NCBI GenBank assembly: GCA_023266115.1
Contig: JAHFRU010000008.1
Coordinates: 1 to 64,000 of the forward strand
From: Gammaproteobacteria bacterium
GTDB lineage: Bacteria; Pseudomonadota; Gammaproteobacteria; VBWC01
Length of the DNA: 64,000 bases
Reading direction: 5' to 3'
The notes under the pieces were generated by a model. It was not told where the DNA came from. It saw only the letters and a program-made list of their open reading frames with translations, and did not search any database. The position numbers and the translations under genes are program-made. Below are positions 1 through 64,000 of this stretch, in pieces (position 1 is the first letter of the stretch; each line of letters starts with the position of its first letter).

Positions 1-108
1 TGGCTTGAAAAGTGTCGACGACTGTGGAAAAACTGCGAGCGAAAACTGAACACCAGCGTGCAGATGGTCGTGTTTGCGTTTCTCAGCTTAATCTTGAAAA
101 GATCGTGA
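1..108 (+). CDS. IS5-family transposase, C-terminal fragment
   Basis: Reading frame 1 is open from the first base to a TGA at 106-108 and gives 35 residues, beginning WLEKCRRLWKNCERKLNTS and ending ILKRS. The pattern of an aromatic-Leu start, then RRL-x-K-x-E-R, then a hydrophobic helix, is the usual C-terminus of IS5-family DDE transposases (in complete proteins it follows a VERTFAW-type sequence). Only the tail is present, so activity cannot be judged. Confidence 0.7.
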   Translation, partial: WLEKCRRLWKNCERKLNTSVQMVVFAFLSLILKRS

Positions 109-116
109 ACAGGCTC
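1..116 (+). mobile_element. Right end of an IS5-family insertion sequence (cut by window edge)
   Basis: The first 116 bases are the end of an insertion sequence. They encode the C-terminus of a transposase and finish in a terminal sequence that, read inward on the minus strand, begins GAGCCTGTTCACGATC. A TAA trinucleotide at 117-119 directly follows, which fits the three-base TNA target duplications common in IS5-family groups. The other end lies outside the window, so the duplication cannot be confirmed. The element sits inside the methyltransferase gene read on the minus strand and removes its C-terminus. Confidence 0.7.
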
Positions 117-540
117 TAAGGGCAGGGAGTATGTTGAACAGGAGATGATTTACATCACTCCCGATCTTCGAAACATGGGAGGAATCAATAAACAATACGT
201 CACCATCGTCAAGTTCCTGAAATAAATCCGGTGAGACGTCCTGGACGGGCTTTTCTATCACCACACACGAGTCCTTATCCTCTTTCTTTAACAGGCCATA
301 AAGGCGATCCGGGTAGGGTTCTATAAAGGCGAAAGCAGTTGAGCGCGACATAAACCGTTCGTTCGTATCCAGCATTACTGCTGAAGAAAATCCTGAGCCT
401 ACTTCTATAACCTTGCGTGGTTGAAAATGCCGAAGCATCGAATACAGGATAATGGCGTCGCCATAACCGAAAAAGGCGTTATCGTAGTAATAACGCGCCG
501 AATCCTGGGATGTTTCAGGAAAGGGAACATCTTCGTAGTA

Positions 541-572
541 GAGCCTGTAAATAATTCTGTGTAACCGCCCAT
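541..572 (+). repeat. IS256-family left terminal inverted repeat
   Basis: It starts GAGCCTGTAAAT, is followed by GTGTAACCGCCCAT, and pairs with the inverted copy at 1835-1866. It differs mainly in the A/T-rich central few bases. Confidence 0.9.
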
Positions 573-576
573 GCCG

Positions 577-1803
577 TTACAGGTAAACGCTGACGCGCTC
601 ACCGAACTCGATGATAAAGCGATTCAGGGCAGCCTTCCAGTGATGGATCGACATCGTCCATTTCCTGGACGCATCCTGGATCGCCAGGTAGACCACCTTC
701 ATCGCTGATTCATCGCTCGGGAACAGCTTACGCCGTTTGGTCGCCTTGCGGATCACGCTGTTTAAGGACTCGATAGCATTGGTGGTGTAGATCGCCTTGC
801 GGATATCCGGCGGATACTCGAACAGCGTGATCAGGTTGGCCCAGTGGTCACGCCACGACTGCGCGATCTTCGGGTACTGCGCATCCCACGTCGTGGCGAA
901 ATGGTCCAGCTCCTGACGTGCTTCATCTTCAGTCGCCGATTGATCGATCCGCTTCAGATCGGCAGCAACGGCCTGGTAGTCTTTCCACGAGACGTACTTC
1001 AACGCATTGCGCACCATGTGCACGATACACAACTGGATCCTGGTCTGCGGATACTCGGCCTGGATGGCCTCCGGGAAACCCTTCAGTCCGTCGACGCAGG
1101 CGATCAGGATATCCTGCAGGCCCCGGGTCTTGAGTTCGGTCAGCACGCTGAGCCAGAACTTGGCGCCCTCGGTCTCGGCCAGCCACAGACCCAGCAGCTC
1201 TTTGTGGCCGTCGAGGTTGATGCCCAGCGCCAGGTACATCGCCTTGTTGATGACGCGTTTGTTGTGGCGGATCTTGAGGACGATACAGTCCAGGTAGACG
1301 ATGGGATACAAGGCGTCCAGCGGCCGGTTCTGCCATTCGATCACCTGATCCAGCACGCGTTCCGTGACCTTGGAGATCAGCGCCGCCGAGACGTCGGCGT
1401 CGTACATCTCCTTGAAGGCATCGACGATGTCGCGGGTGCTCAGGCCCTTGGCATACAGCGTCAGGATCTGATCGTCCATGCGCGTGAGGCGGGTCTGGCC
1501 TTTGCGCACGAACTGCGGATCGAACGAGCCGTTGCGGTCACGCGGTGTCTCAACCGAGACCTCGCCGTGCTGGCCTTTCAGACGCTTGGCGCTGCTGCCG
1601 TTGCGGCTGTTGCCGCTACCGCGTCCAGCCGGGTCATGCTTCTCCTACCCGAGATGCTCGTCCAGTTCGGCGTTCAACGCCGTCTCGACGGTCAGCTTGA
1701 TCAGCTGTTGCGTGAGTACCCCGAGGTCCTTTTCGGTCTTCATATCCTTGGCCAGCTCGGCCGCCAAGGCTTTCAGCTTGTCTTGTTTCATCACTGCGCT
1801 CAT
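577..1803 (-). pseudogene. IS256-family (Transposase_mut) transposase with in-frame amber at codon 53
   Basis: The frame opens at ATG 1803 (MSAVMKQDKLKALAAELAKD) and runs to the stop at 577, about 408 codons, the normal size for this family. Codon 53 is TAG at 1645-1647, between ELDEHLG and EKHDPAGRGSGNSRNG. Related proteins have a tyrosine there, so one base change would explain it. The catalytic DDE residues remain: D in VYLDCIVLK, D in ACVDGLKGF and E in TTNAIESLN. A shorter protein could start at GTG 1509, but it would lack the N-terminal DNA-binding part. The element is therefore probably non-autonomous unless the stop is read through. Confidence 0.85.
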
Positions 1804-1834
1804 TATTACTATCCCCCTCTAAAGGTAGAAAATA

Positions 1835-1866
1835 ATGGGCAGTTACACAATTTAATTTACAGGCTC
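1835..1866 (-). repeat. IS256-family right terminal inverted repeat
   Basis: Read on the minus strand it starts GAGCCTGTAAAT, then GTGTAACTGCCCAT, and mirrors the repeat at 541-572. The target duplication TCGTAGTA follows at 1867-1874. Confidence 0.9.
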
Positions 1867-2340
1867 TCGTAGTAGGTAGCCAGTTTTTCGAAAAGTTCTC
1901 GTTGTGATTGTTCTCTAAGAGAGATGCCAGGGCACTGATTAATTTCCTGATTGAATAGCGAGTCCTTGTTTCGCTTGATCGCGTTGATGTCAGGAATAGG
2001 CGAATAAAAATGCCCAGGTGGCGCAAAGCGTAAAAATGATGAAGAAGTTAAGTGAGCAGCACGCTTGGCCTCCCTGGTCCTGATATCCTGCTTTTCGATG
2101 AGCTTACGGTAAATCTGGAAAACGGCGCGCCCGCCGGGAGCCTCCTTCAGAAGAGACTTGATATCTTTCATTGTTTTGCCCCCGTCGATGAGCGAGTTAA
2201 CCGCTATAAAAGTGGAAGAAACATCCGCATACACAACCACCCGTTCAAATGCAGGGCGGGTTAGCGTTTTTTGTGTAACCCGCCAGGCGTTGCGCGGCGA
2301 CACAAAATATTTATACGCCGTGCTGCGCTGCGGCCCTAAG

Positions 2341-2431
2341 GTTACTGCCAGGTGCTGCCATGATTCTAGTTGAAGCCGTTCCAGATGGCGGTGCCGGACC
2401 CGCCCGCCTTGCGAGCGCGCAGAATCTCCAG
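2341..2431 (-). pseudogene. Fragment of the lipoprotein gene family found at 14771-15319
   Basis: On the minus strand this segment reads FLEILRARKAGGSGTAIWNGFN, then a TAG, then NHGSTWQ and TAA. The intact lipoprotein further right ends VLEILCARNAGGAGTAIWNGFN, then WDDGSTWR. The DNA is also closely similar over about 90 bases. The Trp codon after GFN has become TAG, and no N-terminal part was found. The 608 bases between the methyltransferase start (2171) and the exporter operon (2780) hold this remnant, a hairpin near 2719, and nothing else I recognise. Confidence 0.7.
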
Positions 2432-2718
2432 AAATCGATATAGCACCAAGTATCGTCCCGTCAGCATGGGTACTGCGCCGGCCAGCGTAATCGTATCCTG
2501 GTATCAATATATCACGTCGAAAACCATGAAGAGGCAGAGCAACCGTCAATGATCCGATGCAAACGTTGATTGACGTCCGCCAGCCTTCCCGCCGGTCGTC
2601 TTGCGTCGGCCTATCCCAAGTTGATTGATCGGCTATTCGAGCGCATGCGAACCGGGATTTTTACGTCTGTATCATCGGCATTAACAGTCACCCATGGCGG
2701 TGGCATTATAGCGACGGG

Positions 2719-2736
2719 CTGGTGTATTCACACCAG
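2719..2736 (+). promoter_or_regulatory. Perfect 7-bp hairpin upstream of the exporter operon
   Basis: CTGGTGT and ACACCAG are separated by ATTC, 44 bases before the devC-like start codon. No T-run follows, so it is not a standard terminator. It may be an operator or a 5' leader hairpin; its role is unknown. Confidence 0.35.
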
Positions 2737-2779
2737 ACAGTAGTCATCATGAATAGTTCGCGCAAGGTGACATAACCCG

Positions 2780-3919
2780 ATGCTATGGCTGGCGCTGAAG
2801 ATTCTGTTTCAGGAGCGGGGTCGATTGGTGATCACGCTGGTCGGCATCGTGTTCTCGACCGTGCTCACGCTGATGGAAGTCGCGATCTACATCGGCATGA
2901 TGAGTAACGCCACGGGCGTGGTGCGCCATACCGATGCCGACATCTGGGTGACGTCGAAAAATGTTCCCAACTTCGATTTCTCGCAACCGTTCCCGGCCTA
3001 CCGTATCAATCAGGTGCGCGCACTCGATCAGGTGCTGTGGGCCGAGAAGATCCATGTGTGGTTTGCGTTTCTCAAATTGCACGACGGGCGCCGCGAACAG
3101 GCAGAAATCGTCGGCTTCAATCCGGACACCGGTATCGGTGGGCCCTGGTCGATGGTCGAGGGTAATCCCGTTGACGTCAAAGGCGGCCACTACATGATCA
3201 TGGATATCAGCGCAAAACAACGGCTGGGCAGTCTGGATATGGGTTCATTGTGGGAGGTCAACCTGTTCAAGGAACAATCGTTCAAACTGGTTGGGCTGTC
3301 GCGCGGCGTGGTGAGCTTTACCACCATCCCGGTGGTCTTCATGCCGTTCAATGTCGTGGATGCCGCGCTGGCCGGCACGGCCTTCGCGGACAACATATCG
3401 TATATCGTCGCCAAACTGAAAAACCCGGCTGACCTTCAGAATGTGCTAACCATCCTGCGCGCCGCACTGCCGGACAATGAGGTCTACTCCCGGCAGGAGT
3501 TCATGACACGCGCGATTAAATACTGGACGATACAGACAGGCATGGGCATGGCGTTCTTTCTGACCGCAATACTGGCCGTGCTGATCGGCGGCGCCATCGT
3601 CGGCCAGACGATTTACGCCGGCACCATGGAACACATGCGTGATTACGGTACGCTCAAGGCCATGGGGGCGCACAACCTGGACATCAATCTCGTGATACTC
3701 AGTCAGGCCGCGATAAGCGCGGTGATGGGTTACGCCATCGGCGTAGTCGTTACTCTGCTGGCGCAGCACGCGATTCAAAGCGCCGGTGTGCCGATGGAGC
3801 TGTCCTGGAACCTGTTCGTCATATTGTTTGTCGTCATTGTGCTGACCTGTCTTGTTGCCGCGTATGTCTCCGTGCGCAAGATCAAGGCACTCGATCCGGC
3901 CATCGTATTCCGGGAATGA
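2780..3919 (+). CDS. DevC-like ABC transporter permease
   Basis: This 379-residue inner-membrane protein is the permease of a tripartite exporter. An N-terminal membrane segment (about residues 14-40, LVITLVGIVFSTVLTLMEVA) is followed by a large periplasmic domain. Three C-terminal membrane segments follow (about 255-285, 305-330 and 340-365), which is the FtsX/MacB-type layout seen in DevC. The start at 2780 has an AAGGTGA ribosome site. The gene overlaps the downstream ATPase by ATGA and is the first of three genes. DevCAB systems export glycolipids in cyanobacteria; the substrate here is unknown. No outer-membrane TolC partner lies in the window. Confidence 0.85.
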   Translation: MLWLALKILFQERGRLVITLVGIVFSTVLTLMEVAIYIGMMSNATGVVRHTDADIWVTSKNVPNFDFSQPFPAYRINQVRALDQVLWAEKIHVWFAFLKLHDGRREQAEIVGFNPDTGIGGPWSMVEGNPVDVKGGHYMIMDISAKQRLGSLDMGSLWEVNLFKEQSFKLVGLSRGVVSFTTIPVVFMPFNVVDAALAGTAFADNISYIVAKLKNPADLQNVLTILRAALPDNEVYSRQEFMTRAIKYWTIQTGMGMAFFLTAILAVLIGGAIVGQTIYAGTMEHMRDYGTLKAMGAHNLDINLVILSQAAISAVMGYAIGVVVTLLAQHAIQSAGVPMELSWNLFVILFVVIVLTCLVAAYVSVRKIKALDPAIVFRE

Positions 3920-4602
3920 GCGCCATGTTATCGCCAATTCTCGAAACACAGGCCGTCACTAGAATTTATGGTGGAGGCGGCGCCCGGGTCGTTGCACTCG
4001 AAGGCGTGACCATGACGCTCGCCCGTAAAGAAGTGCTGCTGATCATGGGCCCGTCCGGATCTGGCAAGACCACGTTGTTGTCGATCATGGGCTGCATACT
4101 GCGTCCGACGGCGGGCCGCGTCATTGTCAACGGCAAGGATGTCAGTGAACTCGGCGAGGACGCCTTGCCCGATATCCGGCGGCAGTACTTCGGTTTCGTG
4201 TTTCAGGCGTTCAACCTGTTCGGATCGCTCACGGCGCTGGAGAACGTCGAAGTAGTGTTGCGCATGAAAGGCGTTGAATCGCGCGTCGCGGCCGCGCAGG
4301 CCATGGCCTTGCTGGAGCGCGTTAGCCTCGCGCACCGGGCTCATTCCTATCCGCGCAACCTCAGCGGCGGTGAAAAACAACGCACAGCGCTGGCGCGTGC
4401 GCTGGCGGGCGAGCCGCCCATTGTGCTTGCCGACGAGCCAACGGCGAATCTTGATTCACGCACCGGGCGCGATGTGCTGATGTTACTGCGCACTCTGGCG
4501 GAAGAGGCGGGCAAGGCCGTCGCGATAGTCAGCCACGACGCCAAGGCGCAAGACGCCGCGCATCGTGTGATCGTTCTGGAAGACGGGAGAGTGTCGTCAT
4601 GA
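3916..4602 (+). CDS. DevA/LolD-like ABC transporter ATPase
   Basis: The 228-residue nucleotide-binding subunit has Walker A GPSGSGKTT (about residue 45), a Q-loop VFQAFNLF, the signature NLSGGEKQR, Walker B IVLADEPTANLD, and a switch histidine in IVSHD. It is of the lipoprotein/MacB exporter class, where the ATPase powers a permease of the DevC type. It overlaps the permease by ATGA at 3916 and the fusion protein by ATGA at 4599, so the three subunits are probably translationally coupled. An alternative ATG lies three codons downstream at 3925. Confidence 0.92.
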   Translation: MSAMLSPILETQAVTRIYGGGGARVVALEGVTMTLARKEVLLIMGPSGSGKTTLLSIMGCILRPTAGRVIVNGKDVSELGEDALPDIRRQYFGFVFQAFNLFGSLTALENVEVVLRMKGVESRVAAAQAMALLERVSLAHRAHSYPRNLSGGEKQRTALARALAGEPPIVLADEPTANLDSRTGRDVLMLLRTLAEEAGKAVAIVSHDAKAQDAAHRVIVLEDGRVSS

Positions 4603-5642
4603 AGCGGATATGGATTGGCGCCGGCATCGTGGTCGTGGTGTTGATTGCCTACGGGCTTGTCGACTATCCCGCGTCATCGCCCGCGCAGTCGAATGCGTCG
4701 TTACGGGCTGCCTGGGTTGCCGCGGAGGGCAAGGTGGAAACCATGCCGGGCTTCGATGTCGATCTCGGCACCGGCGAACTCAGCGGAAGAATCGCCAGGA
4801 TTCTCGTCAAGCCAGGCGATCAGGTTGAAAAGGCGCAGATCGTGATCGTGCTGGAGAATGACGACCTGCAAGCGCAGGTGCAGCGGGGTGAAAAGGAACG
4901 GGTGGTAGCGGAGCGGCGGCTGACGGAAATAAAGTCCGGTGCGCGCACCGAGGAAATCCTTGCGGTCAGCGCCAGCCTGGATGGCGCCAATGCACGCATG
5001 GAAGAGGCGCAACATCAGCTCGACCGAAACCGCGAACTCCATACCAAAGACATGGCGTCGCAGGCGATGATTGACGAACGCGAGGCGGCGCTTAAATCTG
5101 CACAAGCCGCGGTCAGCGAACTCAATCAGCGCAAGAAGCTTCTCGAAGAAGGTGCGAAACCGGAAACCGTACAACGCTATCGCGCCGAGATCGGGCTCGC
5201 CAGGGCCGCGCTGGATTACGATCGCATGCGCCTCGAAAAAACGATTATCCGCTCGCCGATCACCGGCACGGTTATCGAGCGTTACATGGATGAAGGCGAA
5301 GGCGTCACGCCCGAAATTCCTATCCTCGCGATCGCCGATCTGACCAAAATCTGGATCAACGCCGAGGTCGATGAGACCGACGTCGGAAGAATACACGTTG
5401 GCGACATCGCCAACGTGAGTTCCAACGCCTATCCCGGAACGATATTCAGCGGCACCATACGCGAGATCGCCGACTACGCCGGCACCCGCAAGATCCGCCC
5501 CAGCAATCCCGCCATCAACCTCGGCCTGAAGGTGGTACAGGTCAAGATCGAATTCCAGGAGCGCTCACCACTGCGTCTCGGCATGACGGTGGATGTGAGG
5601 ATTACGCCGGAAGGATCGCAGGGCCGGGCGGCGAAAGAATGA
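4599..5642 (+). CDS. DevB/HlyD-type membrane fusion protein
   Basis: The 347-residue periplasmic adaptor starts with an uncleaved membrane anchor (about residues 5-20, IGAGIVVVVLIAYG). A lipoyl-like half follows (GRIARILVKPGDQVEKAQ, about 65-82), then a long alpha-hairpin coiled coil (about 95-205), the second lipoyl half (TIIRSPITGTVIERYMDEGEGV), and a beta-barrel domain. This is the third gene of the exporter operon. It should link the DevC-like permease to an outer-membrane channel encoded elsewhere. Confidence 0.9.
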   Translation: MKRIWIGAGIVVVVLIAYGLVDYPASSPAQSNASLRAAWVAAEGKVETMPGFDVDLGTGELSGRIARILVKPGDQVEKAQIVIVLENDDLQAQVQRGEKERVVAERRLTEIKSGARTEEILAVSASLDGANARMEEAQHQLDRNRELHTKDMASQAMIDEREAALKSAQAAVSELNQRKKLLEEGAKPETVQRYRAEIGLARAALDYDRMRLEKTIIRSPITGTVIERYMDEGEGVTPEIPILAIADLTKIWINAEVDETDVGRIHVGDIANVSSNAYPGTIFSGTIREIADYAGTRKIRPSNPAINLGLKVVQVKIEFQERSPLRLGMTVDVRITPEGSQGRAAKE

Positions 5643-5709
5643 TTAGCAGCGTGAGTTTCTGTTCGGTCGCAACCGCGCCCCGGACGGCCCGGCGATGGCT
5701 ATTAACTTT

Positions 5710-5890
5710 AGGAGGCCCTGAATAAGTGGTTTCTTGTCATTTCGACCGCAGGCGACCGCCATGGATGGTGGAAGGTAGAGCAACGCAGGAGCAGTTGCCG
5801 GGAGAAATCTCGATGTGATTGAATCGCCTTGCGTCCTTGACCGAGAAGATTTCTCGCTTCGCTCGAAACGACACTTGATCAGAGCCTCCT
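5710..5890. repeat. Palindromic intergenic repeat element, about 180 bp
   Basis: The outer ends AGGAGGCCCTGA and, inverted, AGGAGGCTCTGA are followed on both sides by AAGTG and a (T)CGTTTCGA/TCATTTCGA sequence. The element therefore has imperfect terminal inverted repeats and could fold on itself. The interior contains the common TTTCTCGCTTCGCTCGAAA type of sequence. It lies between the exporter operon and uppP and carries no credible gene. It resembles a REP/MITE-like element. Copy number in the genome cannot be judged here. Confidence 0.55.
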
Positions 5891-5948
5891 TTAATTTATT
5901 GTTCACTTGGTGTTATCCTCGCGGCCCGACCTCGAACGATGACCTGTT

Positions 5949-6770
5949 GTGGATATATTGCTTTATCTCAAGGCCGCGCTGCTCGGCCTGCTTGAAGGGG
6001 CCACCGAGTTCCTGCCGATTTCCAGTACAGGCCATCTCATCATCGCCGCCGATCTGCTGGATTTCACCGGCGAACGCGCCAAGACTTTCACTATCTTCAT
6101 ACAGCTCGGCGCCATCCTCGCCATCGTCTGGCATTACCGCGCCAAGGTAACGAGCGTGGCGCGCGGCGTGGGCCATGATCGGGCGGCGCGGCGCTTCGTC
6201 GCCAATCTGTTCATCGCCTTCCTGCCGGCAGCGGTGCTGGGTTTGTTGCTGCACTCCACTATCAAGGCCTATTTGTTCAATCCGGTGTTGGTAGCCGCCG
6301 CGCTGGTGCTCGGCGGTTTCGTGATTTTGTGGATCGAGTCGCGCCAGCGCACACCGCGTATCGAACACGTCGACGATATGCGCTGGCAGGACGCGCTCAA
6401 AGTAGGCGTGGCGCAGAGTTTCGCGTTGTTTCCCGGCGTATCGCGCGCCGGCGCCACCATCATGGGCGGTTTGCTAAGCGGACTGTCGCGGCAGGCGGCA
6501 ACCGAGTTCTCGTTTTTTCTCGCCGTCCCCACCATGTTCGCGGCGACGTTGTACGACCTCTATAAAAGCCGCGACCTGATCCACACCGAAGAGGCCGCCT
6601 TGCTGCTAACCGGACTGGTCTGCGCTTTTTTCAGCGCGCTGGTCGTGGTGAAGGCCTTTCTCGCCTTTATCGCCCGTCACGATTTCAGGTTCTTCGCCTG
6701 GTACCGCATCGTTTTCGGCGGCGTGGTCCTCGTGCTGGGGCTGACCGGCGTGGTGCATTTCAACTCGTAA
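5949..6770 (+). CDS. uppP: Undecaprenyl-diphosphatase UppP (BacA)
   Basis: This 273-residue integral membrane enzyme dephosphorylates undecaprenyl pyrophosphate to recycle the lipid carrier for peptidoglycan and O-antigen synthesis. The family motifs are clear: LLGLLEGATEFLPISSTGHLII near the N-terminus (the E-rich motif and the PISSTGH loop) and FPGVSRAGATIMGGLLSGL (PGxSR motif, about residue 160). Multiple hydrophobic segments and a length close to the usual 270 agree. The start is GTG at 5949. No close operon partner is present. Confidence 0.96.
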   Translation: MDILLYLKAALLGLLEGATEFLPISSTGHLIIAADLLDFTGERAKTFTIFIQLGAILAIVWHYRAKVTSVARGVGHDRAARRFVANLFIAFLPAAVLGLLLHSTIKAYLFNPVLVAAALVLGGFVILWIESRQRTPRIEHVDDMRWQDALKVGVAQSFALFPGVSRAGATIMGGLLSGLSRQAATEFSFFLAVPTMFAATLYDLYKSRDLIHTEEAALLLTGLVCAFFSALVVVKAFLAFIARHDFRFFAWYRIVFGGVVLVLGLTGVVHFNS

Positions 6771-6951
6771 TCCCTTGCCCGCCGGATTGATCCGGTCGGC
6801 AGATATTCCGCGCCGTTACCCGTGGTGGTGATGAGTGGCACCGCAACCTTGTCGAGATCGCCACGCGATTTGTTCTGCCGGCGACACCGTGACTTCGCCT
6901 CCGCCGGAATGGATAACAAGGCAATGCCGTACCGACTATCCCCGCGTGAGC

Positions 6952-6987
6952 GTTCCGGTCAGAGCGCATATCCCGATGATGTAAACT
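6952..6987 (+). repeat. Isolated perfect copy of the CRISPR repeat
   Basis: The 36 bases are identical to the repeats of the array at 7941-8438 (GTTCCGGTCAGAG...GATGATGTAAACT). They stand 953 bases to the left of the array with no other repeat in between. The flanks show no spacer-repeat periodicity. The 181 bases between uppP and this repeat contain no gene I can support. The copy could be the original leader-side repeat separated by an insertion, or an ectopic repeat. Confidence 0.95.
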
Positions 6988-6994
6988 CAAGTGG

Positions 6995-7147
6995 GTGCTG
7001 ATGATGCTGGCGGCAACCGTGGTAAAGAACGTTCGCAACCTCGGCGACGTGAAATGGTGCGCGATTGAGGACGGATCCGTTGGGAAGGGAACAGGGCGGC
7101 ATATCGCGTGCTTTGTACTGATACCTAACAAGGATTCGCCCCCATGA
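6995..7147 (+). other. Possible coding fragment directly after the isolated repeat
   Basis: A 50-codon frame runs from GTG 6995 to TGA 7145-7147 and reads VLMMLAATVVKNVRNLGDV, then WCAIEDGSVGKGTGRH and ACFVLIPNKDSPP. The composition looks protein-like, but there is no clear ribosome site, and the frame is open back into the CRISPR repeat. I do not recognise the family. It may be the remnant of a gene carried in with the insert. Confidence 0.25.
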
Positions 7148-7177
7148 CTCTCTGGCAAACACAAGGAGGAATAGATC

Positions 7178-7225
7178 ATGAGCAAAAAGGAAAGGAATCG
7201 AAGCGATGAGTGGCCCCACAAGTAG
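7178..7225 (+). CDS. 15-residue ORF with a strong ribosome site, ending in a terminator hairpin
   Basis: The frame encodes MSKKERNRSDEWPHK and stops at TAG 7223-7225. An AAGGAGG sequence lies eight bases upstream, the strongest ribosome site in this part of the window. The last codons form the left arm of a terminator-like hairpin (7215-7245). It could be a leader peptide controlling the methyltransferase that begins at 7274, or just the start of a gene whose rest was lost. No run of one amino acid is present, so classical amino-acid attenuation is not indicated. Confidence 0.35.
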   Translation: MSKKERNRSDEWPHK

Positions 7226-7255
7226 TTGATATACTTGCTTGTGGGTAAGTTTTTT
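7215..7255 (+). terminator. Rho-independent terminator-like hairpin before the methyltransferase
   Basis: CCCACAAG (7215-7222) pairs with CTTGTGGG (7238-7245), and six Ts follow at 7250-7255. A competing inner pairing, CAAGTA with TACTTG, uses part of the same arms, so two exclusive folds are possible. It overlaps the stop of the 15-codon frame and precedes the ribosome site of the next gene. Confidence 0.6.
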
Positions 7256-7273
7256 CGGAATTGGGAGGCGCAC

Positions 7274-7978
7274 ATGAACATCTATACCAACATAAACGAT
7301 GAGACTGCCCTGCTTTCGTCCTATATCACCGAATCGTCCGAGATTCTGGAGGCTGGTTGCGGTCAACGGTGGCCACTACTGCTCTCCGTTCCCTATCGCC
7401 TGACCGGGATCGATCTTGATCCAGTGGCGCTGGATATTCGCGTGAACCAGCAAAAAGACTTGCATGAAGCCATTCTGGGTGATTTACGCACGCATTCCTT
7501 CGCGGATGCCTCGTTTGACGTGATCTACAACAGCTTCGTCCTCGAACATGTGGCAGGCGCGGAACAGGTCATGGATAACTTCGTGCGTTGGCTGAAGCCA
7601 GGTGGATTGCTGATGGTACAAATCCCGGTGTCGAATAGTGTCTATGGATTCATCACCAAGCACACGCCCCACTGGTTTCATATCGCGTATTATCGAGCCA
7701 AGGGACATAAACACGCCGGGAAGCCCGGATATGCGCCTTATCCGACGTATTACGATCCTATCGTGTCTATCGGCGGGATGCTGGATTTCTGCGACAGAAA
7801 GGGGCTTAAGGTGCGTGAAATGTATGGACAGCATTACTGGGTACCACAATGGCAGAAACGTATCGCAAGGGTAGTCAGCGCGATATCAGCGGGTAAACTG
7901 TCACACAACTATAACAGCGTTGGATGGGTGATCCAGAAGTGTTCCGGTCAGAGCGCATATCCCGATGATGTAAACTGA
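7274..7978 (+). CDS. Class I SAM-dependent methyltransferase lying between CRISPR repeats
   Basis: The start at ATG 7274 is chosen because GGGAGG lies six bases upstream; the protein is then 234 residues. SAM-binding motif I is EILEAGCGQRW. TGIDLDPVAL follows, then DASFDVIYNSFVLEHV and WLKPGGLLMVQIPVSN, as in Methyltransf_11 proteins. The last residues, CSGQSAYPDDVN, are encoded by the first repeat of the CRISPR array, and the TGA stop (7976-7978) uses the last base of that repeat and the first two bases of spacer 1. The natural C-terminus was probably near VGWVIQK. The substrate is unknown; no other methylation or restriction gene adjoins it. Confidence 0.8.
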   Translation: MNIYTNINDETALLSSYITESSEILEAGCGQRWPLLLSVPYRLTGIDLDPVALDIRVNQQKDLHEAILGDLRTHSFADASFDVIYNSFVLEHVAGAEQVMDNFVRWLKPGGLLMVQIPVSNSVYGFITKHTPHWFHIAYYRAKGHKHAGKPGYAPYPTYYDPIVSIGGMLDFCDRKGLKVREMYGQHYWVPQWQKRIARVVSAISAGKLSHNYNSVGWVIQKCSGQSAYPDDVN

Positions 7979-8438
7979 ATCGTGATCCAACCTTCGGTGG
8001 GGCATGGTTCCGGTCAGAGCGCATATCCCGATGATGTAAACTCAGAGCGCACAATATATGATTGGCGTAAGGGTTCCGGTCAGAGCGCATATCCCGATGA
8101 TGTAAACTCAAAAGACAAATACATCGCGTCATACGAGTGTTCCGGTCAGAGCGCATATCCCGATGATGTAAACTCTGAAACGCAATCGTAAACACGTTCG
8201 TCAGGTTCCGGTCAGAGCGCATATCCCGATGATGTAAACTGTTCAATGGGAGCCGCAACGTACAGTTGAAGTTCCGGTCAGAGCGCATATCCCGATGATG
8301 TAAACTTGTCGAAGAAATACCTAAAACAGTAAATGAGTTCCGGTCAGAGCGCATATCCCGATGATGTAAACTTCGAACGTCGCGCCCTTGATGTCGGTCA
8401 GGGTTCCGGTCAGAGCGCATATCCCGATGATGTAAACT
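7941..8438 (+). CRISPR. Type II-C CRISPR array: 8 identical 36-bp repeats, 7 spacers of 30 bp
   Basis: Repeats start at 7941, 8007, 8073, 8139, 8205, 8271, 8337 and 8403, with a strict 66-bp period. All copies are identical, including the last one. Transcription is assigned to the plus strand because the tracrRNA anti-repeat at 12886 complements the plus-strand repeat and a terminator follows the last repeat at 8446. The 3' end of the repeat (TGATGTAAACT) could serve as an extended -10 element, as in Neisseria and Campylobacter II-C arrays; this is inference. No spacer matches another part of this window by eye. Apparent minus-strand coding through the array is only the repeat read as protein. 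Confidence 0.98.
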
Positions 8439-8445
8439 GGTAGTA

Positions 8446-8482
8446 GCGAAACCCACTGATACTAGGGTGGGTTTCGCCTTTT
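8446..8482 (+). terminator. Terminator of the CRISPR array transcript
   Basis: A perfect 11-bp stem, GCGAAACCCAC with GTGGGTTTCGC, has a 10-base loop and is followed by CTTTT on the plus strand. It begins eight bases after the last repeat. The T-run is on the plus-strand side only, which supports plus-strand transcription of the array, converging on cas2. Confidence 0.9.
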
Positions 8483-8508
8483 CGTGGCACGAAAAATCAG
8501 GCGCACGA

Positions 8509-8835
8509 TCAAAATAGATCGAACTGGTCGGGCGATTTTTTTGCGGGTTGCTTGGCTTTGCCAAAGTAGGAAACGATACGTTCGTATTGTTTGTCGGTAA
8601 AGGTCAGGATATTCACTTTGCCGCCCTCGGGCAAGGCTCCTTCGACTCGTTTACAGTAAGTATCGATTTGCGCCTGACTTGTGCAAAAGCGCATGTAGAC
8701 AGAGAACTGGGTCATCTCGAATCCCATATCCAAAAGAGCCTTACGAAAGTCAGTTGCAGCCTTGCGCTCGGCTTTTTCGACGACAGGCAAGTCGAACATG
8801 ACAGCAACCCACATCAGCCGATATCCACTGAGCAT
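8509..8835 (-). CDS. cas2: CRISPR-associated endoribonuclease-fold protein Cas2
   Basis: The 108-residue protein begins MLSGYRLMWVAVMFDLPVVEKAERKAATDFRKALLDMGF, the typical ferredoxin-like Cas2 start with the metal-site aspartate in MFDLP. It forms the Cas1-Cas2 complex that inserts new spacers. It lies six bases after the cas1 stop, the last gene of the cas9-cas1-cas2 operon. The product ends in an FDLF tail. There is no csn2 or cas4, which fits subtype II-C. Confidence 0.96.
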   Translation of the reverse strand: MLSGYRLMWVAVMFDLPVVEKAERKAATDFRKALLDMGFEMTQFSVYMRFCTSQAQIDTYCKRVEGALPEGGKVNILTFTDKQYERIVSYFGKAKQPAKKSPDQFDLF

Positions 8836-8841
8836 TGGGCG

Positions 8842-9771
8842 TTAGTCATCGCTCAAACTGCCAGCCAGAAATACGGGCAGGCCAGGTAAAGGCAAATCAA
8901 GTTTGTCACGTTCGCCCAAGTAAACCTGTGCTAACGAGACAGCGAGCCGCTGCATGCAAACCATGGCCGGAGTAGCTCCTGAGTCGGTCTGCATGTCATC
9001 GTATAGCGAACGTACCAGTGCGCGCTTGGTATCGGGGGACACCCTCGACTCTTTTTTCTGCTGAAGTTGCCAGACGAGCAAGTCCACCATGGGGCGGAAA
9101 GGTTCCATCAGATCGTCAACCAAACGCATCGGGTTGCCTTCGTTAGAGTGATGCAATCCCAACGTCGGATGCAGTCCTGCAGCGACAACTGCGCGTGCAG
9201 TGGCGGCACGGTATACCGTGTATCCGTAGTTAAGCAGCGCGTTCAGACCGTCCCCGTTAGGGTCTCGGCGAAATTCACTGCCGAATAGTAATCCCCAATA
9301 CCGACGTGCCCCTTGAGCTTCCAAATTATCGGGGTCGCCAGATCTTACCTTGCCTGCCAAAGCGGAAAGCGGCGCTACCGGTGCGCCAGCGGCTTCGAGA
9401 GCGGCGGCCTGTTGCAGGAGTTTTGATCTGACAATATCTGCCCACAGGCGTTTGTGCGTAGGTTTGGTGGCAGCGAGCTGCGCATCAAAACGCTTGCCCT
9501 GCTGGTGATTGCCATCGATCGGCCACAGCATTCCCACGGCGTTGTGATTCGATGTACACAGTACAAAGGGCGCGCCACGTTCGGCCAGCGCGACCAGCAA
9601 ATTGTTGGTGTAGCTCAGACCGTGGGCGTTGGCTATTACGGCCGTAATATCGTCCAGCGGAACCTGCCCAAGTTCCTTGCGTTCGCCTTCCGTTTCTTGT
9701 ACGACCAGAAAACCGCGCGATACAAAGAGGTGTCGTCGGTCATCGGCCACTTCCACGATGCGGCCGATCAT
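8842..9771 (-). CDS. cas1: CRISPR-associated integrase Cas1
   Basis: The 309-residue Cas1 is of the type II kind. Expected metal-binding positions are seen: Glu in DNLEAQGARRYWG, His in LHPTLGLHHSNEG, and Asp/Glu in LVDDLMEPFRPMVD. It catalyses spacer integration at the leader-proximal repeat with Cas2. It starts five bases after the cas9 stop, so the three genes are one operon. The length is normal and all catalytic residues are present, so adaptation should be possible. Confidence 0.97.
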   Translation of the reverse strand: MIGRIVEVADDRRHLFVSRGFLVVQETEGERKELGQVPLDDITAVIANAHGLSYTNNLLVALAERGAPFVLCTSNHNAVGMLWPIDGNHQQGKRFDAQLAATKPTHKRLWADIVRSKLLQQAAALEAAGAPVAPLSALAGKVRSGDPDNLEAQGARRYWGLLFGSEFRRDPNGDGLNALLNYGYTVYRAATARAVVAAGLHPTLGLHHSNEGNPMRLVDDLMEPFRPMVDLLVWQLQQKKESRVSPDTKRALVRSLYDDMQTDSGATPAMVCMQRLAVSLAQVYLGERDKLDLPLPGLPVFLAGSLSDD

Positions 9772-9776
9772 AGCGG

Positions 9777-12700
9777 CTAGTCCTCGAAGCCGAGGTCGCG
9801 TAGATCGCCTACCTCCGAGACAGTAACGCGGCGGCCTTGTGCTTTCTGGAGCGAGCCAGCCATTTTTGATATGTACGAAAATGAATCCTGTTGATCGGCA
9901 TTGCGCTCGTTGACATTGGCTTCATTATGGTCAGAAAAAAATACTTGTCCGTTACCGCTGATTTTGACTACCCGCATGGTTCTGCACACATTGTCGTGAG
10001 TCAGACGAACCGGATCGTTAATCATCAGGCGCATTACTAACGGTTTTCCCGATTGGCTAAGCGCCGGGTTTCTGAGTTTCTTGAGTCCGGCGACCTCGCC
10101 AATTCGGCGTACGATCTGATATGCGTCAAACGTCGAGATTACATCGCCGCACCACTTGCCTTTCTCATCACGCCAGACCTCAAGACAGTAATTGCTACCA
10201 CCTACATAGCCCTTGTAGGGTTTGGGTTGTCCATGTTCATCCAGTCCATGGCGCTCAACATTGTGTGTGCTACTTATCATCACCACATTCTTTTTCTTGA
10301 ATTCGCGTTGATGTGGGCCGCCGTCATCGGGGCGGATGCGGCGCGTGACAATACCGTCATCGCGAAACCCCCATGCAGTTTCTTCATGTATGGCACCTTG
10401 ATAGCCATGGTCAGGCTTGTGGCTTGCTATGATGTAGCGCAAGGCTCGTTCGACATGTTCCTGGTAAGTGGGCCACGGAAGCGGCATCTCGTCCACCAGC
10501 CGGTTGAGTTGTCTTTCTCGCGTATTGGCGCTAGCTTGGGCAAAGCGTTGCAACAGCCCTTGATTAGTAACGGCAATAACCGCTGCATCCAGCGCATGAT
10601 GGCGGTGGTCATTGCGGTTTTTTGTCTCCGAACCGGAAAGCAGGTGATTCAGACCAAACTTGCCACGCAGCAAGGCCGTCATACGCCCAGGAATGGCGCG
10701 CACCATGTTGGGTGGACAAATCAGGGATAGATACTCTTTCGCGATACGTGAAAGGTATGCAGTATCATTCAGCGCCCGAGCCAGAAAATCTTTGTCTTCC
10801 CTGAGCCATTGCTGATAACCGTCCGGCGCGAAACGCTTGGCTTTCTGCTTGGGCATAAGTGCGGCGCGCACAAGGATAGCGGCATAGTCATATCCCGGTA
10901 CGGGCTGTTCGCCGAACGCTGCATAGGGTGTACGGTTGCCCTTGTCACGGTTGGCGCGACGCATGGCCACGGTCTTGTTGTTGAGACTATCATCTAAGGT
11001 TATTGAGTAAGGCAGAATGTGGTCAATCTCCGCTTCATCCGACAGTAACCGTCCGATGCCGATTTGTTCCCCGGTGTACGGGCAACGGCGCTCGGCGGGG
11101 TCGTTGTTAAGCTCCACCCATAGCTGCATTTTTTGCGAAAGTTCACGGCGCTTGGCTTTGTCCAGGTTGTCCGGTGTCAGGCCGAGTACTGCACAGGCTT
11201 CGACGACATGCATGTCATTAAGTTTTTGTCGCGCCGCCTGTTCTTTCTGGATTTCCTGTTTTCGTTCCCGGCCCAGCTTCAGATCGCGCGCTACTTCTAC
11301 GATAACCTCGCTTGGATGTCCATAGCGTTTTATGAGTGCATTGACCACTTTGCGTAGTTCGTTCAGGCCGATGTGCACGGTGGGGTTAGCGATTCTCCCG
11401 TAGCGTTCTTCATCATTGCGTGGGTTATCCTTGGCAAAGGCAACATGTCGGCGCAGCGGGATACCGTAATAAGGCAGAGATTCCATCATCTCGCCTGTTT
11501 CTTGTGCGTACGAAAGCGCGCTGTGACTGCCAAACCCGGCACGCGTCACCGCTTCGGAGTAAACCACGACATCCTTGATGAGTTCGGGCAGCACACGAGC
11601 TAGCGCAGTGCGGCTCAGGTTGCCGTAGCCTTCCGGCAGATTGGCGTTGGCGATACGCTCGGCGGTGGTCTCATCCACTCCAGTGTGCTGCTGCAACCAG
11701 TTCACAAGAGATGATTCGCTAGCCTCGTTCAAAAGCCTGTCAACGATGTTGTCCTGCAAAGCTTGATCGAGGCCATGCCAGTGTTCTCCAAAATGATGCT
11801 CCTTTGAAAGGATGGCAGTGGTGATGTTGCCTTTGAGGCGATCGCGTTTTATATCCTCGAGATTGAATCGTGTCGTCCCCGGCAACTTGAGCGTTCTGAG
11901 GATCCTGGTGAAAGTCGCATCGCCCCGTTCCAGCAGGTGTGCGAGGATATTGCGTTGCTCCAGTGTCAAAGTAATCTCGCGCAAATCGGTAGTCAGTAGC
12001 CGCAGGTTGTTAAGTTCCTGATAGATACGGAAGCGCTGCGTGCTCGGCAGAGCCAGCGGAGCACGCTCCTCATCCGGCAGCAATGTACAGCGTCCCGGTT
12101 TGACAGGCTTCAAGGGTCGCTGGAACAGAAGGATGTCTTTGAGTTCATCGCGTGCCGCGTCATTGAATAGCATCGGGTTGAGGCTGTTTTGCTTGGCCCA
12201 CAACGTATCGAATTCGTGCTCGATCATGGCGCGGTCGGCATAGAAGTCATACGCCTTTTCTTTCCGGGTCTTGCCACGCAACCTTGCTCGCACGCTCATG
12301 CGGGCTGCGTGGCGATTTGCAAGCCATTCGCCAAGGGTTTGGCAATTCTCCTGCTGAAATTTTTCGCGAAGATCCCTTATGGCTTTTTTGAGTGCGCCGC
12401 TTTCGTTGTCTTTCTTGTCCGTTTTGCGGTTGCTCAGAAATCCTCGCCGCTTATTGATATGAAACAGTGCGCGGGCAAATTCGGGACCGGTCAACGCCTC
12501 ATACAGACCTTTTCTACGCAGGGCGTAGGGGTCGAGATCGACCAGTTTGCGCCGCTCGTTAGCATCTTCCGGAAAGAAGCCCAGGCGGATAAGTGCGGAC
12601 AGCATTCGTTCCTTGCGTTTGAGCAGCCGGTCACGGCGACGACGCATCTGGCGCGCTTGCCGACGAGTGACGGCCAGCGAGCTACCGTTCTTGGGATTGC

Positions 12701-12836
12701 GTCCATCGGAGAATATACGCGCACCCATGCGTATTACGGCGACGGGTTCGTCTTCAGCATCCAGGCGAATCATGCACCAGCCAATGGACGTCGAGCCGGT
12801 ATCCAACCCTAATCGGTAGCGCATTTTGGGTAGCAT
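9777..12836 (-). CDS. cas9: CRISPR-associated endonuclease Cas9, compact type II-C
   Basis: The protein has 1019 residues, small even for II-C. Domains in order: RuvC-I with YRLGLDTGSTSIGW (catalytic D12), an Arg-rich bridge helix (about 56-80), a recognition lobe, RuvC-II VIVEVARDL (E514), HNH with EIDHILPYS (D605-H606) and ANRDKGN, RuvC-III RHHALDAAVIAV (H747, D750), then a C-terminal PAM-interacting region (about 800-1019). All nuclease residues are present. The start at 12836 has AGGAG seven bases upstream; an in-frame ATG four codons later (12824) also precedes the first RuvC motif. The gene diverges from the tracrRNA and is followed closely by cas1. The PAM cannot be predicted from this sequence. 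Confidence 0.98.
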   Translation of the reverse strand: MLPKMRYRLGLDTGSTSIGWCMIRLDAEDEPVAVIRMGARIFSDGRNPKNGSSLAVTRRQARQMRRRRDRLLKRKERMLSALIRLGFFPEDANERRKLVDLDPYALRRKGLYEALTGPEFARALFHINKRRGFLSNRKTDKKDNESGALKKAIRDLREKFQQENCQTLGEWLANRHAARMSVRARLRGKTRKEKAYDFYADRAMIEHEFDTLWAKQNSLNPMLFNDAARDELKDILLFQRPLKPVKPGRCTLLPDEERAPLALPSTQRFRIYQELNNLRLLTTDLREITLTLEQRNILAHLLERGDATFTRILRTLKLPGTTRFNLEDIKRDRLKGNITTAILSKEHHFGEHWHGLDQALQDNIVDRLLNEASESSLVNWLQQHTGVDETTAERIANANLPEGYGNLSRTALARVLPELIKDVVVYSEAVTRAGFGSHSALSYAQETGEMMESLPYYGIPLRRHVAFAKDNPRNDEERYGRIANPTVHIGLNELRKVVNALIKRYGHPSEVIVEVARDLKLGRERKQEIQKEQAARQKLNDMHVVEACAVLGLTPDNLDKAKRRELSQKMQLWVELNNDPAERRCPYTGEQIGIGRLLSDEAEIDHILPYSITLDDSLNNKTVAMRRANRDKGNRTPYAAFGEQPVPGYDYAAILVRAALMPKQKAKRFAPDGYQQWLREDKDFLARALNDTAYLSRIAKEYLSLICPPNMVRAIPGRMTALLRGKFGLNHLLSGSETKNRNDHRHHALDAAVIAVTNQGLLQRFAQASANTRERQLNRLVDEMPLPWPTYQEHVERALRYIIASHKPDHGYQGAIHEETAWGFRDDGIVTRRIRPDDGGPHQREFKKKNVVMISSTHNVERHGLDEHGQPKPYKGYVGGSNYCLEVWRDEKGKWCGDVISTFDAYQIVRRIGEVAGLKKLRNPALSQSGKPLVMRLMINDPVRLTHDNVCRTMRVVKISGNGQVFFSDHNEANVNERNADQQDSFSYISKMAGSLQKAQGRRVTVSEVGDLRDLGFED

Positions 12837-12849
12837 CCAATTCTCCTGG

Positions 12850-12879
12850 TTGACGTTCGTTGTAACAGAGGACTATCCT
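12850..12879 (+). promoter_or_regulatory. Predicted sigma70-type promoter of the tracrRNA
   Basis: A TTGACG -35 box (12850-12855) and a TATCCT -10 box (12874-12879) are 18 bases apart. A start seven bases beyond the -10 falls at 12886, exactly the first base of the anti-repeat. The promoter overlaps the 5' leader of cas9 on the other strand. Confidence 0.6.
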
Positions 12880-12885
12880 TGCGAC

Positions 12886-12971
12886 GTTACATCATCGGGA
12901 TATGCGCTCTGTCCGCTAACAAGCTGAAGAGCACCAAATGAGGGGCCGCTATATGCGGCCTCTTTGTTTTT
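12886..12971 (+). ncRNA. tracrRNA (anti-repeat, nexus hairpin, terminator)
   Basis: The sequence GTTACATCATCGGGATATGC followed by GCTCTG is the reverse complement of the repeat's 3' two-thirds, with one T missing. The remaining GTCCGCTAAC pairs partly with the repeat start GTTCCGGTC, leaving an internal bulge as in other type II duplexes. Then come a small nexus hairpin, GCT-GAAG-AGC (12923-12932), and a terminator stem, GAGGGGCCGC with GCGGCCTCTT (12940-12964), with a T-rich tail. The predicted RNA is about 86 nt. It would guide RNase III processing of crRNA and load Cas9. It is transcribed divergently from cas9. Confidence 0.9.
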
Positions 12972-13159
12972 GTAAGTTGCTTGATTTGGTGTTGTTTGGT
13001 TTACACGGGCGCCAGTCAGGCGTTAATCCCGATATACCGATACAGAAATAGATACTCTTCTATGCAGAAGAGGTCAAATAGCAAGCGGCCCGCGCAGATT
13101 TTCCAATCGGATTACTTGTTAAGGTCAAAAATTGACAAGTCGATTGTAACCAATTTGTC

Positions 13160-13305
13160 TTAGCTGTCCTTCCCCGGCCAGTGGCTGACATCCAGTCAAG
13201 CGCCGAGGCCGGCGAGTAGCCCGGTGAGGAGGGGGGCGTTGCCAACCATCGATGGGGAGTAGCCGGCGATGCCTTTGATCACAGCGGCGCCGACAATAGT
13301 CTTGA
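13160..13305 (-). pseudogene. Detached copy of the 3' end of ubiB
   Basis: On the minus strand this reads [34 protein letters not shown], then TGA in place of a Trp codon, then LDVSHWPGKDS and TAA. The intact UbiB at 17450 ends [45 protein letters not shown]. Only these last 45 or so codons are present. With the short copy at 16005 it forms a series of three ubiB tails, suggesting insertions at or behind the ubiB stop. The bases between the tracrRNA and this copy (12975-13159) hold an ACTTGT...ACAAGT inverted repeat and no gene. Confidence 0.8.
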
Positions 13306-13307
13306 TC

Positions 13308-13345
13308 GGGTTGAGCTAACGGAATTACGCCCGTTTGCTCAACCC
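13308..13345. repeat. Long inverted repeat between the ubiB remnant and the GST gene
   Basis: GGGTTGAGC and GCTCAACCC flank a loop that itself contains AACGG and CCGTT, giving a long stem in either strand. No T-run is seen on the minus-strand side, so termination of the GST transcript by this hairpin is possible but not typical. Confidence 0.5.
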
Positions 13346-13402
13346 GGTCCGGGATGTAGTGGAGTTTTCGGATCACGCGGCCGGCTCCTTCTACCTTCCG
13401 GC

Positions 13403-14077
13403 TCAGATTGACACGAACTTCTTGTCCTTGAGCGAAGCGGTAAATCCGTCGGCCACTTCGTGCACCTTGGCCCAGTGTTTCAGGGCTTTCATGCGGCTGA
13501 TCCAGCGGCGCACGTTGGGGTAGTCCTGATACGTGCATTGCACCAGCTCGCCCAGCGTTACCATCTCGGCGCCGACATAGTCGGCGAGCGTGATTTTGTC
13601 GCCGCAGAGGAGCGTGCGGCTGGGGCCGATCATGTCCCTGTCGAGGATGCCGAGCCAGTGTTGCGCCTTCTGCTTGCCCCAGGCGACGCTGCCGGCGTGG
13701 GCTTCCTCGGTCGGCCGCTTGTGGTGCGCGAACACCTGCGGATAGACCAGGCCGTAGCCATGATCCTTGTAGTAGTTGCTGTAGAACCATTCTATCGCCT
13801 CGTCGACACGCGCCCGCTCCTTGAGATCCCTGGGGTAAGCGGCCGAGCCGGATTTACCGGCAAGATAGCGGATGATGGCGCTGCTCTCGCCGAGGCGAAA
13901 CCCGCCGTCTTCCAGCATCGGGACCATGCAGTTGGGGTTGAGTGTCTTGTACTCGGGCTTGAGGTGCTCGCCGGTCATCAGGTCGACGATTTGGTAGTCG
14001 AGTGCGATCCCCTCTTCGGCGGCGAACATCATGATGATGCGGCTGGTGGTCGAGGCGGGGTGGTAATAGAGCTTCAT
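13403..14077 (-). CDS. Glutathione S-transferase
   Basis: The start at ATG 14077 (MKLYYHPASTTSRIIMMFAAEEG) is supported by GGAGAA upstream and gives 224 residues. The N-terminal thioredoxin-like domain has the beta-2/beta-3 cis-Pro motif PNCMVPMLED and the glutathione-binding GESSAIIRYLA. The C-terminal helical domain has the GDKITLADYVGAEMV capping motif. It probably conjugates glutathione to electrophiles in the cytoplasm; the substrate is unknown. It is a single gene lying between two copies of the ubiB tail, so it may be part of an inserted segment. Confidence 0.88.
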   Translation of the reverse strand: MKLYYHPASTTSRIIMMFAAEEGIALDYQIVDLMTGEHLKPEYKTLNPNCMVPMLEDGGFRLGESSAIIRYLAGKSGSAAYPRDLKERARVDEAIEWFYSNYYKDHGYGLVYPQVFAHHKRPTEEAHAGSVAWGKQKAQHWLGILDRDMIGPSRTLLCGDKITLADYVGAEMVTLGELVQCTYQDYPNVRRWISRMKALKHWAKVHEVADGFTASLKDKKFVSI

Positions 14078-14245
14078 GACGGATTCTCCAGTGGTGGATG
14101 CGGGCCAGGGGTCAAGACGGCCCATCTTATATAATCGCTTATTTAAGCGGAAGGCCGTTGACATCGGCTGTAACCCCTTGGGACACCTGATGGCTTTGGG
14201 GTTTCATCGCAAGGCAGGCGAGTATCTTCCGTTCCAGAAACCGGC

Positions 14246-14551
14246 TTATATCACCAATATTAGAAACAACAATACTCCCAGTACAGTCGCGCCGATCGTG
14301 CTTCTGGTCGTAAATTGGTGTTCCGGCTTACTCTTGAATGCCGCCGGCGATTCGGGGGGTGCTTCATCAACCCCGTTACGCTGTAAAGTCGCCGTAGCAA
14401 CAATGATGGGTTGTTGAGAAAACCTGGAGGTGTCGCTTTTTTCGCGCACATTTCCGCCATCAGCAGCGGAACCAATAAAATCCTTTGCAGAAGAGCTGGG
14501 AGGGAAAACGATGACAAGAAGCACAACGAGTGTAGCAATAGACGGTCTCAT
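14246..14551 (-). CDS. Small exported protein with a C-terminal membrane segment
   Basis: The 101-residue product starts MRPSIATLVVLLVIVFPPSSSAKD, a typical signal peptide with likely cleavage after SSA. After a polar middle of about 55 residues it ends in one hydrophobic segment, TIGATVLGVLLFLILVI, with no cytoplasmic tail. AAGGAG lies close upstream of the ATG, which supports real translation. I do not recognise the family. A mature protein held by a C-terminal anchor in the inner membrane and facing the periplasm is the simplest reading. Confidence 0.55.
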   Translation of the reverse strand: MRPSIATLVVLLVIVFPPSSSAKDFIGSAADGGNVREKSDTSRFSQQPIIVATATLQRNGVDEAPPESPAAFKSKPEHQFTTRSTIGATVLGVLLFLILVI

Positions 14552-14770
14552 CCGAATCTCCTTTGCAACAGGTCTTTCCCGCGGGGTGTAAACACAGTTA
14601 ATTTCCTGGACTTCTGCTGATCTTCATCGGGGCCAGTATAGCCGATGGTCGATGTCTGCTACAGGTGGCAGGATAAACGGCGCCACAGTTCGATTTTCCG
14701 CGTAATGATCACGCTTGATTCTGTAACAACATTAATTAAAACACCCCGGATCCCGATTATTCTCCTGACG

Positions 14771-15319
14771 TTACCGCCAGGTGCTGCCATCATCCCAGTT
14801 GAAGCCGTTCCAGATGGCGGTGCCGGCCCCGCCCGCGTTGCGAGCGCACAGAATCTCCAGCACAAGTTCGCTGCCGGGCTTGCTGCGCAGCTCGACGGAT
14901 AGCGTGTTCCGGGGTAACAGATGCACGGCCCGCTCGATAATCTGTGTATGCCCGCTGAAATAACCCGGGCCAATCACGGTCGTTCCATTGAGACGGATGA
15001 CCGCGCTGTGAACGGCTGATTTTTTATTGGAAGCCGCCCCGTTATGGACAACGAGCTTGCAAACCGCCGCCACGTTGTCCGCCGGGAAAGAAGCGTTTCT
15101 GGTAATCGGCGCTCCATGGCCGCGCACGTAACGCTTCGGGCCGAAAACCGACCGATAACCATCGTTTCTCAATGCGCCTGACTGGTTGTTGAGCGAAACA
15201 CCGGTGGCCGTGGCGTTAGACCCTGTCGTCGTATCGCCGCTGCCGCAGCCGGATAGCAAGGCAAACGACAAGACCCATATTCCGATGTGGCTACGCTGTG
15301 TGCATTGGATGATGGTCAA
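14771..15319 (-). CDS. Lipoprotein of unknown function
   Basis: TTG at 15319 is chosen as start because GGAAGGAG lies seven bases upstream; an in-frame ATG at 15358 has no such site. The protein (182 residues) opens MTIIQCTQRSHIGIWVLSFALLSGCGSGD, with an LSGC lipobox, so it should be lipid-anchored in the envelope. The mature part is beta-rich (KLVVHNGAA, AVIRLNGTTVIGPG, LSVELRSKPGSELVLEILCAR). It ends GTAIWNGFNWDDGSTWR. A decayed copy of its last 30 codons lies at 2341-2431. The 14552-14770 interval upstream of the small exported protein holds no other gene. Confidence 0.65.
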   Translation of the reverse strand: MTIIQCTQRSHIGIWVLSFALLSGCGSGDTTTGSNATATGVSLNNQSGALRNDGYRSVFGPKRYVRGHGAPITRNASFPADNVAAVCKLVVHNGAASNKKSAVHSAVIRLNGTTVIGPGYFSGHTQIIERAVHLLPRNTLSVELRSKPGSELVLEILCARNAGGAGTAIWNGFNWDDGSTWR

Positions 15320-15459
15320 TGTGCTACTCCTTCCATGGACGAATGAGTTCAGACCCAATTGTTACTGCGGCTGCCATGCTATGGTTTCCAATGGCCATGA
15401 AATATTCAACTTTGCCCCGGTAAATTGAGTCTTCTCCTGGGCACAGGGTTAGGCCGATA

Positions 15460-15765
15460 TCACCCCCACTTCTTGCCGAGTTGCTCCAGTCCAGCCTTTT
15501 GCAAATCCTCCGGGCTCATCAGAATACGAAATTTGCAACTGGCCTGGAAGTTGAGAAAGAAGGGCTCCGCAAAGAAGGGCACATCCGACGAAGCCTTAAC
15601 ATCGATCACGAAGAATCCGCCGCGTTTTCCGTCTTGCTCAGTGAAGTAGGCCGTCTCCGGCTTGATGGTTTCGAGGACACGCCCAATGAGCTCACCCGCC
15701 TTGCCGCTTCTGACGAGGGAGTTAAAAGGCTCAAGCGGGAATTCAACAGCAAGCAGCATTTTCAT
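15460..15765 (-). CDS. Small protein of unknown function (DUF3303-like)
   Basis: The 101-residue product begins MKMLLAVEFPLEPFNSLVRSGKAGELIGRVLE and has no signal peptide or membrane segment. The alternation of short strands and helices (AYFTEQDGKRGGFFVIDV, then EPFFLNFQASCKFRILMSPEDL) suggests a compact alpha/beta fold of the dimeric ferredoxin-like kind. Proteins of this pattern occur in many bacteria, sometimes with misleading enzyme names. AAGGAGATCACAT precedes the ATG. It is a monocistronic gene with two inverted repeats just upstream. Confidence 0.65.
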   Translation of the reverse strand: MKMLLAVEFPLEPFNSLVRSGKAGELIGRVLETIKPETAYFTEQDGKRGGFFVIDVKASSDVPFFAEPFFLNFQASCKFRILMSPEDLQKAGLEQLGKKWG

Positions 15766-15783
15766 ATGTGATCTCCTTGTTAC

Positions 15784-15845
15784 TGCGGTATTTGAAGGCG
15801 GTACCGCACACGCCTAACGTTGTATTCGACACCCTGATGGGTGTC
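15784..15845. repeat. Two perfect 7-bp inverted repeats upstream of the 15460-15765 gene
   Basis: TGCGGTA/TACCGCA (15784-15808) and GACACCC/GGGTGTC (15828-15845) lie in the 297-base gap before the decayed fic gene. The second has a four-base loop and could form a stable hairpin. They may be regulatory; no T-run marks a terminator. The rest of the gap (15846-16004) shows nothing recognisable. Confidence 0.4.
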
Positions 15846-16004
15846 TTCTATTGCACCGGTATGGTGTGTAGCAACCGGGGCATCAAAATCAAAACAATCA
15901 CATGCGAATTTTTCATCGGAGAATTACCCCCTAAACGAAATCCGTAATCACACCACGTTTACCGGATGCTAATACGGGCGTCGACGCGGGGCAACCGGAA
16001 ACGC

Positions 16005-16037
16005 TCAATCGTCCTTCGTCGGCCAGTGGCTGATGAA
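16005..16037 (-). repeat. Short second copy of the ubiB 3' terminus
   Basis: Eleven codons read FISHWPTKDD and stop, against [10 protein letters not shown] plus stop at the end of UbiB and VSHWPGKDS in the remnant at 13160. The DNA matches the 13163 copy in most positions over about 25 bases. Upstream codons show no further similarity. It lies directly downstream of the decayed fic gene, so each inserted block ends in a ubiB-like tail. Confidence 0.6.
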
Positions 16038-16062
16038 GCACGCACAACAACGCGGATCAGCG

Positions 16063-17430
16063 TCACGTTGCCTTCCGCTTCTGGTACTGCGATGGCCGCA
16101 GGCGGTAGCGGGCGATGTTTCCTTCGTGAAGATTCATGACCGTCGTTTCCACGACCTCGATGAATCGTGCCTGATCCTCCTGAGGGACGTCCTCGACCGC
16201 ACGACGCTTGATGAAGGCGGTGGCGGCCTTCTTGTCCATGCCGCTATCAACAATCCCGGAGACGACCTCGGCCAACAGCGTGCGATAGCGCAGACGAAAC
16301 GGGTCCGGTTCTCCCAGTGACTGGCGCACCGCCGCATAACGCGCGCATGAACGTTCATACGCCCACACGAATATGTCGCGCAACAACTCGATGCGATTCA
16401 GTTCATATACCCCGAGCACGCCATCGATATAGGGTTGTTCGGGTACATCGACGAACGACAGCGGGCTGAGGTTTTCGCGGATCAGCGGCAGATTCGCGGC
16501 GAGGCGCGAAACACGTTTGTTCACATCGCGAAAAAGGCCTGCTCGAACGGATCGGTGATCGCCGCGGCGGTATCCAGAAACTGCTGAAAACCGTCCTCGA
16601 TCAATTGCGGAACCGCGGGTGGATGATAGACCGTTCCCGCAATGCCCATCGCAATGGCGCGCAAGCGTCCACAGGCCTGGGGGTCGGCGAGCAAGTTATC
16701 GGATAACAATGCATGCAGGTTCAAAATGGTGTAGCGGTTAAAACCGACTTCGGCGGCGTGTGCGATCAACAGGTCGATCGCCGCCTTGTGGTTCAGGATC
16801 ATCTGCGCGTCGCGGGCATCCTTGCCCTCGGCGGCCTCGCCCGATTCCAGCAGGCGCTCCGTTTCGAGCAGCGAGTAGGTGTTGCCTTCCAGGCGGCTGG
16901 AGTTCCAGGACAGATCGATCAGCAGGCGACTGTAAATCTGCCGCACATAAGTCCCGTGCCGGCCGCTGACCATCCGGCGAGCGTCCCATCTCAGATAGTT
17001 GCTGCCGGATTTCCCGGGGAAGATAAAACGTTTCATTGGGCCGGTACGCATCGAGAAACTCCCGGTTGTATCCGAGGGATGGCGGTTCTGAATCGGCTGG
17101 CGGACAGCCTGTCTGATGGCCTTCCCCTCCGGGGAGATTGGAATGTATCTTTCAACATGGGGTGCATGTCGGTTAAGCGTAAATTTGCCGGGTGGCATGC
17201 GAACCTCGGTCCCGACCGGCACTGCCTTATAACGAGTACCACGAGCGCGACCTTCCACGATCAGCTGCCTCTGGTTAACGAGCAGCGTCAAACGGCGCTG
17301 CAATGTGCGGTGTGGCAACTTGATTTTCAGCGCCTGCGAAGTCGGGTTGAGCCTGTCAGGCGGGAGTCGGGTTTGTTGCTGCCTGTCCCGGTACTCACCG
17401 ATGTCAGCGGGCTTTGGTGCTGACGGATCA
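16063..17430 (-). pseudogene. Decayed Fic-domain gene with lost catalytic motif
   Basis: The N-terminal winged-helix part (RTLQRRLTLLVNQRQLIVEGRARGTRY) and YIPISPEGKAIRQAVRQPIQNRHP lead into the region where REFLDAYRPNETFYLPREI is found only in another frame. The frame returns at GTYVRQIYSRLLIDLSWNSSRLEGNTYSL, so there are two compensating frameshifts (near 17085 and 16950). Near 16530 a deletion joins FEQAFFA to DVNKRVSRLAANL. It removes the HxFx half of the Fic motif and changes the frame. The C-terminal part runs to 16063. The catalytic His is gone, so AMP transfer is not possible. The 5' end abuts ubiB and no clean start codon survives. Confidence 0.85.
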
Positions 17431-17449
17431 GGCCGAAGCCGGCAGGCGG

Positions 17450-19108
17450 TCAATCATTTTTCCCCGGCCAATAACTGATGACCAGCCAGATGCCGAGGCC
17501 GGTGAGCAGCCAGGTGAGGAGTGGTGCATTGCCCGCCATGGCCGGCGCGTAGCCGTCGAGGCCCTTGATCACTGCGGCGCCGACGATGCAGGCGCCGCTG
17601 ATGATCGCGACATAGGTGCGGCGATTGGCCGTGCGTATTTCTTCGCGCAGTTTGTCGATGTCGGGCGCGCGCCACTGTATTTCGAGCTTGCCGTGCTGCG
17701 CCTTGATAAGCACGTCATGCAGTAACAGCGGCAGTTGCGGCAGTGCCTGCGCCAGACGCGGTGCGTTGTCGCGCAGCGATTTCAGCACGGCGCGCATGCC
17801 GATCTGTTCGTCCATCCAGCGCTCGAAAAACGGTTTGGCGGTTTTCCACAGATCGAGATCGGGATAAAGCTGGCGGCCGAGGCCTTCGATGTTCAGCAGG
17901 GTTTTTTCCAGCAGCACCAGTTGCGGTTGCACTTCCATGTTGAACTGGCGCGCGGTCTGGAACAGCCGCACCAGCAGCAGGCCGAACGAGATGTCTTTCA
18001 ATGGCCGCTCGAAGATCGGATCGCAGACGCTGCGTATCGCCGACTCGAATTCATCGATGCGCGTGCCGGCCGGCACCCAGCCGGACTCGACGTGCAGTTC
18101 CGCGACCCGTCGGTAATCGCGCTGGAAGAAGGCGAGAAAATTTTCGGCGAGATAGCGCTGGTCTGCCGGCATCAGTGTGCCCATGATGCCGAAGTCGACC
18201 GCGACGTATTGGCCCTGCTTTGATACGAAGATATTGCCGGGGTGCATGTCGGCATGAAAGAAGTTATCGACAAACACCTGATGAAAGAATATCTGCACGC
18301 CGCTCTCGGCGAGTTTCTGGAAGTCGATGCCGGCCGCGCGCAGCCCCTCGATGTTACTGATAGCAATGCCAGCGATGCGCTCCATCACCAGCACGTCGGG
18401 CCGCGTGTACGGCCAGTGGACTTCCGGTACGTAGAGCAGCGGCGAGCCGGTAAAGTTTCGCTTGAGCTGCGCGGCGTTCGCCGCCTCGCGCATCATGTCG
18501 AGTTCGTTGAAGATGGTCTTTTCATAATCGGCGACGACCTCGACCGGCCGCAGCCGCCGGCCGTCCGGCCAGTAGCGCGCGGCGAGGTCCGCGATGGTGT
18601 ACAGCAGATCGATGTCGCGACGGATCTGTTTCTCGATGCCCGGCCGCACCACCTTGACAATGACCTGGCGGCCGTCGTGCAGTCGGGCGGCGTGTACCTG
18701 CGCGATCGATGCCGAGGCGAGCGGCGTTTCGTCGAAGGAAGCAAACATCTCGGTGACCGCCTTCTTGTAGGCGCGCTCAACGATCGCGCGCGCCTCGTCG
18801 CCGGGAAACGGCGGCACGCTGTCCTGCAACTTCGCCAGCTCGACCGCGATATCCTCCGGCAGCAGGTCGCGGCGCGTCGAGACGATCTGGCCGAACTTGA
18901 CGAAGATCGGGCCGAGTTCCTCGAGCGCCCGGCGCACCCGCTCGCCGCGCGGTGCAGTGCTGCGATGCCCCCAGTTCCACGGCATCAGCCGCATCGCCAG
19001 CCGTGCCGGACGGAACAGATGCGTCGCGAGGATGATGTCGTCGAGCCCGTTGCGCGTCAACACGCGGTTGATGGTAAGCAGACGGCGGATCTGGCCTAGG
19101 CGAATCAC
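17450..19108 (-). CDS. ubiB: UbiB, atypical kinase/ATPase of ubiquinone biosynthesis
   Basis: This 552-residue ADCK-family protein supports coenzyme Q synthesis at the membrane. The KxGQ-type motif is in [21 protein letters not shown]; the Ala-rich loop, [10 protein letters not shown] lysine, [21 protein letters not shown] catalytic loop and VAVDFGIMG metal motif are all present. Two C-terminal membrane segments (about 500-520 and 527-545) anchor it. The start is GTG at 19108. It is the last gene of ubiE-ubiJ-ubiB. Copies of its final codons are found at 13160 and 16005, so its 3' end appears to be a site of repeated insertion. Confidence 0.96.
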
Positions 19109-19165
19109 GGGCTTGCTCCGCGACCGGCCATTAGCGCCAACGCCCGTGTTACGGATGGACGCGGA

Positions 19166-19807
19166 TCACGCACGGTCGCCGGGCCCCCGCAGCCGCCGGG
19201 TCAGCCGCGCGACGCGTTGTTCGAGCCGGTCGGCGTCGGCGCGGATCGCATCGATGCCGGCGAGATACGCATCCACCTCGTCGCGCGTCGGCAGGTCACG
19301 GCTTTCTTCCTGGAAGTATTCTGTGGTGTCGCGACGCAGCGTGTCGAATGCCTGCCGCGCCCAGCCGCTGATATTGCGCCAGGTAACCGCCGCCTGGTGC
19401 GCGACGATATCGCCGGCGACGCGCGACAGCTGTTCCTCCCAGTCGATGTCGATGCTGTCGAGCAGCTTCTTGAAGCGCTGGCCAAGCTCGGCGTCGCCGT
19501 CGATCTCGACATCGCCGCTGAACAACAGTTCGCTGCTGGTGGCGGACAGGCCCAGCCGCGCCATCGTCAGCGGCGTACCGCGCAGCGTCGTGTCGGGCAC
19601 GCCGTCATAGACGCTCAACACGCGCAGCCGCTCGTTGGCCACCTGCAAGTAAAACATCAGACTGATTCCGCGCAATTCAATGGCCACCACCTTGCCGGCC
19701 AGCGGCGCCAGCTTGCGCGCGAGTTCCGGGTCCATGCCGAGATAACCGTTGAGCGCGGTCTCGATTGCGCTGGTTACTGCCTCGGGTAGCGTCGCTGGTT
19801 CGGTCAT
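19166..19807 (-). CDS. ubiJ: UbiJ, SCP2-domain accessory factor of ubiquinone biosynthesis
   Basis: ATG at 19807 (MTEPATLPEAVTSAIETALNGYLG) gives 213 residues, the usual size; longer in-frame starts overlap ubiE and are unlikely. The first two-thirds form an SCP2 lipid-binding domain (GKVVAIELRGISLMFYL, then ELLFSGDVEIDGDAELGQRF). The C-terminus is a charged coiled-coil region with EVDAYLAGIDAIRADADRLEQRV. UbiJ works with UbiK and the Ubi complex to present hydrophobic intermediates. It lies between ubiE (seven bases) and ubiB, the conserved gammaproteobacterial order. Confidence 0.92.
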   Translation of the reverse strand: MTEPATLPEAVTSAIETALNGYLGMDPELARKLAPLAGKVVAIELRGISLMFYLQVANERLRVLSVYDGVPDTTLRGTPLTMARLGLSATSSELLFSGDVEIDGDAELGQRFKKLLDSIDIDWEEQLSRVAGDIVAHQAAVTWRNISGWARQAFDTLRRDTTEYFQEESRDLPTRDEVDAYLAGIDAIRADADRLEQRVARLTRRLRGPGDRA

Positions 19808-19814
19808 GACCCGG

Positions 19815-20561
19815 TCAGAACTTGTAGCCGCGATGCAGCGCGACGATGCCGTGCGACAGGTTGTGATAGCCGCAGCGCTCAAAGCCCGCCTGTTCCATCA
19901 TGGACTTCAGCGTTTTCTGGTCGGGGTGCACGCGTATCGATTCCGCCAGATAGCGGTAACTGGCGGCGTCGTTGGCGATCCATTGCCCCAGCTTCGGCAG
20001 CACCTTGAGCGAATAGAAGTCGTATGCCGGTTTCAGCGCCGCGCTGCGCAGCTGCGAAAATTCCAGGATATGCGCGCAGCCGCCCGGCTTCAGCACGCGG
20101 AACATCGCGCCCAGCGCCGCGTCCTTGTCGGTGACGTTGCGCAGGCCGAACGCCATGGTGACGTGATCGAAATAGTCATCGGGAAGCGGTAAGTGCTCGG
20201 CGTCGGCCTGCACGTAACGCACGTTGCCGGCGATGCCGTGATCGATCAGCCGGTCGCGGCCGCGCGCGAGCATGTTGCCGTTGATGTCCGAGACGACGAC
20301 TTCGCCGGCGGCGCCGACGCGGCGCGCCAGCAGCATCGCCAGATCGCCGGTACCGGCGGCCAGATCGAGCACGCGCTGGCCGGTGCGTACGCCGCTGGTT
20401 TCGATCGCATAGCGTTTCCACAGCCGGTGGATGCCGAACGACATCACATCATTCATGACGTCGTAGCGATCCGTCACGGAATCGAACACCGTCGCGACCT
20501 CGCGCGCTTTTTCCGAGGCCGGTATTTCGCGGTAGCCGAAATGGGTGGTCTTGTCGGTCAT
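19815..20561 (-). CDS. ubiE: UbiE, C-methyltransferase of ubiquinone/menaquinone synthesis
   Basis: The 248-residue enzyme methylates the quinone ring with SAM. Typical motifs are [34 protein letters not shown] at the N-terminus, [20 protein letters not shown] (motif I), and [20 protein letters not shown] and [13 protein letters not shown] further on. Length and order match the family. It is the first gene of the ubiE-ubiJ-ubiB operon. Confidence 0.97.
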
Positions 20562-20935
20562 TGATTGATCCGCCGGGCTGGAAAGCCACTTAACAATTCA
20601 AACGCGGGTGTCGTGCCTGCCGGACCCGTCGTTGGCAAACGGCTAGATTACTGGATTACTGCGGGCGCGGAAATGCGTCAGAGCCTCAGATATATCGAAA
20701 CCGGGGACACTTTACGTGGAAGCGGTCCCCGCTCCAGCGTCTGCGCAGCGAATATTGGTCGGCTGGCGCGGGGGGTGAATACGACGGGCGAGTAGCAGTC
20801 ATTGTCTGCTGCCAGGCGTTGGCGCACTCGGGGCGACGTGCGCCAGGTGGGGTGTGCCGCCGGGCGGATCGTCGCCTGTCTGGTGAAGGCCGATTCGAGC
20901 TCACACCGGGCCTCTCCAAATACTAATTTTCATGG
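20562..20935. other. Gap between ubiE and fic without a recognisable gene
   Basis: This GC-rich stretch of about 370 bases holds the ubiE promoter side and a CGGGGAC...GTCCCCG inverted repeat (20702-20731). Short open frames here have no ribosome sites and no familiar protein pattern. I see nothing else in it. Confidence 0.5.
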
Positions 20936-20961
20936 CAGTTATTAAACACGTCGCCATAACG

Positions 20962-20989
20962 TGTATAGTAAAATCTAATTATCTATACA
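20962..20989. promoter_or_regulatory. Palindromic operator candidate upstream of fic
   Basis: TGTATAG (20962-20968) and CTATACA (20983-20989) are perfect inverted arms 14 bases apart in an AT-rich stretch, 22 bases before the fic start. The spacing fits a dimeric regulator. The Fic protein itself has a C-terminal winged-helix region, so self-regulation is a reasonable guess, not shown. Confidence 0.55.
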
Positions 20990-21010
20990 TATTTTCCTGG
21001 AAGCTCCGCG

Positions 21011-22099
21011 ATGAACGAGATTTTACCCCTTCAGTATCTCGACGCAGCCCGCTTCGAGACCCCCCTTATCCTCAAACGATTGGCCGGTGCCAGTCGCAAT
21101 CTTGCGGAGCTCAAGGGCGTGGCGGCCGCAATCCCTAACCAAGGCATTCTTATTAATACGCTGGCCTTGCAGGAGGCGAAGGACAGTTCAGCCATCGAAA
21201 ACATCCTCACGACGCACGATGAGCTGTACCGCGAAGACAATGTCTCACCGGGGAGAGTCAATGCCGCCGCCAAGGAAGTACTGCGCTACCGTCAGGCGCT
21301 ACGTACCGGTTTTGAGCGCGTGCGCACCACCGGGCTGCTCACGCTCAATACTGTGATCGATATCCAGGCGGAACTCGAATGTAATCATGCCGGCCTGCGC
21401 AAACTTCCCGGCACGGTTCTGAAGGACGGCGTCGGGAAAACAGTCTATGTTCCGCCGCAGGATGCAAGCGAAATACAGCATCTGCTCGGTGATCTCGAGC
21501 GCTTCTGGCACGGCGAGCCACACTTCGATGCGGATCCTCTGATCCGCATGGCGCTGATCCATCACCAATTCGAAAGTATCCATCCGTTCTACGATGGCAA
21601 CGGCCGTACCGGCCGCATCGTCAACGTCCTCTATCTCGTGAAAGAAGGGTTGCTTGATATTCCGGTGCTCTACCTGAGCCGCCACATTGTACGGACCAAA
21701 CAGGATTACTACCGCTTGTTACAGACAGTGCGCGAACAGGATGCCTGGGAAGACTGGGTGCTTTACATGCTCACCGCCATCGAGCACACCGCCGCAGAGA
21801 CCGTAACGACGATTCAGGCGATCAAGGCTCTGCTGCTGGATACCAAGCAGCGTATCCGCGCGCAGCACAAGTTTTACAGTCAGGATCTGATCAATAATTT
21901 GTTTAGTCACCCGTACACCAAAATCGAATTTATCCAGCGCGATCTGGGCGTCTCGCGGCTGACGGCGACGAAGTATCTTGACGCCTTGGTCGACGGCGGA
22001 TTTCTGCACAAGCGCAAGATCGGGCGCAGCAATTTTTATGTGAATCTGCCGTTGTACGAGGTCCTGATCAGGGCGGAACGGCGGAATAGCGATACGTAG
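21011..22099 (+). CDS. fic: Fic-family protein with N-terminal inhibitory motif and C-terminal winged helix
   Basis: The 362-residue protein has the full Fic motif HPFYDGNGRTGR (about residues 191-202), which transfers AMP or a related group from a nucleotide to a target hydroxyl. The N-terminal inhibitory motif S-x-x-x-E is seen in SSAIEN (about 59-64), so activity is probably autoinhibited (class II type). The C-terminal part (about 295-350, KIEFIQRDLGVSRLTATKYLDAL, then GRSNFYVN) resembles a winged helix. It stands alone behind a palindromic operator candidate and next to SIR2-type debris. The target is unknown. It is unrelated in domain detail to the decayed fic gene at 16063. Confidence 0.92.
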   Translation: MNEILPLQYLDAARFETPLILKRLAGASRNLAELKGVAAAIPNQGILINTLALQEAKDSSAIENILTTHDELYREDNVSPGRVNAAAKEVLRYRQALRTGFERVRTTGLLTLNTVIDIQAELECNHAGLRKLPGTVLKDGVGKTVYVPPQDASEIQHLLGDLERFWHGEPHFDADPLIRMALIHHQFESIHPFYDGNGRTGRIVNVLYLVKEGLLDIPVLYLSRHIVRTKQDYYRLLQTVREQDAWEDWVLYMLTAIEHTAAETVTTIQAIKALLLDTKQRIRAQHKFYSQDLINNLFSHPYTKIEFIQRDLGVSRLTATKYLDALVDGGFLHKRKIGRSNFYVNLPLYEVLIRAERRNSDT

Positions 22100-22157
22100 A
22101 CGAACGTGCTCATCACGGCGTTCGAATCAAAGCGACAGGGTCGAAGCTCAAAGTAAT

Positions 22158-22358
22158 ATGCCCACTTTTGTCTCGGGAGGTCCAGACGTACCGGAACGCT
22201 TGCTGCGGGCTCAAGAAGAGGGGCACGTTGTATTTTTCTGTGGCTCGGGTATTTCCGGTCCTGCGGGTTTGCCGGATTTCAAGGGTCTAGCCGACCAGCT
22301 ATGTACGCATCTTGGGGCCGTACGATATCGTAGTGGCATAGTTAATTTGGCCACCTGA
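22158..22358 (+). pseudogene. Truncated SIR2-like gene, N-terminal fragment
   Basis: The 66 codons read MPTFVSGGPDVPERLLRAQ, then VVFFCGSGISGPAGLPDFKGLADQLC. The GxGIS-x-PAGLPDF stretch is the NAD-binding start of SIR2-like proteins of the type found in defence genes. Intact members continue for several hundred residues. Here the frame ends at TGA after a few unrelated codons (GIVNLAT). The gene is cut, probably by insertion or deletion just after 22320. Confidence 0.7.
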
Positions 22359-22389
22359 TTCTGGGTGACATTATTGCCCTCCACAAGAG

Positions 22390-22575
22390 CTTGGTCTGTG
22401 TCTACGCGACATCGAAAACGCGAATTCTCAGCTATCTGAGGAGGCCGCTTTATTCGTCTGGTGGAGTTGTATCGAAGACGAGGTGGGGCGTGAGGAGGAT
22501 CTACGGCATGTCCTCGTGATCAACAACCGTGTATCGTTGTGTCGGGGTTTTCCGCTTTCCTCGAAATTTTATTGA
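22390..22575 (+). pseudogene. Unidentified coding remnant after the SIR2 fragment
   Basis: An open stretch of 61 codons without a start reads LGLCLRDIENANSQLSEEA, then ALFVWWSCIEDEVGREEDLRHVLVINN, and ends at TGA. Codon pattern and composition look like real protein. It may be another piece of the same damaged gene or of an inserted element; I do not recognise it. Confidence 0.3.
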
Positions 22576-22635
22576 AGACGGCAATTTTTCGTTTAAGGAT
22601 TCGTCATCCTGCGTCAGGCGATTACTGGACTGTAC

Positions 22636-23001
22636 TCAGCCCTGACCATGTTCGCGCCGCCGGTAGCCGGCCTTGGCGAGCCGTTGCAGATAATCCTGCC
22701 AGTACTCTTCCTGATTCGCGCCGAGCTCGTGCAGGTAATCCCAGGTAAACAGCCCGGTCGAGTGGCCATCGTCGAAGACCAGCCGCACCGCGTAATTACC
22801 GATCGGTTCGATTGCGTTGATATTGACGTCCTCCTTGCCGGTTTGCAGCACCTCCTGCCCGGGCCCGTGGCCGCGGATCTCTGCCGATGGCGAATAGACA
22901 CGCAGATACTCGCACGGCAGCCGGTAATGCGCGCCGTCATCGAATACGATCTCGAGCACGCGGGATTTGCTGTGGAGTTTGATTTCAGTGGGTTTGGGCA
23001 T
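22636..23001 (-). CDS. DUF971 (GBBH-like N-terminal domain) protein
   Basis: The 121-residue protein begins MPKPTEIKLHSKSRVLEIVFDDGAHYRLPCEYLRVYSPSAE and contains VNINAIEPIGNYAVRLVFDDGHSTGLFTWDYL. These are hallmarks of the DUF971 family, a small domain that also forms the N-terminus of gamma-butyrobetaine hydroxylase. Stand-alone members are often encoded next to hslVU, as here. A role in iron-sulfur protein handling has been suggested for some members; nothing in this sequence decides it. Confidence 0.85.
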   Translation of the reverse strand: MPKPTEIKLHSKSRVLEIVFDDGAHYRLPCEYLRVYSPSAEIRGHGPGQEVLQTGKEDVNINAIEPIGNYAVRLVFDDGHSTGLFTWDYLHELGANQEEYWQDYLQRLAKAGYRRREHGQG

Positions 23002-23060
23002 GGGGAGTTCAGCGTTGAGAATATGAAATTACAAGTCGTTTAGGGAACCTCTGATTAACT

Positions 23061-23149
23061 CGTCATTCCGGGCGGCGTGCGACGCCGACCCGGAATCCAG
23101 TGCATCTGATCGAGCACGTTGCTGGATTCCGGCTTTCGCCGGAATGACG
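23061..23149. repeat. REP-like palindromic repeat
   Basis: CGTCATTCCGGG...CCCGGAATCCAG (23061-23100) is followed, in inverted form, by CTGGATTCCGG...CCGGAATGACG (23122-23149). The motif GTCATTCCGGCGAAAGCCGG is a common intergenic repeat type in proteobacteria. It lies between DUF971 and hslU. Confidence 0.7.
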
Positions 23150-23182
23150 GCAATGACGGCGAAGAACTCCGTCAAACGTTTC

Positions 23183-24517
23183 TTAGAGAATATACCGGCT
23201 CAGATCTTCGTCCTGCGCCAGTTTGCTCAGTTCGCGATCGACGTAGGCGGCATCTATCATGACATGCTCGCCGGACTTGTCCGGTGCGACATACGAAATA
23301 CCTTCGAGCAATCGCTCCATCACCGTATGCAACCGCCGCGCGCCGATGTTTTCGGTGCGCTCGTTGACCTGCCAGGCGATTTCCGCAATACGCTTGAGGC
23401 CGTCCTTGGTGAATTCGAGTGTCACTCCCTCGGTGGCCAGCAACGCCCGATACTGCTCGGTCAGCGACGCATCGGGCTCGGTGAGTATGCGCAGGAAGTC
23501 GTCGGCGGTCAGCGCGTCGAGTTCGACGCGGATCGGCAAACGGCCCTGCAGCTCCGGGATCAGGTCCGACGGCTTGGCCAGATGAAACGCGCCGGAGGCG
23601 ATGAACAGGATGTGGTCGGTCTTGACGACGCCGGATTTCGTCGACACCGTGCAGCCTTCCACCAGTGGCAGCAGGTCGCGCTGCACGCCTTCGCGCGACA
23701 CGTCCGGGCCGCTGTGTTCGGAGCGCCGCGCGATCTTGTCGATCTCGTCGAGAAACACGATGCCGTTCTGTTCGGCATTGTGCAGCGCCTTGGTCTTCAG
23801 CTCGTCTTCGTTGAGAAGTTTTGCGGCTTCTTCATCGGTGAGCGCCTTGAACGCATCCTTGACGCGCAGTTTGCGCGAGCGGGTGCGGTTGCCGCCGATG
23901 TTCTGAAAGATATTCTGCAACTGCCCGGTCATTTCCTCCATGCCGGGCGGCGCCATGATCTCCACGCCGACCGGTGAGACGCTCAGCTCGATCTCGATCT
24001 CCTTGTCGTCGAGATCACCCTCGCGCAGCTTCTTGCGGAATTTCTGCCTTGTAGACGACACCTCGTCGCTGTGCGGCTCGCGCGCAAAGCCGACGCTGCG
24101 CGCCTGCGGCAGCAACACATCGAGGATGCGTTCCTCGGCCGCTTCCTCGGCGCGCGGCCGGACCTTCTTCAACTCTTCCTCGCGTGTCATCTTCACCGAG
24201 ATATCGACGAGGTCGCGGATGATGGACTCCACGTCGCGGCCGACGTAGCCGACCTCGGTGAACTTGGTCGCCTCGATCTTGATGAACGGCGCCTTGGCAA
24301 AGCGCGCCAGACGTCGCGCGATCTCGGTCTTGCCGACGCCAGTGGGTCCGATCATCAGAATATTCTTCGGCGTGATTTCATTGCGCAGCTCGTCCGGAAC
24401 GTGCTGGCGGCGCCAGCGGTTACGCAGCGCAATCGCGACCGCGCGTTTTGCGGCGGTCTGGCCGACGATATGCTTGTCCAGTTCCTGGACGATTTCCCTG
24501 GGTGTCATGTCCGACAT
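23183..24517 (-). CDS. hslU: HslU, ATPase subunit of the HslVU protease
   Basis: The 444-residue AAA+ unfoldase forms hexamers that feed substrates to HslV. It starts [20 protein letters not shown] and has Walker [18 protein letters not shown], the pore motif [11 protein letters not shown], Walker B IVFLDEID, sensor-1 [29 protein letters not shown], sensor-2 [16 protein letters not shown], and the HslV-activating C-terminus ending DLSRYIL. The intermediate I-domain is present (about 110-230). It lies six bases after hslV. Confidence 0.98.
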
Positions 24518-24523
24518 AAGAAG

Positions 24524-25072
24524 TTATTCCGTGGTGGTGGCCAGTTCTTCGAGCGTCAGATTGCGGTTGGTGTACAGGCAGATGTCGGCCGCGATGCCGA
24601 GCGCGGTTTCGACGACGGCGCGCGCATCGAGTTGCGTGTTATCGAGTAAGGCACGCGCGGCAGCCTGCGCGTAAGGTCCGCCGGAACCGATCGCCATCAG
24701 GCTGTCTTCCGGTTCAATCACATCGCCATTGCCCGATATGATCAGCGACGTTGTCCTGTCGGCGACGGCGAGCAGCGCCTCGAGGCGGCGCAGCATGCGA
24801 TCGGTGCGCCAGTCCTTGGCGAGCTCGACGGCCGCGCGGGCCAGGTTGCCGGAATACTTTTCGAGTTTCGCCTCGAAACGTTCGAACAGCGTGAAGGCAT
24901 CGGCGGTACCGCCGGCGAATCCGGCGATGACGCGGTCGTTATACAAACGCCGCACCTTGCGCGCGTTGCCTTTCATGATGGTGTTGCCGAGCGATACCTG
25001 GCCATCGCCGCCGATGACCACCGCGCCGTTACGCCGTACCGAAAGAATTGTCGTGCCGCGAAACTGTTCCAA
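24524..25072 (-). CDS. hslV: HslV, peptidase subunit of the HslVU protease
   Basis: The 182-residue N-terminal nucleophile hydrolase begins [29 protein letters not shown]. After removal of the short start segment, a Thr (TTILSV) is the catalytic residue. [22 protein letters not shown] and [22 protein letters not shown] are typical. It is the first gene of hslVU; a TACAAT -10-like box lies upstream on the minus strand, but no clear heat-shock promoter could be confirmed by eye. Confidence 0.97.
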
Positions 25073-25203
25073 TGTTGTAGCCTCGTCGCAAGGGGATAAC
25101 CCGGGAAAGGGGAGTGATTGTACCCGATCCGTCGAAAAGAAAAAAAACGTACCGGATCTGCCGTAATTACCACGTCGCCATCTGTTACATGGCGGCCAGT
25201 TAA

Positions 25204-26148
25204 CTATTTTTCAAGCTTGCCCGGTTTGCGTTGCGCCCGGGGATGGGCCTGATCATAAACCTTGGTCAGATGCTGGAAATCGAGATGGGTGTAGATCTGT
25301 GTGGTCGAGATGTCGGCGTGCCCGAGCAACTCCTGTACCGCGCGCAGGTTACCGCTCGATTCGAGCAGATGGCTGGCAAACGAATGGCGCAGCATGTGCG
25401 GATGTACGTGCTGTTCCAGCCCGCGCCGTTGCGCCCACTGTCGTACGCGCTGCTGGATCGCGCGCGGCGTCAGCGCGCTGCCCGCGCGGCTGACGAACAC
25501 GGTGCCGGTAGCCGGCGCCGCGATCAGCGGCCGCAGCTTGTACCACGCCCGTAGCGCGGTGACCGCGTGGCGGCCGACCGGCACCACGCGGGTCTTGCGG
25601 CCCTTGCCGGTCACGCGCACGGTCTGATCGGCAAGATCGATGTCGCTGACGGTCAGCGTCGCCAGTTCCGCCAGGCGCAACCCGGACGAGTAGAACAACT
25701 CCATGATCGCCAGGTCGCGCGTCGATAAGGTGTCTGTGGGGTCGAGGGCGAGCAACATGCTGACCTGGTCGACATCCAGTGTTTTCGGCAGTTTGCGCGG
25801 TGTCTTCGGTGCGCTGACGCCGGTGGCGGGATTGCGCGTAGCCGCGTTTTCGCGCAGCAAAAAACGGTAGAAGGTGCGTAGCGCCGACAGGCGCCGCTGC
25901 AGGGAGCGGCCGCTCAGGCCGCGGCGATGTTGTGCGGCGACGTAGGCGCGCACGCCGTGCGCGTCCAGCGCCTGCCAGCCCGGAATACCCTGCCCCGCGC
26001 AAAAGTCGACGACGGTATCCAGGTCGTGGCGGTAACCGGTCACGGTCAGCGGCGACACGCGCCGCTCATTGGTCAGATGAGCGAGGAACCGTGCTACCCA
26101 GTTGCGTTCGTCGTCTTGCACCGCGCGTGCCTCCGGCTGGAAGTTCAA
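25204..26148 (-). CDS. xerC: Tyrosine recombinase XerC
   Basis: The 314-residue site-specific recombinase resolves chromosome dimers at dif with XerD. The N-terminal SAM-like domain (about 17-105) is followed by the catalytic domain with R158 (SSGLRLAEL), K182 region (VTGKGRKTR), H251-R254 ([10 protein letters not shown]), H277 (LLGHADI) and nucleophile Y286 (QIYTH). Assignment to XerC rather than XerD or a mobile integrase rests on the conserved dapF-DUF484-xerC order. Confidence 0.95.
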
Positions 26149-26193
26149 CGTTCAGGGTTGCAAGCTTAAAGTTGAAAGGTTCGTCCGTAACTG

Positions 26194-26916
26194 CTACGCC
26201 GTCGGCTCGATGCGCAAATAAACCTTGAAGACACGACTCAGGACTTCGCCGAGCTGGGTCAGAAACACCGTGCCCATGCCCGGCTGGAAGCGGTCCTCGC
26301 TGCTGCTGCCGATGGTCACCAGACCGAAACAGCCGTTGGCGTTGAGCGGGATCAGTGCGAACGATGTCAGCTTCTCCATCTCGCCGGACAGGTACGTGAG
26401 TTGCTCCGGCGTCAGGCGGCCGCACAGCGGCTGGCCGCGTTCGCATACCTTCTGCAGCGCTGCGAGGCGCGGATCATGTTGCTCGATAAACGTCGCGTCG
26501 AGTGTCTCGATGGTCGACGCCAGCGCGCCTTTTTTTGGTTTGGCGAACAGGTGGATCGCGACGCGATCCGCGTTGAAATCCTCGCACAGGCCCTGCTTCA
26601 GCGTTTCCAGCAGGTCATCCAGTCCGGCCGCGTCCATCAGCGCCAGCGTCAGCCGGTGGATGCGGTTGCTGAGATTCTCGTTATCGCGCGCGATATGCAC
26701 CAGCTCGCGCAGTTCGTGACGGATGCGGCGGTTCTGGTCGCGCAGGATGGAGACCTGGCGCTCGACCAGCGAGGTGGCATTGCCGGGATTATGCGGTAAG
26801 GTCAGGTCGGCCAGCAACGCGCTGTGCTGCGCGAAGAAATTCGGATGCGCCCGCAGATATTCGGCGACGGCCTCTTCTTCGCTGCTGATGGCGTCGTGCT
26901 GCTGGTGTGTGCTCAT
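26194..26916 (-). CDS. DUF484 family protein
   Basis: The 240-residue cytoplasmic protein begins with [34 protein letters not shown], the defining DUF484 N-terminal motif. A coiled-coil segment follows (about 48-85, [29 protein letters not shown]), then a GAF-like domain (about 90-235). It is found between dapF and xerC across gammaproteobacteria. Its stop overlaps nothing, and its start overlaps the dapF stop by four bases. The biochemical role is not established. Confidence 0.92.
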
Positions 26917-27743
26917 AGGTCAATGGTCCCCTCGTAAACGCTGGTGGCCGGGCCGGTCATCCATATCGGGTCGTTGTTGCCCTGCCAGCTTACCTGCAAT
27001 GACCCGCCGCGCAACTCGACCGTGACGGTTTCGTCCAGCAGCGCGTTATGGTGGCCGACGACCACGGCCGCGCAGGCACCGCTGCCGCAGGCCAGCGTCT
27101 CGCCGACGCCGCGTTCGAACACCCGCAGCCGGATGCGGCGCGGGTCGATGATCTGCATGAAACCGACGTTGACTCTTTTGGGGAAACGCTCGTGGTGTTC
27201 GATGCGCGGCCCGAGTGTATCGACCGGCGCGGTATCGACGTTGTCCACCTGTAACACGGCGTGCGGGTTGCCGATGGAAACGACACTGACGGTGACCAGC
27301 TGGCCGTCGACCGATAGTGTGTAGCGCGGCGCGGTTTCGTCGGCCAGAAACGGGACCTGCGCCGGTTCGAAGCGCGGAAAGCCCATATTGACCGTGACTA
27401 GGCCGTCATCCTCGATACGGGTATAGATCAGGCCGCCGGGGGTCTCGAGCGCGACCATGCGCTTGTCGGTCAGGCCGTGTTCGGCGACGAAGCGCGCGTA
27501 GCAACGCGCGCCGTTGCCGCACTGTTCGGCCTCGCTGCCATCGGCGTTGAAAATACGGTAACGAAAATCGGCGTCGGGCGAGCGGGTCTTTTCTACCATC
27601 AGCACCTGGTCGCAACCGATGCCGAAATGACGATCCGCGACAAAGCGTATCTGTTCAGGGGTGAGTATGACGGGCTGGCTGATGCCGTCGAGCACGACGA
27701 AGTCGTTGCCCAGGCCGTGCATTTTGGTGAACTTGAGCCGCAT
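26913..27743 (-). CDS. dapF: Diaminopimelate epimerase DapF
   Basis: ATG at 27743 ([20 protein letters not shown]) gives 276 residues, the family length. The enzyme converts LL- to meso-diaminopimelate for lysine and peptidoglycan. The two catalytic cysteines are visible in [16 protein letters not shown] and [31 protein letters not shown] and YVYEGTI-type C-terminal sequence ([10 protein letters not shown]) agree. It overlaps DUF484 by four bases. Confidence 0.97.
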
Positions 27744-27796
27744 CGCTAGACTGTGCCCGCTGTGTCCTGTCGCTGCGTAAGGATACCAGCGGCAGT

Positions 27797-28777
27797 CTAC
27801 CACGCCGACCGGCTTTTACCATCTTGACCGAGGTATTCGGGCGTATCGGCGCAGGGGTGGCAATACTCGCCCGGCGCCGCGGCATGCGGCGTTTCGCTGA
27901 CCGCCGCATCGAGCTCCGGTTGCAGGGTGACGTGGTCGATATCGAAGCGCCGGTGGAGCAGTTCCCGCAGCGTACCGAGCGTCGCGTCCCAGTCGTTGAA
28001 GTGCGGCACGACGACGTGCGATGACAGTCCGGTGCGGCCGGACGACAGCGTCCAGACGTGCAGGTCGTGCACCGACAGCACGCCGCGCACGCCGGCCATC
28101 GCGCCGCCGACCTCGCGGGTATCGATCTCGGCGGGCGCCCCTTCCATGATCACGTGCAACGCATCGCGCAGCAGCCGTACGCTGCCGAACAGAATCAGCG
28201 CGCAAATCAATAACGACAGGATCGGATCGATCGGTGTCCAGCCGGTAAACCAAATCACCGCGCCGGCGATCAGGGTCGCGACCGAGCCGAGCAGGTCGCC
28301 GAATACATGCAGCAGCGCGGCGCGGGTATTGAGCGTTTTTTCGCCGTGACTGAGGCGCAGCGCCACCAGCACATTGACCAGCAGACCGAGCGCCGCAATC
28401 AGCATGACGATGCCGGCCGTGACCGGCTGGGGCGAGCGCAGCCGGTCGACGGCGGTGACGACAATCGCGGTGACGATCAACAACATGAACAGGCCGTTGA
28501 GCAGCGCGGCGATGACGTCGGCGCGACCGAGCCCGAAGGTGTGGCGCGCCGAGGGCGGTTTCTTGGCGATCCACGCGGCGACGGCGGCCAGTCCAAGTGC
28601 GGTGGCATCGGTTACCATGTGACCGGCATCGCCGAGCAGGGCCAGCGATCCGGACCACCAGCCGCCGAGAGCCTCCACGCCGGCAAAGGCCAGCGTCAGG
28701 ACCAGCGCCTGCGTCAGCCGCGCCTGTGAGTCCGCGGCATGTCCGTGATGGTGGCCGTGGTGATGTGCTTGTTGCAT
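27797..28777 (-). CDS. CDF-family metal cation exporter (CzcD/ZitB type)
   Basis: The 326-residue inner-membrane protein has a His-rich start, [13 protein letters not shown]. Six membrane segments follow, with the transport-site motifs [10 protein letters not shown] in TM2 and [13 protein letters not shown] in TM5. The cytoplasmic C-terminal domain (about 215-300, [28 protein letters not shown]) is the usual dimer domain. It probably exports Zn2+ or similar divalent metals by proton antiport. The C-terminal tail [13 protein letters not shown] adds possible metal ligands. It is a single gene downstream of dapF on the other side of a short gap. Confidence 0.92.
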
Positions 28778-28862
28778 CGCTATCCTCGACCGCTCATATT
28801 AGATTATCAGCGCGCCCGGCTGTCACCGCAAGGCGGCCGGCTAACCAACGGAGCGACCGCCC

Positions 28863-29258
28863 ATGGCCGAACTGACCCGCGAGCAGACCGACGAGCTTAA
28901 ACAGCTGCTCGACCGGCGTCATCAGGAGCTGCGCGCCGACGTGCGGCAGGAACTGGCGGACAGCGGCGATGAGCGTTTCACCGAATTGACCAGCGGCGTG
29001 CGGGACATCGGCGAGGCATCGACCGCGGCGATGTTGGCGGACGTCAATCTGTCGCTGATCAATCGTCACACCCATGAGATGAACCGGATCGAACGCGCAC
29101 GGCAGCATATCGAGCGCGGCGATTATGGCATCTGTGTCGACTGCGGGGCGGATATCCCGTTCGAACGCTTGCAGGGATATCCGGTCGCGGAGCGCTGCGT
29201 GTCCTGTCAGGGCCGCTACGAAAAAACCCACCTGAGTCACGCCACCCCGCGGTTGTAG
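28863..29258 (+). CDS. DksA/TraR-type zinc finger protein
   Basis: The 131-residue protein has an N-terminal coiled coil (about 5-85) and a C-terminal four-cysteine finger, CVDCGADIPFERLQGYPVAERCVSCQ. DksA-like factors bind the RNA polymerase secondary channel. Compared with DksA the N-terminal coiled coil is short and the tip acidic pair is not evident, so a TraR-like or YbiI-like role is more likely. It is transcribed alone toward the convergent ppa gene. Confidence 0.85.
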   Translation: MAELTREQTDELKQLLDRRHQELRADVRQELADSGDERFTELTSGVRDIGEASTAAMLADVNLSLINRHTHEMNRIERARQHIERGDYGICVDCGADIPFERLQGYPVAERCVSCQGRYEKTHLSHATPRL

Positions 29259-29282
29259 CCGGCGAGCGCGGCCCCGTGTCGA

Positions 29283-29831
29283 TCAGAAGTGCGGCTTCTC
29301 CGGCAACGCCTTGTAGCGCTTGATGGATTCCACGATTTCCAGTTTCGCGTCGGCTGCCGCGGCCCAGCCCTCGACCTTGACCCACTTGCTGGGCTCCAGA
29401 TCCTTGTAGTGCTCGAAGAAGTGGGCGATCTGCGCGAGCAGATACTCCGGCAGGTCGGTCGCCTCGTTGATGTTCTTATATAAAGGTGTCAGCTTGTTGA
29501 CCGGTACGGCCAGGATCTTGGCATCGACGCCGGACTCGTCAGTCATCTTCAGTACGCCGACCGGCCGGCAACGGATCACGGAGCCGCTGATCAGCGCGAA
29601 CGGCGATACCACGAGCACGTCGACCGGGTCGCCGTCTTCCGACAGCGTATGCGGCACATAGCCGTAGTCGCATGGGTAGTACATCGCGGTGCTCATGAAG
29701 CGGTCGACGAACATCGCGCCGGTTGTCTTGTCGACCTCGTACTTGACCGGTTCGCTGTGCGACGGAATTTCGATAATGACGTTAATATCGTCCGGAATGC
29801 TGCGGCCGGAGTCGACCCTGTCCAGATTCAT
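29283..29831 (-). CDS. ppa: Soluble inorganic pyrophosphatase
   Basis: The 182-residue family I enzyme hydrolyses PPi to phosphate in the cytoplasm. Metal-binding motifs are [11 protein letters not shown] (the D-x-D-P-x-D-V signature), [10 protein letters not shown] and VDAKILAVP; the C-terminal [16 protein letters not shown] is typical. GAGGATT precedes the ATG. It is divergent from the membrane pyrophosphatase hppA, so the two PPi-consuming enzymes may share a control region (29832-30101). Confidence 0.97.
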
Positions 29832-30101
29832 ACGGCTAATCCTCTGTGGTGCCTGTGAAAAGGGGGCGGATTATAGCCCAACCGGACCGCGATGAAAACG
29901 CACGCCCCTGGCTGTCAGGGGGGATTCCCGGGCACCGTTTGTATACGGGTGCTGTGCTTTCAAATCCCGGCCACCCAACCTACAATCGAACGGCGCCGTC
30001 GTCTACCGATGACGGTGTGCGACGTCAATAACAAGAATATCCCGGTCCGTGCCGCTCGCGGCGCTTCACATGTCGATGGTTCGAATATGGGAGGGGATTC
30101 A

Positions 30102-32108
30102 ATGAGTGCTGCTGGTCTGCTGCCGTTGCTGTTCGGTATTTTTGGGTTGTACGCTGCCTTTCGTGTCTTCCGCCTGGTGTTGGCTTACCCCGCCGGCGAT
30201 GGTAAGGTCGCGAAGATTGCCGCGGCGATCCACCTCGGTGCGATGGTGTTCATGAAGCGCGAATACCAGGTGCTGGGTATTTTCGTTGCCGTCGTTTTCG
30301 TGCTCCTGGTGATATTCCTGGGATGGGGTACCGGCTTCGCGTTCATGATCGGTGCGCTGGCCTCGGCATCCGCCGGTTATATCGGTATGTACACCGCAAC
30401 GCAGGCCAATTCGCGCACCACGGTTGCCGCCCACAACGAAGGCGCAGCGACCGCGCTGACGGTGGCGTTCTTCGGTGGTTCGATCATGGGGATCACGGTG
30501 GCGTCGATGGGCCTGCTCGGGCTCGGCTTCCTGTATTTGCTGTTCGGCGGAGATCCGCAGACCGCCCACGTCATTCACGGTTTTGGCATGGGCGCGTCCA
30601 GCGTGGCGCTGTTTTCGCGGGTCGGCGGCGGAATATTCACCAAGAGCGCCGACGTCGGCGCCGATCTGGTCGGCAAGATCGAGGCCGGAATTCCGGAGGA
30701 CGACCCCCGTAATCCGGGCGTTATCGCCGATAACGTCGGCGATAACGTCGGCGATGTCGCCGGCATGGGCTCGGATATATTTGAATCCTATTGCGGCGCG
30801 ATCATTGCGACGATCGCCATCGCGACGACGCTCCACCCCGACATGTTGCAGCAGCTGGGGGCTCAGGCGCATCTGATGTTTCTGCCGCTCGCGCTGGCGT
30901 CCGTCGGCCTGCTGTGTTCGCTGGGTGGGATTGCGCTGGTGCGGAAGTTTTCCGCGAAATCGCCGGAGGTGGCGCTGCGTATCGGTACGATCGGCGCGTC
31001 GGTGATATTCATTATTGCGGCGCTGTTGTTGATCGCCATCGTCGACGTGACCTTCAAGGTCTGGATAGCCGTGCTGTCCGGCGCGGTCGGCGGCATCATC
31101 ATCGGGGTGGTCACCGAGTATTACACCGGCGGTGCGCCGGTGCGGCGTATCGCCCGCGCCGGGGAAACCGGTCCGGCCACAGTCATGATCAGCGGCCTCG
31201 CCATCGGTATGCAGTCCGTGGCGATTCCGATGCTGACGATCTGCGCGATCATCTTCGTGGCCAGCGAAATGGTCGGCCTGTACGGCGTCGGCATCGCCGC
31301 GGTCGGCATGCTGGCGACGGTCGGCATTACGATGGCGATCGATGCCTACGGCCCGGTGGCTGACAATGCCGGCGGTATCGCCGAGATGGCCGGTCTCGGT
31401 GCCGAGACGCGCAAGATCACCGATTCACTGGATGAACTGGGCAACACGACGGCAGCGATAGGCAAGGGTTTTGTGATCGGCGCGGCGGCACTGGCGGCGC
31501 TCGCCATCATTGCCGCGTTTGTCGAAACAGTATCGCTGCATCATCCGGGATTCGAACTGCAACTCAATAACCCGCGCGTGCTGATTGGCATGTTCCTCGG
31601 CGGCATCTTCCCGCTCGCCGTGTCGGCGATGACGATGACCGCGGTCGGCGATGCCGCGTTCGACATGATCAAGGAGATCCGCCGTCAGTTCCATGAGATA
31701 CCGGGATTGCTCGAGGGCACCGCCGAACCGGATACCGCGCGTTGCGTCGACATCGCTACGCAGGCCGCACTCAAACGCATGGTGCCGCCGGGTGTGCTGG
31801 CAGTCGCGGCGCCGGTGGTCGTGGGTTTTATACTCGGGCCGGAAGCGCTGGGCGGCATGTTGGGCGGCGCGTTGCTCGGCTGTGTGATGATGGCCTTGAT
31901 GATGGCGAATGCCGGCGGCGCTTGGGACAACGCCAAGAAATATGTCGAGAAAGGCAATCTCGGCGGCAAGGGCTCTGACGTCCATAAGGCCGTGGTCGTT
32001 GGTGATACCGTCGGTGATCCGTTCAAGGATACGGCGGGTCCGTCGATGAACATCTTGATCAACGTGATGGCGATCGTCAGCCTGGTGATCGCGCCGCTGC
32101 TGGCCTGA
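30102..32108 (+). CDS. hppA: Membrane-bound proton-pumping pyrophosphatase, K+-dependent type
   Basis: ATG at 30102 is supported by GGGAGGGG and gives 668 residues; a longer frame upstream is not credible. PPi-binding motifs are [34 protein letters not shown] and the C-terminal [15 protein letters not shown]. The cation-specificity loop reads [10 protein letters not shown], with Ala where K+-independent enzymes have Lys, so K+ dependence is predicted. About 15-16 membrane segments are expected. Whether it pumps H+ or Na+ is not decided here. It converts PPi energy into ion motive force and is followed by a strong terminator. Confidence 0.95.
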
Positions 32109-32121
32109 CGTCCGGGATGGT

Positions 32122-32155
32122 AAAAAAACCGGTGGTCCGGCCGCCGGCTTTTTTA
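32122..32155 (+). terminator. Rho-independent terminator after hppA
   Basis: The stem CCGGTGG/CCGCCGG has an A-run before it and CTTTTTT after it. The A- and T-runs on both sides allow function in both directions, but the next minus-strand gene (pfp) ends 170 bases further on. Confidence 0.85.
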
Positions 32156-32291
32156 TAGGAGCACCAAAAAATCCCGCGATGAAGTTTTCAGGCAGCCATC
32201 ACACAAGTCACTGGAGAATCGCCGCCCGACCCCTGTATGCACTCTTCCCCTGGCCGCACGGGATCGCTATATAAAATAAATTGGCGGTACC

Positions 32292-33560
32292 TTATGTCTT
32301 TACTTCGAACTTAGCCTTGAGTTTTTTCGGTACGGCGATGTTTTTCAGCGTCACGTACTGCGGCAGGCCGTTTTTATACGGCGGATAATCCTCGCCACGG
32401 ATCAACGGCGCGAGATAGCGGCGGCATTTCTCGGTAATGTGAAAGCCGTCTTTCGTGATGAAATCACGCGGCATGAATTTTTCGACGTTGGCGACATCGG
32501 CGAGATTGGCGACACCGATAGCCCAGCGGTACGGCTTGTCGGATTTGCGCACGATCGTCGGCATCACCGCGTTCCGGCCTTTCAGCGCGAATTCCACCGC
32601 TGCCTTGCCGACCGCGTAGGCCTGATCGACATCGGTCTTCGATGCAATATGCCGTGCCGCCCGCTGTAGATAATCGGCCACCGCCCAATGGTATTTGTAG
32701 CCCAGGTGACTCTTGATGAGTTGTGCGATCACCGGTGCGGCACCGCCGAGCTGGGCGTGCCCGAAGGCATCGCGCGTACCGGCCTCGGCGAGGAATTTTC
32801 CGTCGGCGTTCTTGACCCCTTCGGACACGACTATCGCGCAGTAGCCGTATTTCTTGACCGAGCGGTCGACCTTTTCCAGCAGCTTTTGTTCGTCCAGCGC
32901 GATTTCCGGGAACAGAATGACCTGCGGCGCGTCGCCGTCCTTTTCCGCGGCCAGCCCGCCGGCGGCGGCTATCCAGCCGGCATGGCGCCCCATGACTTCC
33001 AGCACGAAAATCCTGGTCGAGGTCTTGGCCATGGACGCGACGTCGAACGCCGCCTCGCGGATCGACACGGCGACATATTTGGCGACCGAGCCGAAGCCCG
33101 GGCAGTTGTCGGTGATCGGCAGGTCGTTGTCGACGGTCTTGGGAATGCCGACGCAGATGATCGGATAGCCGAGCTTCTCGCCGATCTGGGAAACCTTGTG
33201 CGAGGTATCCTGCGAATCGCCGCCGCCGTTGTAGAAGAAATAGCCGATATCATGCGCCCTCATCACCGCGATCAGCCGTTCGTATTCGGCGCGGTTTTCC
33301 TCGAGGCCCTTGAGCTTGTAGCGGGCGGAGCCGAACGCGCCGGCCGGGGTGTGGCGCAACGCCGCGATGGCTGCGGCGGAGTCCCTGCCGGTATCAATCA
33401 GATCCTCGGTCAGCGCGCCGATGATGCCGTTGCGGCCTGCGTAGACCTTGCCGATCCGGTCCTTGTGCTTGCGGGCGGTTTCGATCACGCCACAGGCGCT
33501 GGCGTTGATGACGGCGGTCACGCCGCCGGACTGGGCGTAGAACGCGTTTTTCCTGGACAT
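32292..33560 (-). CDS. pfp: Pyrophosphate-dependent phosphofructokinase
   Basis: ATG at 33560 (MSRKNAFYAQSGGVTAVINASA) gives 422 residues. The phosphate-donor loop is NGGGDSQDT, and GIPKTVDNDLPITDNCPGFGS contains the PKTVDND substrate motif typical of PPi-dependent enzymes. VMGRHAGWIAA follows. The enzyme reversibly phosphorylates fructose 6-phosphate with PPi instead of ATP, so it can serve glycolysis or gluconeogenesis. It converges with hppA. In some methylotrophs pfp and hppA are known to be linked, which supports a shared PPi economy here. Confidence 0.92.
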   Translation of the reverse strand: MSRKNAFYAQSGGVTAVINASACGVIETARKHKDRIGKVYAGRNGIIGALTEDLIDTGRDSAAAIAALRHTPAGAFGSARYKLKGLEENRAEYERLIAVMRAHDIGYFFYNGGGDSQDTSHKVSQIGEKLGYPIICVGIPKTVDNDLPITDNCPGFGSVAKYVAVSIREAAFDVASMAKTSTRIFVLEVMGRHAGWIAAAGGLAAEKDGDAPQVILFPEIALDEQKLLEKVDRSVKKYGYCAIVVSEGVKNADGKFLAEAGTRDAFGHAQLGGAAPVIAQLIKSHLGYKYHWAVADYLQRAARHIASKTDVDQAYAVGKAAVEFALKGRNAVMPTIVRKSDKPYRWAIGVANLADVANVEKFMPRDFITKDGFHITEKCRRYLAPLIRGEDYPPYKNGLPQYVTLKNIAVPKKLKAKFEVKT

Positions 33561-33850
33561 CGTGTGTTGGCTCCTTCCCGTTTTGGCTGTTCTTGCGCTG
33601 AACCACTCTGGCATGGCGCCGGCAGCTAGGCATTCTGCCTGTTTGTCGCGCGCCCGTCATCCGCGCCCGGGCCGCCGCTGTTGCGAGTTCGTTGACTACG
33701 TCGTCGACACAATGTAGCGTAGTCAGCGGTTGGCAAGAATCTCGGCGGCGCACGCAAGGATTTTGTGCAGAATGAGCATAAGCCGCTGATAGACAGATAG
33801 AATTAATAAGAAACAGTTTACCAATCCTGCCTGACGGAGTAACTATCGCC

Positions 33851-35062
33851 ATGAGAATTGTCATCCTTGGAGCACCCGGCTCTGGAAAAGGAACCCAGGC
33901 CAAGCTGCTGTCGGAGAAGCACAAGATTCCTCAGATATCCACCGGTGATTTGCTGCGTGCGGCCGTCGAGTCGGGCTCGCGGCTCGGCAAGATGGCCAAG
34001 GCGGCGATGGACGCCGGCCAGCTCGTGTCGGACGAAATCGTGCTCGCAATCATACGCGAGCGGCTGGCCAAGGCGGATGCCAAGGCGGGATTCCTGCTCG
34101 ATGGCTTTCCACGCAATATCTCTCAGGCGGAAGTGCTCGACGCGATGGTGCAGAAGATGCGCCAGCCGATCGACGTCGCGCTGTTGATCGATGTCGACTT
34201 CGATACCTTGATCCAGCGGCTGGCGGGCCGGCGCACCTGCATGTCATGCGGGCAGATGTACAACATCTTCACATCGCCGCCGAAGTTCGATGACAACTGC
34301 GACAAGTGCGGCGGCGTGTTGCGTCACCGCGCCGACGACAACGAGGAGACGATCAGCAATCGCCTGCGTGTCTATGAAACCCAGACGGCGCCGTTGATCA
34401 AGTATTACGGTGATCAGAGCAAGCTGGCGACCGTGCGCGGCACGGGCGAGATCGACGATATTTTCCGCAATATCGATGGCAAGCTGAAAGAAACGATCAC
34501 GGACGGCAGGAACGCCGCCAAGGAAAAGGCCAAACAGGCTGCGGCTGCGGTAAGCAAAAAGCGCGACGCGGAACGCGCGGTAGCGGAGAAGAAAAAGGCC
34601 GAGGCGAAGAAAAAAGCGGACGAAAAGAAACAGGCGGAGGCCGTGAAAAAGGAGCTGGCGCGCAAAAAGGCCGAGACCAAGAAGCTGGCGGCGTTGAAAA
34701 AGAAGGCGGCAGCGGACAAAAAGAAGGCGATGGCGAAGAAAAAGGCCGATGCCAAAAAGCAGGCGGCAGACAAAAAGAAGGCGGCTGCGTTAAAGAAAGC
34801 GCTGGCCAAGAAAAAGGCCGCGCTGAAAAAGAAGAACACGACGAATAAGCCGACGACAAAGAAGAAGGCCTTCCGTAAGGCGTCGGCGAAAAAATTGCCG
34901 GCCAGGAAAAAAGCCGTCAAGAAGAAGCCGGCGAAGAATAAGGTGGCACGCAAGACCGTAACGAAAAAGAAGGCGGCTAGGAAACCGGCGAGTAAGAAGC
35001 CGACATCAAAAAAAAGAACGGCGGCCAATACCGCTCGCAAACGGCGTGGCGGGCGGCGCTAG
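33851..35062 (+). CDS. adk: Adenylate kinase with a 186-residue Lys/Ala-rich C-terminal tail
   Basis: Residues 1-217 are a normal adenylate kinase: P-loop GAPGSGKGTQ, STGDLLRAAV, FLLDGFPRNISQ, and a zinc LID with Cys130, Cys133, Cys150 and Cys153. From about 218 to 403 the sequence is almost only Lys and Ala with a few Glu, Asp, Pro and Thr. It is arranged as KKAEAKKKA-like repeats and, nearer the end, PAKNK/PASKKPTSKK motifs like bacterial histone H1-like proteins. There is no stop or start signal at the junction, so it is one fused protein. The tail may bind nucleic acid or polyphosphate. Length is nearly double the family norm. Confidence 0.93.
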   Translation: MRIVILGAPGSGKGTQAKLLSEKHKIPQISTGDLLRAAVESGSRLGKMAKAAMDAGQLVSDEIVLAIIRERLAKADAKAGFLLDGFPRNISQAEVLDAMVQKMRQPIDVALLIDVDFDTLIQRLAGRRTCMSCGQMYNIFTSPPKFDDNCDKCGGVLRHRADDNEETISNRLRVYETQTAPLIKYYGDQSKLATVRGTGEIDDIFRNIDGKLKETITDGRNAAKEKAKQAAAAVSKKRDAERAVAEKKKAEAKKKADEKKQAEAVKKELARKKAETKKLAALKKKAAADKKKAMAKKKADAKKQAADKKKAAALKKALAKKKAALKKKNTTNKPTTKKKAFRKASAKKLPARKKAVKKKPAKNKVARKTVTKKKAARKPASKKPTSKKRTAANTARKRRGGRR

Positions 35063-36118
<1,056 letters not shown>

Positions 36119-36282
36119 CCAGCAATAGCCGGTGTCGCCGCAGCAGGTAGACCGATTTTCCCGCGCGTCAGCGAGTTTCCGAGCAACCCACCGGGCGGTC
36201 TGTGATTGCCGGCCTGTGGTAATATCCGCGACAGAGGTCCGGCCCCCGGGGAGGCCTGACGATACGGCGAGTCCACGAAGTG

Positions 36283-36840
36283 ATGACGCGATCCACTGCC
36301 GGTTTCTGGGTAATATTGGCGTTGTGTTTTGCCGGGGCGCATGCACGCGCCGATGGTTTGCGCGGTATTGAAGTCGGCGAGGCCTGCAGCAAGGCGGCGA
36401 TAGTCGAACCCGGTCTGGGGTCGAACGTGGTCGGGGCCGGCGAAGGCGCGTCGTTCCTGCATTTTTCCGGCAATCACTCCGGACAGAGCGCCGACATTGT
36501 TTATGTCTGTGATGGCGGCCAACTTTCCGAGCAGGTCATCACCATCGGCATGGACACTCGTGATCACGCCTTCCGTCTGGCCGAGGAAATCCGCCTCGCC
36601 GCCGTCAAGGAGTTCGGTGCGCCGGTACATGACGGATTGGGACTCAACTACGCGCAGAAACTCTGGTACACGCTCTGGGGAGTGTCCGGCGACGTCATGC
36701 TGCAGTCATCAATCTGGAACATCGATAGCCGCGAAATATTTCTCTGGGTTACGCCCGGCGCGAACAACCACTGGGACGTGCGTTATTCGCAGTATTCTCC
36801 CGCCAGGATGATCGTCAACGAGTATATTGGTGTCAATTAG
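36283..36840 (+). CDS. Exported protein of unknown function
   Basis: ATG at 36283 follows a GTG at 36280; either gives about 185 residues. MTRSTAGFWVILALCFAGAHARA is a signal peptide with cleavage before DGLRG. The mature domain has two cysteines (EACSKA and IVYVCDGG) that could form a disulfide, and a compact alpha/beta look with no membrane segment. I do not recognise a family. It lies downstream of hemB after a 160-base gap and may be monocistronic. Confidence 0.6.
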   Translation: MTRSTAGFWVILALCFAGAHARADGLRGIEVGEACSKAAIVEPGLGSNVVGAGEGASFLHFSGNHSGQSADIVYVCDGGQLSEQVITIGMDTRDHAFRLAEEIRLAAVKEFGAPVHDGLGLNYAQKLWYTLWGVSGDVMLQSSIWNIDSREIFLWVTPGANNHWDVRYSQYSPARMIVNEYIGVN

Positions 36841-37308
36841 TTAACGGCTTGTTTTCCCCGCGCATCCGGACGCTGCAGGCGTTGGCGGCGAGGGGGCCGG
36901 ACAGCATGATTGGAATGTGTCGCCAACAATGAGTGAACAAAGAAGCGATGATTCTGTCGACGTCGGTTTCGACAGAACCGTTAGCATGGATCGTTTTTTT
37001 GCTGTCAACGGCGTATGGTTATATTATGGCAAACGCCGGTGCCCTTCGGTCCGTTCAGTTCGAAAGAGACCGCGGAGCGCGATTGCCGCAACCGGTTTGC
37101 CGAGCAACTTCGGGTAAAATGGACGGTGGATTGACCGGGTTGCGGCGCCGGTTTTCATCGCGGGCCATCCCGGGTTGACCTGGTCAGGTCGTTGGTTCTG
37201 CAGCAGCGCCATCTATCGTTAACTCCACGCATAAATACTATCGTCCCGGGCGATAAATTGCCGGAACCGGGTTCAGAGATCAGAGTGCGGACAGGATAGT
37301 CATACGCT
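36841..37308. other. 468-base gap with no supported gene
   Basis: Short frames exist, for example one from a GTG at 36933 containing a hydrophobic stretch LAWIVFLLSTAYGYIMANAGA. None has a ribosome site or familiar pattern. A short inverted repeat around TCGACGTCGGTTTCGA (36956-36971) is the only structure I see. Confidence 0.4.
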
Positions 37309-38430
37309 ATGTACCGGCATCGTTCCACGTTATTTTTCGTGCTCGTTCTGATCGGGTGTGGACCCGGTAACGTGTTGTGTGCCGAGGGCCCGGACACTGA
37401 CCCGATCACCGCTGCCGTGGATGAACTGGGTCGGTTTGCGACGGAGACTGAATTATCGCGTCCCGATGACGCCGGTCTGGAACCCGTTGTGCCGGATCCC
37501 GCCGCGGATACCGGGGAGCCGGCCGATGTCCCGGTCGTTAGCGACCCGGATATACCGGAACAAGGCCCGGCTATTGTTGAAAAGATCGATATCGCGCATG
37601 TCGCGGTTTCCGGCCGTATCGAACGTACCGCCCGCTGGCTGGACCGATTTTTTGCCGACGACAAGATATTCGACGACGCGACCGACAGCTACGCGCGCGT
37701 CAAGCTGGATTCGGTGTTTGAACCGGGCGGCAACGTTGGATTTTCCGGCGATATCCGACTCAAGATCGATCTGCCGCGCACGCAAAAGCGCCTGAAGCTG
37801 CTGATTGAAAGCGATCCGCAGCGTGAGAACCGCACTGATCTTGAAAACGTGCCGGCGGATGTCGTTTCGGAGAAGAGCTATTCCTTGTCGCTTGAGCGCC
37901 AGCTCAGCGAAGTGCATCGCTGGGACGTCCGGCCCGCACTTGGCATCAAGGCACGCACGCCGCTCGATCCGTTCGCCCGTCTGCGCGCCATCCGTTATTT
38001 TAATCTGCAGAAGGTGGTGGCCCGTGTATCCAGCAGCGCCTTCTGGTTTGACTCGTCGGGGTTCGGCGCAAATCTCGGCGTCGAATTTGACCGGGCGTTG
38101 ATCGATGTCTTCCTGTTGCGTTCCGGCACGGGGTTGACGTGGGAGGAAGCCGAAAAGTTCCGGCGCATCGAGCAGCAGTTTTCGCTGTTTCACCGCATCG
38201 ATGACCGTCAGAACATGGCCTACCAGATCGGTATTCTCGCCGACGACGAATTCAACTGGCGCGTGAATACCTATTACTACCGTATCCGGTACCGCAAAGA
38301 CATCCACGACGGCTGGGTGTTCGCCGAAATCATCCCGCAATGGACATATCGCGAGGAAAACAGCTTTGACGATGAACCGTCGCTGACCCTGCGTCTGGAA
38401 GCCGCCTTCGGGCACAGTACCCTTAAGTAA
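37309..38430 (+). CDS. Exported beta-rich protein of unknown function, possible outer-membrane protein
   Basis: The 373-residue product has a signal sequence, MYRHRSTLFFVLVLIGCGPGNVLCA, with a possible lipobox VLIGC inside it. An acidic, Pro-rich linker (about 25-90) follows. The remaining 280 residues alternate short beta-like strands (YARVKLDSVF, NVGFSGDIRLKIDL, KVVARVSSSAFWF, MAYQIGILADDEFNWRVNTYYYRIRYR). It finishes LTLRLEAAFGHSTLK. This suggests a small barrel or periplasmic beta protein. I do not know its role. It is monocistronic. Confidence 0.65.
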   Translation: MYRHRSTLFFVLVLIGCGPGNVLCAEGPDTDPITAAVDELGRFATETELSRPDDAGLEPVVPDPAADTGEPADVPVVSDPDIPEQGPAIVEKIDIAHVAVSGRIERTARWLDRFFADDKIFDDATDSYARVKLDSVFEPGGNVGFSGDIRLKIDLPRTQKRLKLLIESDPQRENRTDLENVPADVVSEKSYSLSLERQLSEVHRWDVRPALGIKARTPLDPFARLRAIRYFNLQKVVARVSSSAFWFDSSGFGANLGVEFDRALIDVFLLRSGTGLTWEEAEKFRRIEQQFSLFHRIDDRQNMAYQIGILADDEFNWRVNTYYYRIRYRKDIHDGWVFAEIIPQWTYREENSFDDEPSLTLRLEAAFGHSTLK

Positions 38431-38551
38431 ATTCGCCCGGATTCCAGCCATGCCCGATGGAGATGATCGGACCGCATGGTGTGTGTTCCGTCACTCGTTG
38501 CAGCGGCAGGGACCGGTGGCCGTTATCCGGCCACCGGAACGCTTGATCCGG

Positions 38552-40003
38552 TCAGTTTCCGGCGGCAAGTACGGTCGTTGCGACCAGGCATCCCTCGAGA
38601 TTGTATCGCCCGTATGCCTCCACCGACTGGCCTTCCGTCAGCGCGGTCGCGTCAATCTGCTCGCTGAAGAAACTGCCGGTGTTGTCGTGGACGAGAAATA
38701 TCGCGGTATCCTCCGTGAGTTTCACGCAGCGGTCACCGACTGAATCCGCAATCAACGTAAAGCCCGCCGGCGATGCATCAATATGCGAAATAGTGCCGCT
38801 CAACTTTACCGGCGGGACATCCATATCGACGAATATGATCGCGGCCTTGATTACATCCGGCGCGTTGTCCGCCAGCGACAGCACGCCAATCACCTTGACC
38901 GTCCGTCCTGCGGTGAGCGCATCGACATCCAGTACCTCACCACGGCGCGACACGATCGTGGTACCGCGCTGTATCTGCACAGGCAGATCATTCTGGCCGA
39001 CGATACCCTGTCCATCCGCGAGGTGGACACTGAACTGCGACGCGGATACGTCGAATCCGGCGGTTACCTCGCCGGTGTATTTTCGAAATGTACCCGCCGG
39101 TCCCGCCAATACCGTCAGTGCGGTCAGCACAGGTTTATCCTCGTTGTTTGCCGGGCGCTCAAGCCTCCCAAGCACGGTGACGCTGGTGTCGTTGGCCATA
39201 TCGTCGAACGTGATCGGGCCGCCGTCTGGCCCGAATAACGCCGTATCTGCAGTGACGTGGACTAACGGACACCACTTGGCCGCGTCATCCAGATCCACGT
39301 GCGACGCGACGGCGCCATCGCTATCCAGTTTGTTTTCGCGATGCGCGATGTGTGTTCTGCACAGCCGGAAGGTTTGTGCCGGCGCGTCAAGACCGGATAC
39401 CTGCCCGCTCAGCCGCACGAGTTTGCCGGTGGCAGCATCTGTGAGCCGCTTGATGAAGATTACCGGCCGGAGTACGTAGCCGCCCTTGCCCAGCGTGTGA
39501 TACTGGATGGACTTTCGTGCATCGAAATCGATCTCGAGCATCAAGGTCCGGTCCGCGGTCACTTCAAATGCACCGCGCGGGTTCAGGTCGATTTTTCCGT
39601 TGCCGGGAAGCCTGGGGGTAATGACCTCGATGAGGTCGCCGTTGGCGTCCTTCCGGACGAGATCGACGTTGCTGACGAGCAGCCGAATCTTGGTATATCT
39701 CCCGGCGGGCACGTTGCCGGTCATGCTGAACAGGTCGGCGTGGTGCTCGAGATCGAGAAGATTGATGATCTTTTCACCCGAGAATATTTCAGTCGCGGTG
39801 TCGTTCTCACCGAGCAATATCACGCGGTTAACGGTGATGTTGATTTCGGAGAATTCGTCGGTCGGCGCGTCGGTGAACAGTAACGCGACACTGCCGCTAC
39901 CGGAAGCAGCGCCGGTGGCGCTGTCAGATCCGCCACAGGCGGAGAGCGATAACATGAAAAGCCCGAATAGCAGGCAGCCAGAAATCTGTAACACAGAACG
40001 CAT
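38552..40003 (-). CDS. DUF4382/DUF5666-like lipoprotein
   Basis: The 483-residue protein starts MRSVLQISGCLLFGLFMLSLSACGGSDS, with a clear LSAC lipobox. Residues about 38-195 match the DUF4382 pattern: VALLFTDAPTDEFSEINITVNRVILL, then VPAGRYTKIRLLV and YVLRPVIFIK. The rest consists of repeated oligonucleotide-binding-like beta units (LSGQVSGLDAPAQTFRL, TVKVIGVLSLADNAPDV, LSGTISHIDASPAGFTL) of the DUF5666 kind. It is likely anchored on an envelope membrane and faces the periplasm or surface. The ligand is unknown. Confidence 0.82.
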   Translation of the reverse strand: MRSVLQISGCLLFGLFMLSLSACGGSDSATGAASGSGSVALLFTDAPTDEFSEINITVNRVILLGENDTATEIFSGEKIINLLDLEHHADLFSMTGNVPAGRYTKIRLLVSNVDLVRKDANGDLIEVITPRLPGNGKIDLNPRGAFEVTADRTLMLEIDFDARKSIQYHTLGKGGYVLRPVIFIKRLTDAATGKLVRLSGQVSGLDAPAQTFRLCRTHIAHRENKLDSDGAVASHVDLDDAAKWCPLVHVTADTALFGPDGGPITFDDMANDTSVTVLGRLERPANNEDKPVLTALTVLAGPAGTFRKYTGEVTAGFDVSASQFSVHLADGQGIVGQNDLPVQIQRGTTIVSRRGEVLDVDALTAGRTVKVIGVLSLADNAPDVIKAAIIFVDMDVPPVKLSGTISHIDASPAGFTLIADSVGDRCVKLTEDTAIFLVHDNTGSFFSEQIDATALTEGQSVEAYGRYNLEGCLVATTVLAAGN

Positions 40004-40165
40004 GGGATGACCTCCGCAACATAAAGAACCGTAGAACTGCGCAAACCGACGCCATCCCTGACCTGCTGTCGCGCTGACCGTGTACTATAAGCGAGATCGC
40101 GCTGTTCCGACAGTGATACCTGCAATAATCGATCGATATGGCGTAATCCACGAGGCCCGCGGCGC

Positions 40166-40480
40166 ATGAAAGGTTTCCTGAGATTTTATTTTCTTGACGC
40201 AACCCCGGACAACGGGTTCCTTGTTCCCATGCGACTCTGGATTACGCTGGCCACGACGGCCGTCGTCGTATTTCTGTTCGGTCTGGCGCGATTCGATGGT
40301 ACGCGTGAGTTCTGGTTGTTCGTGGCGATCTCCCCGGCAGTATTTGTCGCCTCGATGACGTTTGTCGTGGCGAACTACCGGAAGGCGAGGGCGTTTCACG
40401 CTGCGCGGATTGCGACGGACCCGGTGCCAGTCGTTGAAAATACGCGCAGCGAAAAGAGGCGGAGGAGTGGCAAGCTTTAA
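40166..40480 (+). CDS. Small membrane protein with two helices
   Basis: The 104-residue product has two hydrophobic segments (about 22-42, MRLWITLATTAVVVFLFGLA, and 48-70, FWLFVAISPAVFVASMTFVVA) and a basic C-terminal tail (EKRRRSGKL). No family was recognised. It lies just before a small cysteine-rich protein and may be co-transcribed with it. Confidence 0.6.
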   Translation: MKGFLRFYFLDATPDNGFLVPMRLWITLATTAVVVFLFGLARFDGTREFWLFVAISPAVFVASMTFVVANYRKARAFHAARIATDPVPVVENTRSEKRRRSGKL

Positions 40481-40507
40481 CCGTTCACTGCGAGGCGAGT
40501 AACCGAC

Positions 40508-40708
40508 GTGTCGTTATTTCAACAAACTGATTTCAACGCCTCCTGCGCTTGTGCCTGGTGCGGCGAGACGATGGTTGTCGAGGTAGATCCGTCGGCAGGC
40601 CCGGCGCAGCAATATGTCGAGGATTGTCAGGTCTGCTGCCGTCCGAACATACTGATCGTCCGCTTTGCACCGGACGGCACGGTGGCAATCGAGACCCTGC
40701 CGGAGTAG
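40508..40708 (+). CDS. CPXCG-motif cysteine-rich protein
   Basis: The 66-residue protein begins SLFQQTDFNASCACAWCGETMVVEVDPSAG and continues QQYVEDCQVCCRPNILIV. The C-x2-C-G and C-x2-C pairs suggest a small zinc-ribbon, as in the CPXCG family of conserved short proteins. In this copy the first pair reads CAWCG. The start is GTG at 40508. The function is not known. Confidence 0.8.
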   Translation: MSLFQQTDFNASCACAWCGETMVVEVDPSAGPAQQYVEDCQVCCRPNILIVRFAPDGTVAIETLPE

Positions 40709-40926
40709 CGGTTGCCGCAACCGATGCCGTGTCCGGGCTGTCTGGATCACGGTTTGCCATACTGTAAAAAACCCAAGGCCGGAATCGTTGTTGCGCGATC
40801 CCGGCCCTGGCGTTGCAGCGTGCAGGTTGCGTTGATGCCCTTATAGTGGCAGCAATAACGGGGTTATAAGCGGATAGCCGCGGTGTGCGAGGCGCGCGCT
40901 GCAGCTGCACATCTGCCGACGGGGCG

Positions 40927-41691
40927 TTACCGCTGGCCGCCGTGCCGTTTGACGACCAGGCCCTGCCCGGTGGGAAATTCGAGTATCGTATAGCCCAGTC
41001 GCCTCATGAATTCGTTCTCCTGTTGCTGCTGATTGCGGTACGCCCACCAGCCGTAATCATCAAAAATGACGATGCCACCGGCGACGACGCGGCCGAACAA
41101 CCAGTCCAGCGCGCCTAGCTCGGCCTTCGCAGAATTCATATCGAGATGAAGGAACGCGATCTATTCCGGAACCGGCCCGCTGTTGAATACCTCCGGCACG
41201 ATCCCCGGCACGATCCGTACATTGGGATAAGCGCGGAAACGCTCCGTGACGCGGTCGATAAGCCCGGGTTCATCTGTCGGATTGTGTTCGGTACGGGTCG
41301 CATCCTGGTAACCGTCAGGTATACCGGTGAAGGTATCGTACAAATAATAGGTACGCTGCTTTTGCAACGTGCCGAAGTCGAGATATTCAAGCAGCACCGC
41401 GCTGCAGAATCCCTGATAGACACCGCACTCGACAAAATCGCCCGGAAGGTGACTGCGGTGTCGTGCGGCCCATGCCAGCGTGTGCAATCGCCAGATCAGG
41501 GTTTTTTCCTGATCGGTGACGGCATTCCGGTCATAGGCCTGCATGAACCGGTCATCGTCCAGAAAGCTCATGCAGCGTTCGACCGTGATCAGGTGGTCGC
41601 CCGAGAAAATCCGTGGGTAAATTTCCGTCATCAGCGTGATCGCCGCTTTTAGCTTGTGACGCTGTTCGTCGCTCGTCAGGCCGTAAAACAT
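40927..41691 (-). pseudogene. TylF/MycF-type methyltransferase interrupted by one in-frame TAG
   Basis: From ATG 41691 (MFYGLTSDEQRHKLKAAIT) the frame runs through LPGDFVECGVYQGFCSAVLL (SAM motif) and YLYDTFTGIPDGYQD to a TAG at 41161-41163 after GPVPE. The same frame then continues as IAFLHLDMNSAKAELGALDWL, then GGIVIFDDYGWWAYRNQQQQENEF, to 40927. HLDMN and IFDDYGW are the metal-binding and catalytic parts of this family, so the stop removes essential residues. One substitution would restore a 254-residue enzyme. The family methylates sugar hydroxyls and related groups. Confidence 0.85.
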
Positions 41692-41836
41692 GATGGGTGT
41701 CTCCAAGTATGCGGTCTGGTGCATCGGGCAGGCTACCGGATGGATTCTAGTCCAATCGATCGCCACCATGTCGAGTACACGGATTCCGCTGCCTTGAGCC
41801 GGTAACGCCTGTGCTAGACTGAACAAAGCAACATCC

Positions 41837-43288
41837 ATGGCCCCACGCACCGGCGGACCCGCTCCACAGCACATTCCGATGGCCGAAAAAAACGATTTCC
41901 CCAGCAAGCAGGAGGTCAGCCGTTCATTGCGGTATTCCGTGCGCGACGGTGTCGCGTACTCCGTTATGGCGGGTGCCGGCGAAACCTATTTCGCTGCCTT
42001 TGCGTTGTTTTTGAAAGCGACGACGGCGCAGGTGGGCCTGTTGTCGACGTTGCCGCCGATGATCGCTTCGCTGGCGCAGTTGCTGTCGGCATGGCTCGGT
42101 CAGATCGTCAAACGTCGCCGCCTCATCATACTCGCGGGTACGTCGCTGCAGGCAGTGTCCTGGATACCGTTGCTGCTGCTGCCCGTTATTTATCCCGAGC
42201 ACGGCATCACGTTGCTGATCGTTTGCGTCACGGTTTACTACGCGTTGGGCAACCTCGTGAGTCCCCAATGGGGCAGTCTGATGGGGGACCTGGTGCACGC
42301 GCAGCAACGCGGCCGCTATTTTGCCCGACGCAACCGTTTAATGAGCGTGACGAACTTTGCCGCACTGGTCGGTGCCGGAATCATTCTGCATTACTTCGAG
42401 AGCTGGGACGGGACCGTCTTCGGTTACGCGGCAATCTTCGTTGTCGCCGTCGTGGCGCGGCTCGTGTCGGTATATTTCCTGTCACGCATGGTGGACCCGC
42501 CCGGTCATGTTGCTGCGATTGAACTGCCGAAGGGCAAGGACTGGTGGCGCCGCGTGCGCCGGTCGAATTTTCTGCGCTTCGTGGTGTTTTTTGCGTTGAT
42601 GAATCTCGCCGTCGGTATAGCATCGCCATATTTCGCGGTGTATATGCTGCGTGATCTGCACCTCTCCTACATGGAGTTCATGGCGATCACCGCAACCTCG
42701 GTGCTGGCCCAGTTCGTGACGCTGAACAGTTGGGGCCGTATCAGCGACGCATTCGGCAACCGGGTGATCCTGCGCCTTACCGGTTGCGTTGTGCCGTTGT
42801 TGCCGGTCGCGTGGGTCGTGTCGGAGAATTTCTGGTACCTGATCGGTATACAGATCATCGCCGGATTTTTCTGGGCGGGATTCAGTCTCAGCGCGGGAAA
42901 TTTTCTGTACGATCTGGTGCCGGCGGCCAAGCGGGTGACCTATCTCGCGATACACAACGTGCTCGCGGCGGTCGGGGTGTTTATCGGCGCCACGCTGGGC
43001 GGCTTGCTGGCGACGCTGATTGAGCCGGCGGTCGCGGCGGACGGCGATATCTTTGACTGGGGTCACGCGCTTTACTACGTATTTCTGGTGTCTACTCTGA
43101 CAAGAATTATCGTCGTCGCGATATTTTTACCGCGGATCAAGGAGGTGCGTACGACGCGACGCCTGACCGCCAGCGGCTTGATACTGCGCGCGACGCGCTC
43201 GCCGGCGCTCGCCGGCCTCGTCATCGAGTTCGGCGGTTCCAGGTATCGTCGCAAACGCGAACGGAATGCGTCTGATCCCAAGCGGTGA
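41837..43288 (+). CDS. Major facilitator superfamily transporter
   Basis: The 483-residue inner-membrane permease has about twelve hydrophobic segments. VRDGVAYSVMAGAGETYFAAFALFLKATTAQVGLL opens the N-terminal half; an MFS-like loop, AWLGQIVKRRRLIILAG, follows TM2, and GRYFARRNRLMSV lies in the central part. The C-terminal half repeats the pattern. A later ATG at 41879 (MAEKNDFPSKQE) could also be the start; neither has a strong ribosome site. The substrate cannot be inferred. It faces away from the broken TylF-like gene. Confidence 0.8.
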   Translation: MAPRTGGPAPQHIPMAEKNDFPSKQEVSRSLRYSVRDGVAYSVMAGAGETYFAAFALFLKATTAQVGLLSTLPPMIASLAQLLSAWLGQIVKRRRLIILAGTSLQAVSWIPLLLLPVIYPEHGITLLIVCVTVYYALGNLVSPQWGSLMGDLVHAQQRGRYFARRNRLMSVTNFAALVGAGIILHYFESWDGTVFGYAAIFVVAVVARLVSVYFLSRMVDPPGHVAAIELPKGKDWWRRVRRSNFLRFVVFFALMNLAVGIASPYFAVYMLRDLHLSYMEFMAITATSVLAQFVTLNSWGRISDAFGNRVILRLTGCVVPLLPVAWVVSENFWYLIGIQIIAGFFWAGFSLSAGNFLYDLVPAAKRVTYLAIHNVLAAVGVFIGATLGGLLATLIEPAVAADGDIFDWGHALYYVFLVSTLTRIIVVAIFLPRIKEVRTTRRLTASGLILRATRSPALAGLVIEFGGSRYRRKRERNASDPKR

Positions 43289-43529
43289 GACAGACAAAAA
43301 ATGATAATTTTCGCACACGCCTGCCGTAACTTGTCGTAAATAGAAAAAAAATCGTACAGCGCGTGATGCGGGGGTTGTCGCGCTGCGTGCCACCCGGCCG
43401 ACACCGTCAAGGCGAATGCGCCACTGCAACCTTGACAGCGCAAAACATAACGGAATATAAGATAGTAGCTGTTCGGTGTCAGCTCGATGAAGCTGTTTCA
43501 TTCATAAGGACTGAAAAAGGGGATTGTTC

Positions 43530-44027
43530 ATGAAAATCAGAAAAGCAATGTTACTGGCGGCCGTCATAGGCGTAACGCCGCTAACCAGTTTCGCTGCCAA
43601 CGATAACATTGGTACCTGCGGCTGGGGTGCGAAACTGTTTGACGGGCAGTCAGGCGTCGCGCCGCAGGTGCTCGCGGTGACGACCAACGGTACCTCCGGC
43701 AACCAGACCTTCGGCATTTCGTCCGGTACTTCAGGTTGCACGCAGGACGGCATGGTTAAATCGACGTGGATGACCGCGATGTTTATCGATGGCAACCGGC
43801 ATCAACTGGCGCGCGACATGTCGGTCGGTAGCGGTGAGACGCTGGATGTGCTGGCTGCGCTGATCGGTGTCGAGGCACAGGACAGGGCGCGTTTTGACAA
43901 CACCGTCAAAAACAGCTATGGACAGATTTACGCCTCCGAACAGGCCACCGCCGACCAGGTCGTGGCGGCGCTTCGGGACGTGTTGGCGCAGGACGCGGCA
44001 CTGGCGCGTTATTCAGCCAACATCTAA
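43530..44027 (+). CDS. DUF3015 family exported protein
   Basis: ATG at 43530 follows a GGGG ribosome-like site. The 165-residue product has a signal peptide, MKIRKAMLLAAVIGVTPLTSFA, before ANDNIGTCGWGAKLFDGQSG. CGWG, a second Cys in SGTSGCTQDG, and the GQIYASEQATADQVV end are typical for DUF3015. It lies directly before a DUF4105 gene and is separated from it by a strong terminator. The function is unknown. Confidence 0.85.
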   Translation: MKIRKAMLLAAVIGVTPLTSFAANDNIGTCGWGAKLFDGQSGVAPQVLAVTTNGTSGNQTFGISSGTSGCTQDGMVKSTWMTAMFIDGNRHQLARDMSVGSGETLDVLAALIGVEAQDRARFDNTVKNSYGQIYASEQATADQVVAALRDVLAQDAALARYSANI

Positions 44028-44053
44028 CGCTTCTGCATTCTTTGTATTCGGCA

Positions 44054-44088
44054 GACACACCCGCCAGCAACTGGCGGGTGTGTCTTTT
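44054..44088 (+). terminator. Rho-independent terminator between the DUF3015 and DUF4105 genes
   Basis: A perfect 14-bp stem GACACACCCGCCAG / CTGGCGGGTGTGTC has a three-base loop and is followed by TTTT. It should largely uncouple the DUF3015 gene from the next gene, or act as an intercistronic processing hairpin. Confidence 0.9.
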
Positions 44089-44103
44089 CCGGGTCGGTAA
44101 TTC

Positions 44104-46017
44104 ATGGGTTTACGGTTATGGCGCGCGGCCGCCGCTAGCCTGATGCTGGCGTTGGTGCCAGCGGTCTTCGCAAGTGATATCGCGTACTTCCAGCAGTTGC
44201 TCCTCGCCGCCGAGGCCAGGGGGCTGGCGCAGCATCCGGCCTGGCATGCGTTGTTGCACTATCGGCAGAATCTTGCCGGTTCCGGCGTCACCAGCGAGGC
44301 CGATGATCCTGCATTCTTTGCCGCGCCCGACGGCAAGACCAACCCGGCCGCCGAGCTGGCCGCGACGCTGCGTATATTTTTCTCCACCGAACAGGCCGGC
44401 GATCAGCAGCCCCCGCAATGCCGCTTCATCGCCCGCTACCACTGGCTGAAAGAACAGCTCGGTTTTGACTCCAGTCGCCTGCCTGAACAATCCTGTCTCC
44501 GTTTTGACGAATGGTACGCGGCGTTAAATCCTCAGGGCCTGACGCTGGTTTTCCCGGTGTCCTATCTGAACAATCCCGCGTCTATGTTCGGTCACACGCT
44601 GTTGCGCGTCGATGCGCGGAACCAGACCGGGCAAACCCGCCTGCTTGCCTACGCGGTCAACTATGCCGCGCTGGTGGGTAATGACAACGGCGTTGCGTTT
44701 GCCATCAAGGGACTAATCGGCAGTTATCCAGGGCAGTTTTCCGTGTTGCCTTACTACCTGAAGGTGCGCGAGTACAACGATATCGATAACCGCGATATCT
44801 GGGAATACGAGCTGAATTTCACGGCGGACGAAACGCACCGTTTGCTGATGCATCTGTGGGAACTGCGCGGTATCCGGTTCGATTATTTCTTTTTCGATGA
44901 AAACTGTTCCTACCATTTGCTTTCGTTGTTCGATGTTGCACGGCCGGGTTTGCAGTTGGCAAACCGGTTCGTCTGGTGGGCGATACCCCCCGATACCGTG
45001 CGCGCGGTCGTTGCCGAGCAGGGGATGGTGAAAAATGTCGTGTACCGACCGGCGGCCAGCACGCGTATGTTGGCGCGGCTTGACGGCATGTCCGGCGATC
45101 ACCGGCAGCTCGCGCTGGATATCGCCGATAGCGTCGTGCCGGCAACGGATCAGGCGTTAGCCGGCCTCCCCGCTGACGAGCGCGCCGCGGTTATCGAGTT
45201 AAGCGACGAGTATCTGCGTTACGAGGTGTCCGCCCGGAAACGCACGCAGGGTGACGTTGCGGCGCTGATGCAACAGCTGCTGGTGGCCAGAAGCGCCATC
45301 GATGTCGAGTACTCTCCTGTACGGCCTGACGTTCCCGATGTGCGGCCGGATCAAGGTCACCGGACGCGCCGCGTCTATCTGGGCGCGGGGACGACCGATC
45401 ATCAGGCGTATCAAGAGCTGGCGATCCGGCCCGCGTATCATGACTTGCTGGATGCGGATGGCGGTTATCAGCGTGGCGCGGAGATCCAGTTTTTCGATCT
45501 GACGCTGCGCTTCAACGATCACTCGGATACGCTGCGGCTCGAGGATTTCACGCCGGTCGGCATCGTTTCGCTGACGCCGCGGAACCGCTTTACGAAATCC
45601 GTCTCGTGGGCGGTTGCCGGGCATGTCACGCGCAGCCGCCTGGCGCCCGGCGTCGAGCCGCTGATATTCCGGCTCGACGGTGGCGCCGGCATTTCAGTTG
45701 AAACAACGCGTCGTGCATTATGGTACGGCTTGTTCGCATCCAGCCTTGACGTCAGCGGCCATCTCGACAAGGATTTTGCGCTGGGCGCCGGTCCGAATCT
45801 GGGCGTGTTGTGGACGCATACGGCGCGACTGAAAACACAGCTGTCGGCGCGCGCGCTGCGTTACGCGCTGGGGGATACCCATACGCGCGCCGAAGCGGAG
45901 ATCCGGCAGAATGTTTCCTTCAGCGAATCCGCCGCGCTTCGCTACGGTATGGTGCGGCACCGTGAATTCGACCACTACTGGACCGAAAGCCAGATCGCGT
46001 GGCAAATGTATTTCTAA
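44104..46017 (+). CDS. DUF4105 (Lnb N-terminal-like) exported protein
   Basis: The 637-residue protein has a signal peptide, MGLRLWRAAAASLMLALVPAVFAS. The DUF4105 core (about 150-320) includes LVFPVSYLNNPASMFGHTLLRVD, NYAALVGNDNG, GQFSVLPYYLKVREYNDIDNRDIWEYEL and YFFFDENCSYHLLSLFD. The His and Cys in GHT and NCSY could form a catalytic pair, as proposed for the related Lnb lipoprotein acylation enzymes. The C-terminal half (about 400-637) is beta-strand-rich and may form an outer-membrane barrel. Its last bases overlap the start of the next gene. Confidence 0.88.
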   Translation: MGLRLWRAAAASLMLALVPAVFASDIAYFQQLLLAAEARGLAQHPAWHALLHYRQNLAGSGVTSEADDPAFFAAPDGKTNPAAELAATLRIFFSTEQAGDQQPPQCRFIARYHWLKEQLGFDSSRLPEQSCLRFDEWYAALNPQGLTLVFPVSYLNNPASMFGHTLLRVDARNQTGQTRLLAYAVNYAALVGNDNGVAFAIKGLIGSYPGQFSVLPYYLKVREYNDIDNRDIWEYELNFTADETHRLLMHLWELRGIRFDYFFFDENCSYHLLSLFDVARPGLQLANRFVWWAIPPDTVRAVVAEQGMVKNVVYRPAASTRMLARLDGMSGDHRQLALDIADSVVPATDQALAGLPADERAAVIELSDEYLRYEVSARKRTQGDVAALMQQLLVARSAIDVEYSPVRPDVPDVRPDQGHRTRRVYLGAGTTDHQAYQELAIRPAYHDLLDADGGYQRGAEIQFFDLTLRFNDHSDTLRLEDFTPVGIVSLTPRNRFTKSVSWAVAGHVTRSRLAPGVEPLIFRLDGGAGISVETTRRALWYGLFASSLDVSGHLDKDFALGAGPNLGVLWTHTARLKTQLSARALRYALGDTHTRAEAEIRQNVSFSESAALRYGMVRHREFDHYWTESQIAWQMYF

Positions 46018-46877
46018 CGTGTCGTGTGGTGCTACTGGTCTGCGCATGTCTGGGCATGAGCGGCTGTACCAGCATGTTTTTTCAGCCGGACAAACGCGAA
46101 GTCCGGAATCCTGCGCAGCTGGATCTCGCGTACCGGGATGTCTACGTCAAGACGCCGGACGGGCTGACATTGCATGGCTGGTGGCTGGTGGCCGACGCGC
46201 CGGCGGCCGGTACGGTGGTGTTTTTGCACGGTAACGCCGAAAACATTACCACACATATCGGCAGTGTTTACTGGCTGCCGAAAGCGCACTTCAATGTACT
46301 GTTGATGGATTACCGTGGCTACGGAAAATCGGCAGGCAAGGCGTCACTCGACGGTGCGTTGATGGATATCGACGCAACACTGGACTATCTGCTGCAGGAA
46401 TCGGGGCTCGACAGCCGCCATCTGATTGTGTTCGGCCAGAGCCTCGGCGGTGCGCTTGGGGTATATGCCGTCGCCCACTCGCCCTACAAACCACGCATCC
46501 GGGCGCTGGTGATCGACAGTGCTTTTTCCGGTTACCAGGCCATCACGCGGGAAAAAATGGCCGGGTTCTGGCTCACCTGGCCATTGCAGTGGCTACCGGT
46601 GCTGACCATGCCGGAGGAGTATGACCCGGTGAATTCAATCGGCCGGGTGAGTCCGGTGCCGGTCCTGATCGTGCAGGGCGAGGATGATCAGATTGTTCCG
46701 TCGTACCATGCGCAAAGGCTGTTCGATGCGGCATCCAGGCCCAAAGAACTGTGGATGGTCCCCGGTCGCGGTCACATTCAGGTGTTCAACGACATACGCC
46801 AGCGCGAACGGCTGGTGACATTTATGCGCCGGGCGATTGAAGACCCCGCAGTGCTTCCGCAATCGCCCGGCGATTGA
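45999..46877 (+). CDS. Alpha/beta hydrolase lipoprotein
   Basis: The 292-residue protein begins MANVFLTCRVVLLVCACLGMSGCTSMFF, a signal peptide with lipobox MSGC. The hydrolase domain has an oxyanion strand VVFLHGNAENI, nucleophile motif VFGQSLGGALG, acid GEDDQIVP, and catalytic His in GRGHIQVF. It resembles the YfhR/BEM46 group. It overlaps the DUF4105 gene by 19 bases, so the two are translated from one message and probably act together in the envelope. Confidence 0.9.
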   Translation: MANVFLTCRVVLLVCACLGMSGCTSMFFQPDKREVRNPAQLDLAYRDVYVKTPDGLTLHGWWLVADAPAAGTVVFLHGNAENITTHIGSVYWLPKAHFNVLLMDYRGYGKSAGKASLDGALMDIDATLDYLLQESGLDSRHLIVFGQSLGGALGVYAVAHSPYKPRIRALVIDSAFSGYQAITREKMAGFWLTWPLQWLPVLTMPEEYDPVNSIGRVSPVPVLIVQGEDDQIVPSYHAQRLFDAASRPKELWMVPGRGHIQVFNDIRQRERLVTFMRRAIEDPAVLPQSPGD

Positions 46878-46903
46878 ACCTGCCTGAGGCAGGCCGCCGT
46901 CTG

Positions 46904-47587
46904 TTACTGAGTAATCGGCACCAGCGTCAGTTCAACGCGCCGATTCTGCGCGCGGCCGGCCGTCGTTGCGTTATCCGCGACCGGGTGATTCTTGCCCAGC
47001 CCGAAAGCGGCAATACGATCCGGCACGACCTTGTGGCTCCGCAGATAGCTGGCGACCGAGTTGGCGCGCTGCTCCGACAACCGTTGGTTAAGGGCGTCGG
47101 AACCGGTACTGTCGGTATGGCCGGCGATCTCGATCAGCGTTTTCTCGTACTTGTTGAGCACCAGCACGACGGAATCCAGCACCTGAAAAAATTCACTGTT
47201 CAGATCGGCGGAGTTTGACGAAAATGTGATGTTGCCCGGCATGTTCAGTGTGATGTTATCGCCGTTACGGCTGACGCTGACACCGGTACTCTCCATCTGC
47301 TTGCGCAATTCGGCTTCCTGTTTATCCATATAGGAGCCGGTCGCGCCGCCGGCAATCGCGCCGACACCGGCGCCGATCAATGCGCGTTTGCGCCGTTCGC
47401 GCGCGTCATCACCGGAGATGATGCCGGCAACCGCGCCGGCGGCGGCGCCTATCATCGCGCCCTTGCTGGCCTTGCTGGTCCGTTCCTCGCCGGTAAACGG
47501 GTCCTTGGTCGTGGTGCAACCGGCCAGAAAAATCGCCGTGGCGATAACGACCACGAAGACCGCTGCTCTGTTCGTTGGGCGTTTCAT
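46904..47587 (-). CDS. OmpA-family lipoprotein (YiaD-like)
   Basis: The 227-residue protein has a signal sequence ending FLAGC (lipobox). Two glycine-zipper segments follow (GAMIGAAAGAVAGIISG and RALIGAGVGAIAGGATGSY). The C-terminal OmpA domain (about 115-225) contains ITFSSNSADL, IEIAGHTDSTGSDALNQRLSEQRA and ENRRVE-like AQNRRVELTL, which bind peptidoglycan. It probably links an envelope membrane to the cell wall. It is monocistronic with AGAGGA before the start. Confidence 0.93.
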   Translation of the reverse strand: MKRPTNRAAVFVVVIATAIFLAGCTTTKDPFTGEERTSKASKGAMIGAAAGAVAGIISGDDARERRKRALIGAGVGAIAGGATGSYMDKQEAELRKQMESTGVSVSRNGDNITLNMPGNITFSSNSADLNSEFFQVLDSVVLVLNKYEKTLIEIAGHTDSTGSDALNQRLSEQRANSVASYLRSHKVVPDRIAAFGLGKNHPVADNATTAGRAQNRRVELTLVPITQ

Positions 47588-47999
47588 ATTCCGGAAATTC
47601 CTCTTGATACGAATCGTGAAAAGGGCATCCAGTGTAAGGCGTTGTGCACCGGTTTGTCACCCCGCCCGGGCGCGGTCCTCTGGCCGCAGCGTGACGCCGG
47701 AGCGCTGATGCGCAGCAGTCCTGTCGGACGGGACGCCAGCGCCGGCGCGACAGTTACGGTCGTGCATGCGATAGCGGCAATACCTGCGCGATAATGCCGG
47801 TGGACTTATGAATTGGCTGATCGATTTTGGCGGCTATCGGTCATTGGCTGCGAGCGTGGTTGACGGAAGCTTGCGGCGTCAGCATCGCCGGGTGCCTGTC
47901 GCGCGACGCCCGGATAATCAGCTAACATTAGTCCGTATCGACGTGATGGCGGATCATGAACGGCGCGGCCGATCGGGCTCAAAAAGGGGATGAATTTTC
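47588..47999. other. 412-base gap before the small tail-anchored genes
   Basis: The gap holds the OmpA-like gene's upstream region and the leader of the small gene at 48000. No coding pattern or strong hairpin was recognised. An AAAAAGGGG ribosome site lies at its right end. Confidence 0.4.
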
Positions 48000-48272
48000 G
48001 TGAAACAGGATGACGCCGAGCAACTCATTGAGCTTCCTGAGGACGTGAAGCGCGCCCTGGGCCTGGGACGCAAGACGGAGGCGGCGACGCTGTTGCAGGA
48101 TGCAACCGGCATGGGTCTGCTCGTGGCAAAGCGGCAGATCGAGAACTATATCGATCAGCACCCGGCGCCTCCCCCTGTGGAAGACGACGAACCGGTTCCG
48201 TATAGCGCCGCGCAACGGTTGCTGCTGATAGCGGTCGTTCTTCTGCTCTGTTTGCTACTGGTATTCCTGTGA
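48000..48272 (+). CDS. Small tail-anchored protein with an L7/L12-like helical domain (copy 1)
   Basis: The 90-residue product reads MKQDDAEQLIELPEDVKRALGLGRKTEAATLLQDATGMGL, then VAKRQIENYIDQH. The K-x-E-A-x-x-L-L-x-x-x-T-G-x-x-L-x-x-A-K pattern recalls the C-terminal domain of ribosomal protein L7/L12. An acidic Pro-rich linker leads to one terminal membrane helix, AAQRLLLIAVVLLLCLLLVFL. The start is GTG at 48000 behind AAGGGG. It is about 35-40% identical by eye to the protein at 48582. The domain should face the cytoplasm with a C-terminal anchor. The function is unknown. Confidence 0.72.
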   Translation: MKQDDAEQLIELPEDVKRALGLGRKTEAATLLQDATGMGLLVAKRQIENYIDQHPAPPPVEDDEPVPYSAAQRLLLIAVVLLLCLLLVFL

Positions 48273-48581
48273 AGCCCGTCCTGGCGCCCCGTACCCTGGC
48301 TCGCCCCGGGGCCTATGCCGCCAAAAAAGTGGTTGTCGCCGCGGCGATGACCGGCAGTTCGGCGATACCGTACGGGGGTAGTGCAATGTTTTTTTGCGCT
48401 TACTGAATTTAGTCGCGCCAGCGCTAACTTCGGGTATTGCGACGCATCAATAGTGTGACACGAGTCCGCCATCGTGTGCGCATGTCCGCGGGCGATGCCG
48501 TCAGTTAACATATACGCGGGATACGCTGACCGCCACGCTTCTGGCTGGCGTAGCCATCTTTACTGATACAGGCGGACATCC
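48273..48581. other. 309-base gap between the two tail-anchored genes
   Basis: No gene is seen. The spacing and separate ribosome regions suggest that each copy may have its own promoter. A GCTTCTGGCTGGCGTAGC imperfect palindrome (48538-48555) is the only structure noted. Confidence 0.35.
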
Positions 48582-48845
48582 ATGGAACAGCCTCATTACC
48601 GACGGACGAAACTACCGGACGATGTGTTGCGGGCATTGGTGTCGGGTCGCAAGCTCGAAGCGATCGAGTTGTTGCGCGACATCGCCTACCTGACGCCTGT
48701 CGATGCCCGCCGCGAGATCGAGGATTTCATCAAACATAATCCGGAACTGTTTGGCGTGCAGGGAGCGCTCGAGTACAAGATTTCCCGACAGCTGATGCTG
48801 GTAGTGATTGTTCTGTTGATGGTGCTGTTGCTGGTATTTGTCTGA
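48582..48845 (+). CDS. Small tail-anchored protein with an L7/L12-like helical domain (copy 2)
   Basis: The 87-residue product reads MEQPHYRRTKLPDDVLRALVSGRKLEAIELLRDI, then YLTPVDARREIEDFIKHN, and ends in the membrane helix QLMLVVIVLLMVLLLVFV. The same layout as copy 1 is kept: LPDDV, GRK-x-EA-x-x-LL, and a closing LLLVF. The helical domain is better conserved than the linker. The pair arose by duplication. The role is unknown; a membrane-bound contact for ribosomes or a translation factor is one idea, not supported by direct evidence. Confidence 0.75.
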   Translation: MEQPHYRRTKLPDDVLRALVSGRKLEAIELLRDIAYLTPVDARREIEDFIKHNPELFGVQGALEYKISRQLMLVVIVLLMVLLLVFV

Positions 48846-48873
48846 ATCGGGGCCGACGCAGCAACGCGACCTG

Positions 48874-49458
48874 TCAGCGGCGGGACGTCCGGTGGATGGC
48901 CGCATGCCGGAAGCAGCCGACGAGGTGGTCATTCACCATGCCGACCGCCTGCATGTAGGCGTAGCAAATGGTCGAGCCGATGAACTTGAAGCCGTCTTTC
49001 TTCAGCTGCTTGCTCATCGCGTCCGACGCGGCTGTGACGGCGGGCACCTGCGTCATGGTGGGCCAGCGATTCTTGACGGGGCGGCGGTCGACGAATTGCC
49101 AGAGATAATCGCTGAATCCGCCATGCCGTGCGGCGATCTCGAGAAAGCACTGCGCGTTGGTAATGGCCGCCGCGATCTTCAGCCGGTTACGCACGATGCC
49201 GGGGTCTTTTAACAGCGCCTCGATCTTGCGTGGTCCGTAACCGGCAATGGTCTGCGGATTGAACTGATCAAACACGGCACGGTAGTGTTCGCGTTTGCGC
49301 AGAATGGTGATCCAGCTCAGGCCCGCCTGCGCGCCCTCGAGCAGCAACATCTCAAACAACCGGCGCTCGTCGTACACCGGCACACCCCACTCGTGATCGT
49401 GGTAAGCGATGTAGAGCGGATTGTCCCCGGCCCACGGACAGCGCGTTGTGGTGTGCAT
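48874..49458 (-). CDS. tag: DNA-3-methyladenine glycosylase I
   Basis: The 194-residue base-excision enzyme begins MHTTTRCPWAGDNPLYIAYHDHEWGVPVYDERRLFEMLLLEGAQAGLSW, the Tag signature. Zinc ligands are expected at the N-terminal Cys and C-terminal His/Cys residues (VNDHLVGCFRH). TILRKREHYRAVF and FKFIGSTICYAYMQAVGMVNDH are typical. It removes alkylated adenine from DNA. It is a single gene convergent with the small tail-anchored genes. Confidence 0.96.
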   Translation of the reverse strand: MHTTTRCPWAGDNPLYIAYHDHEWGVPVYDERRLFEMLLLEGAQAGLSWITILRKREHYRAVFDQFNPQTIAGYGPRKIEALLKDPGIVRNRLKIAAAITNAQCFLEIAARHGGFSDYLWQFVDRRPVKNRWPTMTQVPAVTAASDAMSKQLKKDGFKFIGSTICYAYMQAVGMVNDHLVGCFRHAAIHRTSRR

Positions 49459-49701
49459 GATGATGGAATCGGTAGAGGCATCCTCAACGCCAAACCGCGC
49501 TGCATCCGTGCGGCGCGGCTTGGCCGTTCTTCCATGAACGTTAGGGAAGCCGCAGCCCTGCGACCACGCTACCGTAGCAAAATAACTCCCTGTTGACTAT
49601 AGGAAAAGATACGGGCTGCGGGTAGGATAGTCGCCAGGCAGGCAGCGTGCGGTAGCGGGCCATTGTCTGTGGCAAAGTGAGCCGGCAGAATCATAAAAAC
49701 G

Positions 49702-50652
49702 ATGTTGCAACTGTTTCCGTCAATCAAGCCTTACGTCAAGCACAGCTTTGCTGTTGACGCGCCCCATATCCTGGCGATCGATGAATGCGGCAACCCGGCC
49801 GGGTTGCCGGTATTGTTTATTCATGGCGGGCCGGGCGCCGGTTGCGAGGCCTATCATCGACGGTTTTTTGACCCTAACCGGTACCGCATCATCCTGTTCG
49901 ACCAGCGTGGCTGCGGGCGCTCGACGCCGCACGCCGAACTGAGAAGCAATAACACCCAGTCGCTGGTATCGGACATCGAGGCTATCCGCATCTACCTGGA
50001 TATCGAACGCTGGGTGTTGTTCGGCGGGTCGTGGGGGTCGACACTGGGACTGGTCTACGCCCAGACCTACCCGGAACGGGTGCTGGCGCTGGCGTTGCGC
50101 GGTATTTTTCTTTGCCGCGCGCACGAGATCCACTGGTTTTATCAGGAGGGCGCCAGCCACCTTTACCCGGATTACTGGGAGGACTTTGTCAAGCCGATTC
50201 CCGAGGATGAGCGCGGTAATCTGGTCAAGGCGTATTACAAGCGGCTGTCGGGTACCGATGAGCTGGCGCGCATGGCCTGCGCTAAGGCGTGGTCGATCTG
50301 GGAAGGGCGGTTGTCGACGCTGCAACCAAAAAAAACCGTCATCGGCCACTTCAGCGATCCGTTTACCGCTGTCAGTCTGGCGCGCATCGAATGCCATTAT
50401 TTTATGAACGAATCGTTTCTCGCGCCGAACCAGATTCTCGATAACGCAGTGTTGATCGCCGATATCCCGGGTGTCATCGTCCATGGCCGCTACGATGTCG
50501 TTTGTCCGCTGAAGAGCGCCTGGGAACTGCATCGCGCCTGGCCAAAATCGGAGCTGAAAATTATCCCGGACGCCGGTCACTCGGCGACCGAGCCCGGCAT
50601 CATCGATGCGCTGGTGCGGGCCACCAATCAGTTCGCCGATCAGTTCGCATGA
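49702..50652 (+). CDS. pip: Proline iminopeptidase
   Basis: The 316-residue alpha/beta hydrolase releases N-terminal proline from peptides. Motifs: oxyanion HGGPGAGCEAYHRRFFDP, DQRGCGRSTPHAE, nucleophile GGSWGSTLGLVYAQ, acid GRYDVVCP, and His in PDAGHSATEPG. The NTQSLVSDIEAIR segment is a hallmark of the family. It overlaps dtd by ATGA at 50649, starting a pip-dtd-apaH operon. Confidence 0.95.
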   Translation: MLQLFPSIKPYVKHSFAVDAPHILAIDECGNPAGLPVLFIHGGPGAGCEAYHRRFFDPNRYRIILFDQRGCGRSTPHAELRSNNTQSLVSDIEAIRIYLDIERWVLFGGSWGSTLGLVYAQTYPERVLALALRGIFLCRAHEIHWFYQEGASHLYPDYWEDFVKPIPEDERGNLVKAYYKRLSGTDELARMACAKAWSIWEGRLSTLQPKKTVIGHFSDPFTAVSLARIECHYFMNESFLAPNQILDNAVLIADIPGVIVHGRYDVVCPLKSAWELHRAWPKSELKIIPDAGHSATEPGIIDALVRATNQFADQFA

Positions 50653-51113
50653 TCGGACTGCTGCAGCGTGTGACGGCGGCGCGGGTCGAGGTTGATGGTA
50701 GTTGCATAGCAACGATCGGGGGTGGCCTGCTGGTATTTGTCGGTGTCGAGCGCGGCGATTCGCGCGGACACGCCGACCGCTTGCTGGAGAGGCTGCTCGG
50801 CTACCGCGTATTTCCCGACGAGGACGGCAAGATGAATCTGAGTCTGCGCGATACCCAGGGGGAGTTGCTGCTCGCGCCGCAATTTACATTGGCCGCGAAT
50901 ACCGATACCGGCATGCGGCCGAGCTTTCCGCCGGCCGCGCATACGCCATTGGCCGCGGAACTGTTTGATTATCTGGTGGAGCAGGCGTGTCGCGAGCACG
51001 TCCTGGTCGAAAGCGGCCGGTTCGGTGCCAGCATGCAGATCACGCTGACCAGCGACGGGCCGGTGACGTTTTTGCTGCACGTCAGAAATGCCGCAAGCGC
51101 GAGGCGATCGTAG
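50649..51113 (+). CDS. dtd: D-aminoacyl-tRNA deacylase
   Basis: ATG at 50649 overlaps the pip stop and gives 154 residues, against about 145 for the family. MIGLLQRVTAARVEV, LLVFVGVERGD and the catalytic SGFTLAA-like segment (APQFTLAANTDTG) are seen, as is the GPVT end (TSDGPVTFLLH) with the Gly-cisPro motif. The enzyme hydrolyses D-amino acids from tRNA and protects translation. In SQFTL the first Ser is Pro-Gln here (PQFTL), a common natural variant. Confidence 0.95.
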   Translation: MIGLLQRVTAARVEVDGSCIATIGGGLLVFVGVERGDSRGHADRLLERLLGYRVFPDEDGKMNLSLRDTQGELLLAPQFTLAANTDTGMRPSFPPAAHTPLAAELFDYLVEQACREHVLVESGRFGASMQITLTSDGPVTFLLHVRNAASARRS

Positions 51114-51115
51114 CA

Positions 51116-51946
51116 ATGACGACGTACGCGATCGGCGACGTGCAGGGCTGCTACGACGAGCTGCAACGCCTGCTTGAGCAAATCAATTTTGATCCTGCTG
51201 ACGACAGGCTGTGGTTCGTCGGTGACCTGGTCAACCGTGGACCGAAGTCACGCGAGGTGCTGCTGCTGGTCAAATCGCTCGGCGACCGCGCGGTGACGGT
51301 GCTCGGCAATCACGACCTGCATTTACTCGCTGTGGCCAACGGCTTTCGCCAGTATCACCGTCACGACACCTTCAGCGACGTGCTCGATGCGCCGGACCGG
51401 GATGAGCTGCTCGACTGGCTGCGCCGCCGCCCGCTGCTGCATCACGATGCCACACTCGGCGTCACGCTGATCCACGCCGGCATGCCGCCGCAATGGACTC
51501 TCGCGCGGGCGAAGTACTGTGCCGCCGAGGTCGAGAGCGCGTTGCGCGCACACGACTACGGCGATTACATCGGCTGCATGTACGGCAACGAGCCTGACCA
51601 GTGGTCGGACGGGCTGACTGGCTGGGAACGGTTGCGCGTCATCATCAACTGTTTCACGCGGCTGCGCTATTGCGATGTACATGGCCGCCTGGCCCTCGAA
51701 GAGAAAGGCCGGCCCGGCGCGCTGGCCGCGACATTCATGCCGTGGTTTGCAGTGCCGAATCGCCAGAGCCGTGACGCGACGATCGTGTTCGGGCACTGGT
51801 CGACGCTTGGCGCCTACGCTGGCGATAACGTCTATGCCATTGATACCGGCTGCGCCTGGGGCGGTAGCCTGAGTGCGCTGCGACTGGATACACGTGAACT
51901 GAGCGGCGTGCCGTGCGGCGGCGTGGCGACACCGGGGACACCGTAG
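51116..51946 (+). CDS. apaH: Symmetrical bis(5'-nucleosyl)-tetraphosphatase ApaH
   Basis: ATG at 51116, two bases after dtd, gives 276 residues. The metallophosphatase motifs are TYAIGDVQGCYDEL, WFVGDLVNRGPKS, VLGNHDLHLLAVA, LIHAGMPPQW and FGHWSTLG. It hydrolyses Ap4A to two ADP and controls this alarmone and NpnN-capped RNA. It is the last gene of pip-dtd-apaH; the following glycosyltransferase starts 39 bases later. Confidence 0.97.
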   Translation: MTTYAIGDVQGCYDELQRLLEQINFDPADDRLWFVGDLVNRGPKSREVLLLVKSLGDRAVTVLGNHDLHLLAVANGFRQYHRHDTFSDVLDAPDRDELLDWLRRRPLLHHDATLGVTLIHAGMPPQWTLARAKYCAAEVESALRAHDYGDYIGCMYGNEPDQWSDGLTGWERLRVIINCFTRLRYCDVHGRLALEEKGRPGALAATFMPWFAVPNRQSRDATIVFGHWSTLGAYAGDNVYAIDTGCAWGGSLSALRLDTRELSGVPCGGVATPGTP

Positions 51947-51984
51947 CACGTGCCAAACGTTCGCACGCAATAGGCGGTGATCTT

Positions 51985-52752
51985 ATGGGTAGATCGGTCG
52001 ATTACTCGGTCATCGTTCCGGCCTATAACGAGGAACAGTGGTTGCCGAAGACGCTGTTCTATCTGAACACGGCGATGCGGGCCATCGACCGGCCCGGCGC
52101 ACTGATCGTCGTCGACAACAACTCCAGTGACCGTACCGCGCAGGTCGCGCAGGGCTATGGCGCGACGGTTGTGTTTGAACCGGTTAACCAGATCTCACGC
52201 GCGCGTAATTGCGGCGCGCGCGCCGCCCGCGGCGAGTATCTGATCTTCGTCGACGCCGATACCACGGTCAGCGTGCGCCTGCTTGAGGAAGCGATCCGGC
52301 TGATGTCGAGCGGCGCCGCCTGCGGCGGCGGCACGCTGGTCCATCCCGATGCCGGCGCGAACCGCTGGGCGCGCCTCGGTACGCGGTTGTGGAATACGAT
52401 TTCACGGCAAACCGGGCTGGCCGCGGGCTGCTTTATATTTTCCCGGCGGGACGCGTTCGACGCGGCGGGTGGCTTCAGCGAAAAGGTCTATGCCAGCGAG
52501 GAACTCTGGCTGTCGCGCCGTTTGAAGATGTGGGGCAAGGTTCGCGGGCAACCCTTCACGATTATTACCGGCGACCATGTGATAACGTCGGCGCGTAAAA
52601 CCGAGTGGTATTCGCCGCTGCGATTGCTGCTGGCAGTATCGCTCATCGTCGTGTTTCCGTGGTCGGTCCGGTTTCGTTCGTTGTGCGGATTCTGGTACCG
52701 GCGACCGGAGGTACGTCCCGGATCGGAAAGTCGATCTCCCGGGGATTCATGA
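51985..52752 (+). CDS. Family 2 glycosyltransferase
   Basis: ATG at 51985 gives 255 residues; an earlier in-frame start would overlap apaH. The GT-A fold is visible from VDYSVIVPAYNEEQWLP, IVVDNNSSDRTAQVAQGYGA, ARNCGARAARGEYLIFVDADT (DxD) and FSEKVYASEELWLSRRLK. A C-terminal hydrophobic helix, LLLAVSLIVVFPWSVRF, suggests membrane association. Substrates are unknown. It may be co-transcribed with apaH. Confidence 0.88.
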   Translation: MGRSVDYSVIVPAYNEEQWLPKTLFYLNTAMRAIDRPGALIVVDNNSSDRTAQVAQGYGATVVFEPVNQISRARNCGARAARGEYLIFVDADTTVSVRLLEEAIRLMSSGAACGGGTLVHPDAGANRWARLGTRLWNTISRQTGLAAGCFIFSRRDAFDAAGGFSEKVYASEELWLSRRLKMWGKVRGQPFTIITGDHVITSARKTEWYSPLRLLLAVSLIVVFPWSVRFRSLCGFWYRRPEVRPGSESRSPGDS

Positions 52753-52842
52753 AACGGCAAGCATCAATGCACGATACTGTCATGCCCGCGCACCCGGGTA
52801 TCCAGTACTTCGTCGTACGACAACCAGCCCGGTTTCGATTCG

Positions 52843-53367
52843 ATGGCGGCAGCCTTCAATAAACACTGCGTGGAAATCGTCAAGGCGGATATCTACTACC
52901 GCCGCCGCCTGCACTATGTGATGCTTCTAGCGCTGGTGCTCCTGTTTGTCGCTATCGTCTTTCTGCCCGAGACACTTGCCGATTTCATACACGGCTATAT
53001 CAACGACAACCTCGCGAAGCTGTCCGATTTCCAGACCGGCGGCGTCACCACGGATGCGCGTGTCGCGCTCAATATTTTTGTCCTGCTCGCGGTGATCTGG
53101 GGCTACTTTTTTGTTCTGATGGTGTGGGTGCTGTTCATTGCAGCGCGCATGCTGCGCGCGCCGCAATGGCCGTTACCGCACGCCTCCGTCACGCGCGATA
53201 CCCGTGTCCAGCGCGGCCTGCGGCTCAAGCTGAAGGCGTGGATCATGATCCTCGTGCCGCTGCTGCTGATCGCCGTGGTATCCCGTCCGGTGGCAGAACT
53301 CGCGTTCGGTGCGTGGGAGATGTATACGGCGTCGTACGCCAAACTTAAGTCCGGCACAGGCGAGTAG
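52843..53367 (+). CDS. Membrane protein of unknown function with three helices
   Basis: The 174-residue product has hydrophobic segments at about 27-45 (MLLALVLLFVAIVFLP), 75-102 (VALNIFVLLAVIWGYFFVLMVWVLF) and 130-148 (AWIMILVPLLLIAVVS). The loops are short and charged. No family was recognised. It lies after a glycosyltransferase on the same strand, but 90 bases away. Confidence 0.6.
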   Translation: MAAAFNKHCVEIVKADIYYRRRLHYVMLLALVLLFVAIVFLPETLADFIHGYINDNLAKLSDFQTGGVTTDARVALNIFVLLAVIWGYFFVLMVWVLFIAARMLRAPQWPLPHASVTRDTRVQRGLRLKLKAWIMILVPLLLIAVVSRPVAELAFGAWEMYTASYAKLKSGTGE

Positions 53368-53641
53368 CATCTGCAGAACACGGCTGCGCTGCAAGCCCGT
53401 CGGCCGGCGACCCTCGCCGGGTCGGTGGGCCGGATGATCGGGACGTGGAGCACGTCGGTGGCTGGTCTGGAACGGCTCCAGGCGGGCCTTGGCTCAGGCG
53501 CAAATCTGGCGGGAAAACCCGCCGTACGCTATGCTGTTTCTCCATTCGGCACGATATTGCGAGGGCCAACCGGAAGGCCTGATGCAGACCAGCTGATCTC
53601 CGTCTGCGGCTGCCGGGACTATTTAAATATCAGGTGTAGTC

Positions 53642-56629
53642 ATGCTGACGAACAGACTGTGGCGCTACACAGCGATAGCGGCCGCGTTTCCGGGTTTCCT
53701 GTTACTTTCCGCGTGTACGTCTGGCGCCGGTACGGCGGCAAATGCGGCACCGGTTTTTTCATCGAGCGCGGCGCTGGCCGTGCCGGAGAACACGACCGCG
53801 GTTATTGTCGTATCGGCCACGGACGCAGACGGCCAGGCCTTGAGCTACAGCGTTACCGGCGGTGCCGATCAGGGCGATTTTTCCATCGACGTCGGTAGTG
53901 GCACGCTGGTTTTTAGCAACGCGCCCGATTTCGAGAATCCCGTCGACAGCGACACCGATAACGTCTATTTCGTAGAGATTACGGCGTCGGACGGCCGTAC
54001 GGCCGTCGCACAGGCCATGGTGATCACCGTGACCAATGTCAGCGACATCGCGCCGGTTTTTACGTCCGGCACTACGATTTCCGTTGCAGAAAATGCCAGC
54101 GCGGTGATGGCGGTTGCCGCCACCGACGCCGAGGCTGACAGCGTGAGCTACGCTGTCAGCGGTGGCGTGGACAGCGCGAGGTTCGCTATCAACGCCAGCA
54201 GTGGCCTGTTGAGTTTCGCTACCCCGCCGAATTTCGAGGCTCCCACCGACAGCAACAGCGATAACGCCTATATTGTCGTTATCGCGGCGACCGACGGTAT
54301 CAACACCGGCGCGCAGACGGTCACGGTCACTGTGACCAATGTCAGCGGCGAGGCCCCGGCGTTTACCTCCGCCGCCACGCGGTCCCTGGCCGAAAATATC
54401 GCGGCGGTCATGACGGTAAGGGCGGTTGACGACGACGGCCAATCCGTCGCCTACAGCGTTACCGGCGGTACGGATCAGTCCGCATTTACCATTCATCCTG
54501 CCAGCGGCGCGTTGAGTTTTGTGGCGCCACCGGATTTCGAGGCGCCGGCCGATAGCGACGCCGACAACATCTATGTCGTGCAGGTGACGGCGTTGGCCGG
54601 CGGCGACGCCGTGGTGCAGACCATCGTCGTCACGATTACCGATGTCGACGAAGTGCTGCCGGTATTCAGCTCGAGTGCCACGCCGTCCGTCGTCGAGAAC
54701 ACCACCGCGGTCGTGACGGTCACAGCGACCGACGCCGGCGGCGATCCGGTGACCTACCTGATAACCGGTGGCGCTGACCGGGCCAGGTTCTCGATCGACG
54801 GCAGCAACGGCAAGCTGAGCTTTGTCGTTGCGCCGAATTACGAGACCCCGACCGACACCGGCGCCGACAACATCTATGTCGTCATCGTCAGTGCTTCGGA
54901 CGGCAACAACCTGGTACCGCAGACGATTACGGTATCCGTGACGGACGTGTTCGATCTGGGCGTCGCCGATGGCGGGATCAAGAATCTGGCCTTTATCTGG
55001 TCGGCATGGGCGGGCGCCACCCATTACAAGCTGAAGGTCAATCCGGATGGCGCCTCGGGATACACCCAGGTAGGCAGCGACATCGTCGGTACGGCGATCA
55101 ACGTGGAAATCCCGGTGCATCTGACCAACTGGCCTGACGCGAGCTACGTCCTCGAGGCACACAATGGCGGCGGCCTTATCGACACGACACCGGCGGTGAC
55201 GATTGCGGGACTGATGATTCCGAGCATCAGTTACGTCAAGGCGGCCGATCCCGGGGCGAACGACGACTTTGGCTTAAGCATCGCCCTGAGCAGCGACGGC
55301 ACGACGCTGGCCGTTGGCGCGCCGGGCGAGGACAGCGGCACCACCGGCATCGCCTCGACGCCGGACGAGACGGCCACCGATGCCGGTGCAGTGTTCGTGT
55401 TCCGCAAATCGGGCACGAGCTGGGTGCAGCAGGCGTACGTCAAGGCGTCAAACGCCGGGGCGGGCGATAATTTCGGGCATAGTGTCGCGCTGGGCAGCGA
55501 TGGTAACACGCTCGCGGTTGGCGCCTATTGGGAAGACAGCGGCACGACCGGTATCAACTCGACGCCAAACGAGGGCGGCGCGGATTCGGGTGCCGCCTAC
55601 GTGTTTCGTTACGCCACCGGTGTGTGGTCAGAGCAGGCCTACATCAAGGCATCGAATGCCGGACCGAGCGACCGGTTCGGCTGGAGTGTCGCGCTGAGCG
55701 GTGATGGCAATACCCTGGCGGTCGGCGCCTATCTGGAAGACAGCGCTACCGTGGGTGTTGGCTCGACGCCGAACGAGGGCGGCGCGGATTCGGGTGCCGC
55801 CTACGTGTTTCGTTACGCCACCGGCGCGTGGTCCGAACAGGGCTATGTCAAGGCGTCGAACACCGGCGCGAGCGACCGGTTTGGCTGGAGTGTCGCGCTG
55901 AATGGTAATGGCGACACGCTCGCGGTTGGTGCCTATGGGGAAGACAGCGGTACCACTGGAGTCAATTCGACGCCGAACGAAAGCGGGACGGATTCCGGAG
56001 CGGCCTACGTGTTTCGTTACGCCACCGGCGCGTGGTCCGAACAGGCCTGCGTCAAGGCGTCGAATACCGGTGCCGGTGACAGCTTTGGTCAAAGCGTATC
56101 ACTGAGCGGCGATGGTAATACGCTGGCGGTCGGAGCCCACGAGGAAGACGGCAGCGGCGCGGGTACAAACGCGTTGAGCAACGATAATGCGGCGAACGCC
56201 GGCGCGGTCTATGTATGGCGTTATACCGGTAGTGCCTGGGCCGAGGAGGCTTACATCAAGAGTTTTAATCCGGGCGCCGGTGACCTGTTCGGCTGGAGTG
56301 TCGCGCTGGGCAGCGATGGCAACACGCTGGCGGTTGGTGCCTATCTGGAAGACAGCAGTACAGTTGGCATAGCCTCGACGCCCGATGAGAGCGCCGCTAA
56401 CGCGGGTGCGGTGTACGTGTACCGATACGCGACGGGTGCATGGTCGCAGCGGGCCTATGTCAAGGCCACGATCACCGGTGCGGCGGACTGGTTTGGTTAC
56501 AGCGTTTCCGTCCGCGGTGATGGCGACACACTGGCGGCGGGGGCGCGGTTCGAGGATGGCGGCAGTGCCGGTATCGACGGTGTTGTGAATGACGAGATTT
56601 CCAATGCGGGCGCGGTCTACCTGTACTGA
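53642..56629 (+). CDS. Surface lipoprotein with cadherin-like and FG-GAP repeats
   Basis: The 995-residue protein begins with a signal ending LLLSACTSG (lipobox). About residues 37-436 hold four cadherin-like repeats of 100 residues with VPENTTAVIVVSATDADGQALSYSVTGG-type cores, FSID...G-L-F and TDNVYFVEI. A short Fn3-like part (about 440-520) follows. The last 470 residues contain seven FG-GAP-like repeats (KASNTGAGDNFGHSVALSGDGNTLAVGAYGEDS), as in integrin-alpha propellers. The repeats are nearly identical in DNA, so the tract could vary in copy number. It is probably a calcium-dependent adhesion protein. Confidence 0.9.
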   Translation: MLTNRLWRYTAIAAAFPGFLLLSACTSGAGTAANAAPVFSSSAALAVPENTTAVIVVSATDADGQALSYSVTGGADQGDFSIDVGSGTLVFSNAPDFENPVDSDTDNVYFVEITASDGRTAVAQAMVITVTNVSDIAPVFTSGTTISVAENASAVMAVAATDAEADSVSYAVSGGVDSARFAINASSGLLSFATPPNFEAPTDSNSDNAYIVVIAATDGINTGAQTVTVTVTNVSGEAPAFTSAATRSLAENIAAVMTVRAVDDDGQSVAYSVTGGTDQSAFTIHPASGALSFVAPPDFEAPADSDADNIYVVQVTALAGGDAVVQTIVVTITDVDEVLPVFSSSATPSVVENTTAVVTVTATDAGGDPVTYLITGGADRARFSIDGSNGKLSFVVAPNYETPTDTGADNIYVVIVSASDGNNLVPQTITVSVTDVFDLGVADGGIKNLAFIWSAWAGATHYKLKVNPDGASGYTQVGSDIVGTAINVEIPVHLTNWPDASYVLEAHNGGGLIDTTPAVTIAGLMIPSISYVKAADPGANDDFGLSIALSSDGTTLAVGAPGEDSGTTGIASTPDETATDAGAVFVFRKSGTSWVQQAYVKASNAGAGDNFGHSVALGSDGNTLAVGAYWEDSGTTGINSTPNEGGADSGAAYVFRYATGVWSEQAYIKASNAGPSDRFGWSVALSGDGNTLAVGAYLEDSATVGVGSTPNEGGADSGAAYVFRYATGAWSEQGYVKASNTGASDRFGWSVALNGNGDTLAVGAYGEDSGTTGVNSTPNESGTDSGAAYVFRYATGAWSEQACVKASNTGAGDSFGQSVSLSGDGNTLAVGAHEEDGSGAGTNALSNDNAANAGAVYVWRYTGSAWAEEAYIKSFNPGAGDLFGWSVALGSDGNTLAVGAYLEDSSTVGIASTPDESAANAGAVYVYRYATGAWSQRAYVKATITGAADWFGYSVSVRGDGDTLAAGARFEDGGSAGIDGVVNDEISNAGAVYLY

Positions 56630-56885
56630 TGTATCCGTCGCACGATACGGATTGGCGGGCGCATCGCAATGCTCGCGTTATACTCGTACATCGCCACAAC
56701 CGACTCGTGTCGCTTGCGCAGCAAGCGCCATGAATATTCCCGCGGATCCGGCATACAGCCGGGCGCGATGGCGGCCCTGAGTGGGCCAATAATTGCTACA
56801 CTGCCATCGTTCTGCAATCGGCTATTTTGCTGAGCCGTCCGGGCGGTCGTTGTCAAAGAGGATAACTTCAAGGCTGGCGTGCGCA

Positions 56886-57248
56886 TTGACCGAGCTCGAC
56901 GAACAACAGCTTGAGGAATTGCGCCGCGATCTGGAGACGCTGCGGTCGGAGCTTGGTGCGCAGCGGCAGCACGGTGAAGCGAGCGCCGGGCCGGTGGGCG
57001 TAAATCTGCCGATCGGCCGGTTGGCGCGCATGGATGCGCTGCAGCGGCAACACATGGCCAAAGCCAGTCAGGAGAGCCGCGGTTTGCGTCTGCGCGAGGT
57101 GGCCGTTGCCCTGGCCGCAATCGACAGCGGCGATTACGGCTATTGCCGGCAGTGCGGTGAGCCGATCGGCTTGCAGCGGTTGAAGGCGCGCCCGGAGACG
57201 CGTTACTGCATTTGTTGCCACGACAATATCGAGTCGCGCGGCGCGTAA
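56886..57248 (+). CDS. Second DksA/TraR-type zinc finger protein
   Basis: A TTG at 56886 is a likely start ([19 protein letters not shown]), giving about 120 residues; a longer frame from 56793 has no matching N-terminus. It has a coiled coil (about 5-70) and a finger, [25 protein letters not shown]. Both pairs of cysteines are present. It differs clearly from the 28863 protein, so the two are old paralogs. It precedes ppiB, separated by a terminator. Confidence 0.8.
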
Positions 57249-57275
57249 GCGCCCTGGCGCTTTTTTATTTTACTA
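57247..57275 (+). terminator. Rho-independent terminator after the DksA-like gene
   Basis: AAGCGCC and GGCGCTT form a short stem just after the stop codon, followed by TTTTTTATTTT. The ribosome site of ppiB lies about 20 bases further on. Confidence 0.8.
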
Positions 57276-57298
57276 ACCAACGCCTGAAGGAAAATGCT

Positions 57299-57817
<519 letters not shown>

Positions 57818-57872
57818 ATCGTGCGGTCGTAATCCCCGATCGACCGCGCGTCCGGTCAGGAAATAACGGCCG

Positions 57873-58484
57873 GTGCTTCAGTATGGCAAACCCTGTTCCG
57901 AAGCCTGCGAGCGCAACCGCGCGCCGATCCTGTCCGTGCTGCAGCGGGTGTTTGCCGCATCGGGCACAGCGCTCGAGATTGGCAGCGGCACCGGACAGCA
58001 TGCCGCGTATTTTGCGCAACATCTGCCGCATCTGATCTGGCAACCGACCGATGTGGCGATGCACCTGCCGGGAATCCGCGCCTGGCGGGACGAGGCCGGG
58101 CTGGCCAATCTGCGTGAGCCGCTGGCGCTGGATGTGGCCGACGAGACCTGGCCGGTAACGCGCGCCGATTATGTATTCTCGGCCAATACCGCGCACATCA
58201 TGTCATGGCCGCAGGTGGATGCCATGTTTCATGGTGTCGGCCGGTTGCTGGCCGATGGCAGCTGCTTCTGTCTGTATGGCCCGTTCAATTACGCAGGCGA
58301 GTATACGAGCGCCAGCAACGCGCAGTTCGACCGGCACCTGAAGGCGCGCGATCCTGCGATGGGAATACGCGATCTCGCGGCTCTTACGGTGCTCGCGGCT
58401 GCCTCGGGGCTGACGCAGGTGGACGACGTGGCGATGCCGGCCAACAATCGCACTTTGGTATGGAAGAAGTGTAATAACCGGTGA
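57873..58484 (+). CDS. DUF938 SAM-dependent methyltransferase-like protein
   Basis: The 203-residue protein contains CSEACERNRAPILSVLQ at the N-terminus, the SAM motif ALEIGSGTGQHAAYFAQHLP, WQPTDVA and FSANTAHIMSWPQVDAMF. These are the hallmarks of DUF938 (Methyltransf_25-like). The start is GTG at 57873 with a GG-rich upstream. The substrate is unknown. It lies convergent to hemF. Confidence 0.9.
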   Translation: MLQYGKPCSEACERNRAPILSVLQRVFAASGTALEIGSGTGQHAAYFAQHLPHLIWQPTDVAMHLPGIRAWRDEAGLANLREPLALDVADETWPVTRADYVFSANTAHIMSWPQVDAMFHGVGRLLADGSCFCLYGPFNYAGEYTSASNAQFDRHLKARDPAMGIRDLAALTVLAAASGLTQVDDVAMPANNRTLVWKKCNNR

Positions 58485-58511
58485 TATCCGCCGAATCCGA
58501 TGCTGTTTGTC

Positions 58512-59663
<1,152 letters not shown>

Positions 59664-60221
59664 TCAGGCCGAACGGATGATTTCATCGGTCAACGCGTCA
59701 CGTATTTCCGTCGGCTTCACTGCGTCGCCGACGTCGCCGGCAAGTACGTAATCCACCAGACTACCAAGTTCCGTCCCGACATCTTCGGCGCTGCGCATCG
59801 GCGCCTTGCCTGCGGTGTTCGCGCTGGTGGAAATCAGCGCCGTATCGGCCGCGCGGCACAGCGCCGCGGCGACCGGGTGGGCCGTGACCCGTACGGCAAT
59901 GCCTTCATGATTGCCGCGCACACTCGGCGGCACGTTGTCGGCGACGGGCATCAGCCAGGTCACGGCTCCCGGCCACGTCGCCATGATCTTTTTCATGATG
60001 GTCTGGTCGACCGGTCCTAAATAGGGTTGCAACTGCTCGAAGTCTGCGGCGATCAATATGAATCCCTTTTCGATCGCGCGCTGTTTGATATCGAGCAGCC
60101 GGTGTATCGTCGCCAGCTTGCGCGGGTCGCATCCCAGGGCGTAGACCGATTCGGTCGGGTACGCAACGATGCCGCCTTGCTTGATGACGTCAACGGCCTT
60201 GTCCAGCGGCGGAATCTTCAT
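59664..60221 (-). CDS. tsaC: L-threonylcarbamoyladenylate synthase TsaC
   Basis: The 185-residue YrdC-domain protein begins with VIKQGGIVAYPTESVYALGCDPRK and has KQRAIEKGFILIAADFEQL, ATWPGAVTWLMP, VRVTAHPVA and ALISTSANTAGKAP. It makes threonylcarbamoyl-AMP for the t6A37 modification of tRNA. The short length, without the Sua5 extension, marks TsaC. It lies upstream of hemF, a familiar gammaproteobacterial order. Confidence 0.95.
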   Translation of the reverse strand: MKIPPLDKAVDVIKQGGIVAYPTESVYALGCDPRKLATIHRLLDIKQRAIEKGFILIAADFEQLQPYLGPVDQTIMKKIMATWPGAVTWLMPVADNVPPSVRGNHEGIAVRVTAHPVAAALCRAADTALISTSANTAGKAPMRSAEDVGTELGSLVDYVLAGDVGDAVKPTEIRDALTDEIIRSA

Positions 60222-60295
60222 AGGCTACCTGTCCGGTTGCGGCGACAGGTGAGGTCATTTTTCGTCGCCGCCAGACCATTGTGCCGGATTTTGGT

Positions 60296-61579
60296 TTACG
60301 TTTCACGCGCGACGGCGCGATGCCCGATGTCGGTCCGGTAATAGGCGCCTTGCCACTGAATGCGGTCTATCATTTGATAGGCAAGCGTCTGTGCATTCCG
60401 CACAGTGTCCGCCAGTGCGCAGACACACAGTACCCGGCCGCCGGCGGTGACGATCTGGCCGTTCCGCTTCGCAGTGCCGGCATGAAACACCTTGGTGTCA
60501 GGAAGTGCGTCACGATCCAGCCCGCTGATGACATCGCCTTTGCGATAGGTCTCCGGGTAGCCGCCCGCCGCCATGACGACTCCAAGGGCGACGCGGTCGT
60601 CCCAAACGACCCGCGCATCGTTCAACCGGCCTGCCAGCGCCTGTTGGCACAGCACGACGATGTCGGAGTTGAGCCGCATCATGATCGGCTGGGTTTCCGG
60701 ATCACCGAACCGGCAATTATATTCGAGTACCTTCGGCGTGCCGTCGCCGTCGATCATCAATCCGGCATACAAAAAACCGGTATACGGGTGGCCGTCCGCC
60801 GCCATGCCGCGCACCGTGGGTTCGATAACGTCGCGCATCACGCGGTCGTGAATCTCGCGCGTGACCACCGGTGCCGGCGAGTAGGCGCCCATGCCGCCGG
60901 TATTCGGTCCGGTATCGCCGTTATCGCGCGCCTTGTGATCCTGTGAGGTTGCCAGTGGCAGGATATGCTTGCCGTCCACCATGACGATGAAGCTGGCCTC
61001 TTCGCCGTCCAGAAATTCCTCGATGACCACGCGGCTGCCAGCCGCACCGAACGCGTTGCCGGCCAGCATGCTGTCGATCGCAGCAATGGCCTCTCGTTCA
61101 TTGCCTGCAATCACCACGCCCTTGCCGGCGGCGAGGCCATCCGCCTTGATGACGATCGGCGTGCCGTGTTTCTTGATATACGCGATAGCCGGGGCGGTTT
61201 CGGTAAACACGCCGTAGGCGGCCGTCGGGATACGGTGCCGCGCCAGAAAATCCTTGGTAAAGGCCTTCGATCCTTCCAGTCGTGCCGCCGCCATTGTCGG
61301 ACCGAAACACGGCAGCCCGGCCGCCCGGAAAACATCCACGATGCCGGCAACCAGCGGCACTTCCGGTCCGACGATGGTCAGCCCGATGGCATTCTTCTGC
61401 GCAAAGGCCTTGAGCGCTTCGATATCGTCGGCCGGAACCGGGACATTTTCGATGCGGGGTTCGCTGGCAGTGCCGGCGTTACCCGGCGCGACGTATACGT
61501 GGGTGACTTTGGACGACTGCGCAGCCTTCCAGGCGAGGGCATGTTCGCGCCCGCCGCTGCCTATAATCAATACATTCAT
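60296..61579 (-). CDS. purD: Phosphoribosylamine-glycine ligase
   Basis: The 427-residue ATP-grasp enzyme makes glycinamide ribonucleotide in purine synthesis. Motifs: MNVLIIGSGGREHALAWK, PVIKADGLAAGKGVVIA-like IVIKADGLAAGKGVVIAG, VVIEEFLDGEEASFIVMVDG, SQDHKARDNGDTGPNTGGMGAYSPAPV and LEYNCRFGDPETQPIMMRL. Length is standard. No other pur gene lies adjacent in the window. Confidence 0.97.
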   Translation of the reverse strand: MNVLIIGSGGREHALAWKAAQSSKVTHVYVAPGNAGTASEPRIENVPVPADDIEALKAFAQKNAIGLTIVGPEVPLVAGIVDVFRAAGLPCFGPTMAAARLEGSKAFTKDFLARHRIPTAAYGVFTETAPAIAYIKKHGTPIVIKADGLAAGKGVVIAGNEREAIAAIDSMLAGNAFGAAGSRVVIEEFLDGEEASFIVMVDGKHILPLATSQDHKARDNGDTGPNTGGMGAYSPAPVVTREIHDRVMRDVIEPTVRGMAADGHPYTGFLYAGLMIDGDGTPKVLEYNCRFGDPETQPIMMRLNSDIVVLCQQALAGRLNDARVVWDDRVALGVVMAAGGYPETYRKGDVISGLDRDALPDTKVFHAGTAKRNGQIVTAGGRVLCVCALADTVRNAQTLAYQMIDRIQWQGAYYRTDIGHRAVARET

Positions 61580-61810
61580 TTTCAGCGGTACGACTCAATA
61601 TTGACGCCGGCGTGTCGACAACCCCCGGAGGGCAGTCCTGTCCAACAGAGGGCGAAGAATAGCGTATTGGCACGGTCGGGTCATCCCGGAAACGATCCCC
61701 GACTATGCTAAAATGGCGCCTCTTCATTAGCAGCGGTGGACAACGCCTGTATCGCGACGCGACGAATCCGTCGGGATGCCGCAGGTGACAGGCGACGCCT
61801 GAGCGGCCGC

Positions 61811-61816
61811 TATAAT
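61811..61816 (+). promoter_or_regulatory. Consensus -10 box (TATAAT) upstream of the propeller gene
   Basis: A perfect TATAAT lies 31 bases before the ATG at 61848. A possible -35, GTGACA, is 20 bases upstream, which is longer than ideal, so the promoter call is moderate. Confidence 0.45.
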
Positions 61817-61847
61817 GTGAGTAAAGGATAACGCAAGACCCCAACGC

Positions 61848-64000
61848 ATGTTGTATCTGTTTCCGCTGTTACTTTTTCTGTGCGCAAGTTCCACGGCGCA
61901 GGCCGCTTCGGTTGCCGATGCGACGTTCTGGGCGGCTAACGGGCCGGTTTACGCGACGGCGACCGACAGCACCAAGGTCTATCTCGGCGGTGATTTTAAC
62001 TATGTTGGACCGGTTACCGGCGCTGGCGCCGCGGTCAAGCTCGTCGACGGCACTGGCGAGAGCAATATGCCGAAGATCGAGGGTGTGGTGCATGTCGTGG
62101 TGCCTGACGGCGCCGGCGGCTGGTATATCGGTGGCCAGTTCACCTCGGTCGGCGGGATTGCCCGGAGCAACATCGCGCATATCGGTTCAAGCAAGGCGGT
62201 CAGCGCGCTGTTCAATCCCGGCGCCAACGGCACCGTATTTTCGCTGGCGTTGTCCAGCGATCTGTCCAGTCTCTATGTCGGCGGTGATTTTACCGTGGTG
62301 GGTGGTCAGACACGCCGTCGCCTTGCGGCGATCACGACCGGCAACGGTATTGTAGTGCCCGGCTTCAATCCGGGTATGAACGGGGCGGTCCGGACGCTGG
62401 TGCTGTCACCTGGTGACAGCACGCTCTATGCGGGCGGGGAGTTCACCACGGTCAATAACGGTACGGCGCGCAACCGGCTGGCGGCGTTTGCTGTGTCGAC
62501 CGGTACGGCCGTTGCCGGGTTTAACCCGAATATGAACGGCGCCGTCCGGTCGCTGGCGATAAAGAGTGATGGTGTCGTGCTTTATGCAGGCGGTGATTTT
62601 ACCAGTGTCAATGGCGTGACCGCGCGGAATCGCCTGGCGGCGTTCACGACGGTGGACGGCCTTGCCACCGCATTCAATCCGAACAGTAACGGCTCCTTGT
62701 ATACGCTGGCGCTGACCTCCGACGATGCGACCTTGTACGCCGGTGGCGAATTTACCGACCTGAACGCCGGTACGACTCGCAGTGGTCTGGCGGCGTTGGC
62801 GACGGCCACCGGCACCGCGGCGGCGGGCTTTGATCCTGACGTTAATGGCTCTGTCAGGACGATACGATTGTCCGCCGACGAAAGCGTGATATACAGCGGC
62901 GGCGAATTTACCCGTGTCAACGCAGGTACAACCCCGGCAGCGCGACTCAATATTGCCGCGTTCGCGACGGCCGACGGCAGTGTTAATGCCACTGTCGCGC
63001 CCCATGCCGGTGACATCGTGCGCAGTCTGGCATTGTCCAGCACCCTGGTGTTTTTCGGTGGCGACTTTAACTCGATAGGCGGCAAATTGCGTGACCGGCT
63101 CGCGGCTCTGACGATTGCCGACGGTACGGCCACGGACTGGAACCCCGGTGCAAACGGCGCGGTTCGGGCACTGGCGTTGGTGCTGGCGCCAACCGGTAAC
63201 GGCACTACGCTGTATGCCGGCGGCGAGTTCACGATCATCGGCGGTGCGTCACGCGACTATCTCGCCGCCATCGATAGCGGCCTGGATACCAACAATGCGC
63301 TGGCGTCGTGGAACCCCGATGCCGACGCGACGGTGCATGCGTTAACGCTTGCCGAGGCGAATGCCAAGCTCTACGTCGCCGGCGAATTCACGTCCTTCAA
63401 CGCGGGCGCGACGGTGCGTAACCACCTGGCCCGATTCGCCGTGACCAGCGATACGCCCGACAGCTGGAACCCCGATGCCAATGCCGTCGTGTATACGTTG
63501 GCGCTGAAGAACGACGGGTCGACGCTGTTTGTCGGCGGCGACTTCACCGGGTTCAACGCGGGTACCGTGACACGTACACGGATGGCGGCGCTCAATACTG
63601 CCGACGCCAATGCGACCGTCTGGGACCACTTTGCGAATCTGGCGGTCCGGTCGCTCGCGCTGAGTCCCGATGGCAGAACGGTGTACGCAGGCGGAGATTT
63701 TACCGATATCTCCGGCAGGGCGCGTAATCATCTGGCGTCGCTGGGTACATCGCCGCCGGTCGGCACGGAATGGGCGTCGCAGACCTCGGGTACCAGTAGA
63801 ATTCTGCTCGACGTCGCCGCGAGCAGTTCGCGGTTCGTGGCGATCGGCGAGAGCGGCACGATTCTGGTGAGTAACGACGGTATCGAGTGGGAGCTTATCG
63901 AGACCGGCGTGCCCGACACATTCAAAGATGTGATATTTACCGGTCTTAACCAGTTCGTCGCCGTCGGCGAGGACGGATTCGTCATCACCAGCCAGAACGG
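61848..64000 (+). CDS. Large exported beta-propeller protein, partial at window end
   Basis: The frame is open from ATG 61848 to the window edge (717 codons). MLYLFPLLLFLCASSTAQA is a signal peptide. The mature part consists of about ten repeats of 55-60 residues with a LYAGGEFTTVNNGTARNRLAA core followed by FNPNMNGAVRSLAL, the delta-60/DUF5122 propeller type. Near residue 630 the sequence changes to WASQTSGTSRILLDVAASS, then FVAIGESGTILVSNDGIEW, a YCF48/sialidase-like propeller. It is probably secreted or surface-exposed. The function is unknown and the C-terminus is missing. Confidence 0.85.
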   Translation, partial: MLYLFPLLLFLCASSTAQAASVADATFWAANGPVYATATDSTKVYLGGDFNYVGPVTGAGAAVKLVDGTGESNMPKIEGVVHVVVPDGAGGWYIGGQFTSVGGIARSNIAHIGSSKAVSALFNPGANGTVFSLALSSDLSSLYVGGDFTVVGGQTRRRLAAITTGNGIVVPGFNPGMNGAVRTLVLSPGDSTLYAGGEFTTVNNGTARNRLAAFAVSTGTAVAGFNPNMNGAVRSLAIKSDGVVLYAGGDFTSVNGVTARNRLAAFTTVDGLATAFNPNSNGSLYTLALTSDDATLYAGGEFTDLNAGTTRSGLAALATATGTAAAGFDPDVNGSVRTIRLSADESVIYSGGEFTRVNAGTTPAARLNIAAFATADGSVNATVAPHAGDIVRSLALSSTLVFFGGDFNSIGGKLRDRLAALTIADGTATDWNPGANGAVRALALVLAPTGNGTTLYAGGEFTIIGGASRDYLAAIDSGLDTNNALASWNPDADATVHALTLAEANAKLYVAGEFTSFNAGATVRNHLARFAVTSDTPDSWNPDANAVVYTLALKNDGSTLFVGGDFTGFNAGTVTRTRMAALNTADANATVWDHFANLAVRSLALSPDGRTVYAGGDFTDISGRARNHLASLGTSPPVGTEWASQTSGTSRILLDVAASSSRFVAIGESGTILVSNDGIEWELIETGVPDTFKDVIFTGLNQFVAVGEDGFVITSQN

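Follow-up and report, generated by a model that had tools for sequence, protein, structure and literature searches.

In type II-C CRISPR-Cas systems each repeat contains its own promoter, new spacers are acquired at the last repeat, and an "extra" repeat adjoins the oldest spacer (PMC12080349, PMC12638026). The locus described here agrees with a II-C locus of this kind (PMC12080349) in its cas9-cas1-cas2 genes, its tracrRNA, an array reading towards cas2, -10-like repeat ends and an oldest repeat opposite cas2, but differs from it in that its extra repeat is undecayed and is set apart by a gene-bearing segment of 953 bp. A comparable insert has been reported for locus F of S. solfataricus, where an 899-bp plasmid-like fragment lies between two repeats (PMC4390879). 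In both cases about 0.9 kb of foreign DNA separates repeats and the size comes near a whole number of repeat-spacer units (approximately so in S. solfataricus), whereas the archaeal array is leaderless and the present one belongs to a bacterial II-C system, with the insert at the oldest unit and a layout that recurs with toxin genes. CreTA guards (PMC9458426, PMC8501985) also comprise an ectopic repeat beside a CRISPR locus, and two relatives of the present locus hold toxin cargo. Unlike CreTA, however, the locus is of type II rather than type I, its repeat is perfect rather than degenerate, and protein genes take the place of a toxic RNA; no guide-like unit directed against the cargo was seen in the window. 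Solitary repeat units of viruses (reviewed in PMC8616872) share with it a single canonical repeat and a proposed recombination with the host array, but the repeat studied here has no phage genes nearby and adjoins its own array. The arrangement is real and uncommon, with an archaeal precedent and two parallels found in this work, and it is possible that its cargo is exchangeable.

The window, that is, the whole stretch of 64,000 nucleotides analysed, begins at the start of C22, a contig of 124,745 bp and one of the 46 that make up the 3.1-Mb draft genome (Table 1). The cas set at the locus consists of cas9, cas1 and cas2 only, with neither csn2 nor cas4, and all three genes point at the array. 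The anti-repeat of the tracrRNA differs from the repeat at 6 of 36 positions, and the predicted duplex between them reaches -53.7 kcal/mol, where shuffled controls average -13.6. Judged by its gene content and RNA elements, the locus is apparently an intact type II-C system. A TANNNT motif, -10-like and promoter-like by sequence, ends the repeat in all 29 II-C loci surveyed, the window included. No Rfam family was detected over 6750-13000.

Table 1. Features of the CRISPR locus and its surroundings, in window positions.
Feature	Position	Strand	Remarks
uppP/BacA, host gene left of the island	5949-6770	+	PF02673 3.7e-82; 98% identical in sister genome G001
Solo CRISPR repeat	6952-6987	+	Exact copy; probably the displaced oldest ("extra") repeat; intact -10-like TAAACT end
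Inserted segment between two repeats	6988-7940	+	953 bp; GC 0.51-0.52 versus 0.62 immediately left of the solo repeat
48-codon frame	6999-7145		Inside the 953-bp segment
15-codon frame	7178-7225	+	MSKKERNRSDEWPHK
Terminator-like hairpin and T-run, 5' of the methyltransferase	7215-7256	+	Fold -16.8 kcal/mol, z -2.6
Class I SAM methyltransferase	7274-7978	+	PF08241 1.7e-15
CRISPR array	7941-8438	+	8 identical 36-bp repeats, 7 spacers of 30 bp, period 66
Conserved hairpin, cas2 (acquisition) side	8446-8477	+	Compensatory changes in relatives
cas2	8509-8835	-	TIGR01573 1.8e-16
cas1, type II	8842-9771	-	TIGR03639 3e-70
cas9, 1019 aa	9777-12836	-	TIGR01865 5.6e-183
tracrRNA	12884-12976	+	Anti-repeat 12884-12919, then hairpin and terminator
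Diverged copy of ubiB 3' end, right edge of the island	13170-13294		125 bp, 78% identical to 17460-17584 in the genome's own ubiB

The 36-bp repeat, GTTCCGGTCAGAGCGCATATCCCGATGATGTAAACT, occurs nine times in the genome, always on the plus strand and without a mismatch: once alone at 6952 and eight times in the array (starts at 7941, 8007, 8073, 8139, 8205, 8271, 8337 and 8403). A tenth copy with up to three mismatches was not found anywhere in the 3.1 Mb, and a perfect 36-bp match between the solo repeat and the array is far above chance. Two identical repeats enclosing exactly 953 bp, as claimed in the sequence-only reading, are therefore a fact of the assembly, and the 15-codon frame, terminator and class I methyltransferase that it placed between them are all present, together with a 48-codon frame; its end point of 7978 is the end of the methyltransferase gene, inside array repeat 1. 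No spacer target was found among phages, nor was the 36-bp repeat found in viral contigs. The start-to-start distance from 6952 to 7941 is 989 bp, one base below 15 repeat-spacer units (15 x 66 - 1), a near-coincidence that is probably due to chance; the corresponding distances at the parallel loci described below (838, 163 and 469) do not fit whole units.

The CRISPR locus appears to have arrived from elsewhere. The only sister genome, G001, possesses uppP but no cas9; it diverges from the window at 6820, its contig ends about 78 bp further on, and its homologues of the right flank lie on other contigs. At the solo repeat GC drops from 0.62 to 0.52, and this step, together with the ubiB fragment at the right edge, suggests a horizontally transferred island.

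The end of the array at which the solo repeat stands was judged indirectly, by comparison, all repeats in the window being identical. Among 29 II-C loci, gathered from the genome searches (among the matches listed) and a plasmid collection, 12 have a decayed repeat at the start of the array, the end farther from cas2, and a clearly decayed repeat on the cas2 side was seen in none of the 29. Between the last repeat and cas2 lie 80 bp with a hairpin that the five closest relatives share, with compensatory base changes (CAC/GTG versus CGC/GCG); in the flank opposite cas2, no similarity above alignment noise was found among the same relatives. Because of these decayed far-end repeats, the conserved cas2-side element and the published acquisition at the last repeat (PMC12080349, PMC12638026), the solo repeat is assigned to the leader-distal, oldest end, which would place the methyltransferase gene between that repeat and the oldest spacer. 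The sequence-only reading had taken the solo repeat for a leader-side unit, the opposite polarity.

Counting the window, 25 II-C loci have 3 kb or more of sequence ahead of the array, and 3 of them (the window and 2 of the 24 others) show a solo repeat with intervening DNA at the old end. On the complete Limnohabitans plasmid pTEGF4, whose Cas1 is 68% identical, a solo repeat with one mismatch stands 838 bp ahead of the array, and the cargo is an antitoxin-PemK/MazF operon on the array strand with relatives on other plasmids. The G141 locus has three decayed repeats ahead of its array; their first interval, of 127 bp, is wholly coding and encodes the central portion of a toxin from the RelE/ParE family; the second interval, of 433 bp, contains small frames. 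The cargo of all three loci follows the orientation of the array and always occupies the oldest end. The recurrence in relatives that the sequence-only reading had considered was seen at those two loci, with other cargo (a toxin-antitoxin pair and a toxin fragment). G399 offers a contrast: there a 1.4-kb insertion, flanked on each side by CCCGCGATC, splits a repeat in the middle of the array, the sequence signature of an ordinary insertion. A gene between the oldest repeat and the array is accordingly a rearrangement of the old, inactive end that is uncommon yet recurs.

The methyltransferase runs into the array. Its domain is complete through K222 (codon 7937-7939), after which a single T precedes the repeat at 7941, and this repeat supplies the last 12 codons (tail CSGQSAYPDDVN) and the stop (7976-7978), the natural stop having been lost. 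Since K222 aligns with a lysine after which most homologues have only one more residue (e.g., ...GDYHVILRKS), the domain is regarded as complete and the alignment places the junction of the methyltransferase DNA within a few bases (1-4 nt) of the repeat edge. A paralogue with 57% identity in the same genome (C35:253422-253814) is cut short by transposase-like sequence and lies in a glycosyltransferase cluster, a setting that points to a function of the polysaccharide type. The protein fits no defence family, the nearest being a partial, weak hit to mad2 (8.9e-8 over 85 residues), and it scored below the cut-off of every NCBIfam model. No relative was found near CRISPR among the genomes and collections searched, and none in phages. 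It is proposed that the methyltransferase is a passenger and not a Cas component.

Neither the sister genome G001 nor the fetched II-C loci contain similarity to the 953-bp segment, its upstream part matched no plasmid, and neither a viral gene nor a toxin gene was recognized within it. The last codons of the 15-codon frame overlap the 5' arm of the hairpin, giving 7178-7256 an attenuator-like layout ahead of the methyltransferase. A transposon or IS insertion was considered for the window and rejected, no end-matching inverted repeats or target duplication being present.

Taken as a whole, the comparisons make it somewhat more probable than not that the solo repeat was once the oldest in a II-C array of ordinary build and was displaced when 0.95 kb of foreign DNA was inserted into the old end, the stranded side then shrinking to one repeat. 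The foreign DNA would have entered by recombination or illegitimate joining. A side severed from the acquisition end could thereafter only lose units through repeat-repeat recombination, down to a single repeat that cannot itself be lost in this way, while the cas2 side would continue to grow; collapse of arrays to one repeat through such recombination and repeat-repeat deletion has been discussed and proposed (PMC8047081). With 36-bp direct repeats on both sides, the methyltransferase gene would be deletable in one step, so that cargo that persists may be useful or, as with toxin-antitoxin genes, addictive. Retention through addiction would fit the toxin genes, though not obviously the methyltransferase. 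With the stop at the repeat end, any processing there by RNase III and tracrRNA would cut the methyltransferase mRNA before its stop codon, a likely side effect of the arrangement. It should be noted that oldest repeats usually decay, yet this one is perfect, which speaks against the proposal.

The mode of entry is narrowed by the junctions. Insertion into a spacer should leave a spacer remnant of about 30 bp, whereas the methyltransferase reaches to within 1-4 nt of the repeat at 7941 and the toxin fragment of G141 fills its whole interval. Junctions so close to the repeat edges argue against a simple spacer insertion, and the routes left are recombination at the repeats and, with much lower probability, uptake of an oversized spacer. 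In the former, circles or linear fragments with a repeat and a cargo gene would recombine with the terminal repeat and the cargo would be exchangeable, an idea of the sequence-only reading here moved to the old end. The cargo indeed differs among the loci (methyltransferase, antitoxin-toxin pair, toxin fragment) while position and strand are the same, G141 and the right side of the window insert have their junctions at the edge of a repeat, and recombination between a solitary repeat unit and an array has been proposed for viruses (PMC8616872). Such exchange is nevertheless unlikely: only 3 of 25 loci have the layout, their repeats differ from one another, different cargo was never seen between flanks common to two loci, and neither a circular donor nor an unlinked unit of cargo and repeat was observed. 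An extension of this idea is highly improbable, namely that old-end II-C repeats hold addictive or useful genes whose mRNA ends in the repeat and would stand under tracrRNA/RNase III/Cas9 control, being cut before the stop while the system is intact and expressed once it is lost, as a type II counterpart of CreTA.

Cas1-Cas2 measures about 30 bp and duplicates whatever sequence is at the integration target. Ectopic placement of an array repeat by these proteins, one of the options raised in the sequence-only reading, is for the latter reason rejected as unlikely, since integration duplicates the local target and does not move the repeat of the array. Integration of a long fragment into a one-repeat array, followed by normal spacers, would yield a duplicated repeat with exact junctions on both sides, to which both edges of the 127-bp fragment of G141 conform, and would account for the insert always being the oldest unit. 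However, inserts of 127, 433, 802 and 953 bp exceed the ruler, no precedent is known for integration of any of these lengths by this enzyme, and so oversized capture is very unlikely. A different sequence of events, in which the array landed beside the methyltransferase gene and the solo repeat was left at the host boundary by an earlier array or insertion, finds support in the GC change at the solo repeat and in the first or solo repeats of five loci that lie flush (within 11 nt) with the 3' ends of same-strand genes. But in both parallel loci it is the host gene that abuts the solo repeat, with the cargo inside, and two independent arrivals would need an identical repeat, the solo copy being exactly that of the array; this history is rather unlikely. 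The 46-contig state of the draft and the GC step at the repeat might, finally, raise suspicion that two contigs or strains were joined at an identical repeat. Such an error is extremely improbable, as 36 bp is far below read length, the contig of 124,745 bp has host genes on both sides, and a complete Limnohabitans plasmid shows the same layout.

Arrays are usually viewed as clean spacer lists, and the recurrent presence of genes, some of them toxin-antitoxin genes, between an oldest repeat and its array suggests that the inactive end is a soft spot at which foreign DNA can enter and stay. Such loci provide a natural system for measuring repeat-repeat recombination and array collapse. They also show that the coding sequence of a protein can terminate within a repeat, where an ordinary mRNA could be exposed to crRNA processing. 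Should the cargo be passenger DNA and nothing more, the contribution to the understanding of array evolution is modest.

Two further loci show repeats or neighbouring genes in other positions. In L106 (G119), a lone repeat with two mismatches lies past cas9 near the tracrRNA anti-repeat, at oriented position 16914 and about 4.6 kb from the array. In L115 (IMGVR_UViG_3300009527_000153), a related II-C locus (Cas1 78% identical) has a truncated cas2 into which phage genes of Mu-like appearance run directly, which may be read as a phage inserted in cas2 or as a phage carrying cas9-cas1.

The old end may also tend to meet the ends of genes directly. The five loci in which the first or solo repeat is at most 11 nt from the 3' end of a same-strand gene are G016, G141 (mobA), Limnohabitans (response regulator), G478 and G735. 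In six more II-C loci a gene 3' end lies about 80 nt from the first repeat, sometimes with a hairpin between them. In three of these loci the stop codon is supplied by or contained in the repeat. At the G016 locus (L060), a PIN-domain toxin gene and small antitoxin-like frames stand directly 5' of the array, and the TAG stop of the last frame uses the first base of the repeat.
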